This document shows, piece after piece, positions 1 through 64,000 of a stretch of DNA of 64,000 nt. The notes below the pieces were generated by a model, which was not told the origin of the DNA, did no database searches, and saw nothing but the letters and a program-made list of their open reading frames with translations. The DNA is from Eunapius fragilis (taxonomy: Eukaryota; Porifera; Demospongiae; Spongillida; Spongillidae). A program made the translations under genes and the position numbers. The number at the start of each line of letters is the position of its first letter. Position 1 is the first letter of the stretch. The stretch lies in NCBI GenBank assembly GCA_963681505.1, contig OY811993.1:1790850-1854849 (forward strand), written 5' to 3'.

Positions 1-1190
1 GGTTTACATACATGTAGCATGTGAATGTGCTACACCCTGTGTTTGTTTATTTTATATTAGATTGTGCAGCAGTAATGCTTGGACCCTTGACTGCTAGCAT
101 TGTAGTGAGGGCTGGAAGGGAACTTTGTTATGTCCTACTGGTGTGATGGAGTTAGGCTTAATTCTTGCCTTTGGTTTGAGTTCTCCACAGGGCTTTTCTA
201 TGAGAGAGAGGGAAGGGCTCACCTATTTTAAAAATAGCGTAACTAGGATGCTCCCTGAGAAAATCCATGTATGTATCTAGTCAGTGCATGTGTTGTTTGA
301 GTGTGTGCATGTGTTTTTAACTACATGTGTGTAATTGCTAGCTCAAAAGGTTGTTACAAGATCTGTCCCCCACCGCCAGCAGCAGTAACACTGCCCCCGC
401 CCCTATCACCACTAGCTGCGCTGTTCCCTACCACCAGCAGAAGCAGCAGCAGCACTGCTCCCGCTGCCACCACCAGCGCTGCCCCCCTGGCCTGCATGGT
501 AGCTGCTGCCACCCTCGCACACTACATGGTCAGAACCTGGCAAGAGAGGAGCTTGAAGAGGAGGACACAGCCACCCTCGAGGATGAGGCCAATTTGTACA
601 CTATATAACAAAATAGTAATTATTATTATTTTTCTGTGTTTATTAATTATTAAAATAACATGAATATACAGAAACAACACTGATTATATACAAAGTACAG
701 CTCTACAGCACACGAGCTATCCTAGAGAGGATAGCTGTAGCATTAGCCCTGACCAGGTGGAGATTCAGTCGGCCATATATCTCATTAAGTACGATGGAAT
801 TTGGCCGACACATGGAAGTGGCAAGTCTAGAGGCTACAGAGGAGGTAATGGCAGTGGCTTTTTTTCCCCAAGCTCCATATGTTTCAACTACTGTAGGGAC
901 ACATACCCATCCTAGATCTGAGCATTTGGGGTCATTGGCGTGGTGATCTAACTTACCAGAAAGGGATTTCTGAGAGACTGGTGTGATGAGGAGAGACTCA
1001 ACACTGACTACATCTGCAGGCGAGACCAAGCTGTTATTATTACCATTATTAAAGTTATTTAGCTTATTGTTCTAAGAGATAAAGTCGGGGGTGGACATGG
1101 ATCGTCCTATAATTCAACGTTTGTTTATTCACTACGATACTGATGTGACAGTGTGAGGGGAATAAAAACTTATGAAACAACTAAATAAAA
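1..1190. other. No firm gene; possible low-complexity 3' exon at 351-608
   Basis: No recognisable gene. Positions 351-608 (+) are open in a CAG/CCG-rich stretch and end in an acidic segment (AREELEEEDTATLEDEA) before a stop, which could be the end of a last exon. The Gln/His/Ser-rich composition and a second open frame over the same bases make chance equally likely. On the minus strand 703-1029 is open but matches nothing I know. About 610-660 and 1030-1080 are AT-rich. Confidence 0.3.
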
Positions 1191-1204
1191 ACATTCTCTA
1201 ACAA

Positions 1205-1437
1205 GAAAGTTGTTGGTATATAGGATTGAGCAATGGTGATGTAAAAAGCATAGAAACAAGAGTGACAGAAATTTGACTGGAAAATTGAAATAGGCCTATA
1301 TTTAGCCCATTACTCAGACATGCACTGTTATATTGTGAGCGTGCTAAATAGTGGCCTATTTCAATTTTCCTGTCAAATTTCATGGTCACAGCCTTCAACT
1401 GGTGCTGCACCATTATCATGTTCAGCATCACCATTGG
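1205..1437. repeat. Foldback element, family M1 (diverged copy)
   Basis: Inner arms 1268-1306 and 1343-1381 are near-perfect inverted copies (GAAATTTGAC...TTTAGC against GCTAAAT...CAAATTTC). The outer part resembles the ends of two other hairpins at 11,285-11,540 and 27,890-28,095, sharing the pattern TAGGATTG, then GGTGATGTAAAAAGCA (GGTGGTG in the others), then GAAACAAG. It is non-coding and looks like a MITE or foldback element. This copy is the most diverged of the three. Confidence 0.6.
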
Positions 1438-1539
1438 ACACAGTGAAAGGTTGGTTAATTAGGATGTTGATCCTGTGCCACCCCCACTTGTCTGCAAACT
1501 TGTAATGGCAAGGGAAAGCAAATAGGAGGGCATCTCATC

Positions 1540-2297
1540 TCCTCTACCACCTCCCCTCTACCTCCTCCCCTCCTCTAACTCCTCCCCCTTCTCCCATCCT
1601 CTACCTCCTCCCCTCCTCTACCTTCTCCCTTGCTCTACCTCCTCCCCTCCTCCCCTCCTCTACCTCCTCCCCCTCCTTTACCTCCTCTACCTCCTCACCT
1701 CCTCTACCTCCTCCCCCTCCTCTACCTCCTCCCCTCCTCTACCTCCTCCCCTCCTCTACCTCCTCACCTCCTCTACCTTCTCCCCATCCTCTACCTCCTC
1801 CCCTCCTCTACCTCCTCCCCCTCCTCTACCTCCTCCTCTCCTCTACCTCCTCCCCCTCCTCCCCCTTCTCCCCTCCTCTACCTCCTCCTCCCCCTCCTTT
1901 ACCTCCTCTACCTCCTCACCTCCTCTACCTCCTCCCCCTCCTCTACCTCCTCCCCTCCTCTACCTCCTCCCCTCCTCTACCTCCTCCCCCTCCTCTACCT
2001 CCTCCCCATTCTCTACCTCCTCCCCTCCTCTATCTCCTCCGCCCTCTCCTTCTCCTCCTTCCTCCTCCTATCTTCCTATTGCATTCACCCACACTTTCTC
2101 CCCTCCTCTATCCCCTCCCCTCGTCCTCAGTCCCTTCCTCCTCCCCTCCTTCCTTCTCCTCCTCCTCCCCCTCCGCTTCCTCCCTCTCCTCTTCCTCCTC
2201 CTCCACTTCCTCTCCCTCCCCTCCTCTTCCTCTCCCCTCCTGTTCCTCCTCCTCCCCTCCTCCTTCTCTTCCTCTCCTCCCTCTCCTCTGCCTCCTT
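1540..2297 (+). repeat. Pyrimidine-only minisatellite (CTCCTCTACCTCCTCCC type)
   Basis: About 760 bases of almost pure C+T built on CTCCTCTACCTCCTCCCC variants, ending in a short (GT)n run. Near 2,072 it carries a box (CTTCCTATTGCATTCACCC) that recurs in the other strand-biased arrays of the window. Long Leu/Pro/Ser-rich frames open here are products of base composition, not genes. Such mirror-like polypyrimidine tracts can form triplex DNA. Confidence 0.85.
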
Positions 2298-2317
2298 CTG
2301 TGTGTGTGTGTGTGTGT

Positions 2318-2485
2318 AGCAGTATAGTGCTTGCATGTGTCGATAATTGGAATTTGGTTAGTGGTTTTAGATTATTTACTGATCTGTTCACTTCTCAGGC
2401 ATATGTAGAATGACATCCCTGAGGATGGCAAAGGGATTGCAGAGGTAGAGGACTGTGAATCAACTGTGAAGGAGAATAGAATAGA
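2318..2485 (+). pseudogene. Degenerate copy of an exon-like repeat (see 6531-6705)
   Basis: Direct repeat of 6,531-6,695: TAGCAGTATAGTGCTTG, GGAATTTGGTTAGTGG, and a block following an acceptor-like CTTCTCAG. The 6.6-kb copy is open after the AG; this copy has an in-frame TAG in place of the codon after GCATAT, so it is dead if the block was ever coding. Both copies follow a strand-biased array plus a (GT)n tract, so array, GT run and block probably duplicated together. Confidence 0.4.
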
Positions 2486-4667
2486 TTAAATTTTAAGGAC
2501 TTGAGGTACAGTTTTCTTCCCTCACATCTTCCCCTTATTTTTAATTCCTTTATATTCCTGTTTCCTTTCAACAATCTGCTCTAAATAAATTATTTTTCAT
2601 TGTGCAAGTTATGCACAGCATTTCCATATTCTTAAAGGTTCATGCAATATTTGTCCTATCATCTGTCTCATGTAACTTTACCTCCATTACCTCTCCCTCC
2701 CTCTTCCCCCTCATTCACCCTATTTCTCTCTCTGGATCCCCTTCTTCCCCAACCTTCTCAACAGTAATCAGCTCTCCATCACTCAGTAACACATGTCCCA
2801 CCGCTTGGACTCCTACCTAGCACACTCAAAGGGTATGGGCTCCATTGGCGTGATCCATTTAAGGTACCAACTCCAGGAGCAGGGGGAGCCATCACTGCCA
2901 ATCTTCGTAAGGCAAAGGTATAGACCTTGCAATGATCCAGCTGTATGCAATGTGTTTGATTGTGATGTGTGTGTATGTTAGTGTGAGTGCGAGATGCACG
3001 CACGCATGTGTGTGCTCTTCACCCTCCCTACCATGCATCTGTTCCATGTACCTCACCTCTCCTCCCTCCCTCTCCCTCCATCTTTCATTCACCCTAGTTG
3101 TGTCACTCTGGACCCCCTTCCTCCCCAATCTTCTCCACAGTAATCAGCTCTCCATCTGACAATGACTCATGTTCATCCTCCTGGACTCAACGCCTCCCAA
3201 GAACAGTTGCACTACCAGGCCCACCATTGGCCTGCTGCAGTTTAGGCACAGGCTCAGGTACTGGTCTCCTGGAGATTTTGGGCAATTTTAGTTTTGCCTA
3301 CTTTGATTAGTTCTTTTGAAATTATCTATGAATGAAGAATAAAAATCTATATACAATTTCTTCCTATTTCCACTGATACAACTATTCATGGTTCCCTGAT
3401 TGTGGGAAACCATAAACACTATTATTGGGCACACTAGTTTTTGTCTACTTAGGATTCTTTACCTCTGATTGAAGGCATATGATGATACTTATCCCACCTT
3501 TGAGGAGGCAGAGGTCAGATGGTATGAATGAGGGAGATCACCATTACACCATGACAAATTTTTTTAATAAGTATTAATTCATCACTGCCAAGACACTAGA
3601 CCAAGTTTCAAATAGCAAGTGCTTCTGTCAGACGAATATACAGTTTCACAGATTCTATGAATGGATTAAAATTATTATTGCTGATAGCATGAAATACCGT
3701 GAACAAGTCTGTGGATATTGTTGTTGTAATTGGCGATTTTGCTCAGCAATCAAGCCATCCCTTCCAGCCAGTGGACCATTCCCAAAATGACTTTCCAGAG
3801 TTAAATGGCCACCCATGTCCACAAATTGAGATGTTGTGACATGAGCATCATCATTTCAAATGGCAGCCTCCTTGTTCTAGCATTTGCCATCAGTTCATTT
3901 GGAATGTCCTTTCCTGCATAAGGGGCACATTTAGGTGGTCAAGAGGTCTAGAATTATGGCAGAACAAGTTCACAAACCTGGAATATTGTGGCAGCTGGAA
4001 ATAGCCTTACTCCCAGTGTAGAGACATGAAGTTACACAATATTTGTGGGTCATTGAGTCTAAATCAAAGTCCCCTCTATCTTGCATTTCAATCAAGCAAG
4101 ATTTATATGGGATAGTTGACACGATGATTCACTTCAGGCCAACAGCGCTCAACTGCGTGATTCTGAGTGGAAGTATTTACGGCTAAAATATATGGTATCA
4201 AGGCAGAAAAAAGGGACCAAGCGCATTTTTTTCCAAGTTTTCTAATTATTTCATATTCTAACAGACTCTACAAAGTCTTTTTTTACGCACTGGAATTTAG
4301 GCTTTTCATCATGCAGTTACAATGCCTCAAATTTTAATTATGTAACATGTTAATTTTGATGCTCCATTCTGGAAAAATATTATAATATTTGCAGGTCCTA
4401 TTATTTCACTGCCTTGACCTCATGTTAAACAGCACAATCAATTTATACAGGGTGTTTGCAAAAGTTTTTATATATTAATCCCTTAATTGATTGTTAAAAA
4501 AATGTACAAAACCATATTTAGTCAAACACAAACTGCATTGTTACCTCTCGATTATCTTGAACAGTTCAATCAAATAGATTACAATTGACTAAATTGCAAT
4601 AAATTTTAATGAATAACATGATTTATAAACTGCAAAAAAGTAAATATGAAATTTGACTGGCATTTTA
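2486..4667. other. No gene; local duplication at 2690-2800 / 3060-3170
   Basis: Mostly AT-rich sequence with no gene I can support. Two C-rich segments, about 2,690-2,800 and 3,060-3,170, are diverged direct copies sharing CAGTAATCAGCTCTCCATC. The short frames over them match nothing I know. From 3,310 to 4,667 I see only unique-looking AT-rich DNA. Confidence 0.5.
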
Positions 4668-5090
4668 TTACACCCTCCCCTACTGCCCCTACTCCCCTCC
4701 TCCTCCTCCTCCCTCCTCCTCCCCCTCCTCGCCCTCATTCTCCCCCTCCTCCTCCTCCTCACCCTCCTCCTCCCCTCCTCCTCGCCCTCATTCTCCTCCT
4801 CCTCCTCACCCTCATCCTCCCTCCTCCCCCACCTCCTCCTCCTCTTCCCCTCCTCCTCCCCTCCTCCTCCCCCTCATTCTCCTCCCCCTCCTCCTCCTCC
4901 CCTCCTCCTCCCCCTCCTCCTCCTCCTCCTCCCCCTCCCCCTCCTCCCCCTCCCCTCCCCCTCCTCCCCTCCTCCTCCCCCTCCCCCCTCCTCCTCCTCC
5001 TTGCCCTCATTCTCCTCCTCCTACCTTTCTTCCCATTGCATCCTCCCCTCCCTCCTCCTTATTTTCCTCCCCCTCCTACTCCTCCTACCT
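4668..5090 (+). repeat. Pyrimidine-only minisatellite
   Basis: About 420 bases of C+T (CCTCCTCCTCCCC variants) containing the box TTCTTCCCATTGCATCCTCC near 5,026. It is the same dispersed array family as at 1,540, 5,935 (reverse), 7,420 and 18,640 (reverse). All reading frames are open and low-complexity, so no protein is called. Confidence 0.85.
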
Positions 5091-5097
5091 TTCTAGT

Positions 5098-5690
5098 TCA
5101 AAATTACTTGTACTAACTTCATGTACATGGTATGTGTGATTCTACCATGTCCATGTAAACCCACAGTCTGTACTGATAAGGGTTTAATAAACTTCATAAA
5201 AGGCTTATACCAACATACAATCCCTTGTAGAGTTCAGTTCTGGCACAGGCTCTTTATCTATCTCTTGTAATAATAGCCTTTTTTAGTTGCATGTAGTTTG
5301 CACATCCCAAAAAATACATTCTGCTGACTCCTAGGTGAAAAACATATCGAGGATGGAACACCTCCTTTGAAACCAAGTGGTAAGTATTACATATCCTCCC
5401 TACCCAAGAAAAATGAGGGGTGGATACAATGGGAAGAAAAATAGAAGGAGGGGGAGGTTGAAGAGGAGGAGGAGGTAGAGGAGGGGAGAGATGAATTGAA
5501 TAGGAACATGTCATAGCACTAAGAACTTTCCAAATATAAGTAGGGAGAGGGGGAAAAAGGGGTGGGGGGGGGGGGGTAACATCTGATGTCCCTGCCTAAT
5601 TGTTCGCAGTGCCTACTAGGTTGTTGGCTTTGTCACCTTTTTGTGAAATAACCAATGATAGGTTAAACAGCTAGAACTCCCCCCCTCATT
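5098..5690 (+). repeat. Dispersed repeat, copy 1 (partner 18094-18640)
   Basis: Bases 5,098-5,400 are a direct copy of about 18,290-18,640 (shared runs CATAAAAGGCTTATACCAAC and GCACATCCCAAAAAATACAT). Bases 5,505-5,690, after a short purine array and a run of about 15 G, match 18,094-18,275 in the opposite orientation (CAGTGCCTACTAGGTTGTTG). One of the two copies has therefore had a segment inverted. No coding function is visible. Confidence 0.75.
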
Positions 5691-5934
5691 CTATATGCTG
5701 GAATGCCAAAATGATTCCTGCAGGTGCTTGCAAATTTACTTACAATACCAATAGTTTAAAAAGTTCTGACACATGCCTCTTATTATTTATTCATGAATGT
5801 TACTTTGATGAGTGTACAGAGCATTATATTTCTTATCACACATTGTACATGCACAGGACAAAGTCAGCTTGAATTTCTTTCTTCTTTCTCTTTTTCCTGG
5901 TTCAGTAGCACCATCCACATGGTGATTTAGTCTG

Positions 5935-6308
5935 AGAGAGGGGGAGTAGGAGGAGGAGAGGGAGGACAAGGAGGAGAGGAGGAAGAGGAGGTGGAAGAGG
6001 GGAGGAAGAGGAGGAGGGGAGGAGGAGGAGGGGAGGAGGAGGAGGAAGAGGTAAAGGAGGTTGAGGAGGGGAGGAGGAGGTAGAGGAGGGGGAGGAGGAG
6101 GTAGAAGACTAGAGGAGAAGGAGGGGGAGGAGGAAGTAGAAGAGGGGAGGAGGAAGAGGGGGAGGGGTGGATACAATGGGAAGGAAGGTAGGAGGATGAG
6201 ATGAGGAGGTAAAGGAGGCGGAGGAGGGGAGGTGTGGATGCAATAGGAAGATAGGTAGGAGGAGGGGGAGCATGAGGAGGAGGTAAAGGGGAGGAGGAGA
6301 AGGAGGAC
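5935..6308 (-). repeat. Purine-only minisatellite
   Basis: A G+A array (GGAGGAGGAGGGG variants), the reverse complement of the pyrimidine arrays on either side. It contains the box as GGATACAATGGGAAGGAAGG near 6,170 and GGATGCAATAGGAAGATAGG near 6,235. Pro/Ser-rich minus-strand frames are compositional. Confidence 0.85.
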
Positions 6309-6530
6309 TTGATATGCCTGTCCCCCATTTCATGGCTGGTCTAATTGACGTTGTTGATCCATTCCTTTGGTAAGAAAAATAATGAATTTTATCATCTGCA
6401 TGTGTGTATATATATATGCAAGTACATTTGTGTCTCTGTTGTATTTCTGTGTGATTGTGTGTTTGTATGTGTGCATGTGTGTGTGTGTGTGTGTGTGTGT
6501 GTCCATGTGTGTGGGATGAATGTGTGCATT

Positions 6531-6705
6531 AGTAGCAGTATAGTGCTTGTATGGGAATTTGGTTAGTGGATTTAAATTATTTACTGATCTGTTCACTTGT
6601 CAGGCATATGTTCAGAATGACATCTCTGAGGATGGCAAAGAGATTGCAGAGGCAGAGGACTGGGAGTCAACTGTGAAAGAAAATAGAGAAACATAGGTGT
6701 TTATA
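6531..6705 (+). CDS. Possible terminal exon of an unknown gene (or repeat)
   Basis: After the acceptor-like CACTTGTCAG near 6,602, the frame GCA TAT GTT CAG is open to a TAG at about 6,698 and reads as an acidic tail (AYVQNDISEDGKEIAEAEDW then more). The composition is protein-like and unlike the surrounding repeats. The block has a decayed direct copy at 2,318-2,485. No upstream exon is identifiable and I recognise no family, so it may equally be part of a repeat. Confidence 0.25.
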
Positions 6706-6714
6706 TATGTGTTT

Positions 6715-6747
<33 letters not shown>

Positions 6748-7066
6748 ACTGGCCTCCGGGGGTTCTCAAAGCTCAACCAGCACGCTCACCCTTCTTCCCA
6801 TATGTATCCTTAATTTAGAAAATCAAGTCTGTACTGCTGGACCTACTTGGCCTGGATACTGGCACCAATATGTGAGTTTCCAGTGATAACACATTATGGA
6901 ATTAATTAAATCAGGCAAAACCCTGCCTTTGATTATGGTATTGTCCCCCACTTGATATGTCTGTCCCCCCTACTGGCTATTTCATGGCTGTTCTAATTGA
7001 TGTTGTTGATCCATTCCTTTGGTAAAGGAAAGTAATGAATTGCATCATCTGTATGTGTATATATAT

Positions 7067-7098
<32 letters not shown>

Positions 7099-7419
7099 CA
7101 ATTATATATATATGGGATGGTGTCCAGCAAAATCACCCTTCTGGAGATTAAATTTTATCACTATAAAAATTGTACGTTGCACAAATCAACATATCTTCAC
7201 AACAGTTTTATATTTTCGTTTCACATTTTGTACACTTATTCACACATCAGTTCTCTCTGTGCAAACCAATTTTGGTGCTCTAAATATTTTCCATACCATG
7301 GTTGCAAAGTTCTCTAACCCAATGGGTTATAATTCCACATTTCGCCAGATACGAGTGACGATAATGCATCAAATTTGGAGTGTACATAGAAGAGTGATGT
7401 TTCATTGGTAGCAATTATT
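6706..7419. other. No gene; (GT)n, (TA)n and a short tandem duplication
   Basis: Contains a (GT)n run near 6,720-6,748, and a segment at 6,975-7,060 that repeats 6,330-6,410 (shared GTTGTTGATCCATTCCTTTGG). A (TA)n tract lies at about 7,055-7,110. From 7,112 to 7,411 the sequence is open in two overlapping frames but resembles no protein I know. Confidence 0.45.
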
Positions 7420-7792
7420 TTATCTACTTCCTCCTCCTCCCCCTCCTCCTCTTCCTAGCTCCTCCTCCTATCTTCCTTCTCCCCTTCCCTCCCCCTCCGC
7501 CTCCTCCTCCTACCTTCTTCCCATTGCATCCACCCCTCCCTGTCCACCTCCTCCTCCTGAATCCATACCTATTCCTCCCCTCCCCCTCCTTCCCTTCTCC
7601 TCTACCTCCTCCCCTCCTCTTCCTCCTCATCTTACTCCCTCATTCACCCTCCTCCTCCTCCTACCTATTGTCTTATTGTATTCACTCCTCCTCTGCCTCC
7701 TCCCCCTCCTCCTCTACCTCCGCCCCCTCCTCCTCCTCCTCTACTTCCTCCCCCTCCCCCTCTACCTCCTCCCCCTCCTTCTCCTCCTCCAG
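7420..7792 (+). repeat. Pyrimidine-only minisatellite
   Basis: About 370 bases of CTCCTCC variants with the box CTTCTTCCCATTGCATCCAC near 7,513, and a second related box near 7,670. Same array family as at 1,540, 4,668, 5,935 and 18,640. Non-coding. Confidence 0.85.
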
Positions 7793-8097
7793 GGAACAAT
7801 ACCATAATCAAAGGCAGGGCTTTGCCTGATTTAATTAATTCCATAATGATGCCAATGATGCAAACCTGAATAAATCTCTTATGGTAAAAATTACACAATC
7901 ATCAAAGCGTCCCCTAGCTCAGCGAGTAGTCTAAACCAGCCCCCTTAGCCCCCTTCCCTAACACTGCATAATATTCTATATTTGCACTGCTCAGAGCAGT
8001 CTTATCTGTTGGAGGACAAAACTGGCTATAGTGCCCAGCAGGGAATCAGTTTTACCAAGGGGGTGGAGTAGGGGAGGGGCAACAATACTCCTGGTAT

Positions 8098-8242
8098 CAT
8101 GCACACACACACACACGCAACATATACCCACATTCGTACTTTTACCATAATCACACACACCCTCCATATCATCACCACTGCTTCCGTCACACCGATCACA
8201 TGAAAGCGCACTCGTAGCACACACACACACACACGTGCACAT

Positions 8243-8322
<80 letters not shown>
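8098..8322. repeat. (CA)n microsatellite
   Basis: A long uninterrupted (CA)n run, about 80 bases ending near 8,322, preceded by shorter imperfect CA runs from 8,098. The minus-strand Val/Cys-repeat frames over it are artefacts of the dinucleotide. Alternating purine-pyrimidine of this length can adopt Z-DNA and is expected to vary in length between individuals. Confidence 0.95.
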
Positions 8323-8325
<3 letters not shown>

Positions 8326-8631
8326 CACAATTAAGTGTTACGATCCGAGCTGAGCGTACAGTTTTCATACTTACATATGTATTGCTCAGCTGAGACATTC
8401 GTTCGTCGGAAGCGCTGCCGGGGGAAGAAAGTATTCTGGGACACGCCTCCTGTTGTTTCGCTCATGTCGCATTCCAGGAACGACCCCCCGTTCCGAGCAC
8501 GAGTTCCGATTCCAATCCATTTTCGTTATTCAATTTTTTGGGAAAACGAGTAGACTACAAAATTGATGGTGATTTGGTTAATTCGTTTTTACGGCAGAAT
8601 GAAATAACGGCTATTGCGTAGCGAATTTTAA

Positions 8632-9680
8632 CAAGTGGAATATTGAATCGAACCCAATTTGCGGTCAATATTTTATTATTCTTGAATAGAAAAACAAAAA
8701 AACGAATTGTGGAAAGGTACACGGACCGGGTACTATCCTTGAACTGAATTGGGGGCCCCTCCGGTCCGTGGATAAAAGTGCCATTCAATTTTCCAATTCT
8801 TCGAATATATTAAAATTTACATTTTCGATCAATTTTTCCAATTTTCACGCAATTTTCTTCAATTTTCTAATTTTTCTAATAATTCAAATTTTTTAATTTT
8901 GACCAAATTTATGCAATTTTCTCAATTTTGGCATCGTGCATCATTGCTTTTTCCGTCGCGCGTTCAATTTCCTATTGTGTAAATTAATTGGATAATTGCA
9001 TACTTAAAATTTAACGCATGCTGCCTCATTTCAATTTGTCAAATTTTCATCATCGTAAAAATTGGAATGGAACTGGATCCTCTTACCTTTGCGTATGGGA
9101 CCCTCCTCTGTATAATCCAATCCGTCCATTCCACGAGGGAGGGGCCCCCAATTCAGTTCAAGGATAGGACCCTAGTACTCCCCTCTTAGTTATACATTCT
9201 TTGGCAAGTCCATATGCACGCACGCACTAGTATGGACGCGCGCGCGTGCACGGACGTCTTACCTTTGCGTATATGGGACCCTCCTCTGTATAATCCAATC
9301 CGTCCATTCCACGAGGGAGGGGCCCCCAATTCAGTTCAAGGATAGGACCCTCTTAGTTATACTTTCTTTGGCAAGTCCTTATGCACGCACGCACTAGTAT
9401 GGACGCGCGCGCGCGCGTGCACGGACGTCTAACCCTCTCGTCGGTATGGTGCATGCACATGCAGACTAAGACTCTCGTCGCTATGGTGCATGCCACTCTC
9501 GTGCTGTGGGCAAATTAGATTAACAGGAGGAGCATACTCGTCCCACCCTGCATGGTAGCCAAGGTAATGATAATATTGTATCATCATTTGGCAACAAGTC
9601 CGCAAACAGATATAGAGATCAATCAACATATATAATAAATGTAAGACTAGATAACTATATATTGCTTTCTGTTATGCATC
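8632..9680 (+). repeat. R1 repeat family, copy A
   Basis: R1 landmarks in order: GTCCGTGGATAAAAGTGCCA, GATCCTCTTACCTTTG, GGGGCCCCCAATTCAGTTCA, CCTAGTACTCCCCTC, TTTGGCAAGTCCATATGCAC, ACGCACGCACTAG, a (GC)n core and CGTCGCTATGGTGCATG. The stretch from about 9,082 is tandemly duplicated with a period of about 176 bases (second unit from 9,258). The uninterrupted CAGTTCAAGGATAG at about 9,154 is the empty-site reference for the transposon at 21,171. No protein-coding capacity is seen, so R1 is probably a non-autonomous mobile element. Confidence 0.75.
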
Positions 9681-10124
9681 TCATTCTTATTCTTCATTCA
9701 CTCACTCTGCCATGGAGCTGCATGGCGGACATGTACACGTGCACAAACACATAACTTATACATGATAGAACAATTCTGCCGCTGCGAGGTGTGCTGTTAC
9801 TAGACATCACTGCACAGCAGTTCACAATGAAAAATGTGCACGTACCCGATTTTGTGCATGCGTGATTTTTTAAAAATAAGTTTGGAGTCGAGGATTTGTA
9901 CTGACTGTCAGCAGAGCGTGTCTAAAGCAACATACTATACACATTTGGTTCCCGGGGTGTGTTCAAGGACGGAAGTGTTTGACTGCAAGTCAACAGAAAT
10001 CAACTGATGAAACAGCTGTAGAAGAGATGGATTTTGACATACAAGCCACTGATGATTCAGCTTGTACAGTCCATATACACCCCGTGGATAACAATGCATT
10101 TTCCACAGTGTGAGGATTGTAACT
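9681..10124. other. No recognisable feature
   Basis: AT-rich, apparently single-copy spacer between R1 copy A and the 2.1-kb inverted duplication. I see no gene, RNA or repeat in it. Confidence 0.4.
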
Positions 10125-10570
10125 CAGCCTATGATCGCACTTGCAGCTTGCTGGCATTGTTTTCTGGCAACAACAGTAAATAGGTACATATTGATGGCTC
10201 TGACAGTGTGTTTGCAGCAAACATAAATACAGCTATAGTTATTGGTCAGCATATCAAAATAATGCAAGTAATTAAAAATGCCATGAATGTTAAAATTTGT
10301 CCAATTAAGTTGATGTATACGTGCATTCTTAAACCATCCTGAAAGGCCGATAATGAGTGTCCTGTTTCTCACTTAATGTTGCTGTGGTGGGTATTTCATA
10401 GTGAATGGAATAGCCACTACATTTCTGGTCATTTATGTATAACTGACTCATCTGCACAATATACATGTATCAGGTAATGAAATGTGCTTCATGTACGTGT
10501 GCAGTTCTATTGTTTTAATCCATAATGAAAATTAGCTGCATCTCATTTTGAAGCATCCGACCAGAAGTAC

Positions 10571-11110
10571 TTAACAAAATATAAAAAATACGAAGGAATA
10601 AATAACATACTCAAGCAAATGCACACACATAACAGCACATTCATAAGCTGATGTGGGTAATCCAGCCCCATCATCCATGTGAACTGCACTCCTCCATTTC
10701 ACTCTGCTTCCTCTTATGCACAGATTTGTGGCTCTTAGTATTGCAAACGCCAACCTTGCCCTTACCCATCCAGTCACTTCACTTAGTGGTTTTCCCTACT
10801 TCAATGGTATTTTTGTTGCTAAAAAGCTTCATGATAGAGTTAGCTTCACAAGCAAGGACACCATCAATTGAGGTGACAAAAGGGGTGAAAGATGCATGTC
10901 TAGCGTCAACAGCATCAGGTAACTCAGCTGACAGGAGAACAGAATCAAGAGTGCAGCTATACTATATGACTGCACATCAGTGTCCATGACACAAATATCA
11001 AAATAACGCCTAAGTTTGGGCAGCCCACAAACCTCTCACACCATGATCCGCTACCAAAGCAGGAAGACCTCTCAGAGGATCAGCATCTCTCACTATTTAT
11101 TAATAACCAC
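10571..11110 (-). pseudogene. Retroelement-type C-terminal fragment (left-arm copy)
   Basis: The minus strand reads RARLAFAILRATNLCIRGSR near 10,760-10,700, preceded (about 11,060-10,800) by the counterpart of the frame at 28,301. I recall this motif from the C-terminal region of reverse-transcriptase proteins common in sponge and cnidarian genomes, but that is memory, not a search. The frame is broken between the two parts and no polymerase domain is present. See 28,301-28,800 for the better copy. Confidence 0.4.
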
Positions 11111-11284
11111 ATAAAACTTGTGTATTAAAATCATATCATGACATGTAATTGGTTAATGGATTTCAGGAAAGAGCATTAACTAATAACACATAAATTCTCC
11201 TCCTGAATGCTGATTTTGCTCTTCATGTACATGATCATTTATAGATGTCGCTCAAACTATACTCGTTACTCTCATTGTACAAAT

Positions 11285-11540
11285 AGATGTTAAAAATTCT
11301 CTTTGAGAAATAGAGTGGGATGTAGGATTGGCATTGGTGGTGTAAAAAGCAATGAAACAAGACACATTATGGATTGGTACCAGAATGCAACAAGACGGTC
11401 CTACATTTAGCAAACTGAAATTCAAAGTGCATGGTTCCCTGCTAAATGTAGTCTTGTTGTATTCTGGTACCAATCCATAATTGTCTTGTTTCATTGCTTT
11501 TTACACCACCAATGCCAATCCTACATCCCACTCAAAGAGA
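11285..11540. repeat. Foldback element M1, copy inside left arm
   Basis: Two long inverted arms. TGGGATGTAGGATTGGCATT, GTGTAAAAAGCAATGAAAC and GGATTGGTACCAGAATGCAA are each mirrored on the right side, around a centre near 11,420 (GAAATTCAAAGTGCATGG). The whole unit would fold into a hairpin of about 115 bp. Its counterpart sits at 27,890-28,095 in the other arm. Confidence 0.8.
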
Positions 11541-12258
11541 TTATCTACTTGTTTCCTTTATTTTTCCTGGCTTTAGATGGAGGTGTTAACTACACCATTA
11601 TATTCCACTACCTAGCAGCATGTCACCTACATTGTCAGAGAAGCCAGCCAGAGCTGAAGCATTGTTGTCTACAGCTACAGGTGTTGATTAACATCTGGAG
11701 CAAGCACCAGCATGCTGAGGCGATCCCTAGCCTGTATGACATGTGTGATGCACAGAGCAGGACTCAAAACCAGTTTAGTACTGGTATTCTACATCCCACT
11801 ATATAAAAACCTGTTCACCCTTCATCATGAGTTCCTCGTATTGTGGGGCATTATATTAAAGGGTGTTCAAGCACAGTCCTAGCGCGGTGAACAATCCGCT
11901 ACATGCATACATGTAAATGAATATATAGCTGGATCAAAACGTGTAAAGAAACAATGGAGTCAGTATGTGAAATCCAATAACAGTTCTGACATACAATGTC
12001 TGCTGTTATGTTAGCCAAGGGAATAGGTCCCCCATGTAAATCTGCTTGATCAGAAATACATGTATTATCCACTCAAGGCAGGGGTGTCATGAGTCCCTAC
12101 ACTCACTCATTGTTGCCTCTTTTGGCCACATACATAGACAAACAGTCACTCACCCACATATTTAGACAACTGTGCACATACTTTGCGCTCATTATAAAAC
12201 CCAGGCTATTTTATTTTACCTCACGAGTACACTGGTCATTAAATAAAATCTGAATGCC

Positions 12259-12380
12259 AATTCAGGTCTTGCAGAAAGGCTCAGCAAGGTTGCTGATGTC
12301 CCAGTGGCTCCAGATGATGGATTGACTAAGTTCACTGGGACATCAGCAACCTTGCTGAGCCTTTCTGCAAGACCTGAATT
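12259..12380. repeat. Perfect 48-bp inverted repeat (hairpin)
   Basis: Arms 12,259-12,306 and 12,333-12,380 are exact reverse complements (AATTCAGGTCTTGCAG... and ...CTGCAAGACCTGAATT) with a 26-base loop. It abuts the inner end of the left arm of the 2.1-kb duplication. Perfect identity implies a recent origin or gene conversion between arms. It could be a very short MITE or a recombination scar. Confidence 0.85.
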
Positions 12381-12859
12381 CAAAGATTTTGTAGAAAAGA
12401 GTGCTACCCAATGTGTGGGAGGCACAACACTGCCACAAATCCTGCAAGACCTTGACTCTTTCCCTGTCTCCATTTCTTAGCATTGATTATGTTATATTTC
12501 GAAATAGAGCGCTACGCAAATCCACGGGCGGCGCATATACGACGGTCTGGGACGAGGTAAAGCTTACGCGGAGAACCGAATAAATATACGGAAAAGATTA
12601 CAAACCAAAGTACAACAGTGCACGATTCTCCAGATTCTGGAGAATGGCTAGCGCATGCGCACCAAGACCTTGCCAATGGATACCAGGCCCTAGCTATTGT
12701 TTGTCCCCGCTAACTTTAATATAAAAATAGGGCCTGGGGACGAGGCTAGGATCCGGCCTGCCAGTCCAGCCTGAAAGGTCGGCCTGGCTGGCCAAATTAG
12801 TAGAAATTATAGTTTATAATGTCAATCATTATTTTAATTATTGCGTTGTCAATCAACGA

Positions 12860-13745
12860 AGCGTGTCTGTAGGTTTCTACGATTCCTATACCTTCTGCTC
12901 AGAGGCCCAAACCTGTTTCAAACCCGGATCTGTGGGAATACAATCCCGAGGAACTCCTGAGATTCACTCCATTGCGAAGGTTTAGTAGCACTGTAGTAGT
13001 GCAAACACATCCGCTGTCTGGTCTCATTTCAAGGTCCATATATCAAAGGAGTAGGCCTACGCAGATTAAGCGTGGTGTGATTACTGCCACAGGCCGTTCT
13101 CCAGGGAACACCAGACTTTGTCTAGACACATTGAACGGCATCACAAGGATGAACAACAATGTGCATGTGTGTAGCAGTCTTCGCAACACATGCTGTTAAC
13201 CTTAAAGGAGGAATATGATGCTTGGCTTCGACTCTCGGAGATCAGATCAGTAGATGTAATGGCCTCTTTAGATCGCTGGGAATGGTGTAAAATGCACAAC
13301 ACACAATTTCCCACTATTGCAAAGCTTGCTCGAATGTACCTGGCTATTCCAGCGTCATCCGCTCCGTCGGGGAGCGGAGTGTTTTCAAGCCGGAGCCATT
13401 TTGACTTCCCCAACGGCTGGAGGCATCAATTATGCAATGCATGGATGCTTCGAAAGAAATAAGCCAATGCTATTGCTCAATGTGCTATATATATAAATAA
13501 TAAACTGTTAATTCCATATTTATTCGCATCTCAGTACGATCTATTATTATTTCACAATATAGATATCGATATATCATCATCACTAGCTATTATAATATTT
13601 GAATTCTGAACAAGAAGTAAACTTGATCTGTATTCAGTCATGTACTATTGCATGTATTGGCACAATGAGGGGGCGTGGTACGGCCTGACATGCCAGGGGT
13701 CCGGCCTGACAGGTCAGGCCAGGTCTCTGGCCTTTGGCAGCCCTG
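12860..13745 (+). pseudogene. hAT transposase remnant (dimerisation domain) with right terminal repeat
   Basis: Bases 13,190-13,462 encode a hAT C-terminal dimerisation signature: EYDAWLR, then WEWCKMHNTQFPTIAKLARM, then YLAIPASSAPSGSGVFS. This is the usual W..FP.LA..AR..L.IPA.S...FS pattern, with SGSG where SER is normal. Only the last part of the transposase survives, and 12,972-13,199 may be an adjoining decayed exon in another frame. A GC-rich terminal region at 13,669-13,745 ends in GGCAGCCCTG, whose complement CAGGGCTGCC is a typical hAT terminus. A related but diverged segment (GTCCAGCCTGAAAGGTCGGC) lies near 12,761. The eight-base target duplication is not resolved. Confidence 0.7.
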
Positions 13746-13835
13746 CGTGTATTCAAATACATGCAGAAGTTGATACATTCACAGTGACTTCAGAGCAAGG
13801 AACTGTACTAATTAAATTAATACACTGTCCGCTGC

Positions 13836-14218
13836 ATGGTGGACAATTACGGAGAGGTCACATTACACTTGACCATTATGCAATCTTTAAAGCTCAGTAC
13901 AAATGGAAGCCCCACAGGCAAAGCTTCTTCATCAAAAAAGGCTAAGGTCTTAGATGATCAATTAAGTTGCATTTGCAGCTTCCTTGCCAAAACACGTCAC
14001 CAGTGTATTCCGGAGCTTTTCGGCCGTCGAACTAGGAAAGGAGAGTTAGAGTACGAGATTAAATGGGTAGGTTGGACTGCAGAGCCCCACACAACAATTG
14101 GGAACTCATCACTAACCTTGCAGGCTATGAAGAAATGGTCACTGCGTTTGAGAAGGTTTGGCAAGAACATTATGACAAGAAGTCAGCAGAGGAACTAAGG
14201 AAGGCATGCAGCGATTAA
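13836..14218 (+). pseudogene. Chromodomain fragment, frameshifted
   Basis: From about 14,010 the frame reads ELFGRRTRKGELEYEIKWVG followed by W, a clear chromodomain start (beta strands with the YEIKWVGW aromatic cage). The expected Trp-Glu of the domain (NNWELI) is only found one base out of register at about 14,094, and that frame continues through GYEEMVTAFEKVW to a TAA near 14,218. So the domain is intact at DNA level except for one frameshift. Upstream (13,836-14,010) is Ser/Lys-rich. It could be the tail of a chromodomain-bearing element or a host gene copy. Confidence 0.65.
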
Positions 14219-14346
14219 ATTATAGACACCGCGAGTCCGCGACCCTACTAGCAGTGCAACCTACTGGATCACTATAGATGCATGACATCAGTACAGAAAG
14301 TATCATAGATGTAGACGCAAAAGTAGGTTGGAAAATGTAGTAGTGG

Positions 14347-14507
14347 CACAGCAAAAAAGGGGGTCGAATCAAATTTTGACTTGCGATTGATTTGACAGTT
14401 TTGACAGTCACATTCCACAGTGATATAGGATGTTACATCCTGTATCAGGAATGTGATAGTCAAATCAATCGCAAATCAAAATTTGCGTTTTTATTTTTGC
14501 TGTGTAG
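14347..14507. mobile_element. MITE-like inverted repeat
   Basis: Ends read GCACAGCAAAAA and TTTTTGCTGTGT. Internal arms TTGCGATTGATTTGAC and GTCAAATCAATCGCAA (with the flanking AAATTTTGA/TCAAAATTT) are mirrored around a centre near 14,430. About 160 bp, non-coding. No target duplication could be fixed with confidence. Confidence 0.65.
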
Positions 14508-15930
14508 ATGTGCATGTTAGAAAAGATGGGACAATCTTTGGACACGCCCAGCGGTAATCATTCAGTTTTTTTAATTGATAGCATATTCGACAAGAGGTGT
14601 TTTCTTACTGATAATTACCTATAACTGGCTATAAGCTCATAACCTTACCGATAGTTGACCCTGCAACCAATTCGGGCTTTTCAAGACTAGACCCAAACTG
14701 GCCAGACCGACAGTAAATATGTGTGCAACGAACGGATCTCGTGTAGACGATACAAGTTTGTGCCATCGTTATAGTTCGAGTTGATTGGTTAATGCATATA
14801 TATATATATATGGGATCGTGGCAGCGAAAAGGCATATTTTTTCAAGTTTTCAAATTATTTCATATTCTAATAACTATGTCTCCGCCCATCTATACACTAT
14901 ACAACAAGTACGCGGCGTTTTCGCTTCTTGCAAACGTCTGGTTCTGTTCCCCTTCTTGGCTTCTTCAACATAGCGAGCAGAAGCTAAATATTCGTAATAC
15001 GTGGGTTCAGCTGCCATCAGCCTGCGCAACACGGTACGTACTCTGTAGCGCATGCACGTAGAAATCGAGCGTGTTGGCTCGGTCAAACTGCTTCATTTAT
15101 GCGTGCACAACGCTGCAGAGCATGAAAGTGCACGGTGTCTAGGGCTAGCTTAATCTGAAACGCACCCTTCCTTTTTGACTTCTGCACACGCACAGATATA
15201 TATATCAAACATGCACCCCCTTGTAGCTACATGTATTTACCAACATGTAGTACTTCTAAAACCTCTTTCTTGTTTAATTTATCTTCATTGGTGAACCAAT
15301 TATATTTGGTTCTACAAAATAATATCCATACAAAATAAGATCCATCAGTCACACACATGCACACACTCACATTCATACACAACCTCAGATCAGAGGAATT
15401 GGTGTCATTTAATTCTGTCAGAATGCTCCCTCGTGCTTAGTTTCCAATTGGTGATGTGCTTGGCATAGTTGATTTTTTGCCCAAAAGGGGTCAGGCGACT
15501 GTGGGTTTGCTGTCCCCCTACCCTGAGTGTGACTGGAACCAAGGTTACCATTTGGTCAGCCCACACCTTGACGCTGGTCAAGGTAAGGTGGTTAGGCCAG
15601 GGTAGAAGCCAAAAGGGTGCTACCTGCCATTGATGTATAAACAATAACACCTGTAGCAATACATTTATACATACAGCCATGGTAAGCAACACAGCTGGCA
15701 TTTGGCTGGAGTGATTTCAGCCCACCCCTACCATCCTTTATACATACATGTGTGACCTGCAACCATACCAGGTGTCAATATTTTGGGGACAGTGTGTTAG
15801 ATGGGGTATGACCGAAACTGAGGGAATGAGTTAAATGGAGGCAAGGCTTTCCCAGACATTTAGGCTCAGGTTAGAATGAGAGTGAGGTTTTCCCAGAAGA
15901 TACTCCAGGCTAGAATTTAGCTAGGAATTT
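14508..15930. other. No gene recognised
   Basis: Contains a short (TA)n tract at 14,795-14,811 followed by CAAGTTTTCAAATTATTTCA, similar to a stretch near 4,235 (CAAGTTTTCTAATTATTTCA), which suggests a small dispersed repeat. The rest holds only short frames with no recognisable product. Confidence 0.4.
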
Positions 15931-15939
15931 AGTGTTGCC

Positions 15940-15968
15940 ATGTGCACTTATACACACACATGCACACT

Positions 15969-16038
<70 letters not shown>

Positions 16039-16407
16039 TACATGTGCACACACACACCATGGGCAGTCAGTCATTCACACATCAACATCAATGCTTTGCT
16101 ATTGCTATTTTTTTTATTTCCTAATTGTTGACCCACATAGAAATATTAAACTGTTTTTAGCTGTCATCCTATTCATCACATGCTTCTCTTTTGTATTTCT
16201 ATTGGAGCCGTATCTTATTCTAAATTGTCTTGTGTATCAATGTGCACGTTCGTTTATGCATGCACACACATACAAGCACTAGCATACACTTGCAACTGCA
16301 GTCACATGTTTATTGTTTGTGTAAATTTGTGTTTCCTTGCTCTGGCAATTACCAACAGGTCTTCTTGTTGCCTTTTGCACTTTTAAACATACATGAATGC
16401 ATGCACA

Positions 16408-16438
<31 letters not shown>

Positions 16439-16830
16439 GCACACACACCCACATGCACATGCACGCACATTCATGTACACACACACAGGAGTCATGCTTC
16501 AATCACAAACATGTGCATATGTACACATAAAAATGGCTTTGGCAGTCATCCGTCATACACACACACACACACACACACATGCACACACACATACACAGAA
16601 CTGGCCTCTGCTTTGTAAAATTCTAATTTCCCTGTTGTCTCTTGTTGCTATGAGCACACTTACTAGATGTGAGCCTGGACTACAAGAATGCACACTTATG
16701 CACACAGGCATGCATGCACAAACACACACACTCACACAAACAAACAAATTAACAAACAAACAAATAAACACACTCACACAAACAAACACACACACATACA
16801 CAAGTGCAAACCACCCACTCTCCATTCTGC
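15940..16830. repeat. Cluster of (CA)n and CACAAA microsatellites
   Basis: Long (CA)n at about 15,974-16,035, shorter CA runs near 16,410-16,480 and 16,555-16,600, and a CAAACAAACAAA tract around 16,735-16,800. The Thr/His-repeat frames (and Val/Cys on the minus strand) over them are compositional. Confidence 0.9.
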
Positions 16831-16977
16831 TTGGTACACTCACACTTGTACCTCCACCATTAGAGAGCATGTTGGTCCTTAATTCACCTCATATGCAATT
16901 TGGATTTTTTTTTCTTCTTCTGCTCCTGTTTGGCTTCCACTGATGTACCCATGGCCTCCACTAGATGCTCATCCCAT

Positions 16978-17094
16978 CACCTACACTAGCTGCTGGCACT
17001 ACTCAACCTGACAAGTTAGTGTAGGTGATGCTCATGTCCCATGATTCTAAGTACTAACTTGTCAGGTTGAGTAGCGCCAGCAGCTAGGTAGGTG
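16978..17094. repeat. Hairpin with 43-bp arms
   Basis: CACCTACACTAGCTGCTGGC followed by ACTACTCAACCTGACAAGTT (from 16,978) is mirrored by AACTTGTCAGGTTGAGTAGC and GCCAGCAGCTAGGTAGGTG (to 17,094), with a loop of about 32 bases. Three mismatched positions are seen. Non-coding, probably a small foldback element. Confidence 0.75.
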
Positions 17095-17627
17095 CACAAT
17101 CATACACCATCACCCATAGCCGTTGAGGTTTTCAATATACAAGACATGTACATGTATCCAGGCTAAGAAGAATCTCCGATGCTATGGAGAGATAGTTTCT
17201 GAGTGTAATAGTATTCACATCCAACTGCTCCCATGTACCCATGAGTTCTAGCAATACACTGTACACACACAAACACACAGACTCATGCACATACACACAC
17301 AAAGCACATACGTGCATACATACAAATGTATAAAAGAGATGGAGTAAATGGAATTTAGATTTCTGAGGCAGCTTATAGCTGATGCCTCTGTACCTTAGCA
17401 ACAAGTGGAAAATTGGTGTCATTGAACAGGTTCATGTTTGGCATGCCAGCTCTGCTGTAGGGTCATGGCATGAGTGTGTGTGTATGTGTGTATGTGTGTG
17501 TGTGTGTATGTGTGTGTATGTGTGTATGCGTGTGTACATGTACGTGCGTGTGTATGTGGTGTTGTGTATTAAGTGCACATGGCAACACCTGACAATTTAG
17601 TAACCAGATGTTTAAAAATGGCTCTAG
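17095..17627. other. No gene; GTAT/GTGT microsatellite
   Basis: A degenerate (GTGTAT)n tract lies at about 17,475-17,560. Otherwise no feature is seen. Confidence 0.5.
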
Positions 17628-18080
17628 ACCTTTTCATCATCACTCGACTTAACTCCCTAACAGCGTGGCTACCCAGGCCACAAAGGTCCAAACATGTACT
17701 TTTAAGCACATGCACACACCCACACACTCACATACCTACTCTCACACACCAGAAGTAATACATACGCACACACAACACACTTGCCTGGTGTGTATGTGTG
17801 TGCATGATAAAAGTGCACAAGATGATTTAGAAAAAGCTAAGGCTCCAATAGAATACAAATGTAAAACAAGATGACTGAGGCAGTTTTATGTTTGTATGTG
17901 GGTGGACAACTAGGAAATAAAATTACAACAGCAAAGCCCGGACGTTGATGTTGCTATTATTCCCATTCACCAAAACATTAAACCAAGTTTTATACGTCTA
18001 CGTAAACAAACACTAAAAGTATTTCGGACCTTTGTGGCCTGGGTAACCCCGCTGTTAGGGAGTTAAATTGAGAGATGATG
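17628..18080. mobile_element. Non-autonomous element with about 55-bp terminal inverted repeats
   Basis: The left end (TCATCATCACTCGACTTAAC, TCCCTAACAGCG, CCCAGGCCACAAAGGTCC) is mirrored at the right end (GGACCTTTGTGGCCTGGG, CGCTGTTAGGGAGTTAAATT, GAGAGATGATGA). The 340-bp interior holds a CA-rich run and no gene. Size and structure suggest a MITE. Its superfamily and target duplication are not resolved. Confidence 0.7.
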
Positions 18081-18093
18081 AACAGAACTTGAA

Positions 18094-18640
18094 CATTATA
18101 ACCTCTCATTGGTTATTTTACAACTAAAAAGGTGACGATGCAACAACCTAGTAGGCACTGCCAACAATTAGTCAGGGACATCAGATGTCCCCCCCCCCCC
18201 CCCCCTCCTCTTTTTCCCCCCTCTCCTTACTTATAGTGCACTTTGTTTTTGGAAAGACCTTAGTGCTATGACATGCACGCATGTAGTTCAAAACTACTTG
18301 TTCTAACTTCCATGTAGAGCATGTACAAGGTAAGTTTGATTCTACCATGTACCATTCTACCATGCTTGCTTGTCTATGTAAACCACTGGCCACCCACAAT
18401 CTGTACTGATAAAGGTATAATAATTTCATAAAAGGCTTATACCAACATACATTGTAGAGCTCTAAAGTTCAGTTCTTGCACAGGCTCTGTATATAATCTC
18501 TTATAATAGCCTTTTTCTAGTTGCATGTAGTTTGCACATCCCAAAAAATACATTCCCCTGACTCCTAGGTGAAAACATATATCGAAGTGAACACTTCCTT
18601 TGAAACAATGTGGTTAATATTAAATACCCTCGCTACCCAA
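18094..18640 (+). repeat. Dispersed repeat, copy 2 (rearranged relative to copy 1)
   Basis: 18,290-18,640 is a direct copy of 5,098-5,400, and 18,094-18,275 is an inverted copy of 5,505-5,690, joined by a run of about 18 C. Like copy 1 it borders a strand-biased array (18,640 onward). Confidence 0.75.
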
Positions 18641-20245
18641 GATGGTGGAAGGGGAGGAGGAGAAGGAGGAGGAGGAGGAGGAGGTAGAGGAGGGGGAGGT
18701 AGAGGAGGGGGAGGTAGAGGGGGGGAGGTAGAGGGGGGGGGAGGTAGAGGGGGGGGGGAGGTAGAGGGGGGGGAGGTAGAGGAGGGGGGAGGTAGAGGGG
18801 GGGGGAGGTAGAGGGGGAGGAGGAACACGAGGAGGTAAAGGAGGGGGTGGGGTGGGTGCAACAGGAAGAATGGAAGGAGGAGGGGGAGGAGGGGAGGATG
18901 CAACGGGTAGAAGTAGGAGGATGAGGAGGAGGAGGGGAGGTGTGGATGGCAATCAAAAGAAAGGAGGAGGGGGAGGGGTAGGTGTAATATGAAGGAAGGT
19001 AGGAGGGAAAATGAAAGGGAGCAAGAGGAGGAGGGGAGGGGAGGAGGAGAGGAGGTGGAGGGGAGGAGGATGGATGGATAAAGGAAGATAGGAGGAGGAG
19101 GAGGTAGAGAAGGGAAGGAGAAGGTGGGGGTGGATGCAACGGGAAGAATGGAAGGAGGAGGGGGGGAGGGGAGGATGCAACGGGTAGGAAGGTAGAAGTA
19201 GGTGGATGAGGAGGAGGGGAGGTGTGGATGCAATCAAACGAATGGAGGAGGGGTAAGTGTAATAGGAAGGAAGGTAGGAGGGAAAATGAGAGGGAGTAAG
19301 AGGAGGAGGAGGGGGAGGGGAGGGAGGAGGAGAGGAGAGGAGGAGGAGGGGAGGATGATGGGTGGATGAAGGAAGATAGGAGGAGGAGGGAGAGGAGGAA
19401 GAGGAGGGGAAGGGGAGGAGGAGGAGGATGGGTGGATGAGGGAAGATAGAAAGAGGAGGAGAGAGGAGAAGGAGGTGGAGAGGGGGAGAAAAAGGTGGGG
19501 GTAGATGCAACGTGAAGAATGGAAGGGGAGGAGGGAGGATGCAACGGGTAGGAAGGTAGAAGTAGGAGTATGATGATGAGGAGGAGGAGGAGGTGTGGAT
19601 GCAATGAAACGAAAGGAGGAGGAGGAAGGGTAGGTGTAATAAAAAGGACAGTAGGAGGGAAAATGAGAGGGAGTAAGAGGAGGAGGAGGGGAGGGAGGGG
19701 AGGATGAGAGGGGAGGGAGAGGAGGAGGATGAGTGGATGAAGGAAGATAGGAGGCTGGGGAAGGGAGGAGGAGGGGAGACGGAGAGGAGAAGAAGGGGAG
19801 GAGGATGGGTGGATGAACATAGGAGGAGGAGGGGGAGGGGAGGAGAGGGGGAGGAGAGGAGGAGGTTAGGAGGATGAGTGGATGAAGGAAAATAGGAAGA
19901 GGAGGAGGAGGTAGAGGAGGGAGAGGAGAAGGTGGGGGTGGATGCAACGGGAAGAATGGAAGGAGGAGGGGAAGATGCAACAGGTAGGAAGGTAGAAGTA
20001 GGATGAGGAGGGGGAGGGGGTTGTGGGGATGCAATCAAAAGAAAGGAGGAGGGGGGTTAGATGTAATAGGAAGGAAGGTAGGAGGGAAAATGAGAGGGAG
20101 TAAAAGAAGGAGGAGGAGGAGGGGAAGAGGAGAGGAGGAGGAGGAGGGGAAGAGGAGAGGAGGAGAGGAGGGATAAGGAGGAGGAGGGGAAGAGGAGAGG
20201 AGGAGGAGGAAAGAGGAGGGGAAGAGGAGGATGGGTGGATGAAGG
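18641..20245 (-). repeat. 1.6-kb purine-rich array with higher-order structure
   Basis: Nearly pure G+A (GGAGGAGGGG variants) punctuated by recurring boxes: GTGTGGATGGCAATCAAAAG or GATGCAATCAAA/GATGCAATGAAA near 18,942, 19,228, 19,588 and 20,026; GATGCAACGGGAAGAATGGA near 18,855, 19,132, 19,503 and 19,940; GTGTAATA...GAAGGTAGGAGGGAAAATGA after each. This gives a higher-order unit of roughly 290-430 bases, present about four times. The long minus-strand Pro/Ser/Leu frames (up to 395 codons) are compositional. G-quadruplex and triplex potential is high. Confidence 0.85.
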
Positions 20246-21170
20246 CATGCACCATAGCGACGAGAGGGTTAGACGTCCGTGCACGCGCGCGCGCGTCCAT
20301 ACTAGTGCGTGCGTGCATATGGACTTGCCAAAGAATGTATAACTAAGAGGGGAGTACTAGGGTCCTATCCTTGAACTGAATTGGGGGCCCCTCCCTCGTG
20401 GAATGGACGGATTGGATTATACAGAGGAGGGTCCCATACGCAAAGGTAAGAGGATCCAGTTCCATTCCAATTTTTACGATGATGAAAATTTGACAAATTG
20501 AAATGAGGCAGCATGCGTTAAATTTTAAGTATGCAATTATCCAATTAATTTACACAATAGGAAATTGAACGCGCGACGGAAAAAGCAATGATGCACGATG
20601 CCAAAATTGAGAAAATTGCATAAATTTGGTCAAAATTAAAAAATTTGAATTATTAGAAAAATTAGAAAATTGAAGAAAATTGCGTGAAAATTGGAAAAAT
20701 TGATCGAAAATGTAAATTTTAATATATTCGAAGAATTGGAAAATTGAATGGCACTTTTATCCACGGACCGTGGATAAAAGTGCCATTCAATTTTCCAATT
20801 CTTCGAATATATTAAAATTTACATTTTCGATCAATTTTTACAATTTTCACGCAATTTTCTTCAATTTTCTAATTTTTCTAATAATTGAAAATTTTAGTTT
20901 TTGACCATATTTATGCAATTTTCTCAATTTTGGCATCGTGCATCATTGATTTTTCCGTCGCGCGTTCAATTTTCTATTGTGTAAAATAATTGGATAATTG
21001 CATACTTAAATTTTAACGCATGCTGCCTCATTTCAATTTGTCAAATTTTCATCATCGTAAAAATTGGAATGGAACTGGATCCTCTTACCTTTGGGTATGG
21101 GACGCTCCTCTATACATGTGTATAATCCAATTCGTCCATTCCACGAGGGAGGGGCCCCCAATTCAGTTCA
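20246..21170. repeat. R1 repeat family, copy B: head-to-head palindrome
   Basis: R1 runs in reverse from 20,246 to about 20,767 and then forward from about 20,765 to 21,170, meeting at CACTTTTATCCACGGACCGT and its mirror. The two arms of about 400 bp match with scattered differences. The forward arm stops at ...CAGTTCA (21,170), where the transposon begins, and resumes at 25,562. Confidence 0.8.
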
Positions 21171-21212
21171 CACAGCTGTTTGCGGCCCATTAAAAGTTGG
21201 ACAATAAGACCT
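21171..21212 (+). repeat. Left terminal inverted repeat of the RAG-like/Chapaev element
   Basis: Begins CACAGCTGTTTGCGGCC immediately after TTCA. Similarity to the right end continues past a gap (AGTTGGACAATAAGA against AGTTGGATAATTAGA), giving an imperfect repeat of about 40 bp. Confidence 0.85.
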
Positions 21213-21622
21213 ACGCCCCGTAATATTGAAACGATGACATCATCCAACATGATCTCACCAAGGACTTTATATCGTTGAGCTATATAAGGACTGCACTTGT
21301 TGTCCCGCCTTTTAACAGCCATTATAGCGTAGACATACCATTTTGCTATCCTATATGTGAGTTACATGGCACAACTCTGTACCGTCTGTTAGCTATAGCG
21401 CTCGCCACGAGTGTACCACGATCAGATATCCTTCACAAAGATCAGAACACTAGGCTACTGCCAATTTTCCTGGGTGAAAACGAAACGCGGATAAATGGTG
21501 GAGGGTGGAGGCTACCTAGAAAGCCAAACAACTAAATGCGGCCTGCTGAAAAGACAGCGCTACAAGTCGTCAAACATGGGTGAATTAAGCGATGTTTTAT
21601 ATCATTTAATGCATAGATGATA

Positions 21623-24600
21623 CTATTCCATTGAATATTTCGGTCTTTTAGTTATTACTGGTATTGCTGCTACATTCTGTGGTGCAATGGAGATGAGATG
21701 TTCCTTCATAACACACTGGTAATGCTGAAGCTTGTCATGGATTGAACAATATGTCCTATGGAGAGCATTGAATTTGGCATGTATGGATTCAGCTCCTTGT
21801 TCTCCAAGGAGACCGAACCCTACATGCCATTTTTGTACCCAAGCAACAGTGTGCACTTCAAGCATATGCATTTTCACTGGGACAGTGGCTTTGGGAAATG
21901 ATTTCCTGAAGGCATCCATGAAGTTTGTGATTGCTTGTCCTAAATAGCAATAATGCATGTGGATAAAGTTAGTGTTAAATTTTAAATGTGTACATTTGAA
22001 CTTACTAAGTTGTTCAATGCTGTCGTCAGATAGAAATGATGCATCATAAAACTTGTGGCATTGTGCAAACATTTTCAATATGTTCTTAAACTTTTCTGAT
22101 GTTCTTACTATGTCAGCTGTCAGACCTGGTTGGTCATTCAATACCACCTTAGTCATGGAATTGCATAGGGTCTCAATGTTCTTAGGCTGCATGTGTTAAC
22201 AGTGCATAGGCACATGCATGCAGTGATAGAGATTAAGAACCATTACGTTTATGTATATTTAAGTACCTGCAATGACTTGTGCACATGGTTGCCTATGAAG
22301 GCACCACCAATATAACTTTGCCTCTCAACGTTAAAGGACTGGAGAGCAACATCAAGCTGTTTGGCAAAGGGTCCATCTTTTAATGGAAATCCCTTTTGGA
22401 TTTTTACTTTGGATGCTTCAATGTGCTCTTCCTTGAATAATTATAGCATACATGTAGTTCCTCAATAGTCACTGCAGTGCTGTGTAACAGACTCACCATT
22501 TGCTTTATAGCTTGTCTCTTAATCTCAGCTTGCTTAAGAAGACCTTTAACCACCTCATTTGTCTCACCATAGAGGATGGACAAATATGTTGTCAGCTGCT
22601 CATGAACATTGAGCTCCTGCAGTTGGCTTGTCAGGTCTTCTTTGGCTGACAGCATCTTCAGCATCTCCTGGTGGTACTCATCAAAACTTGAAGAGCTAGC
22701 TGCGGTTTGCGATGAGGAACAGGCAAGCTTCAAATCAAGCTCATGGCACGTGTCCTCAAATAGCTTGAATATCTTTGTGAACACACCCAGAGTTATATGG
22801 AGACCTGGCAAGCACACCTATGGAGGGGAAAGTGTGAGAATGGAAGGGGCGAGTGCAACATGATGACTGTTTTCTAACCTGGCATATAGGAATGTTAAAA
22901 ATTGGCTTTGAGATGCAATTGTGGTACAATTGTGCATCACTCCTAATCCCTCTATTTTCCACGTACTTTAGGTTATCCTGAATCATCGTCTCCAATGTGC
23001 GCACCTCAAATGATCCTCTGATGGTAGTAGCAATCTTCATCTTATCTTTGTGGATATGGCAACACAAGCAAGGATAGCACCCTGTGTACAAAGTTTAGTC
23101 ATAATGGGTGTTATTAACATCTAGTATTGACGCACCACAAGCTCCAGAAAGGCCATACATTGTACTGAAAAATTCGTAGTCACCGCAAAGAAACAACTTG
23201 ATTTTATGTTGCCTATGTTTAATAAAATCATTTGTTTGTTAGTAAAAATTTATTTAACACCAACCTCCATTTTATCATTTGCAGTTCTGCCACCTGGTCT
23301 TGATAGCGATCTAATGCTACATGTAGGTTTGTGATGTTGTCATCTGCCTCAAAACAGCAGAAGACGCAAGTATTTTGGGGAGAATTGGGCGAGGGAACAT
23401 TAACAATTTGAAAACTCATCTTGAATGACCCTCCACCCTTGTCTCCTCCAAGCTTTATCCACACTTCATCACTGGGGATTACGTCATGCCAAGTGAGCCT
23501 GCCAGCTCTATGTAAACACATATGCATTAATATATGCATCTATGTAATTCATTCATTACTTGGCATTCTCATCCAGCAGTTGGAACACTTTTTGCACCAG
23601 ATTTGGAACATAGACCAGGGCAGCTCCTCGTATCTCCTCTCCCCCAGACTTCAGTGAAAATGAAAAAGGGGCAATCTCTCCTTTGAGGTTACCCCTGATC
23701 ATCTCTCTCGAGATTTGCCGCATCCTTTCTTCACCACCAATGGAGATTCCTGAAGCCTTAAGCCATCTAAGTTTATAAGTAAGTAATAATAGAGTTATTT
23801 TTAAAATGCTGCGGCATGTGCATATATGATGCTGACCTTCGGAGGTGCCGCAACTTGTGCCAAGGAATTGCTAGGCCAGCCTTGATTGCCAAGCCTTGCT
23901 CTGCACTCACTTTGATGTCCATAGCAATCCCCGACTCTACTAACAAATGCTGCTTTTCTTCATCACTCAGCCACTTAATTTCATTCTCAAGTAAGGTGGA
24001 TGCCTCCCCTCCACTGACGATGTCGTGCACGTGGCTCATCTCTTGACACCTTCGCTTGAGTGTCCTCTTGCTGACTGAGTTGGTTACATTGTAGGTGGCT
24101 GTAACCCTCCTGAATGTGACTGGCTGTAAGAAAGTCAACATTCATTTTGACTGTGAATATGTATATGTGGGTCTATGGTTATCTGCTGAGTGCACTTACC
24201 CTTCCTCGTGTTGGACATTGCAAAACAGGGTTCTCAGGGCTTGTTGATGACATGCGTCTCAGGACACCTGCAGCAGCTATCATCTCTTCTTCAGTAGGAG
24301 ATGGTGTACACTGGTGATCATCAAAACTTCTAGCTTTGATGTCCCTGGAACAGGCTGCACAATGAATCAATAAATCGCCCAAGATCTTCAATACCAAGGT
24401 GGGTGCAGGGTTAAGAAGTAGTGGTGCTGTGTCACAACAACAGGGACACTGTACATCTGCCGACATCACTATCCATTGCCTGATGCATTTGGTACACACA
24501 AGTGCTTTGCATGGCAGCTCCAAGGGCTGCTTGACCACCTCAAGGCACAGAGGACACTTCAGATGCTGTAGAATATTGTCATCTGCTACAAAGAAGTGAT

Positions 24601-25113
24601 CAGTAGGGTCACCATCACCAAGAGCATTTAGTGGGAGTGGTGAAATGGCATCAATGTACTTTAAAAGCTTATTAGCATGGCCTTCTTTGGCTGGATGAAG
24701 GACTGTGGGTGGCCTTCCCACTTGCTGAGTGGACATGAAGTGTTCACAGACCTTATGTGTGGATTTAAAGACATTAATACACATGCCATCATACTGGGGT
24801 GTAAACATCTCACCATGCAAGGTTCACTTCTATGAGGTAGCCACCAAAATGCAGTCACACAGCACCTATATGGTACTCCCTGTGCAGCTGCATCCATTGC
24901 CTTTTGAAGGGAACGCTTGCAGGAGCTACAGAAACTTTGTGGGTAAACCATTGCATCCTCCTCAGCTTGAAATGCCATTCCAAACACCTTCTGCAAGGCC
25001 TGAGTATATGGCTCACACTGGTATGTGGTGTCCTTTTTATTGCCCCTTCTGTCATACATGCGTTTTGCACACACTCTGCAGTGCAGCTGAACTTGTTGGT
25101 GGTGGTAATCCAT
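21623..25113 (-). CDS. RAG1-like zinc/RING region fused to CMC DDE transposase (eleven exons, about 958 aa)
   Basis: Predicted exons (minus strand): 25113-24814, 24751-24200, 24123-23837, 23766-23560, 23507-23265, 23212-23136, 23081-22879, 22817-22473, 22431-22267, 22186-22006, 21939-21623. All junctions are GT-AG, introns are 41-75 nt, and the total is 2,877 nt with no stop. N-terminal region: C12..C15, FCSSC at 61-65 and WLPH at 91-94, the pattern of the RAG1 N-terminal zinc motif. A RING finger follows at about 166-205 (CPLC, CKALVCTKC, CPCC) and a CAAC...HQC finger at about 231-248, in the same order as in RAG1. The rest is CMC transposase: HLRRWLKASGI, GGDKGG (D about 471), LFLCGDYEF (D about 541), CLPGLHITLGV, and GEQGAESIH (E about 900-904), the likely DDE triad. 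This matches what I know of N-RAG-TP, described in Aplysia. Introns 1 and 8 have alternative 20-nt forms in the same frame; the longer forms fit the other introns better. Confidence 0.88.
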
Positions 25114-25519
25114 TCAGCCTATACAACACCGCATCATTATTCATAGAAACAAGCCGACTGTTTAGGCCGAAAACAGCCGGCCGCACTTAGTTAATGGCAT
25201 AAACCTTTCACCTAAAGTGTTAACACTGCCTCTATGTCTAACCTACCAGTGAGAAAATTGGCAGCTCGATGCAATCCGCGCTTCCGTAACATAAGCTTGA
25301 GATGACGTAACGGCATATGCTTATGAAAAACGGTCAGTGTTTTAATTGGTTCGCGTAATATGAATTGTTCAGATGTGTATGTTATAGAGGAATGATTGCT
25401 GGTACAAATGCATCAGCTTCTAATAGCACCAGGTGTAAGCTTCAAGCAAGCCATGCCGTTAAACATTGCATAGCGATAATGAGGCTAACCGCCATGATTT
25501 CTACACCATATACCGTAAC

Positions 25520-25561
25520 GCTCTAATTATCCAACTAAATGTCCAGCCTCAAACAGCCGTG
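25520..25561 (-). repeat. Right terminal inverted repeat of the RAG-like/Chapaev element
   Basis: Ends AGCCTCAAACAGCCGTG at 25,561, directly followed by TTCA. A related motif (GGCCGAAAACAGCCGG) recurs internally at about 25,165-25,180, so the terminus has a subterminal echo. Confidence 0.85.
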
Positions 25562-26135
25562 TTCAAGGATAGTACCCTAGTACTCCCCTCTTGGTTACTT
25601 TCTTTGGCAAGTCCATATGCACGCACGCACTAGTACGGACGCGCGCGCGCGTGCACGGACTAACACTGTCGTCGCTATGGTGCATGCACGGACTAACACT
25701 GTCGTCGCTATGGTGCATGCACGGACTAAGACTCTCGTGCTATGGGCGAATTAGATTAACAGGAGGAGCATACTCGTCCCACCCTGGTATAGTCAAGGAA
25801 ATATCATCATTTGGCAACAAAACAGATATCTGTTATGTGATAATGGCATCTCATTCTTATTCTTAGTCTTCATTCACTCACTCAGCCATGGAGCAGCATG
25901 GCGTCCAATTAATTCGTCCATGCCACGAGGGAGGGCCCCCAATTCAGTTCAAGGATAGGACCCTAGTACTACCCTCTTAGTTACTTGCTTTGGCAAGTCC
26001 ATATGCACGCATGCACGGACTAACACTCTCGTCGCTATGGTGCATGCACGGACTAACACGGGCGAATTAGATTAACAAGAGGAGCATACTTGTCCCACCC
26101 TGGTAGCCAAGGTAACGATCACAAGGAATCGTCAT
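25562..26135 (+). repeat. R1 repeat family, copy C (continuation of the arm cut by the transposon)
   Basis: Starts TTCAAGGATAGTACCCTAGT, exactly where copy B stops at 21,170. It then shows TTTGGCAAGTCCATATGCAC, the (GC)n core and two tandem units of CACGGACTAACACTGTCGTC. From about 25,910 a second partial R1 (GGGCCCCCAATTCAGTTCAA) follows, running to GGAGCATACTTGTCCCACCC. Confidence 0.8.
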
Positions 26136-26271
26136 TTCAATTAGCAACAAACGCTATCTTGTTCATGCTGAAGAAAGAAGAGCAGTTAAAAGGCCTAAAT
26201 ATTCAGCATGGTCTGATCTAAACACTGCCCCCCAAGTGCTGAACAATAAGAAGTCAAAGATTAAACGGTGA
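26136..26271 (+). CDS. Possible exon, basic N-terminal-type segment (unknown)
   Basis: The frame VHAEERRAVKRPKYSAWSDL is followed by a Lys-rich stretch and ends at a canonical donor (AAACG|GTGAGT at about 26,269). It is protein-like and not explained by any repeat here, but no further exon is found downstream and I recognise no family. It could be a leftover of another transposase. Confidence 0.25.
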
Positions 26272-27119
26272 GTCCATGCATGCAATATTGTATCTGAACC
26301 TGCGGCAGCAGGTTCAATATAGGATTGATTGAGGGTTGATGAATACTATAGCAAGTACTGTGGTGAAATAAGTGAGTAAATTACTGAGCACTCTGATGTG
26401 TAATTTAACTGGATGTAATGTTTACTCAGGTTTTGTCTCTTTGAACCAAGAGATGATACAAGGCAGGTGCATTGCATGCTGCTTGACAGGGCACTAAATA
26501 GCAATAAAAACTTACCAAGAAATGGTAATTTAAAGAAGCGCATGAATGGTTGGCTGACAAATTATGCATTAGATCAGGGCATGCAGCAGTGTGCAAAATA
26601 AATTGCTTGGCTTAGCACTGCATATATGTCGAGAAAAAGCGGCAATGTTCCTAAAATCTGTACTTCAATGAATGCACTATTAACATTTCAGATTGAAATG
26701 GAATTGATATGAAGAGCTCAGAGCCATACTTATATGAAACATCATACACAAGAATAGAAGTAAGGGTGAAAGTAGTGACCTTCCCAATACAGTGTTTCCA
26801 TTAACAATAGATGATATACAGGATGATAGATGATGTTGGGCAACAGTCATGTATCTATTTTGGAGGAATAATAATCATTTTGTTGTTGTCACATCAACTA
26901 TAAAGGTTACAGGTTGGTTGGTGTAGCAATATAATGCTGTTACAATGTGAACAATGATTATCACAAGTGGGGAGGGTGTGGAGGGTATACACATTGCTGA
27001 CAGTCTTTCTGGTCAGTATGTATGTGCTGAATAAGATATGTCATAGTGCAATGTGATGTCAAACAAGGCTACAATACAGCCCATATTCATGTGTGCTATA
27101 TTCTGTGTATGTGCACTGT
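26272..27119. other. No gene recognised
   Basis: AT-rich spacer with only short meaningless frames. It lies between R1 copy C and the right arm of the 2.1-kb inverted duplication. Confidence 0.45.
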
Positions 27120-27889
27120 TTGGCATTCAGATTTTATTCAATGACCAGTGTACTCGTGAGGTAAAATAAAATAGCCTGGGTTTTATAATGAGCTCAAAGC
27201 ATGTGCACAGTTGTCAATACATGTGGGTGAGTGACTGTCATGTGTATGTATGTGGCCAAAAGTAGGCAACAATGAGTGAGTGTAGAGAGACTCATGACAC
27301 CCCTGCCTTGAGCAGATAATACATGTACTTCTGATCAAGCAGATTTACATGGGGGACCTATTCCCTTGGCTAACATAACAGCAGACATTGTATGTCAGAA
27401 CTGTTAGGAGTTTGAAAGTGGATCATCCCAATTAGATTTGACATACTGACTCCATTGTTTCTTTACACGTTTTGATCCAGCTATATATTCAGTTACATGT
27501 ATGCATGAAGCATACCGTTCACCGCGCTAGGACTGTGTTTGAACACCTCTCAATACAATACCCCACAATACGAGGAGCGCTCATGATGAAGGGTGAATGG
27601 GGTTTTTATATAGTGGGATGTGGAATACCAGTACTACACTGGTTTTGAGTCCTGCTCTGTGCATCACACATATATGCAGGCTAGGGATTACCTCAGCATG
27701 CTGGTGTTTCCTCCAGATGTTACATCAACACCCGTAGCTGTTGACAACAATGCTTCAGTTTTGGCTGGCTTCTCTGACAATGTAGGTGACATGCTGCTAG
27801 GTAGTGGAATATAATGGTTTAGTTAACACCTCCATCTAAAGCCAGAAAAAAAAGCAAGGAAACAAGCAGATAAAAAATTTCTCTTTGGT

Positions 27890-28095
27890 AAATAGAGTGG
27901 GATGTAGGATTAGCATTGGTGGTGTAAAAAGCAATGAAACAAGACACATTATGGATTGGTACCAGAATACAACAAGACGGTCCTACATTTAGCAAACTGA
28001 AATTCAAAGTGCATGGTTCTTGGCTAAATGTAGTCTTGTTGTATTCTGGTACCAATCCATAATATGTCTTGTTTCATTGCATTTCTCAAAGAGAA
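27890..28095. repeat. Foldback element M1, copy inside right arm
   Basis: Same hairpin as 11,285-11,540 (GGATTAGCATTGGTGGTG, GGTACCAGAATACAACAAGA and their mirrors). Its right outer end is shorter here, running from CAATGAAAC directly into AGAGAATTTTTAAAAATC, so this copy lost part of one arm. Confidence 0.75.
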
Positions 28096-28300
28096 TTTTT
28101 AAAAATCTACTTGTAAAATGAGAGTAACGAGTATGGTTTGAGCGACATCTATAAATGATCATGTACATGAAGAGCAAAATCAGTCTTCAGGTGGAGAATT
28201 TATGGTAGTATTAGTTAATGCTCTTCCCTCACATCCATTAACCAATTACATGTCATGATATGAATTTAATACACTAGTTTTATGAATTATATAATAAATA

Positions 28301-28800
28301 GTGAGAGATGCTGATCCAGTGAGAGGTCTTCCTGCTTTGGTAGCAGATCTTGGTGTGAGAGGTTTGTGGGCTGTCCAGACTGAGGCATTACTTGATATTC
28401 GTGTCATGGACACTGATGCCCAGTCATACAGTATAGTCGCACTGTTGATTCTGTTCTCCTATCAGCTGAGTTACCTAGATGCTGTTGAGGCTAGACATGC
28501 ATCTTTCTCCCCTTTTGTCACCTCAATTGATGGTGTCCCTGCTTGTGAAGCTAACTCTAACATGAAGCTTTTAGCAATAAATATACCATTGAAGTGCGGA
28601 AAAACCATTAAGTGAAGTGGCTGGATGGGAAAGGGCGACGTTGGTGTTTGCTATACTAAGAGCCACAAATCTGTGCATAAGAGGAAGCAGAGTGAAATGG
28701 AGGAGTGCAGTTCACATGGATGATGGGAATGGACTACCCACAATAGAATTTGTATGTGCTATTATGTTTGTGCATGTGCTTGAATATATGTTATTTATTC
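28301..28800 (+). pseudogene. Retroelement-type C-terminal fragment (right-arm copy)
   Basis: 28,301-28,615 reads GVRGLWAVQTEALLDIRVMD, TDAQSYS, ARHASFSPFVTSIDGVPACE. After a stop the next frame (28,617 on) gives FAILRATNLCIRGSRVKWRS. As I recall it, this order is the C-terminal part of reverse-transcriptase proteins frequent in sponge and cnidarian genomes. The EALLDIRV segment looks like a PD-(D/E)XK-type nuclease core, which is inference. No reverse-transcriptase motifs are found upstream, so this is a 3' remnant, duplicated with its arm. Confidence 0.45.
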
Positions 28801-29273
28801 CTTCGTATTTTTTATATTTTGTTAAGTACTTCTGGTCGGATGCTTCAAAATGAGATGCAGCTAATTTTCATTATGGAACAAAAAGGCTTAAGACGATAGA
28901 ACTGCATACGTACTTGAAGCCCATTTCATTACCTGATACATGTATATTGCGCATATGCGTCAGTTATACATAAATGACCAGAAATGTAGTGGCTATTCCA
29001 TTCACCTATGAAATACTTCAATACTCACGACAGCAACATTAAGTGAGAACCAGTACACTCAATATCGGCCTTTCAGGATAGTTTACGAATGTACATCAAC
29101 TTAATTGGACAAATTTTAACATTCATGGATTATTAATTACTTGCATTTTTCTGATATGCTGACCAATAACTAGCTGTATTTATGTTTGCTGCAAACACTG
29201 TCAGAGCCATCACCTATTTACTGTTGTTGCCGGTAAACAATGCCAGCAAGCTGCAAGTGCTATCATAGGCTCC

Positions 29274-29615
29274 ACCTGAATGTTGTATTGCTGCATGCAC
29301 ATGCATGAGGAAATTGTGAATGTTATTAGGTCATCATCATGTTGACAGTATAGTACCTGTGTCACAGGAAATTTGGACGGTGACAATATTCAGGTACATC
29401 TAGGATTATTCAGACTTCAGATACATCTAGGATTACTTCAAAATACATCTAGGATTACTTCAGGTACATCTAGAATTGCAAGAGGAAGCCCCTCATGGCC
29501 CACAGGGACATTAAGAGTGCTAACGTTCTGGTGAATGGGGACCTCACCTGCTGTAATACGGACTATTCACAATTTCCTCATGCATGTGCATGCAGCAATA
29601 CAACATTCAGGTGGA
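29274..29615. mobile_element. Small inverted-repeat element containing a kinase exon fragment
   Basis: The first about 48 bases (CCACCTGAATGTTGTATTGC, TGCATGCACATGCATGAGG, AAATTGTGAAT) are mirrored at 29,568-29,615 (ATTCACAATTTCCTCATGCA ... CAACATTCAGGTGG). The 245-bp interior has four to five tandem units of TACATCTAGGATTACTTCA (29,394-29,476) and then the kinase-like segment. The structure is that of a MITE or foldback element that has picked up outside DNA. The left end directly abuts the 2.1-kb arm. Confidence 0.7.
29477..29556 (+). pseudogene. Fragment of a TGF-beta/activin-type receptor serine/threonine kinase
   Basis: The frame reads KPLMAHRDIKSANVLVNGDL then TCC. HRDIKS.NVLV is the catalytic loop (subdomain VIb) and DLTCC just after it is characteristic of TGF-beta superfamily receptor kinases. 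Only about 27 residues are present; the DFG motif that should follow is missing, because the element's inverted repeat starts there. It cannot be functional. Whether it was captured from a host gene or left from an overlapping host gene cannot be told here. Confidence 0.65.
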
Positions 29616-29867
29616 CAGCTGGCTGTACATTTTGCTTGTTGTTAGGCAGCCAAATGTTGTGTAATCAAATATTTAATTAAAGCAATGATCATAATTACTG
29701 GATTGGAAATAATCACCACATGTCCCCCTGTGGAAAACAAGAGGTCTTCTTGTAAAAAGCTGCAGGACAGCTTTAATTCCGATGTACCAATGCCATTCCA
29801 AATTACAAACTTTCAAATATGAAATACACATGCCACTTACAAGTATCTTGAACTTCTGCACAGGGGG
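29616..29867. other. No feature recognised
   Basis: AT-rich spacer with no visible gene or repeat. Confidence 0.4.
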
Positions 29868-30060
29868 TCATGTATGAGGGCAAGGGGGCAGGCGGTCATG
29901 TATGAGGGCAAGAGGGGGCAGGGGGTCATGAATGAGGGCAAGGGGGTCATGTATGAGAGCAAGAGGGGGCAGGGGGTCATGTATGAGGGCTAGGAGGGCA
30001 GGGGTCATGTATGAGTGCAAGCGGGCAGGGGGTCATGTATGAGAGCAAGGGGCGGGGGCA
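29868..30060 (+). repeat. Tandem repeat, about 25-30 bp unit, seven copies
   Basis: Imperfect units GGGGGTCATGTATGAGGGCA plus AGGGGGCAG variants, G-rich on the plus strand. Confidence 0.85.
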
Positions 30061-30145
30061 GGTATCAGACCACCTTATAACCTCATTGCAAGCCTAGTGG
30101 CCAAACGAGTAAAGGTAGTGTGTGGTTCTCTGCCCCAGTAGCCAT

Positions 30146-30312
30146 AGGTCTTATACAGCCAGCCCCCATGGTAAGGGTAACTTGGTAGTCTTATACAGCT
30201 AGCTCCCATGGTAAGGATAACATGGTGGCTTTATTTAGCCAGTCCCCATGGTAAGGGTAACATGGTGGTCTTATATAGTCAGCCCCCATGGTAAGGGTAA
30301 CATGGTGGTCTA
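30146..30312 (+). repeat. Tandem repeat, about 40-bp unit, four to five copies
   Basis: Units of CTTATACAGCCAGCCCCCAT + GGTAAGGGTAACATGGTGGT with few changes, ending right before the pogo-type fragment. Confidence 0.85.
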
Positions 30313-30800
30313 CAGAGCTTCGAACAGAATTACATGTAGAATGTCACTCTGTGACAAGTTGGACGGAAAGAGCCCAGAGGATCGAAAAATGGGTCCTAGT
30401 ACTGTGTTGACAAAGGCTGAGGAAGCAATGCTAGCTGCATTCTGTATCAGGTTTCTGAAATGTGGCTTCCCCATAAATCGTCAATATTGTTGCCAAGGTC
30501 GTCAAGGCAGATAAACGCAGAAATCCATTTAAGGATGGTAGGCCAGGCTTTTGCTGGTTTCAGGGTTTTATGCGACGGAACTCTGAACTTACAGAACGAT
30601 CTGCAGAAATGTTGACAGGGGGGAGGGCAGTTGTAACTGAAGCTGCCATTCGAAAATGGTTTCATGACATCCAGGCCTATACTGTGGAGGAGGAAGAAGC
30701 TGCAGATCTCTTGCAGGCTCCAGAACAAATCTTCAACTTTGATGAGTCGAATATTCTCCTTGCCAGGAAGAAGGGGAATGTTCTGGGACCTGTAAAGGGG
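30313..30800 (+). pseudogene. Tigger/pogo-type transposase, 5' fragment
   Basis: Two frames together show an N-terminal psq/CENP-B-like region (SLCDKLDGKSPEDRKMGPST, LTKAEEAMLAAFCIRF), a Tc5-type DNA-binding segment (CWFQGFMRRNSELTERSAEM, ATEAAIRKWFHDIQ-like), and IFNFDES with the first catalytic Asp. There is a frame change near 30,500. The gene stops shortly after the first Asp, at 30,794, where a MITE begins; nothing of the remaining catalytic domain is found on the other side. It differs clearly from the two other Tigger-type proteins in the window. Confidence 0.75.
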
Positions 30801-30967
30801 CCGTTCATAAATTACGTCACGCTGAAGGGGGGAGGGGGGGGGGGGGGGGTATCAGCCAGTGTGACGATGTATACATTAAGCATACATCAGTATGGGATAA
30901 TGTGTGACGGGGGGGGGGGGGTCAAATTCCGCCATTTTTGCGTGACGTCATTTGTGGACGGCCCCAA
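30794..30967. mobile_element. MITE with GGGGCCGT...ACGTCACGC terminal repeats
   Basis: Left end GGGGCCGTTCATAAATTACG + TCACGC; right end, read inward, GGGGCCGTCCACAAATGACG + TCACGC. The interior has two long G runs and a GTGACGATGTATACATTAAG segment, no gene. It lies inside the pogo-type fragment. Flanking AAA on both sides may be the target duplication, but that is weak. The terminus is of a type widespread in invertebrate MITEs. Confidence 0.75.
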
Positions 30968-31059
30968 ACTATAAAAGCTTCTTACAAACATCAAAAGAAA
31001 ATGATATTAATTTAATGAACGCCTTTTTAGTGCGGAGCAGATGGCATCAGGAAACTGTA

Positions 31060-32035
31060 CCGTCACCAACGGGAGGGAGGAGAGGGAGATTGAGGGGATG
31101 GAGAGGTGGGGATGAAGGGGATGGAGGAGAGGGGGTGGAGGGGATGGAGGGGTGGAGAGGGGGAGAGGATGGAGGGGAGGATGGATGGAGAGGAAGGGAT
31201 TGGAGGGGGTGGTTGAGGGGTGGAGGGAGGGAGGGGAGGAGGGGTGGAAGGGGGTAGGGGTGGAGGGAGGGGAGGGGAGGAGGGGTGGAAGGGGGTGGAT
31301 GAAGGGGGTGGAGGGAGGGGATGGAGGGTGGAGGAAGGGGAGGGGAGGATGGGTGGAAGGGGGTGGATGGAGGGGCGGAGGGGATGGAAGGGGTTGGATG
31401 GAGGGGTGAAGGGGGTGGATGAAGGGGTGGAGGGGATGGAAGGGATGGAGGGTTAAGGGAGTAGAGGGGTGGAGGGGTAGAGGGGATGGAAGGGTAGAGG
31501 GGATGGAGGGGTGGAGGGGATGGTGGGGGTGGAGGGATGGAGGAAGTGGAGGGTATGGAGGGTATGGAAGGGGTGGAGGTGATGGAGGGGATGGAGGGGT
31601 GGAGGGGATGGCGAGGTGGAGGGGGGAGGGGATGGAGGGGAGGAGGGATGGAGAGGAAGGGATTGGAGGGGGTGGAGGGGGGATGGAGGGGTGGAGGGAG
31701 GGGAGGGGAGGAGTGGAAGGGGGTGGATGAAGGGGGTGGAGGGAGGGGAGGGGAGGAGGGGTGGAAGGGGTGGATGGAGGGGCTGACGGGTGGAAGGGGT
31801 TGGATGGAGGGGGTGAAGGGGGTGGATGAGGGGTGGAGGGGATGGAGGGTTAAGGGAGTGGAGGGGTGGAGGGGTAGAGGGGATGGAGGGGTAGAGGGGA
31901 TGGAGGGGTGCAGGGGATGGTGGGGGTGGAGGGATGGAGGGTATGGAGGGTATGGAAGGGGTGGAGGGGATGGAGGGATGGAGGGGATGGAGGGATGGAG
32001 GGATGGAGGGGATGGAGGGGTGGAGGGGATAGCGA
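31060..32035 (+). repeat. 1-kb G-rich minisatellite (GGAGGGGATGGAGGGGTGGA type)
   Basis: Imperfect repeats of GGAGGGGATGGAGGGGTGGA. Two blocks, about 31,170-31,530 and 31,640-31,920, are larger duplicates (both contain GGAAGGGATTGGAGGGGG and GGTTAAGGGAGT). All frames are open (Gly/Trp/Glu on plus, Pro/Ser/His on minus) and none is a gene. Strong G-quadruplex potential. It joins R1 copy D directly at 32,035. Confidence 0.9.
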
Positions 32036-33010
32036 CGAGAGTGTTAGTCCGTGCATGTACCATAAGCGACGAGAGTGTTAGTCGGTGCATGCGCGCGTCC
32101 ATACTAGTGCGTGCATACGTGCAATGGACTTGCCAAAGCAAGTAACTAAAGAGGGGAGTACTAGGATCCTATCCTTGAACTGAATTGGGGGTCCCTCCCT
32201 CGTGGCATGACGAATTGGACGCCATGCTGCTCCATGGCTGAGTGAGTGAAGAATAAGAATGAGATGCCATTATCACATAACTGAAATATATTTTGATTGA
32301 TCTCCGTTTAAGCACAATATCTGTTTTGTTGCCAAATGATGATATTTCCTTGGCTATACCACGGTGGGATGAGTATGTTCCTCCTGTTAATCTAATTCGC
32401 CCATAGCACGACAGTGTTAGTCCGTGCATGCACCATAGCGACGACAGTGTTAGTCCGTGCATGCACCATAGCGACGACAGTGTTAGTCCGTGCATGCACC
32501 ATAGCGACGACAGTGTTAGTCCGTGCACGCGCGCGCGCGTCCGTACTAGTGCGTGCGTGCATATGGACTTGCCAAAGAAAGTAACCAAGAGGGGAGTACT
32601 AGGGTACTATCCTTGAACTGAATTGGGGGCCCCTCCCTCGTGGAATGGACGAATTGGATTATACACATTTACAGAGGAAGGTCCCATACCCAAAGGTAAG
32701 AGGATCCAGTTCCATTCCAATTTTTACGATGATGAAAATTTGACAAATTGAAATGAGGCAGCATGCGTTAAAATTTAAGTATGCAATTATCCAATTATTT
32801 TACACAATAGGAAATTGAACGCGCGACGGAAAAATCAATGATGCACGATGCCAAAATTGAGAAAATTGCATAAAGTTGGTCAACAAATAAAATTTTCAAT
32901 TATTAGAAAAATTAGAAATTGCGTGAAAATTGTAAAAATTGATCGAAAATGTAAATTTTAATATATTCGAAGAATTGGAAATTTGAATGGCACTTTTATC
33001 CACGGACCAA
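32036..33010 (-). repeat. R1 repeat family, copy D
   Basis: R1 in reverse orientation: GCGACGAGAGTGTTAGTCCG, the (GC)n core, CATATGGACTTGCCAAAG, TGAACTGAATTGGGGGCCCC, GGTAAGAGGATCCAGTTCC, CACTTTTATCCACGGACC. A 33-bp unit (GCGACGACAGTGTTAGTCCG + TGCATGCACCATA) is tandemly repeated about four times at 32,405-32,530. The part 32,190-32,400 repeats the R1 tail present at 25,740-25,910. Confidence 0.8.
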
Positions 33011-33363
33011 GGTCGGTCCGTGTACTTTTCCACAATTTAATTTCTCGTCTTTCTATTTATACATGGAGGACCTTTTGGGCTCGAATGTCAATGTTGCACG
33101 TGATCGAATTCAATGTGTGGCCTAAATCCAGCGCATCGCAAAGTATTGGAAAATGAAAAATGAATTATCGTCGTCTTTATTAATATAATGAACAATGCTC
33201 CATCTGCAACGGAAGAATGGTCTGGAAGCAGTGCTGACCTGTCTCCGATGACCGGAATCGATCCCTCTGCACGGAACACGTACGCCCTGTAGGCGTGTGT
33301 ACCTATTTATAAGTTGTTGCGTTCAGTATCGTGTGGTGTGTACCCGATGCTACACACAGTATA

Positions 33364-33402
<39 letters not shown>

Positions 33403-34030
33403 GACGAAGATTAATAGTGTGTCTCTCAAGTTTTTACGTAGCTATACCTCAATCGCCAGTCAGCGTCCTGTTTAATGGCATACGAAAATGTGATCAAATG
33501 TGACAGTTTAGCCATAGATTATAAATCACCTTAATTATGACCTTATGGAACCTTTCCTCCTCACCGTTCCTCCCTCTCCCCCTCCCTACCCCTGCCTTTC
33601 TATATCTATAAAGTGTGTACAGCAGCAGCACTGACAATTCTAAGATGGTTGCACAAGGTCAGAGTACTCTATCAGGTTGCCATAGTACCTAATAAGAACA
33701 ATGGTGCAAAGCATGATCTGCCTCTGGGCTTCGAATGGGTTGTCAACTGTTCCAATTAATGTCATGTATCCCTTAAAGCTTACTAATGTTGTCATTTCTT
33801 GCATGCAACATGTACAGTTCATGACAAATGAAGCCAGCTTTGTGACCTGAAGTAGAGGGCCCCATGGTTATAGTTTCCCCTGCTTAGGCAGGCACATCCT
33901 TGATGGTCTACTTACAAATACAAGAAGAACAGGCCAGTACTAATGTATATCAATTAACACTGCAATAAGAAGTAGGCCTAGAACCAAGAACTGCATGTTA
34001 ACCAAAGGGGAGATATATCTAGTTCAAGAA
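33011..34030 (+). repeat. Left arm of a large palindrome
   Basis: 33,011-33,840 is the reverse complement of about 37,490-38,337. Part of it is identical: the same 63-codon frame is open in both arms, at 33,279-33,088 (-) and 38,076-38,267 (+). 33,830-34,030 matches 34,800-34,982 in reverse. A (GT)n tract near 33,365-33,400 is mirrored by (CA)n near 37,960-37,990. No gene is supported; the shared frame is too short and featureless to call. Confidence 0.8.
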
Positions 34031-34136
34031 GGCATGCCTGCTGGTGATGTATGCGTGTGTATTGTATGTATATGTACTGTGACATATGTATGTATGTGTG
34101 TGGGGGGCGCCATTTGACAGCCGCGTATACGTTCTC

Positions 34137-34625
34137 CGCTTTCAATTCAACCAGTGGGGGGGGGGGGGGGGGTTGGGGGGTGGGGGGTAGTCTGGGGACC
34201 CGACTGATGGCTGTACCAGTCGGGTCCCCAGACTAGGGTGGGGGGTGCTGTCCGCTTTCGGCCGATTCAACCAGTTGGGGGGGGGGGGGGGTGTGGGTGC
34301 TGTCCGCTTTCGGCCGATTCAACCAGTGGGGGGGGGGGGGGGAAGGCCTCTTTCGGCAGCGGGGGGGGGGGGGGGGGCTGATATCAGCAGTGGACGGTGG
34401 ATGCTGTCCGCTTTCAGCCAATTCAGCCAGTGGGGGTGCGCATGTAAGTAAACATAGATACTTTGAATCTATGATGTAAACAAGGGGGGGGGGGGGGGGG
34501 GTGCTGTCCGCTTTCGGCCAATTCAGTCAATGAGGTGTCCGCGCTCTCAGCAGATTCAACCAGTGGACAGTGGATGCTGTCCGCTTTCAGCCAATTCAGC
34601 CAGTGGGGGTGCACATGTATGTAAT
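34137..34625 (+). repeat. Poly-G tandem units and a perfect 19-bp hairpin near the palindrome centre
   Basis: About seven units of TGCTGTCCGCTTTCGGCCGA + TTCAACCAGT, each followed by a run of up to 19 G. Between the first units lies TAGTCTGGGGACCCGACTG (34,188-34,206) mirrored by CAGTCGGGTCCCCAGACTA (34,217-34,235), a perfect hairpin with a 10-base loop. G-runs this long are error-prone for sequencing, so exact lengths should not be trusted. Confidence 0.8.
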
Positions 34626-34799
34626 ATAGGGATGGGAGGGAGGGGGGGGGGGGCGCCATTCAGTCCCGAAGGGGGGGCCATGGCCCCCCCTGCCCCCTCC
34701 TGGGGACGCCCATGTAGGTGGGTGGATGAATGTGGATTAATGGATGGACAGATGCATGGACACATTCTGTATTCGTGCATGTATATGCATACAAATACT

Positions 34800-34985
34800 C
34801 CCCTTTGGTTAACATTCAGTTCTTGGTTCTACTTCCTATTGCAGTGTTAATTGATGTACATTAGTACTGGCCTGTTCTTCTTGTATTTGTAAGTAGACCA
34901 TCAAGGATGTGCCTAAGAAGGAGGCACAACAACCGTGGGGCCCTCTACTTCAGGTCACAAAGCTGGCTTCATTTGTCATAACCCA
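34800..34985 (-). repeat. Inner right arm of the large palindrome
   Basis: Reverse complement of 33,830-34,030 (shared TAGTACTGGCCTGTTCTTCT and GGGGCCCTCTACTTCAGGTC). It stops at CATTTGTCAT (34,982); the matching sequence resumes at 37,490 (CTGTACATGTTGCATGCAAG). Confidence 0.8.
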
Positions 34986-35338
34986 AGTTATGTATGTACT
35001 GACTCTGGTTCAGTCAACAGCCCCTACATACATTTAACAATATTGTACAGAAGCATAATACATATAGTGTATCTGTATCTGTATGTATGTATGCATATAT
35101 GGATGTGTATATAGGTCTTTATGTGTACGTATGTATATATAATTATTTATGTGTGGATCTAATCAAGATCCACAGTAATTTTAATTGTATGTATGCATAT
35201 ATGTATGTGTATATAGGTATTTACGTGTACGTATGTATATATTTATGTATGGATCTAATCAAGATCCACAGTAACTTTAATTGTACCATGTACTAATATC
35301 AACTGCACGATATAAACTGGACAAATCATACATACATG

Positions 35339-35370
<32 letters not shown>

Positions 35371-35934
35371 CATACATACATACATACATACATACATACG
35401 TACATACATGCATGCATGCATGCATACATACATACATACATACATACATACATACATACATACATACATACATACATGCATGCATGCATGCATACATACA
35501 TACATGCATACATACATACATAAATACATACATACACATACACCTACATGAACACATACATACATACATACACACATACATATACACACACATACATACA
35601 CATAACATACATACATACACACATACACATACATATACACACATACATACATACATTCAAACATACACATACATATACACACATATACATACATACACAC
35701 ACATCCACATACATCCATGCATACCTACATGCATACATCATACATACACGTAATAGCTGTATTTAAGTGCCATTTTTGCTAAATATTGCAAATAAAAATA
35801 TTAAATAATTTTTATTGTTTGTATATTATAGGAATACAAGAAAACCTATTTAGTCTACAATACACACCAAACACTCCAAATGTAAAGGCAAAACACCTTA
35901 AGAGGACCACTGTTGCATTTGCTCTAACCAGGTT

Positions 35935-35981
<47 letters not shown>

Positions 35982-36096
35982 CATACACACACAGTAGTAA
36001 ACTGTCCACCTTACGAATGATACTGTTGTACAAATTGTTCTGAATGCTCTATAGAGCCACATGCTTCCCATCTATATATGTAATGGTGGTGGTGGT

Positions 36097-36131
<35 letters not shown>

Positions 36132-37489
36132 TTACTTATGCAGCTGTTACGCTTTTTTTTTTAGTTTGCAATTAGACATTAACGTTGAGCGGTTTGGAAA
36201 ATACAGATTGGCCTGAGTGGCCTGAATGGCCCTGAAGTAAAGTGTTGCACCTGCTTCAAACAGGACAACATCGATGACTATAGGTATCAGTGGCACAGCT
36301 GTATATACGATACAGCTATCCCCATAACTGTTCGACTACACGCATATAAATGCCCAACTAACCACGTGAAGTACCTTATACTGTATAGTTGCATTGGACC
36401 TTCTCTACACTATTGATACGTTTTTGTCTTTCTGCTCCAAAGGGAGATAATTTGTACATGCATGTGGATTCTTTTATGTACTGAACAATTATATATTATA
36501 TTTCAAGCAAAGCTGCAACAAGTAAACTAGTGGTACATACCTTCCCACTTCCCAGAGCACATGCCATGACGATTTGTGTCACCTGTGCACACCCACTTTT
36601 AATAATAGTACATGATAGACTTTACACTTGCACACTGCTACAGCAATCACACAAGGCTAGGCAAGGGGCTCAACCTGGAGATGAGCCCACATCTCCTTAT
36701 GGGAAAACCTCTAGCAGGGAAAAAAAAAACCACCAAACATGTTGGAGAAAAAACCTCTAACTAGCACTGCCCAGCCACATACAACTTAGAACATATTCAA
36801 CCTAAGAGTCCAACAGCTTCCACCATCTCTGTGCCCAGGGATCATCTGCTCTTGCGATAAGACACATACAGTACTACCATTTGGCACTGATTAATGAACA
36901 ACCAAATAAAATAGAATTACTGCTGCCTACAAGTGTTGTGCATGCACAAACGCTTCGACTAAGCAACTGCCTCCAGCTGCTGCTTTTACCTGGGCTGCCA
37001 GCTGCCACTTATAGCTGGCCCTGCCAATAACCAAGCACAACCCCACCATTTTACATGTACCATCCCTGGTCGGTATCATGAGTACCAGCCCTATTTAGGT
37101 GGAAGCTCATTTTGTGTCTAATTCAATACTTTCAAACTGCAGGTCCCTAAGCGTGGAAAACTATTTTCAACAACACATAAAATTTTAATTTGTTTTCCAG
37201 TTAGTTTTTTTCCTTGTGATAAAGACTTCATCCTGACCCTTCCTGCATGTACACACATAAAAACTTACTGGTTTAAAGTAGATAAATTTGGAAATGAAGT
37301 ACTGATGTTAACCAGTTAGTCCATTTCATACAAAAGGGGTGCATTAAACTGTAGGTATGCATGCATACGTACACACGCACATACACACATCACACATACA
37401 TACATCATATGCACAGCATGCATGCCTTCATAATATCTCGTGTGCCTTGACAGAAAATACTTACATACTAAAAATTTCATCACATTAGA
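34986..37489. other. 2.5-kb block inserted into the palindrome arm; microsatellites
   Basis: This block has no counterpart in the left arm. It holds two direct copies of a GTATGCATATATGTATGTGT segment ending in GATCTAATCAAGATCCACAG (35,080-35,185 and 35,186-35,280), a 420-bp (ACAT)n/(TGCA)n tract at 35,330-35,750, (CA)n at 35,940-35,990 and (GGT)n(GT)n at 36,085-36,130. No terminal inverted repeat or gene is visible, so the insertion mechanism is unknown. Repetitive Tyr/Ile/His/Met and Cys/Val frames are compositional. Confidence 0.6.
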
Positions 37490-37956
37490 GAGCTGTACAT
37501 GTTGCATGCAAGAAATGACATTAGTAAGCAGTAATTCGAAGCCCAGGGACAGATCATCCTTTGCACCATGTACTAATGAAGTGCAGTTTTCTCACCCCAT
37601 GAAAAGATACTAATAAGTCTATGTGATGTGTCACACCTTCCACCTCTCTCATATTGTTCATATTAGTTACCATGGCAACCTGATAGAGTACTCTGACCTT
37701 GTGCAACTATCTTAGAATTGTCAGTGCTGTTGTTGTACACACTTTATAGATATAGAAAGGCAGGGGTAGGTAGGGAGAGGGAGAGAAAGGGAGGGTAAGG
37801 AGGAAAGGTTCCATAAGGTCATAATTAAGGTGATTTATAATCTATGGCTAAACTGTCACATTTGATCACATTTTCGTATGCCATTAAACAGGACGCTGAC
37901 TGGCGATTGAGGTATAGCTACGTAAAAACTTGAGAGACACACTATTAATCTTCGTC

Positions 37957-37991
<35 letters not shown>

Positions 37992-38337
37992 TATACTGTG
38001 TGTAGCATCGGGTACACACCACACGATACTGAACGCAACAACTTATAAATAGGTACACACGCCTACAGGGCGTACGTGTTCCGTGCAGAGGGATCGATTC
38101 CGGTCATCGGAGACAGGTCAGCACTGCTTCCAGACCATTCTTCCGTTGCAGATGGAGCATTGTTCATTATATTAATAAAGACGACGATAATTCATTTTTC
38201 ATTTTCCAATACTTTGCGATGCGCTGGATTTAGGCCACACATTGAATTCGATCACGTGCAACATTGACATTCGAGCCCAAAAGGTCCTCCATGTATAAAT
38301 AGAAAGACGAGAAATTAAATTGTGGAAAAGTACACGG
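37490..38337 (-). repeat. Right arm of the large palindrome
   Basis: Reverse complement of 33,011-33,840 with small differences (for example an extra stretch around 37,585-37,660). It ends at GTACACGGACCAAGGTC, the R1 boundary found at the other side as well. Confidence 0.8.
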
Positions 38338-38695
38338 ACCAAGGTCCCATACCCAAAGGTAAGAGGATCCAGTTCCATTCCAATTTTTACGATGATGAAA
38401 ATTTGACAAATTGAAATGAGGCAGCATGCGTTAAAATTTAAGTATGCAATTATCCAATTATTTTACACAATAGGAAATTGAACGCGCGACGGAAAAATCA
38501 ATGATGCACGATGCCAAAATTGAGAAAATTGCATAAATTTGGTCAACAAATAAAATTTTCAATTATTAGAAAAATTAGAAAATTGAAGAAAATTGCGTGA
38601 AAATTGGAAAAATTGATCGAAAAATGTAAATTTTAATATATTCGAAGAATTGGAAAATTGAATGGCACTTTTATCCACGAACCATGTAGCAAGTG
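38338..38695 (-). repeat. R1 repeat family, copy E (partial)
   Basis: Begins GGTCCCATACCCAAAGGTAA and ends GGCACTTTTATCCACGAACC, the AT-rich half of R1. It is in the same orientation as 32,690-33,005, not mirrored, so the R1 halves flank the palindrome in direct order. The next bases (AGTGGAATATTGAATCGAAC) match 8,634 onward. Confidence 0.75.
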
Positions 38696-39229
38696 GAATA
38701 TTGAATCGAACCCAAATTGCGGAATATATATAAAAACAAATAAATGAAATGGATATACACGGATCATTACATAAGAATTTTTATGCTAGCTTGGATTTTA
38801 CCTAAACTTTTTTTTTATTTTGATTTTCGGTCACTTGACTGCGCCTGCGCTGCATATGAATGAGAAGGCATGTAGGTACAGTAACCACTATCGACGTAAG
38901 TGAACGGTTGTGGTATATAGTCTCTCTTTGTTTTAAACGATTGTGTGAGTGTCGCCAGTCTCTTGTAACTGTGTTGCTTGCCCGATTAATAACGTAAATC
39001 TACTTCCTTCTGTTCGTATCTAGCTTGGATCGAACTTATTGAACGCACACCTTGGAACACTACTACAGTCACACAGTTTCTAAGGTGGGGCGGGCGTTAT
39101 TTCTTTTAATGGTTATACTCCATGCTGAGTGCTGGCACGCTAAGTTTTTATATGGAGCGCACCTGACAAATTTTGTTGCGTTTCTTGGGGGGTGCGTCCG
39201 TACCGAGCAGATTCATATTCTACTAGGTC
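38696..39229. other. No gene recognised
   Basis: Unique-looking sequence. ATTAATAACGTAAATCTAC followed by a T/C-rich stretch near 38,985 resembles the end of an LTR, but no partner LTR or primer-binding site supports that. Confidence 0.35.
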
Positions 39230-39992
39230 GAATGCGTAAGCGCCGGTTCTTGTGAACATCTCCCCCCCCCTCCCTCGCACTTATACTTATACGGTACAAA
39301 AATTTATTATAACCTTATTCACACCTCAATGACATAATACATTCCGCATCTCAAACCTAGTCATAAATGCTGCTGATATGGAGAGCATATATGTAAGACT
39401 CCCCTCCCCCCTCCCCTCCCTGATTTTGTAATTTGTAAACTTACCATACATACTGCTGAACCTAAGCTAAACTAAGCCCAGCTAGATTTGCGTACCCTAA
39501 ACTAAGCCCAGCTAGACGGGGGAACAGTCCGCTGATCGGCTAACAAATCCAGCTACACCCGGATTGCAGTTTATACCCCCCTCCCCCTCCCCTCAAAAAT
39601 CCGGGTCTAGCTGGATTTGTTGCGGATCAGCGGACTGTTCCCCCATCTAGCTGGGCTTAGTTTAGGGTACACCCATCTAGCTGGGCTTAGTTTAGCTTAA
39701 GTTCAGCAGTATGAACATTTGGTAAGTTTACAAATTACAAAATCAGGGAGGGGGTAAACTTAGGGTTACAGTCGAAGATTGTTTGATGGACCCTCTGTAT
39801 TTGCCCACCTTATACAACATACGACAGAACAGTACCCTGTTTGAGATGTATTATGTAATACAGATGCGGAATGTATTATGTCATTGAGGTAGTGTGAATA
39901 AAGGTGATAATAAAATTTAACTGTACCGTATATGTATTAGTGCGATGAGGGGGAGGGGGGGGGGGGAGATGTTCACAAGAACCTAAGCGCCA
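39230..39992. mobile_element. Foldback element with about 350-bp inverted arms
   Basis: Ends GGTTCTTGTGAACATCTCCC (39,243) and its mirror (to about 39,986). Further mirrored pairs are CATTCCGCATCT, ATTTGTAAACTTACCA, CAGCTAGATTTGCG/CTAGCTGGGCTTAG and GGGGGAACAGTCCGCTGATC. The centre is near 39,580 (CCCCCTCCCC). It contains a short tandem repeat (CTAAACTAAGCCCAGCTAGA). No gene. Confidence 0.75.
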
Positions 39993-40409
39993 TATGTTTG
40001 TACCTATACTAGGCGAAAAATGGAATTCCAAATAAGATGTAGAGATAATCAATTTGTGATGTGATCTGGGAGATTGATTGAACTATGATGTGTGCTTGTC
40101 ATGCTTTGTGGTTTATGAGTGTGTATCACAGTGGTTTCATTCGCCTCTCCTGTTGTTTGGTTTTTAGAGTACTACTTCATCTCTTGACTACTGGTTCCCT
40201 TGTTTAGGTTGCTGGTTACTCTGTTCCTGTCTGGAGTCTTAACTGCTGTTTTTGTCTACTGGCCTCTAAGAGGTAAGAACCACGTAAAACAGACCTGTAA
40301 TGATGTCTTGTGGGGTGGGGGTGGTTGGTATTGCTAGGGGGGGAATCACTGTTCATGGAGATTTAACTTCACCCCTGTCTTGGAAAGGGAAAGTAATGGT
40401 CCCATAACA
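39993..40409. other. No feature recognised
   Basis: Short spacer with no visible gene or repeat before the 24-bp minisatellite. Confidence 0.35.
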
Positions 40410-41720
40410 TTAGGTACCCTTCTCTCCACCCATGGTCACCCATCTCTGCACACATGGTCACTTCTCTACTCCCATGGTCCATCCATCTCTACACCCATGG
40501 TCACCCTTCTCTACGTAGACCCATGGTCACCCTTCCCATGGTCACCCTTCTCTACACCCATGGTCACCCTACTCTACACCCATGGTCACCCTCTTCCACA
40601 CCCATGGTCAGACTTCTCTTCACCCATGGTCATCCATCTCTACACCCATGGTCACCCTTCTACACTCATGGTCATCCATCTCTGCACCCATGGTCACCCT
40701 CTTCTACACCCATGGTCACCCTACTCTACACCCATGGTCACCCTCTTCCACACCCATGGTCACCCTTCTCTACACCTATGGTCACCCTTCTCTACACCCA
40801 TGGTCACCCTTCTCTATGTAGACCCATGGTCACCCTTCCCATGGTCACCCTTCTCTACACCCATGGTCACCCTACTCTACACCCATGGTCACCCTCTTCC
40901 ACACCCATGGTCACCCTTCTCTTCACCCGTGGTCATCCATCTCTACACCCATGGTCACCCTTCTACACTCATGGTCATCCATCTCTGCACCCATGGTCAC
41001 CCTTCTCTACACCCATGGTCACCCTACTCTACACCCATGGTCACTCTTCTCAACACCCATGGTCACCCTTCTCTGCACCCATGGTCACCTTTCTCTACAC
41101 CCATGGTCACCCTTCTCTACACCCATGGTCACCCTTCTCTATACCCAAGGTTACACTTCTCTACACCCATGGTCATCCATCTACACCCATGGTCATCCAT
41201 CTCTGCACCCGTAGTCACCAATCTCTGCACAGATGGTCACCCTTCTCTACACCCATGGTCACCCTCTTCCACACCCATGGTCACCCTTCTTTGCACCCAT
41301 GGTCACGCTCTACCACACCCATGGTCACCCTTTTCTGTACCCATGGTCACCCCCATGGTCACCCTTCTCTGCACCCATGGTCACTTCTCTACACCCATGG
41401 TCACCCTTCTCTGCACCCATAGTTACCCTTGTCTACACCCATGGTCACCCGTCTCTACACCCATGGTCACCCTCTTCCACACCCATGGTCACCCTGCTCT
41501 ACACCCATGGTCACCCACTTCCACACCCATGGTCACCCTTCTCTGCACCCATGGTCACTCTTCTCTACACCCATGGTCACCCACTTCCACACCCATGGTC
41601 ACCCTTCTTTACACCCATGGTCACCCTTCTCTACACCCATGGTCACTTCTCTACACCCATGGTCACCCTTCTCTACATTCCATAGTCAATCTTCTCTACA
41701 TCCATGGTCACCCTTCACAG
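40410..41720 (+). repeat. 24-bp minisatellite (CACCCATGGTCACCCTTCTC + TACA)
   Basis: About 55 imperfect units, almost every one containing CCATGG. A higher-order copy is visible: the rare variant TACGTAGACCCATGGTCACC at 40,512 returns as TATGTAGACCC at 40,815, a distance of 303 bases, with the units between them in similar order. The unit length is a multiple of three and stop-poor, so several plus frames stay open (one for 458 codons, 40,380-41,756, reading HGHPSLHP repeats). I do not call a gene, since there is no flanking coding signal. Confidence 0.85.
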
Positions 41721-43966
41721 GACAATGGTTGTGATTGGCTGTATGCGCAACAATAAAGTCAGCTAATGTGCATGTGATGGATGGGTCATGTACGTGCGTA
41801 GATATTGCTAGGAACTGTTTGCTGAAGTACATCTAGGCACATGTTTCATGATCACGGCTCATTGATCTCTCTCATCACTTTCGCAATGCAACCATCCTCT
41901 GCTGACCATGGAACCCCACCCCTAACACTAGTAGCCATGCTGTATGCAGGGTATGTAGCTGGCAGGGGTTATGCACGAGAAATCGCTTGCAATCAAAGAC
42001 ACATGCAAATCAAACAGCAATAGGCTCGGTTTATTAACCATGATTAGCAGCTCCATGGCCCCCTCAATGCTGGATGCTCAAGGAGTAGCGCGCGAAGAAT
42101 CACTTCATATCGCGTTATATCTCGTTGGCGCGTGCTAGCTCGCATTCATATATATCAAAATGAATATTCATATATATCAAACTGAAGAGTCAAATTGATC
42201 AACAAACAAGTTACAATGAATACACATGGCAATCTTTTCACAAAGGTCAACTATTAGCAATACACAGAAGGTCACTTCCCAGGTAATCCTCCATTATCGT
42301 CATCAAGTTTGACACATGGTTAGAGCAGCTGGTATCGATGTCGATGCATGCAGCCATCTTAGATCTGGGAACTGAAGTGCATTCGTTCTCTCTTCATCAG
42401 AATTTCCTGTGCGATATTTGTACCTGAGGTGTACTTTATAAGAGACATGCTGTGTGCACGCATGTGATAAGCAGTGGGCAACTCATTTAATAATTACGCA
42501 CTTAACAATTTTTACCCTTCGGTCTTCTTTGATGCAATGGGCGTGCAGTTCCATATAACGGCAGTGTTCTAGATGGCTATATATCACGGTGATTGCCCTT
42601 ACATTTTCATTTTTCTAAGCATAGCTTACATTTATCCGTGCCGCTGCTGTTTTCCCCTCTCCGCTATCTCATCTTTACCAAGCACACTCTTCATATCTTA
42701 CTCCGTTCCTGACGATTGGTATTTAGGTGTTTATGAGGACACAAATGAGTCAGTACGTACCATGTGCAGTTATTAATCCTTTTTGTCACTAGGCCAAACC
42801 ACTTCGCCAACAGAGCTATGTACCGGTATTGTCTTCAAGTGGAACAGTTTGATAGGTCTCACACTATTGGTGTTGTCACCATCGAAAGACACCTAGGCGT
42901 GAGTAGGAACTAGAAGAAAAGCTAAAATATAAGTTCAGGCTCTCCGATGGAGTAAGATACTTACTGTGCCAACACGCACGTTCTTTTTATCGCATAGTTA
43001 TTTTGTAGAACACGTGAATCGCCAGTCACGTGACATTGTGTTGTTCCGTTCTTTTTTTTTAAGTGACCATAAATAGTATGCCCATAGAAATAAAGGCTGG
43101 CTCATCATACATCGGAAACCTTGAACACTGCGAGCCTTTTCAACGTTAACGTTTCATAAAACAAAACCATGCCCCGTCTGTTGTCTGTTTGTAAAGGATT
43201 TATAACAGATATATTAATTGTTTCACGTTAAAACTTTTTTAAAGAGATGACCTTATAAGCACTACTGGAATAAATAAATTTGTGCAAGCCAGACAGGGTT
43301 TTATTATCATGGCATGAATGATCGATCAATTACGATACCGCGAGAAAACTTTCCAATTGACTTATAATAGGAGGCTGGTGAAGTTGTGGATCTAACATTA
43401 TGCTAGTGCTAACAGATGACGATGACCATGGCTCAGTAGATAAGCCTACAGGACTGCTAGGTGTGATTGTAGGTGATACCTGGATTACGATATCAATAGT
43501 GGTGCAACAAGTGGTTGAATTTTGAACCAAATTTAAAAAACGAGGTTTTATGTAAATACATGCGCATTGCGTCGTACGTTCACGCATGCGCAGCGCCGGA
43601 TAATTCTTTTGAACCGGGTATAAAAGGAGCTTGCCAGGCAAGGGAATTCCCCTATGTATCACGTGATTTACATCTTGGCTAGCTCGCTCGCAGAACTATA
43701 CGCGTGTGAAGTATCCAATCAGAGTAGAAAAATGCACGAAAGACAAATAACGAGGACCCTGGAGTCACCCAAGATTTTGCAACCACGCGTATGGAAAGTG
43801 CTAGTGGAGCTTCATGCACGGAACGCCATCTAAGCATGAGAAAAAAATAGCCCCCAGAAGCTTCTTTTAGTCAAGTAAGTGTATGCATATCTTTTAGAAA
43901 AAATAAATATATATATACGGCACGTGACCTTTGACGAAGAACTAGTGTGTACGTGTACATGCAATC
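41721..43966. other. No gene recognised
   Basis: Mostly unique-looking DNA. The minus-strand frame 43,662-43,330 and plus frames near 41,841 and 42,573 show no family features. A 30-base sequence, GGCTAGCTCGCTCGCAGAAC + TATACGCGTG at 43,677, is repeated in direct orientation at 49,374 with one difference; its meaning is unclear. Confidence 0.4.
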
Positions 43967-44661
43967 ATGGAAAATACGCCAAATGTAATTCAGGTAAATA
44001 ACGACTATGATCAACATATGAAAACTTATATTGCTATTGTATTCATCAAGGTTGAGATTACAAGTAGTATTGGGTATGTGCCCAATGACTTCTTAGAACA
44101 ACTAAACACCTTAGTGCAGTCACATAACTCTAACGGAATGTGCATCTCTGTGTGTGCAATCAAGTTGCAGTGTCATTTGGAGGGCAATCTGAGGAATTAC
44201 ACCTACAAGGTATCTGTTAGCACCTCATACACCTACATGTTTATAATGAATACATTGTAGGACATACCACAACCACAGTAGACCATCCGACAATGAATGG
44301 CAGACCTCAAAGTCCAACCTGTCCACATTGTTTATGTGGGCCATGCATTGTGCCACGGCCACCTGCTTTCCTTGTACCATCCCTCACAAACAGAGCGAAA
44401 AGATTCCGATTGTATAGAAAGTTCTGGCAGCTCCTGAGTCATGTAGGCTTTTGGCATCACCCAATGTACCTCAGGAGGAAACAGGACAGGACAGTTGTAC
44501 ATGATGAGAGAGAAATCATGCCACAATGTATACAAGATGTAAGAAAAAAAGAACACAAAATTACTTTAATGATGTATATATATCACAGGAAATACTAAGA
44601 AGATTTCCAAACCCTGAAGGAGTGCCGTATACAGGGTACAGATCTGCCTTTGAAGCCTAAA
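43967..44661 (+). CDS. Small Cys-motif protein, three exons, probably mobile-element associated
   Basis: Exon 1 from ATG 43,967 to a donor at about 44,209 (TACAAG|GTATCTG). Exon 2 from about 44,261 holds CPHCLCGPCIVPRPPAFLVP, then KRFRLYRKFWQLLSHVGFW, then EREIMPQCI, ending near 44,538. Exon 3 after CACAG at 44,588 reads EILRRFPNPEGVPYTGYRS to a TAA at 44,661. I recall small proteins with CPHC..PCIV, FW..L...G.W and REIMP.C(I/V) as common in sponge and cnidarian genomes, without an agreed function. The junction of exons 1 and 2 is out of phase by one base in the simplest model, so a frameshift or another splice site is possible. The CPHC/CIV cysteines suggest a zinc-binding knuckle. Confidence 0.5.
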
Positions 44662-44684
44662 TTATAATCAAAACACACATGGTA

Positions 44685-45010
44685 CTCTCCTTACACATGT
44701 GTACTCATATACATACACATGTGTACGCACACACACATTTTAACACATTACTACCTACCTACACACATGTTTAATCATATAAATGTACTTACACATGTGT
44801 AAGCACACATGGTACACTATATACACATCTGTACTCAGATACTGACATATGTGTATGCAATCACACACATGTATCTTACACACTGTACTCATACTTACAC
44901 ATGTGGGCACACACACACATGAAACACTATGTACACGTGTCATGTGTACACATGCATATATACGTAAACATGTGTACGCACAACATACATGTACACATAA
45001 TATACATGTA
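44685..45010. repeat. Degenerate minisatellite (ACACATGTGTACTCATA type)
   Basis: Imperfect 30-40 bp units built from the palindrome ACACATGTGT and TACTCATA/TACGCACACA. No gene. Confidence 0.75.
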
Positions 45011-45556
45011 CAAATTGAACCACACTGTTTCTATGTATTAGCAAGATTGGCATATGTAGTGTCTTTAGTAGTAGTAGTAGTAGTTCTGAAAAGAACTGTT
45101 TATTAATTTAACCAAGTTATGTTTCATAAGTAACCTATATACCACATTTCACAGAGTGCAAAAAGCAAAAATTCAGAGCTTACATGAAAAGACAATCAAT
45201 CACCAAGCACATTCTAAATGTGTACCAGTAATATGGTAGATGCATGGACCATCAGTACACAAACCACGACAAGAAAAATGGTATAGTACAAAGCAAAGAC
45301 TCTGAACAGATGTACTGTTGCTACTTGCAAGACCAAGTACATATCTTATCAACAGGTACATCAGTCACATGAAAGATGTAGATTAGATTCATATGGGACA
45401 CTGGTCTCCCCGACTTATGAATATATACTAAACATCAACCTAAAGATATGATAAGGTTGTTGTCCCACAGAAGTGTTTTTGAATCCAAACTACCTTGTGG
45501 GAAGTGCATTATCCTGTTTCAGCTTGACAGTTCAGGTCCAAATGCATTGGGAGGTA
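45011..45556. other. No gene recognised
   Basis: AT-rich. Ends in TGGGAGGTA, whose TA is the target site of the Tigger element. Confidence 0.4.
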
Positions 45557-45958
45557 CAGGGGGGGCCCGCAACAATGGAAAATCACACCTCGGAACAACG
45601 GAGAATTGCAGAGATTCATTGGGTGTTACTGGTCTCATAATTGAATTGTTAATGTCAACGCGCAGTCGATAACGTGTAATTACATCTTCCGCAAAACATT
45701 TTTAAAAGCAACGCGCGCGAACTATTTTTAACCATTACGCAACTGCAAGTGCGGTTGATTACAGAATCCGTAAACAAACAGCCATTTTATAAATTATTTT
45801 TAGCCACTGCGCTTTAAACAAAACAAGACAACAATGAATGAATGCATATCCGCTTTAGTTAAATCTTACTACATGAATTTTCGCAGCTAGGACCTTTGGC
45901 AATGTCCTCCAGCACACCAGTGGATGCAGAGGAAACAAGACAGACAGTTACACACAAT
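45557..45958 (+). repeat. Left terminal inverted repeat of the Tigger element
   Basis: From CAGGGGGGGCCCGCAACAAT to CAGACAGTTACACACAA. Mirrored at 48,608-49,008 with scattered single-base changes. Confidence 0.92.
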
Positions 45959-46392
45959 GAAGCAGTATGGAAAGATGTGTGACTCATTTATCAGAGCAGC
46001 TGGAAGGCAATAAAATCACTTAACGTAGAGTGGATCTAGGTCTCTATTTTTTACCTCTGCAATAATATATATATATACACACACACATAGCTAGTGTATA
46101 TATAAGTTCAAAGCCATGTCTGTGTTGCAGTAATCCACATATAGCTTGCAAGCATATTATCATGGAAATGAAAACGAGTCGTAACATGTATGTACCACAT
46201 GAAATGATGTCAAGGTTATGATTGCATCGACAATTACAACTCACAAGATGCATAAAAATAACTGATGCAAACAAATGTAAGTGAACAAAAACATTATACA
46301 GTACACACACAAAACATAAGTCAGTGAAGCAACAGAGAGTTTAGTGAGCAAAAGTTAGTTCCTGGATATTCCCATCAAGAAATCAACAGTAC

Positions 46393-48114
46393 TTATCCAG
46401 ACACCCCTGGTGTGTCCATAAGAGCCAGAGAAGGAGGCATTGCCTCGTTTTGCAATGCCTCCTTCACAACATGCATGCAAAGCTCTCTTGTAGTATTTGC
46501 AATTGTTGAATCATTAAGCTTTATCCCAGCTGCATGTACACTGTAGAGATGTGGTAGCATAGTGCGCAAAACTGACACCTTTTCAAGGCCTTCAATTTGC
46601 ACCCGTGGACTGAATTCATTTTCACTATCTGCATCATCACCATCCTCCACATCCATTACCTCTCTCTCCTCCTCAAGGTGCAGCCATGTAGTCAACATAT
46701 CAACTGCCTCTGACTGCAGTTCTTGCACAGCTTTAGCTACAACATCAAGGCCAGTGCCATTAAGCATTACCCCTGTACTAGGATATGACATGGACAGTTT
46801 AGACAATAAGTCCCTCATATGATGCAATGTCTCTTCTTCCAACTTATCCATTGCATCAAGATGGTCATCTGCTGGATTGGTCACCATGTTTTTAGCAGGT
46901 AAGCAGTTCGCACGCCTCCAACATGTTTCAATCACTGCAGGTTTAATACTTTCCCAAGAGCTCTTCATCAGTGCCATTGCATCGCTTACATGTGGAGCCT
47001 TCCCATATTGCAAGCCAGCACAACCTGACGGCAACTGCTCAGCTAAACTTTGTAGATTTTCATACCCAGGGGCAACACATACAAGATGTTCCAACAATTT
47101 ACTCTTATACTTGGTCTTGAAGGTTAATATAATACCTTGATCAAGAGGTTGAAATATGGAGGTTATATTAGGTGGAAAAGTAAAAATTCTAACCTGGCCT
47201 AAGGGATCATTACAGTCCCGATCATGGCCAGAAAAACCATCTAACAATAATGCGACTGGACTTGATGTCCAAACACGTACTTCTTTAAGAAAAATCTCAT
47301 GCCACCATCTTTGAAAAGTTTCAGTATCATTCCAAGCAGACTTCTGGCTGAAGTAAGGTAGCTGTGGAGGGTTTCTGACAAAGCAACGAGGCCGTTTAGC
47401 AGTTCCAATAACAACGGGTGATATCTTAAAAGTGCCAGTTGCATTAGCGCAGAGAATTACAGTTAGACGGTCTTTGGGTTTCATTTGTTTTGTCCCCCTA
47501 GCAGTTTTTTTGCATTCTCCGGGCATTAAGTACGTTCTGCTGGGAATTGACTTATAGAAGACACCTGTTTCGTCCATATTAAATATATTCTCAACTTCAT
47601 AACTTTGGGATGAAATTAAGTGTTTCAGTTTCTCAATCTCCTTTGTCGCGTCTTCAACATTTACATCTCCTGCTTCCCCACACAACCGGACTGAATTTTC
47701 TATATTGTACCGCCAACGACATCTATTAAACCAACCATCTGACGCTTTAAAATCCGTTATATTGCGCACTCGAGCTTCGTGTAAAGCACGCGCTTGAACT
47801 AATTCCCTAGACACTGGTAAAGGACGCCTATTACCGGTCATTTTACGCCGAGCGCAAAGCCACTCAAAAACTGCCGAATCGATATCTGGATATTTACACT
47901 TCTTGGCCAGTATTTTTGACAGCTTTGGTACAGTACTCTTATCAATAGCATCCCGGGATTTGTACAGCTTGTATACCTGTGTTTTCCCTATTCCATACTC
48001 ACTTACAATATCAACAGGTAGTTTTCCTAACCTCACTTCTTCTATTACCTTCTTCTTTTCTTCGGTAGAAAGAAACTTCCTTTTCGATCGCTGACTTGAA
48101 CACACCGCCGTCAT
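46393..48114 (-). CDS. Tigger/pogo-family transposase, intact, 573 aa
   Basis: Single uninterrupted frame from ATG 48,114 to TAA 46,393. Residues about 7-60: psq/CENP-B-type helix-turn-helix (SQRSKRKFLSTEEKKKVIEE, GIGKTQVYKLYKSRD). Residues about 72-150: Tc5-type DNA-binding domain (FEWLCARRKM, DGWFNRCRWRYNI). Catalytic domain: FNMDETGVFYK (D181), LLLDGFSGHD (D292) and FPPNITSIFQPLDQGI (D325), with 32 residues between the last two Asp, so DD32D. All three acidic residues are present. The C-terminal region has an acidic patch (EEREVMDVEDGDDADSENEF). Length fits the family. It would cut the element at its TA-flanked ends in the nucleus. Could also be called jerky/CENP-B-like, but the terminal repeats make it a transposase. 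Confidence 0.95.
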   Translation of the reverse strand: MTAVCSSQRSKRKFLSTEEKKKVIEEVRLGKLPVDIVSEYGIGKTQVYKLYKSRDAIDKSTVPKLSKILAKKCKYPDIDSAVFEWLCARRKMTGNRRPLPVSRELVQARALHEARVRNITDFKASDGWFNRCRWRYNIENSVRLCGEAGDVNVEDATKEIEKLKHLISSQSYEVENIFNMDETGVFYKSIPSRTYLMPGECKKTARGTKQMKPKDRLTVILCANATGTFKISPVVIGTAKRPRCFVRNPPQLPYFSQKSAWNDTETFQRWWHEIFLKEVRVWTSSPVALLLDGFSGHDRDCNDPLGQVRIFTFPPNITSIFQPLDQGIILTFKTKYKSKLLEHLVCVAPGYENLQSLAEQLPSGCAGLQYGKAPHVSDAMALMKSSWESIKPAVIETCWRRANCLPAKNMVTNPADDHLDAMDKLEEETLHHMRDLLSKLSMSYPSTGVMLNGTGLDVVAKAVQELQSEAVDMLTTWLHLEEEREVMDVEDGDDADSENEFSPRVQIEGLEKVSVLRTMLPHLYSVHAAGIKLNDSTIANTTRELCMHVVKEALQNEAMPPSLALMDTPGVSG

Positions 48115-48607
48115 TGTTTACTTGCTCCAAATAATACACACGACGCAGCACGTGCATCAAATATTTAAGAAAATGTGTCTGCCAGGGTACGGTTTTGGAA
48201 CGCAGATGAATGCAAGGTATGGTTTTTTACTCAGTGCGCTACTCACACCAGCTGTTTGTTTGAAAGGTAGCACTGCCGTTAGTGCTATAAGGCACCCGCC
48301 AAAAAGGATAAGCTACAAATGAGGTTGTGGCAGTTTTCATGCTGTACACTTGTGTCGAGACAGAGACTATTTTGTATTGAGTATTCTGGTGCTACTTTGC
48401 AGTAAGAAAATTCTGTGCACACGCACACCTCACACAAAGCTGCACAACCTGGTTTATTTGCCGTCTGCTTGGTAACAAAAAAATGTAAGAGGTGGATATG
48501 TGCCATGTTTTACAAATCTTACCTTTCAGGGAATATGAAGGTCAAAGTGAATAATGCCTCTAAGTTTTGACCCATGTATGTTGTTTGGCAGTGTGTGTGG
48601 GCAGGTC

Positions 48608-49008
48608 TTGTGTGTAACTGTCTGTCTTGTTTCCTCTGCATCCACTGGTGTGCTGGAAGACATTGCCAAAGGTCCTAGCTGCGAAAATTCATGTAGTAAG
48701 ATTTAACTAAAGCGGATGTGCATTCATTCATTGTTGTCTTGTTTTGTTTAAAGCGCAGTGGCTAAAAATAATTTATAAAACGGCTGTTTATTTATGGATT
48801 CTGTAATCAACCGCACTTGCAGTTGCGTAATGGTTAAAAATAGTTCGCGCGCATTGCTTTAAAATGTTTTGCGGAAGATGTAATTACACGTTATCGACCG
48901 CGCGTTGACATTAACAATTCAATTATGAGACCAGTAACACCCAATGAATCTCTGCAATTCTCCGTTGTTCCGAGGTGTGATTTTCCGTTGTTGCGGGGCC
49001 CCCCCCTG
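48608..49008 (-). repeat. Right terminal inverted repeat of the Tigger element
   Basis: Mirror of 45,557-45,958, ending GGGGCCCCCCCCTG before TA. It lies about 490 bp upstream of the transposase ATG, so it may contain the promoter; no promoter motif was identified. Confidence 0.92.
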
Positions 49009-49738
49009 TAAAGGAGTTTTTGTACAGAAGCGAGGTCAATACAACAACTTAGAGGTATAGCTAGCCACACAAGGTGGAACAGCTCTTATGGCAGCAAAGG
49101 TATGAATAAGACATAAATATCAACCCAGTCCAGCAATCATTCTCTTAAAAAAGTACCAATACCTGTGTTTAGTCACACAACGTTTGAATTAGTACAAAGC
49201 CTTAGTTGTAATAAATTTAACTCTTCCTAAGCCAGACACATACGTGTACACACACATACTACTTTGATGCACTAGTGGTAAACTTGGTTTGTGGGAAAAA
49301 ACATGCGCAGATGCAATTATCAATAGTGATATTGATGGTTAAAAACAGCAGAGAAATCCATACAAGAAGTATAGGCTAGCTCGCTCGCAAAACTATACGC
49401 GTGATAAGATGCCAATGTTGAATTTGACAAGTGTACAAGCTAAATATAAGATGCATCCTTCGTGTATTGTACAAATAATTAAGGTAAAGGTATTAGAGTC
49501 GATGTAGTCTATAACGTTCTGCTCAAATTTTTCAAAAGCAAGTTTTCAGCCATTAATTACATTACATCTCTACTTATAAACAACTGAGAGCATACATGAA
49601 AAAAACCTTCAATCACAAAGCAGATTACATTGGTAGCATGTATAGAGCACCAGTACACAGAGCAAAGTATACAACAATAGAGCTATCTATGCAATTGACA
49701 TAGATGGTTACATAGAGAAGGGTGAGCAACTCACACAC

Positions 49739-51430
49739 GCTACATCTACATCTCATCTTCAACGATGTCCTCAGCATCATCATTGTCATCATCATCATCA
49801 TTGTCATCATCATCGTCATCAACAAAGTCCCCATCCTCAAGTCCAAGCACAAAAAATCCGTCATCATTAGAACCCTCCTCTTCATCGCCTTGAACAACAC
49901 TGTATGTGATGTAATGTCAGTAATGTACAAACTACACATGTTCACAAACAACATACTTAGTTCACTGTTTGTTTAGGTGTACGTATGCCTCCCAGATGTG
50001 TTTAACAAAGTGGAATGTTTTTGGCCTAAGCACACTCGATGACTTGTGGCTGCTCTTTGTACATTCTCATTCTGGAAAGATGCACATGTATGGTTAGCAA
50101 AGGAGTGAATACCCATAAACATACCCAGTCAAGCACAGCAAGGTTCATTCTCATAACAAAAGTGTCATCCCCGAAATGAACTCTCTTGGACAAATACGTG
50201 AGAAGTTGATGATTAAAAGATTCGATCCAGTATGTGTCCCTGCACTAAATATAAGAATTTGTTGTCACATCAAACAGCAGTTGCAATGAGAAAGAAAAGC
50301 ATCTTACCCTGCAGTAGTGAGCAGCATAACGGTATATAGAAGTCCTTTTCAAAGCACCTTCAAGGGCTCTGATAGCTGCTGGATCTGATAAGAGCTTTCT
50401 CTTGGGCACATACCCAGAAAGCTCAGTAAACCACGACTTGTTCCTGTTAGCTACAGTACCACTACATATTTTTTTCATTCCTTTGACAACATTCTTAGTT
50501 CCTGTAATTATTTTAACTACATGGACCATACTCAAGTTCAGACTAACAACATACCATGCCATGTATCATAGGAATTAATAGTACGCAGCTCATCTGTTAC
50601 AAATCGTGTGACTTGAGACTGAATGTCATGGGCAACTTCAGTAACATTGAGACCTGCAGTAAGAAAAATGTGAACTATGTCTATTTAAACCTTGTGCTAC
50701 ATACCTCTAGCCACAACATCAGCCATCACTTTTCTAGTACACACTATCTCCCTAGTCTGTGCCACACAATGTTCAGCACGAGAAACTGTGGATATTCATA
50801 TTCCTACTATTCTACAAGTGCTATAATATCTAAGATTTAAAAAATTCATGCACATATACTTTATACCTTCCTGCTATACAAGGGACAGTGGTATGGAAGG
50901 CATTAGAAGTAGAGTCATGGCGAGCATCTGTCATAACCCACTGTATACATGATAGTAGTAAATATAGAAATAGTACTTGTACATGTACCTCGCCCTTGGT
51001 AGCGTAATGTGGAAGAGCTTTGACCTTTTCAATAGCATCCTGCATGGACGCCTCAGCAATGCCATTTAGTACACTCATGTACTTCAGTGTATAATACACT
51101 ATGGGAAAATAATAGTATCTTGTGAAGGAACAAAAATACAAAGAATTTACTGGTATGTGTATAGGCCTTCTTGGTTTCTCCAATGCCAGCAAAGGAACAA
51201 AAACTCACAAATTGCTGAGGTAACATTCCAGCACAAGTGAATGCATGGATAAGCCTATTTATAAAGTGTATTATAACATTCAATTCAATGCAATGTTCTC
51301 AGCATGCTCTCACTTTTGGTTTACTACATAATGGCCATTCAGTACTCTGGAACTAGCCCATGTGCGTGACGTATGGCAGTGCTGGCATTCAAACATCACT
51401 CGAGCAGCATGACCAAGCTATGCAATTACA
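49739..51430 (-). CDS. Multi-exon transposase-like protein with acidic tail (superfamily unassigned)
   Basis: Exon pieces read on the minus strand: FECQHCHTSRTWASSRV (about 51,400), RLIHAFTCAGMLPQQFVSFC (51,250), LKYMSVLNGIAEASMQDAIE (51,080), VMTDARHDSTSNAFHTTVPC (50,930), AEHCVAQTREIVCTRKVMAD (50,750), a KNVVKGMKKICSG...WFTELSGYVP region (50,520), DPAAIRALEGALKRTSIYRY (50,370), DTYWIESFNHQLLTYLSKRV then HFGDDTFVMR (50,240-50,150), and NENVQRAATSH (50,060). It resembles a transposase-like family I remember from cnidarians and sponges with (Y)DTWHGTKN, DTF.VESFNN and HWNEN motifs; its superfamily name escapes me. The last exon ends in a GAT-repeat-encoded tail, GDFVDDDDDDNDDDDDDNDD, to a stop at 49,739. 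Introns look short. The exact start and a few junctions are uncertain. Confidence 0.6.
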
Positions 51431-51586
51431 TGTACATATATCAAGAGTTACACACATACCTGATACTAAGTTTCACACATTCATAATACACATACACATG
51501 CATTGTGTACATACCAGAATACCGCTAGCACAAAACAAACACATACATAGACACCGCACATACAGACACACATACACACTTACACA

Positions 51587-51665
51587 TACATACATACATA
51601 CATACATACATACATACATACATACATACATACATACATACATACATACATACATACATACATGC
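51587..51665. repeat. (ACAT)n microsatellite
   Basis: About 20 uninterrupted ACAT/CATA units. Frames over it are compositional. Confidence 0.95.
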
Positions 51666-51723
51666 ATACATACATTACATAGATATGTACATACAAACAT
51701 ACATAAACAGATATGTACATGCT

Positions 51724-51760
51724 AGCGTGTCCCCGTGAAAAATCACGGGCTAGCTAATTA
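51724..51760 (-). other. Strong hairpin followed by CTAG: possible Helitron 3' end
   Basis: The minus strand reads TAGCCCGTGATTTTTCACGG, then GGACACG, then CTAG. A GC-rich hairpin followed within about ten bases by CTAG is the shape of a Helitron 3' terminus. No matching 5' TC end or Rep/helicase gene is seen, so this is only a candidate. It could instead be an unrelated hairpin. Confidence 0.25.
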
Positions 51761-51974
51761 TTCGTCTTGCTGTTATTCGTCTCGCTATTGATTTGCCAGA
51801 TGAACAGTTGGTCACCTCCTAGCTCCTTTTTTTTAAAAGTGTTTTACCCAATGTTGCATATATAATCTACCACCTGTTCTAACATATACGGTTACTACGC
51901 AACCTCTATAACATGCCCGCGCAATACAAATATTTCATGGAATTATTATGTCAGATAGTAACTGCATGTTCTCG

Positions 51975-52610
51975 GCCTGTACGATGAGAATTGAGAGTGA
52001 ACCATAACAGTGTTGCTTTTATTCTTTCTGCATGTGATGACCTGTACAGGCATGTTGTAGGTTTTGTGGCAGGCATGCATGGTTACTATTCTCTGTGGAA
52101 TTCCACGTCTTGCTGAGAACCGCCTCATGCAGCGAACAAAGGCCTCAGCTGTCAGATCAGGGACAAGCTCAAGATGGATGGCACGTACAACACAGCATGT
52201 GAAGAGACTGATCCATATCTTGTCCCCACTTCTTAGGTCAAGGGTCCAGCGTAGTCAACACCAACATGGCTAAAGGGTATTATGACATTTTTACTCTAAA
52301 GTCAGGCAATGGAGGAGGTGGTGGGCCAGCAAGGGGTTTGGAACTAAACCGCTTACACACTCCACATTCTTTCAAAATTTTCCTCACAAACTGTCGTCCC
52401 TTCACAATCCAAAACTTGACCGCAGCTCAATAAGAGTGTCCTTCACCCCATTATGCATCACCCTTGCATGAGAATCGCGCACTATCAGGGTAGTAAAGTG
52501 GTGTACCTTGTCCAAGAGAGTTGGATGTTTTCAGGCTTCAGTTAGATCCATATTCTGTAGTCTTCCTCTACACTTCCACGTGCCATCTTCATCACAAAAC
52601 AAGTCAAGTT
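51975..52610 (-). pseudogene. BEL/Pao retrotransposon integrase remnant
   Basis: Reading the minus strand: GTWKCRGRLQNMDLTEA, VRDSHARVMHNGVKDTLIEL (the His pair), RKILKECGVCKRF (the Cys pair), HVGVDYAGPL (first catalytic Asp), then CCVVRAIHLELVPDLTAEAF and RCMRRFSARRGIPQRIVT. This order and wording is typical of BEL/Pao integrases. The pieces are spread over more than one frame with internal stops, and the second Asp motif is lost. No protease, reverse transcriptase or LTR was found nearby, so this is an old fragment. Confidence 0.8.
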
Positions 52611-52685
52611 GATGACGCCAAACGTCATTATGAATAAGTTTCTTCTGGGAAGACTTGGTCCACAGTAGCTCTACATTTAATGCCG

Positions 52686-53215
52686 TTAATTTTCATAAAG
52701 TGCCTTCAGAGTATCAATATCCACATTCTCCAATTCAAATCCATCCTGAATTTGGTCCACAGATACAGCATCTTCTTTTGTAAATGAACATAATATACAG
52801 AATGCTCTGCCTCTACCAACCAAAAGCTTTTGCATTTTACCGTCGTTCATTGAGCAAAGAAATTGAATTTTCAATTCGTACACCATTCCATTCTCATCAA
52901 CCGTCACACCACTTTTATGCAGCAGTTCCTTTCCCAATGTGATCAATATCGGTCGAGCAGCATCTGGGCTGTTAGGAGTGCCTTCAGTCCATATTACATT
53001 GCTGTGACTCATACTTGTGCTTGGCTGGCCTTGATCTAGATTTTTTGAGACTTCTAAGGGTACCCATATGCAGAGAATCTTGCAGTCTCAACATTTCCTT
53101 TTTGATCATAGATGGCATGCCTCCCTGATCCGTCAAGACCTTCCTTTGCTGACATCCTATACTTTCCAGGCTGCAACCCCAGCATCCCAATAAGTCTCTG
53201 AAAGTGTATCCAAAC
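52686..53215 (-). pseudogene. Decayed gene of unknown family, 3' part
   Basis: After an acceptor-like CACTTTCAG (about 53,195) one frame reads RLIGMLGLQPGKYRMSAKEG, then a stop. A second frame (53,012-52,686) reads GTPNSPDAARPILITLGKEL, GRAFCILCSFTKEDAVSVDQ and ends at a stop. The wording is protein-like throughout, so this is one coding region broken by a frameshift near 53,040. I do not recognise the family. The likely 5' part is at 56,160-56,860, on the other side of the Academ-like element. Confidence 0.45.
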
Positions 53216-53352
53216 AGATTCAGAGGTTTACAGAGACCCCTGACACACCAATTGGAGAACTCACATTGGGCATTATTATGTTCTCGTGCTGCATAAGTCT
53301 ATAATGAGCTGGTAGGTCTAGTACGGACGCTTAATGCCAATTTTTGTTGTTA

Positions 53353-56148
53353 CTGTTACGGAGCGGATAAAAGCATAAAACTTACATTATAGCTTTCTAG
53401 GGTAATCCTGGTCAATATTCGCTTAGGAGCCCATCTTAGTTATTTCACCTATGAGACATACAAGCAGATGAAGTAGCTATGAAGTAAGGATGCGTTTAAT
53501 TACATTCATTGCAATAATTTCATGTTGTTAACATGGCCGCGTATAGCTTCGGGAACGTTACAAACGTACAGATGAACTGGAGTTTGTGCATTATTTGCCA
53601 GGAAGACACACAGGATGCCTTAAAATGCCCTGTATTAAGCCCTGCTTTAAGCCGTGGTGACAAGGGAGTTGCATACGAATCGTTTTTGGCAAACGTAAAG
53701 TCGTTTCGTGACATAGACGCTCTATCAACTAAACTATATTTTGGAAACGATTTGAGTGCAGATGGCTTACTTGCGCATTGTGCATCTTGGCACAAATCAT
53801 GTCACTTAAAGTACAACAATGATAAGCTGATGAAGGCAATAAAAAGGGATGGTACTGCTCTAAGAGATGACTTAAAAGATGACAGGAGACGTATTAAGCG
53901 ACATGCGTTTAACATTCAGAACTGTTTGTCCTGCGAGAAGGGAGAACAAGAAGGTGAACTCCATCAAATCTTGACTCTTGATGCCGACTACAATGTGCGG
54001 GCTATGGTTACAGAACTAAATGATGTTCAAATTTTAGCCAGAATTGTAGGTGGTGATCTGATTGCGATGGAAGTAAAGTACCATCTCAAATGCATGGTTA
54101 ATCTAAGAAATCGCTATCGCAGTCTTGTCAGGAAGTCAGACAATGATGCAGGGGTTCATACTACGGAGAAAGTTATCGAGTCTCGCGTATTTGTTGAGTT
54201 GACAACTTACATTGAACAAGTTGTAGAGAGTGGGGAAACTGTGTTCAAGCTGTCTGAGATCCATTCTCTTTATACAAGTCGCCTTAAAGAATTAGGTATC
54301 CAGAAACAAGTAAACAAAACCAGAATAAAGGAAAAGCTGTTAGAACATTTTGTGAAAGCACAAGCAGAGCAGTTTGATGGTAGAAACATTGCATGCTCTT
54401 ATTTTCAGACAAGGGATGCGAAACATGTTGAAAGATGCTCTTAAAAGGAGAGACTTTACTGAGGATGCTGTAATTCTAGCAAAGGCTGCATATATCATTA
54501 GAGAAGACATCTTCTGTCATGATGGTTTTACATTCACTGGCTGCTTTCCACCAGAATGTCAAGAGAAATCACTGCCAGCAAGCCTCAAATACACGAAATA
54601 CAGTCTTTCCCACCATCTCTTTCAGACTTTGGTAAGCTCCATTTGCCCAGCACAAAATCAGATCAAGTAAAATGCATTGAACAACCAGGGGACCTGGAAC
54701 CACCTTCTACTTATGAGTGCAAAATCTTAGATGGTGCTGTCATTGTCCACTGCCTTCCAACAGCATGCAGGTGTTGTCACATTCAATGATTATGCAGACA
54801 ATGTATTCATTCCTTATCTGGAGAAGCTGCTGCAAGGTACTGCCAGATTGGATATTGTGTGGGATTCATATATTGCAGGCAGCTTGAAAGAGTGTACTCG
54901 TGAGAAAAGAGGAAAGGGTGTCCGTAGAAAGGTGTCAGGGCAAACAAAGATTCCAGGTAACTGGATGGACTTTCTTCGTGACACAAAGAACAAGAAAGAA
55001 TTGTTTGCTTTCCTGACCTCTAAAGTTGCAGGGATCATATGGCCACCAGATAAATCTGTCTATATTACATCAGGTCAATATGTGGAATCCATGAATTCCA
55101 GCAGACCCATGTTGGCCTGCAATCATGAGGAAGCAGACATTCGCATTGTGGTCCACGTAATGCATGCACTTGTAGTTGAACAGGGGATGAAGTCAGTTCT
55201 TGTTCGTACTGTGGACACAGATGTCATTTTTATCTTAGTAGGTGTGTGTGCTAAGTTGGCTACCATTCAACCTTCAGCAGACATCTGGGTTGCATTAGGC
55301 ACAGGCAAAAACTATACTCTTTACAGCATTGTTCACATTTGTGCCAGTCTTGGGCACCATAAGTCACAAGCATTACCTGTGTTCCTTGCATTCACAGGTT
55401 GTGACACTACTTCATCATTCAGGGGTAAAGGCAAGAAGTCAGCCTGGAATGCATGGCAGATCTGTGATGAAGTTACAGAAACATTCATGCATCTGGCTTG
55501 TAACCCATTTGTGGTTTTCAACGTTGATTCTCACCATTTTCAAATGCTAGAGAGACTTGCAGTTTTGATGTACGACAAAACCAGCCAGCATATTTCTGTA
55601 AATGAAGTTAGAAGGGAATCATTCTGCCTGAAAAGTCCATCCATGGACAGAATGCCACCGACACAAGATGCCTTGCTTCAACACTCTCGACGAGCCATTT
55701 ATCAAGCAGGAATCTGGACTATTTCTATGCAGGCACAAGCAGCTATTCCCTCCACAAGAATTTGCATGGATCAAGAAGTCTGAATCATGGGTTCTAGTTT
55801 GGATTACACTTCTAGAGTTATCAAAAGCATGCAGAGAACTGATAAAATGCACATGCAAAGGAGAGTGTTTGAGATGCAAATGTATCAAATCAAATCTACC
55901 ATGTTCACCACTTTGCAAGTGCAGGTGTATTTACATGTAATTAACAACATCCTTTTTAGGTCACAATTAAATGAATGATACACAATGCATTTATTATATT
56001 TTGTTACACCCAACACAATGATTCTCATTTGTTTTTGATATTTCTTGGGGTTAGGGCAAAGATTTTGGAGGGCTCCTAGGCTAGTTTTGATCAGTCAGTG
56101 CTAATGAATCGTCATGCAAAATTTGATGCTTTTATCCGCTCCGTAACA
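53353..56148 (+). mobile_element. Academ-like DNA transposon, degenerate
   Basis: Terminal inverted repeats TGTTACGGAGCGGATAAAAG + CAT at 53,354 and mirrored to 56,148, 23 bp without mismatch. The interior is filled by one gene with Cys-rich ends and an XPG/FEN1-like nuclease region; Academ is the eukaryotic transposon superfamily I know to carry an XPG nuclease. The short target duplication could not be fixed. It lies inside the region of a minus-strand decayed gene. Confidence 0.7.
53533..55940 (+). pseudogene. Academ-like transposase with XPG-type nuclease region, frameshifted
   Basis: Part 1 (53,533-54,444) is an intact 303-codon start with paired-Cys/His motifs: CIICQ, ASWHKSCHLKY, NCLSCEK, YHLKCMVNLRNRY. 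Frame changes near 54,400 and 54,760 precede part 2 (to 55,783): FNDYADNVFIPYLEKLLQG, REKRGKGVRRKVSGQTKIPG, then NHEEADIRIVVH, RTVDTDVIFILVG and FTGCDTTSSFRGKGKKSAWN. EEAD, DTD and GCD followed by G.GKK mirror the acidic clusters and helix-hairpin region of FEN1/XPG nucleases (EAE, MDCL, GCDY..I.GIGPK). A further frame change near 55,720 precedes a Cys-rich tail (ACRELIKCTCKGECLRCKC...). At least three frameshifts mean this copy is probably dead. Confidence 0.68.
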
Positions 56149-56159
56149 ATAATATCAAT

Positions 56160-56860
56160 AAGCTACCCTACTAGTCCACCTTTTGCATCAGATGATGTTT
56201 CAAACTTGTATAGGCAGGTCGGCCCAGTCTATAAGTTGACAACAAAGCTTCATCTAACGTAACCTCTCTGTCAACTGATTCCTGGTCGAACAACTTCTTA
56301 CCAACCTCAGCCAGACTTATCATGAGTGTAGTTTACACTGTAAAGTAGGTATCCCAAAAGACTGTGATAATCTGCTTCTCTGCTTCCTCTCAGTTGTGTA
56401 AGTATGCCATTAGTTCTCCTCCTTGCCTGTCGTTGGCTTAGTTCATGTAAAGGGCTCCGAGGTACACTCCTCATGTCCACTTCTTCCCTTTCTACAACAG
56501 TACAACCACCTTCCACTGTATGTTCAGGCGATGAAGTTGATGACATAGCGGTGTCATCATCAACTATAGTGGATGGATTGTAAAAATGCCTCTTGTGGGT
56601 AAGAGAGAAAGACTTCCTTTGCCTTCTCTGCCCGTTTATTTCGATTTAGCTTACTCCACTTCCTTCTCAGCAGGGCCATTTGATTAGACCAATGTTTCTT
56701 TAACTTGCTACTTTCATCCTTCTCAGAAAGTAGGCTTTCATCTCTGATAAAGTGCCCTGAAGCCTCCCAATCGCTTTTAACCTCTTTATGTATTTGTCGT
56801 AAGCGTCCGCGTTGGAGATCGCCTTTCTCTTTTGAGCCATGAAAACCTTTGCTGATTAAG
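56160..56860 (-). pseudogene. Decayed gene of unknown family, 5' part
   Basis: From ATG at about 56,839 (minus) a Lys/Arg-rich start MAQKRKAISNADAYDKYIKR is followed, in shifted frame, by LKKHWSNQMALLRRKWSKLN, RNKRAEKAKEVFLSYPQEAF, then LHELSQRQARRRTNGILTQL and finally GRPAYTSLKHHLMQKVD near 56,180. The end abuts the Academ-like element. It plausibly continues as 53,215-52,686. Family not recognised; it may be yet another transposase. Confidence 0.4.
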
Positions 56861-57401
56861 CGCTAACAAAGTACAATAGCACGCTCACATGTTAATGTCA
56901 CCGACCAGTTTCAAACAACCAAATAGCAATCAAAAACACTTCGCATATAGAACAAGAGACGGGTACAATCGCACACATAAGTCATTGTATATACAGGTAT
57001 GCGTACGATATACGCATGCGTGCACAACACAAAGAGCACAAGGACAGCGCAATCCTCTGTACAAGAACAAAGACGGCTCTGCCTTAGCCTGCCATTGTTG
57101 TCTGGAGCTAGCAGCATGAAAAAAACCCAATCATCACATACGATACAGCCCACCTACGCTGTTATTTACATCATTAAATAATCAGTCATATTGATGTTGT
57201 GCTTTTGGACCTAAGTTGCAGCACTAAACAGAAAATCCATAGGAGTCCACTATGTTAGAGCATTGGAAATATTGGGAAATTTGATTGGCTGTTTATCCTT
57301 GCTTCACTTGGTCCTAGAATTGTGTAAAAAAGTGCTTGAAGTTGGTACATCAAAACATTTTCCACTTTTATACGTATAAAATGGAACATTTGAAGCAAGT
57401 A
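56861..57401. other. No gene recognised
   Basis: Short frames only (for example 56,889-57,119 and its minus-strand shadows). I see no repeat or RNA. Confidence 0.4.
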
Positions 57402-57648
57402 TAGTCTAACCTCGATATAAGCGCACTACGATATAAGCGCAACGTTTTGAAATGTACCCACAATATCAATATTCATTGAAATGTGGCAAAGCATGCATAT
57501 TTATTAATTCACCACCAACACCAATCGTGGATCTTACCACTTATAAATTCACAAAAAAAGACAAAGTAGCTTTGTTACACTACACAAAGCCTTATTGTTA
57601 CATGCAATAAGCGAACAATGAACCTGCTAGCGCTCCATTATACCGTAC

Positions 57649-59951
57649 ATGCAAGCACAATTACGCAGCGTGTGTATAGAAATGTCCTTGTCACGCAAAG
57701 TCACAAGGGTTTCGCTAACAGGTGAAGAAAAGTGCGCAATTGCAAAAAGGAAGGTTCAAACTGGCCATTCAGAAGAAATAGTGGCTGCATGGTTCAAGCA
57801 ACAGACCGGGAAGGAGATCCATCGATCTGTTGTTGGTAAGGCTGTTAGAGCTGGCTTTCAAGACATGCACCTCGGAACACCTGAAGCCAAATGGCGAAAG
57901 AGACGCAGCCCTATGTGGCCTCTCTTAGACAAGGGGCTCTATGAGTGGTTTTGCAGGTAAGAAGTGGTCTATGGCAACAGTATATAGGTCTATAAGCCTA
58001 TAAATCCATCTTTGGTTACTTTATATAGCGTGCGTGAACGCAATGGTGTATTGTCTGATGCTCTCTTGCTGCCCAAAGCAGCCGAATTGGCACAAGAACT
58101 GGATATTACTGTAGCACACTTATCCAGTGCAGCCACTCCCTCTTCCTGCAGCCAGTCATCCCCCAGTGTAGCCACTCCCTCTTCCTGTAGCCAGTCATCC
58201 CCCAGTGCGGCCACTCCCTCTTCCTGCTGCCAGTCACCCCCAGTGCAGCCACTCCCTCTTCCTGCAGCCAGTCATCCCCCAGTGCAGCCACTCCCTCTTC
58301 CTGCAGCCAGTCATCCCCCAGTGCAGCCACTCTCTTCCTGTAGCCAGCCATTGCCCATGCAGCCACGCCCCTTTCATGCAGCGAAGTTACACCTAATGGT
58401 ACCACGCCCCCTTCTGTCAGTCAGCTACCACCCGACGCAGTTACGCCTCCTTCCACCATCATGGCAGTTACACCTCCATCTGATGAATCTGACGATTCCA
58501 CTACTGGTGACAAGCTGATCTTAAGCCATGGTTGGCTGGCAAAATGGAAAGGCCGACATGGTGTCTTTAGTGTACGTCTGCACGGGGAAGCTGGAAGTGC
58601 AGATCAACAGGGCGTAGGTAGAGCACAAGCAGAGTTGCCCGGTATCATTGGAAGGTACAAGCCCGAAGATGTATTTAATGTAGATGAGACAGGATTGTAC
58701 TACAGACAAGCTGTAAGTTTGTTAAGGCATCACACATGTACTTCATTATAACTCACTTATCTCAGCCTGATCGCACCCTCACCACTACCACTGACATCCG
58801 TGGAGCCAAGAAGTCAAACGATTGTATCACATTGGCTTTAGCAGTCAATGTTACTGGTACTGAACATCTCAAGCCACTGGTGATACACAAGTTTAAACAT
58901 CCACGTTGCTTCGGCAAGACTTTTGACCCTAACAGCCTGGTGTGCTTTTACAACAATAAGACAGCGTGGATGCGCAGTGAGGCAAGGGCAACATAATTTC
59001 ACTGCGTATCTATAGTAATACTTCTATTTGTATATTTGCATGAAGATTTTCACAGATTGGTCATTAAAGGCGAATGAACAGTTCAAGAACCAGAAACGAA
59101 GCTGTCTGGTACTTGTAGACAATGCTGCATCCCACACCATAGCTGACATGGTTACTACCAAAGTGGGGAGTTTTGACTGCTTCAAGATGAGCAACCTCCT
59201 AATGCTTTTCCTGCCAGCAAACTGTACCTCTGTAATTCAGCCACTAGATCAGGGTATGATTGCTGCTCTGAAAGCTTGCTACAAAAGCAAGCTGGCCCAA
59301 CACCTGGTTATGGAGTATGACATAAATCCATCTCGGGATTTACGAGCACTGTCTCTAGCAACAAATGTCAAACAGGTTTGACATGCTATGAAATGTAGCA
59401 CTTGTTATTTACAGTTAACTCTGTTACAGGCCATCATATGGTTACATGGGGTTTGGTGTGACATTTCTGTTTCCACAATTGTCAACTGCTGATGCAAGAC
59501 AGTGATTTTACCTGCTGAATGGTGCCATCGTCTTAGACCTGATAGGGCTGCAGTACAAGCTGCAGAGGCTGTACAGGATGCTCATCTGAGGGTAATCTCC
59601 AGTGCTATTGAAAGGCTCCCTGTAGATAGTGGAGTTGAAAGGATGACTGCAGAAGAATGGGTAATGCCTCCTGGAGAGACAGAAACTGAAAGTGTGGAAA
59701 CTATATCAGATATTGCAGCCAGACTGATGGGCCAATCTGTGACAAATGAAGAAGATGATGAACAAGATGAGACTGACTCCAATCACATGGAGCCACAATC
59801 CATCTCTTTGGATATAGCAAAACAGAGCGCCTCAAACTTGTGCCAATTCCTAGGGGATACCATTCCAGTATTCACAGAGAAAGAGTACAGGTTCATTCTT
59901 AAATTAGCAGACAAGGTGCACAGTTTAACACCAGCCAAGCTAGCACAGTAG
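57649..59951 (+). pseudogene. Tigger/pogo transposase, five exons, broken
   Basis: Exons: 57649-57956, 58029-58712, 58766-58981, 59046-59375, 59430-59951. Exon 1 has the psq-type domain (RVSLTGEEKCAIAKRK, EIVAAWFKQQTGKEIHRSVV); exon 2 the second DNA-binding region and FNVDETGLYYRQ (first Asp). Exon 4 has LVLVDNAASH and SVIQPLDQGM (second and third Asp). The intron between exons 3 and 4 is a GC-AG intron (GAG|GCAAGG ... GAAG|ATT). Defects: exon 2 contains a 39-bp repeat array with indels that shift the frame, and exon 5 has TGA at 59,490-59,492 where the family normally has Trp in an NCW motif (AIIWLHGVW...VNC, stop, CKTVILPAEW). The C-terminal part after the stop is otherwise open to 59,951. 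Confidence 0.82.
58126..58375 (+). repeat. 39-bp coding minisatellite inside the transposase exon
   Basis: About six units of GCAGCCACTCCCTCTTCCTG + CAGCCAGTCATCCCCCAGT, each encoding AATPSSCSQSSPS. The third unit lacks one base (CAGTCACCCCCAG), a later one lacks two (CACTCTCTTCCTG), and the last differs further, so the frame wanders through the array. Past it, the frame that joins the rest of the exon again shows AATPLSCS-like residues. Confidence 0.85.
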
Positions 59952-60121
59952 GGCTTGTTATTGTAATTTGCACATGCACAGCAGGCTTGTTATTGTAATA
60001 CAAGTACTGTAACACAATGTAGTGGTCATAAGTAATTATTTCATTAACCACATTCGATATAAGCGCATTCTACGGTAAGAGCGCAGGGCACAAACGTGGC
60101 GCTTATATCGAGGTTAGACTG

Positions 60122-61181
60122 TACCTATGAGTTTAGTATTATTGGGAATAGCAGAACAAAAGCTATTTACTCACATACTAAACAGTGTGGTAAAAGATTG
60201 TCACTGTCACGTGTTGCCAGCTTGTTACAACCTTTCACAAGGTTAAAGTCAGCCATATAAACCTTGTGGTGAAGATGTTAATTAATATGCATGCACCTAG
60301 CTTTCATGCATGCAGTACACCACAAAACTGGGTAAAAAAGATTTGAAAAACATTAAGAACACAAAAGGCACAAAAAGGGACCATATTGCTGTGTTGCTTG
60401 TCATTGATAGATGTTATGATTCGACTCTGCAACAAACTTGTATTGCAATAAAGATACAGATAAAATGAATTCTTCTTAAGATTTGATTGTAGCCCTGTGG
60501 ATTAGCCCGACGATTCCAGGATGGACACGGTTAGTGGGTGACTTGTTGCGGGAAAATATGGATCCATTATTTCATTTTTACAAATTGTGCAGCAATCTAT
60601 GTACATACATGTACCTGCTGCATTTTCAAATTTTTTCCGTAGCTCAGGTGTAGTTGTATTTTGTCCACACTTAGATGTGACTGGTTAAGACAAACAGCGC
60701 CATGCACATGCGTGAACCACGGCTAGACTGAATTGAAGAACAGTATAAAGTGTCTATAAAAATTGGTATAATGTAGTTGCAGGCTGTTAACATAAATAAC
60801 CAGAGCAGGTAATAGCTGTTGTGCTATTCCATCATCTCTATGGATGACAATAATTGCAAATAAACACCCCCCCCAGGTTAAGCACAGCTATGTCTCTCTC
60901 TCCCCCCCCCCCCCCCCAGGTTAAGCACCGCTATGTCCCTCCTCCCCACCCTCCCACCCCGGGACAGACTTGTAAATGCCTACCCTCCTCCCTGGACAAG
61001 CTTCCATTTTGTTTCCCCCCCATACACACACACACTGTACACTAACAATGGCCAGTGATAGCTACATTGTATGTAGGAAATCACCTGTGTTCTTCATTGT
61101 GGCTCCATCTGTTGTGATGGTTACTGAAGATGCCTGTGCAAGACTTTTCTTTAGCTGCACAGAAGGGTAATTATTATTAGA
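60122..61181. other. No gene; C-run tandem motif at 60,866-60,970
   Basis: CCAGGTTAAGCACAGCTATG and its near copy CCAGGTTAAGCACCGCTATG, each preceded by a long C run, repeat once or twice near 60,876-60,940. Otherwise no gene or repeat is seen. Confidence 0.5.
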
Positions 61182-61406
61182 TGTGAGAGCCCAGACCTAC
61201 GGGCCTGCGCTCTTGAATATCAATTACATGCAGAATCTTTGAGCATGCGCATTGATAGAAATCTAGGTATAAATGCATTTCATGTGGAATTATTGGGGGG
61301 TTATGTTGCCTTTTTCAAGATACTGGCTAACGTGAACGGTATTGGGGGGTGTATAGGCATTCCAGAAGACGTGTGCAGACTGATTGCAACCGTCAGTTCT
61401 GTCACA
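61182..61406 (+). repeat. Probable 5' LTR of the Gmr1-like element
   Basis: Begins TGTGAGAGCCCAGACCTACG and ends near CTGTCACA, just before a primer-binding-site-like TGGTGGCAGCGGTGGGAT at 61,411. Boundaries are inferred from TG...CA and from the position of the primer site; the 3' LTR lies beyond the window, so they are not confirmed. Confidence 0.45.
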
Positions 61407-61410
61407 TATT

Positions 61411-61428
61411 TGGTGGCAGCGGTGGGAT
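61411..61428 (+). promoter_or_regulatory. Primer-binding site of the LTR retrotransposon
   Basis: TGGTGGCAGCGGTGGGAT starts with TGG, the complement of a tRNA CCA end, and lies between the presumed LTR and gag. The priming tRNA is not identified. Confidence 0.5.
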
Positions 61429-61476
61429 TATCTAAGTCAAGACGGTCATTGTCCGACGTCTGCGTTTCCCGAGTGT

Positions 61477-62296
61477 ATGACTACTCGTTCTGGAAAGCCC
61501 TATAAGAAACCTACCATGGAGGAAATGCAAGGTATGTTGAAATTACTTGCAGAAGACTATAGGGGGAGAGAAGACGAAATAGCGACTCAAGAAGGCGCGA
61601 AGAGAAGATGAATTCGCATAAGAACGGGCTAGGCTTGAGGAAGAAAGACAGATTCGTGAGCGGGAGAATAGAAGGCAGATGGAAACGATGCAGACACACA
61701 TGGCGGCTCTCATGAAGTTAGTAGAAGACTCACAAAAGGCAAAAGTCGTAAGTTCGAAAAGTGAGCTAAGTGTCAAATTGGTTCCATTGAGTGATAAGGA
61801 TGATATTGAATCCTATTTAGTAACTTTTGAGCGCGTTATGACTGCACAGAAGGTGGAGGAAAGCTGCTGGTCGCAGTATCTGGCACCTCAACTCACTGGC
61901 AAGGCCCAGTTGGCATTTGCAGCTCTACCCGGAGAGGACTCTGGCAATTATGAAGCAATAAAGGCAGCAATCCTTCAGCATTATGATATTACCGAGGAAG
62001 CATATAGAAGGCGCTTCCGTGGCATTACTTGTGGCAGTGGGGAAACAAACAGGGAGCTTTCCGTAAAGCTTATGGACCTACTGCACAAGTGGATGAAGAG
62101 CTGTACTTCAATGGAGGAAATACAAGAGCTCATAGGCATGGAGCAGTTCCTCAACACGTTGCCAGCGAACAAACGACTCTGGGTTATGGAGCGAAAGCCT
62201 AACACGTGTATTCAGGCCAGGGAACTCGTTGACGAATATGAACACGCCAGGCGTGAGGAGTCGCAGCGGTATCTGGAAAACGTCAAGGGAACTTGA
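61477..62296 (+). pseudogene. Gag protein with SCAN-like domain, frameshifted
   Basis: Starts MTTRSGKPYKKPTMEEMQ at 61,477. The frame shifts near 61,605 and continues (from 61,679 open) through a coiled-coil-like Arg/Glu stretch. The region 61,990-62,270 reads YRRRFRGITC, LMDLLHKWMKSC, IQELIGMEQFLNTLP, ARELVDEYEHARR, the spacing pattern of SCAN domains (EQFL..LP and a final helix). SCAN is believed to derive from Gmr1-like gag. A TGA at 62,294-62,296 lies in the same frame as the following knuckle/protease region. Confidence 0.75.
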
Positions 62297-63328
62297 TCAG
62301 AGCAAAATTGTTCATTTTGTGGGAAAGCAGGGCACTCAGAAGACGTGTGCTACAAGAAAACCACAAAAGAGGAGACAAGCAGACGGAAGACCATAGTGTG
62401 CTACAACTGTGGAAAACCAGGTCACCCAGCAAGGAAGTGTCCCAACAATGAGGTATTGTTTGGACGTGAATCAAAGTACAAGGTGAAGGATGGAATGTAT
62501 TGTAAGGGAAGTGTGGAAGGGTGTTTGGTAAGCCGCATATTGTTAGACACAGGTTGTTCCCACACAATGGTTCGAAGACAATTGGTCCCCCAGGAGAAGT
62601 TCTTGGAGAGAAAATGGGTATCAATCAGATGTGTGCATGGTGACACAGTCTTGTATCCCCTAGCAGATATCAAGCTTGTGGTGGAAGGCATTCCAGTCAC
62701 AGTGGAGACTGCTGTAGCTGAAAGTCTACTGGTGGAGGTGATACTTGGAACTGATGCTTCTAGAATGACGGAGTTATTAGGAAGACGAGCTGGTTCTGTG
62801 TTCTTTGCTCAAGAACATGTTATGGTGGTGACAACAAGGGCGAAGAGACGACAGGAAATACAGGAGGATGTACTGAGGAAGGAAAAAGAGGTTATGTCTG
62901 GGGTGGTACCAAATCCATTAGGTGTCGCTGAAGAGGAACCCAAATTGAAGACTATGTCACAGGAGCAAAGAAGGCCAATGCGCAGGGAACTTGGGAGCCA
63001 GGGAGACTGCTTGTCTCACATTAATATCAGAGCTGAGAAACTTAAGGATCTGCAGGAGCAGGATGAAACACTGAGAGCTGTGAGGGAACTTGCAGCATTG
63101 ACAGGAGGATCAAAAGGTGAGTTCTTCAAAAGGGATGGGTTGCTGTACAGAAGATGGACACCATGGGGAAGAGGAGAGGAGATGGAGATTGAACAGCTGG
63201 TTCTACCCAAGGAGTGCAGGCAAGTTGCACTGGAGATGTCTCATGATATTTCCATTGCAGGACATCAAGGCAGGGATAGGACCAGGCAACGACTATTGCG
63301 CAGGTTCTTCTGGCCATCTGGGATGTAG
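62297..63328 (+). pseudogene. CCHC knuckles, aspartic protease and integrase zinc-binding region
   Basis: Same frame as gag after the TGA. CSFCGKAGHSEDVC (62,315) and CYNCGKPGHPARKC (62,400) are two CCHC zinc knuckles. RILLDTGCSHTMV (about 62,540) is the retroviral-type protease active site with DTG. After a linker, LYRRWTPWG... and MSHDISIAGHQGRDRTRQRL hold the His pair of an integrase HHCC domain. The frame ends early at RRFFWPSGM and a TAG (63,328). The Cys pair (CKTCSACQK) follows in another frame at about 63,340, so there is a small indel at about 63,315. Confidence 0.8.
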
Positions 63329-63329
63329 A

Positions 63330-63666
63330 CCTGTATTGTAAAACTTGCAGTGCTTGTCAAAAGGCTTCATTTAAGGGGGTTAAGCCAGCACCATTGATTC
63401 CTCTTCCTATCGTTTCAGAGCCATTTAGCTGCATTGCCATGGATATTGTGGGCCCCCTTCCCAGAAGTCGAGCAGGGAACAAATACATGTACATCCTCGT
63501 AATATGTGATTACACAACTCGCTATCCGGAGGCGGTGCCCCTCAAAAGCATTGATGCTGAAAGTGTGGCGGAGGAGCTTATTAAGGTATTTGCTCGTGTG
63601 GGTGTACCCAGGGAGATCTTAACAGATCAAGGAGCAAATTTCACGTCGCAAATTACTTGCTTATAG
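63330..63666 (+). pseudogene. Integrase core, truncated
   Basis: CKTCSACQK, then AMDIVGPLPRSRAGNKYMYI (first catalytic Asp) and GVPREILTDQGANFTSQ (second Asp). The catalytic Glu and the remainder are absent; a stop follows at 63,664 and unrelated (RNase H-side) sequence continues. The enzyme would normally join the element's cDNA into chromosomal DNA. Confidence 0.8.
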
Positions 63667-63669
63667 CAG

Positions 63670-64000
63670 GGTGTGGAACGAAGGATGTCAAAGAGCGTTT
63701 GAAATTTTGAAGAAAGCGCTGATCTCAGAGCCAGTTTTGAGTAGCCTGGATGTTTCAAAAACAGACTGACGCTTCTGATCGGGGGGTGGAAGCCGTTCTA
63801 AGTCAAGTACAGGAGGACGGTCAGGAACACCCTGTTGGTTATTATAGCCGGAAGTTATTGGCTAGGGAGCAACGATACTCAACTATTGAGAAGGAATGTT
63901 TGGCTATTAAGTTGGCGTTAGATGCATTCAAAGTCTATATACTGGGCAGGAAATTTGTAGTCCAAACAGATCATCGAGCTCACGAGTGGCTAGAAAAACT
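63670..64000 (+). pseudogene. RT connection / RNase H region, frameshifted, runs off window
   Basis: CQRAFEILKKALISEPVL is the segment that normally follows the reverse-transcriptase palm. After a frame change near 63,758, QTDASDRG, HPVGYYSRKLLAREQRYS and EKECLAIKLALDAFKVYILG follow, the start of a Ty3/gypsy RNase H domain. TDAS provides its first Asp. It continues past the window. Confidence 0.8.

Follow-up and report, generated by a model that had tools for sequence, protein, structure and literature searches.

Chapaev transposons reportedly go back to Kapitonov and Jurka (2007), and N-RAG-TP of Aplysia, said to have been described by Panchin and Moroz (2008), presumably carries a transposase. 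Kapitonov and Koonin (2015; PMC4411706) describe a RAG1-like zinc domain, "Chapa", in Chapaev transposons (lancelet and sea anemone are named), followed by a RING in two Chapaev subgroups and with a C2H2 given in a figure legend; the view of an earlier sequence-only reading of our locus, that N-RAG-TP was the only such element in print, is therefore not supported. In passages of other papers, N-RAG-TP is called composed entirely of RAG1 N-terminal-like sequence (PMC8355894), canonical Transib elements are described without a RAG1-type front part (PMC7204232, PMC4411706), and Chapaev3 elements are described as making TWA target duplications of 3 bp (PMC4079192). Among the matches listed for the literature on Chapaev and on sponges, we met no sponge Chapaev with Chapa and RING, an observation that makes no claim about print as a whole. 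The architecture is known from Chapaev; what is added here is an intact-looking specimen of that kind in a sponge. It lies in the window, i.e., the whole 64,000-nt stretch of DNA that was analysed, within the following boundaries and flanks:

21171..25561, minus strand: complete Chapaev-type DNA transposon, 4,391 bp (ends, target duplication, paralogous empty site, full-length 97% copy on another contig)
21171..21186, plus strand: left terminal inverted repeat, CACAGCTGTTTGCGGC (agreement with the right end at 14 of 16 positions)
25546..25561, minus strand: right terminal inverted repeat, CACGGCTGTTTGAGGC on the minus strand (comparison of the ends)
21167..21170, no strand: left copy of the target site duplication TTCA (direct repeat directly beside the element)
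25562..25565, no strand: right copy of the target site duplication TTCA (direct repeat directly beside the element)
25911..26016, plus strand: paralogous empty site, the same repeat without the insertion and with a single TTCA (alignment of the flanks)

The element begins with CAC at 21171 and runs up to GTG at 25561, coordinates that are exact to the base and that agree with the sequence-only reading, as do both ends and the target duplication. It is nested in a repeat, the second copy of which occupies 25911-26016. Since this paralogous site has a single TTCA and no insert, the boundaries of the element are fixed; once one TTCA is removed, the joined flanks can be aligned to it along 107 columns that contain 6 mismatches and 1 gap. 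The locus is very probably an intact-looking, autonomous or recently autonomous, cut-and-paste DNA transposon of the Chapaev type. A near-perfect foldback palindrome (20420-21114; 347-nt arms, 96% complementary, 1 nt between them) adjoins the transposon, and its outer parts are part of the repeat into which the element inserted. Elsewhere in the window, a 574-codon open frame (46396-48117, minus strand) combines a Tc5-type DNA-binding domain with a DDE_1 transposase, and a 350-codon frame (54731-55780, plus strand) encodes a widespread, repeated, uncharacterised protein with 1,020 database matches, the best at 99%. A SCAN domain, a CCHC knuckle, a protease-like stretch (below the Pfam cut-off) and integrase pieces stand in a row at 61622-63663 (plus strand), an arrangement suggestive of a retroelement whose gag is SCAN-like.

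The features by which the element was assigned to Chapaev (CMC), namely CAC...GTG ends, a 4-bp duplication, within the 3 to 4 bp expected of this group, a DDE transposase with C(2)C, LH and H(4)H motifs, and a RAG1-like zinc domain followed by a RING, are all shared with the Chapaev elements bearing Chapa and RING, the Chapa likeness being judged by likeness to RAG1 and not to the Repbase Chapa sequences. The host differs, a sponge in our case, and the published examples were compared by description only. Chapaev3 has in common with it the CMC transposase and CAC ends, and is said to carry Chapa too, whereas the duplication of our element is TTCA, 4 bp, and the 10 other copies with a 4-bp duplication show no TWA consensus. 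With N-RAG-TP, it shares a RAG1 N-terminus on a mobile element. Transib elements share the RAG1-type core fold, as predicted for two relatives of the window protein (P0001, P0002), but make 5-bp duplications; among 14 copies here, window included, the duplication is 4 bp in 11, 5 bp in one (L011), 2 bp in another (L024) and absent in L017. The N-terminal zinc domain and RING-C2H2 of vertebrate RAG1 and of the RAG1-like transposons (RAGL, ProtoRAG) are present in the window element too, which departs from these systems in its 4-bp rather than 5-bp duplication and in that no RAG2 partner is seen within it.

The gene on the minus strand is predicted to comprise 11 exons, separated by introns of 52-80 nt with GT-AG borders, and their splicing gives a stop-free reading frame of 2,853 nt encoding 950 aa:

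24814..25113, minus strand: exon 1, encoding residues 1-100, with the start codon and the larger part of the RAG1-type N-terminal zinc domain (gene model; start shared with P0002)
24200..24751, minus strand: exon 2, completing the zinc domain with its final C and encoding the RING (about 24437-24556) and the C2H2 finger (about 24308-24361) (positions by hand)
23837..24123, minus strand: exon 3 (gene model)
23560..23766, minus strand: exon 4 (gene model)
23265..23507, minus strand: exon 5, putative catalytic D471 (about 23441-23443) (gene model and motif positions)
23136..23212, minus strand: exon 6, putative catalytic D541 (about 23179-23181) (gene model and motif positions)
22879..23081, minus strand: exon 7, C(2)C motif (gene model and motif positions)
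22497..22817, minus strand: exon 8, LH motif (gene model and motif positions)
22267..22431, minus strand: exon 9 (gene model)
22006..22186, minus strand: exon 10 (gene model)
21623..21939, minus strand: exon 11, H(4)H motif, putative catalytic E892 (about 21800-21802) and stop (gene model and motif positions)

The eleven exons and the lack of a stop had been given by the sequence-only reading, with a length of 2,877 nt that is corrected here. Its RAG1-type zinc motif, RING and finger in RAG1 order all lie at the places claimed (C12-C15, FCSSC 61-65, W91-H94, C99-C102, RING 166-205, finger C231/C234...H246/C248), and the complete DDE transposase of the CMC group that it proposed is borne out by the putative catalytic residues D471, D541 and E892 together with C560/C563 of C(2)C, H630 of LH and H870/H875 of H(4)H. 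The start, MDYH.QQV, is common to the window protein and P0002 of Ephydatia, and about 450 bp on each side of the gene make up all of the element outside it. Two diverged paralogues, L029 (C14:3375572) and L030 (C16:1072526), have fronts at about 27% to the window protein. Because both carry the zinc domain, RING and C2H2 finger unbroken in one stop-free frame (363 codons in L029, 315 in L030), the joining of exons 1 and 2 rests on more than splice prediction. A DUF1280 match lies 1.2 kb downstream at the place of L029. When searched by itself, the L029 frame matched the RAG1 N-terminal domain better than any other PDB entry (6.5e-7), which tests the joining and not the homology, since this locus came from a RAG1 Pfam profile search.

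The likeness of the N-terminal part to RAG1 was traced through sequence profiles of increasing depth. Residues 1-137 of the window protein, without the RING, found RAG1 (21wb_A) as the best of 177,635 PDB sequences, a weak match by itself (E 0.11). A three-row profile of the pre-RING N-terminal domain, made from the window protein and from P0002 and P0003, which score best among the relatives that include this part (P0003 also shows the RAG1 Pfam domain in the scan), gave 3 matches at E<=1, all RAG1, with the best at 2.6e-5. Six rows gave RAG1 at 7e-11 and 4.3e-9, followed by an antibody light chain at 0.0068; since four of the six (P0010, P0021, P0045 and P0048) were picked knowing their RAG1 Pfam domain mark, the three-row profile is the less biased test. 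When the zinc domain, RING and C2H2 finger of five proteins were taken together, the profile aligned in one continuous stretch to RAG1 102-374 (5.1e-18), and its RING part placed 1RMD narrowly first (4e-9; RNF8, 2.4e-8). A whole-protein profile of 29 relatives reached RAG1 153-381 (4.3e-15) and ranked 13 RAG1 sequences first, with TRIM5 (3.3e-6) next; the best 60 of its 160 matches were confined to profile positions 22-211, outside the long core. The RAG1 importin-binding region (PF12560) was present at E<=1 in 8 of 10 relatives scanned, in 6 of them above the Pfam cut-off; P0001 and P0046 begin after this part, and in the window protein the Pfam scan did not pick up PF12560. In the AlphaFold model of the P0002 N-terminal domain, ten-residue blocks had a mean pLDDT of 24-52 up to residue 170, and because this is too uncertain, the claim for the domain rests on the profiles and not on the fold. 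By these profile comparisons, the N-terminus of the window protein is confirmed as RAG1-type, beyond chance.

The catalytic part is predicted to fold like the RAG1 core. Models of P0001 and P0002, which are close relatives and not the window protein itself, match the RAG1 core fold with a core identity to RAG1 of 12-15% by structural alignment, and the earlier view of the locus as part of RAG1 fused to a transposase of a different kind is not supported in view of this match. None of the best 50 of the 194 structural matches of one model begins before residue 163, and nearly all core alignments begin at about RAG1 residue 460, before which we take the nonamer-binding domain to lie. A counterpart of that domain is not among the core alignments, which, together with the core identity, sets the element apart from RAG1, RAGL and ProtoRAG. 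The window protein gave no PF12940 (RAG1 core) match in the Pfam scan, and profile searches of the genome with PF12940 and with PF03089 (RAG2) gave none either; the control genomes were silent for both profiles too, so that this silence does not amount to absence.

Regarding the two halves of RAG1, we lean towards common inheritance, in which the zinc domain, RING-C2H2 and core would already have been united in a single protein before Chapaev and Transib/RAG diverged, with Transibs losing the front. The same domain order and the same predicted core fold agree with this account, as does the published parsimony argument, which places the fusion of Chapa and RING to the core in a common ancestor (in a passage of PMC4411706); against it, the zinc domain and RING are found by sequence profile (5e-18), whereas the best 60 of 160 whole-protein profile matches include none in the core. 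Portions of PMC8355894 and PMC13337447 take the other view, that the RAG1 front came from N-RAG-TP and was joined to Transib. A tentative reading, which we consider less probable than common inheritance, is that RAG1 acquired its N-terminal half (zinc domain, RING, C2H2) from a Chapaev-type element, the fusion to a Transib-type core taking place when the two cores had long been separate. The identity of the zinc domain and RING between RAG1 and five Chapaev-type proteins is 21-28%, compared with 26-32% between P0048 and four sponge proteins (shuffled floor, 5.7%), and that of the core is 12-15% to RAG1, compared with 28-33% between P0048 and five sponge proteins, although the front figures come from sequence and the core figure to RAG1 from structural alignment, with the RAG1 row fitted with its own columns dropped. 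By these figures, the distance of the RAG1 front from Chapaev fronts is little greater than that among distant Chapaevs, which does not hold for the core. The N-terminal part of RAG1-like proteins is also called more variable in a passage of PMC7204232, and the genome gave neither a RAG1-core nor a RAG2 profile match, with the reservation about the control genomes given above. However, removal of the zinc-ligand columns lowered the RAG1 values to 13-23% (window protein, 13%) against 20-25%, and the shared core fold makes ancestry of the whole protein simpler. The identity pattern is a hint of a later fusion, not a proof, and such an element is a possible second source of RAG1 parts, as the sequence-only reading proposed.

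The relatives of the window protein were found mainly in another sponge. Among 58 protein matches, from the best-sharing candidates scored, 54 are Ephydatia muelleri by name or by Em gene numbers, which we take to be Ephydatia gene models, and the remaining 4 are one sea urchin protein (Lytechinus variegatus) and three metagenome proteins; a second search with a nine-row profile gave 75 matches and no further named host. Two metagenome proteins, P0045 and P0048, combine the same transposase with a RAG1-type front; the RING is missing from P0045 in the alignment. In the genome (219 Mb, 24 contigs, the window on C23), a DNA search in which the best 40 of 375 candidates were scored returned 45 rows, including a full-length copy on C16 at 97% to the window element, a copy with an internal deletion on C11 at 97-98%, relatives or fragments on C6, C12 and C4 at 80-88%, and 34 rows at 72-75% that match the ends only. 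From 20 loci fetched, 7 were dropped with an end missing, damaged or outside the stretch (among them L012, with ends other than CAC/GTG, L010, with the right end lost, and L020, with the left end lost). The 13 retained, like the window element, have CAC...GTG termini; the 4-bp duplications of 10 other copies are of mixed sequence. L021 has two left ends near each other, facing opposite ways, of which the one at 713 was used. Eleven short elements of 2.7-2.9 kb (L014-L017, L021, L022, L024-L028) form a non-autonomous family, since they are 93.5-99.6% alike, contain no stop-free frame of more than 139 codons, and share the ends of the window element, with a 4-bp duplication in 9 of 11 cases; they were probably moved by the window transposase or a related one.

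Profile searches of the genome gave at least 131 PF06918 matches and, at E<=1, at least 126 PF12560 matches, counts of matches rather than loci and lower bounds. For the first 70 of the 126 PF12560 rows, all over the cut-off, 28 were followed on the same strand, 1.1-2.8 kb downstream, by a DUF1280 match, compared with 0 of 70 in the strand-flipped control. The other 42 places may be fragments, diverged cores or fronts with other partners. It is also conceivable, although we consider it rather doubtful, that a large and varied family of transposons, probably of sponges, today carries the complete layout of RAG1 (N-terminal zinc domain, RING-C2H2 dimerisation unit and RAG1-fold core) minus its nonamer-binding part and RAG2, and that the RAG1 front lies within the diversity of Chapaev fronts with its core outside, RAG1 having been spliced together later from a Chapaev front and a Transib core.

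Copies of the element decay, as the closest full-length one (L009, on C16) is broken by an in-frame stop and a frameshift. Compared with this copy up to its stop (residue 715), the window gene has a dN of 0.015 and a dS of 0.053, and the resulting dN/dS of about 0.28 fits descent from a line under purifying selection. The open frame and this ratio against a broken copy would also suit a host gene domesticated from a transposon and no longer mobile, but the intact ends, the exact 4-bp duplication, the empty site next door and the nesting in a repeat make that account highly improbable, and it was rejected. Least credible of all, and ruled out as the whole explanation, is a generic RING plus chance cysteines, given that the pre-RING profile finds only RAG1 chains at E<=1 and that one continuous profile stretch covers RAG1 102-374.

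Starting from the observed ends, 4-bp duplication, empty site, open gene and domain homology, and from the core fold predicted for the relatives, the movement of this mobile Chapaev-type element can be pictured as follows. One gene, spliced in the animal as modelled, would yield a 950-aa transposase, of which the RAG1-fold DDE core (D471, D541 and E892, with the C2C/H4H zinc site) may bind the CAC...GTG ends. The transposase would then excise the element and join it to a target cut with a 4-bp stagger. By analogy with RAG1, the N-terminal zinc domain and RING-C2H2 unit could serve dimerisation and protein or DNA contacts, and the RING-C2H2 unit might perhaps act as a ligase in self-ubiquitylation.

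The origin of the non-core half of RAG1 is disputed between a fusion of N-RAG-TP with Transib and common inheritance. With its open copy, empty site and over 100 profile matches to related elements, this genome provides the alignment depth to test whether the halves of RAG1 share a history, and a native transposase allows the question of what the RAG1 N-terminal domain does in transposition to be asked.
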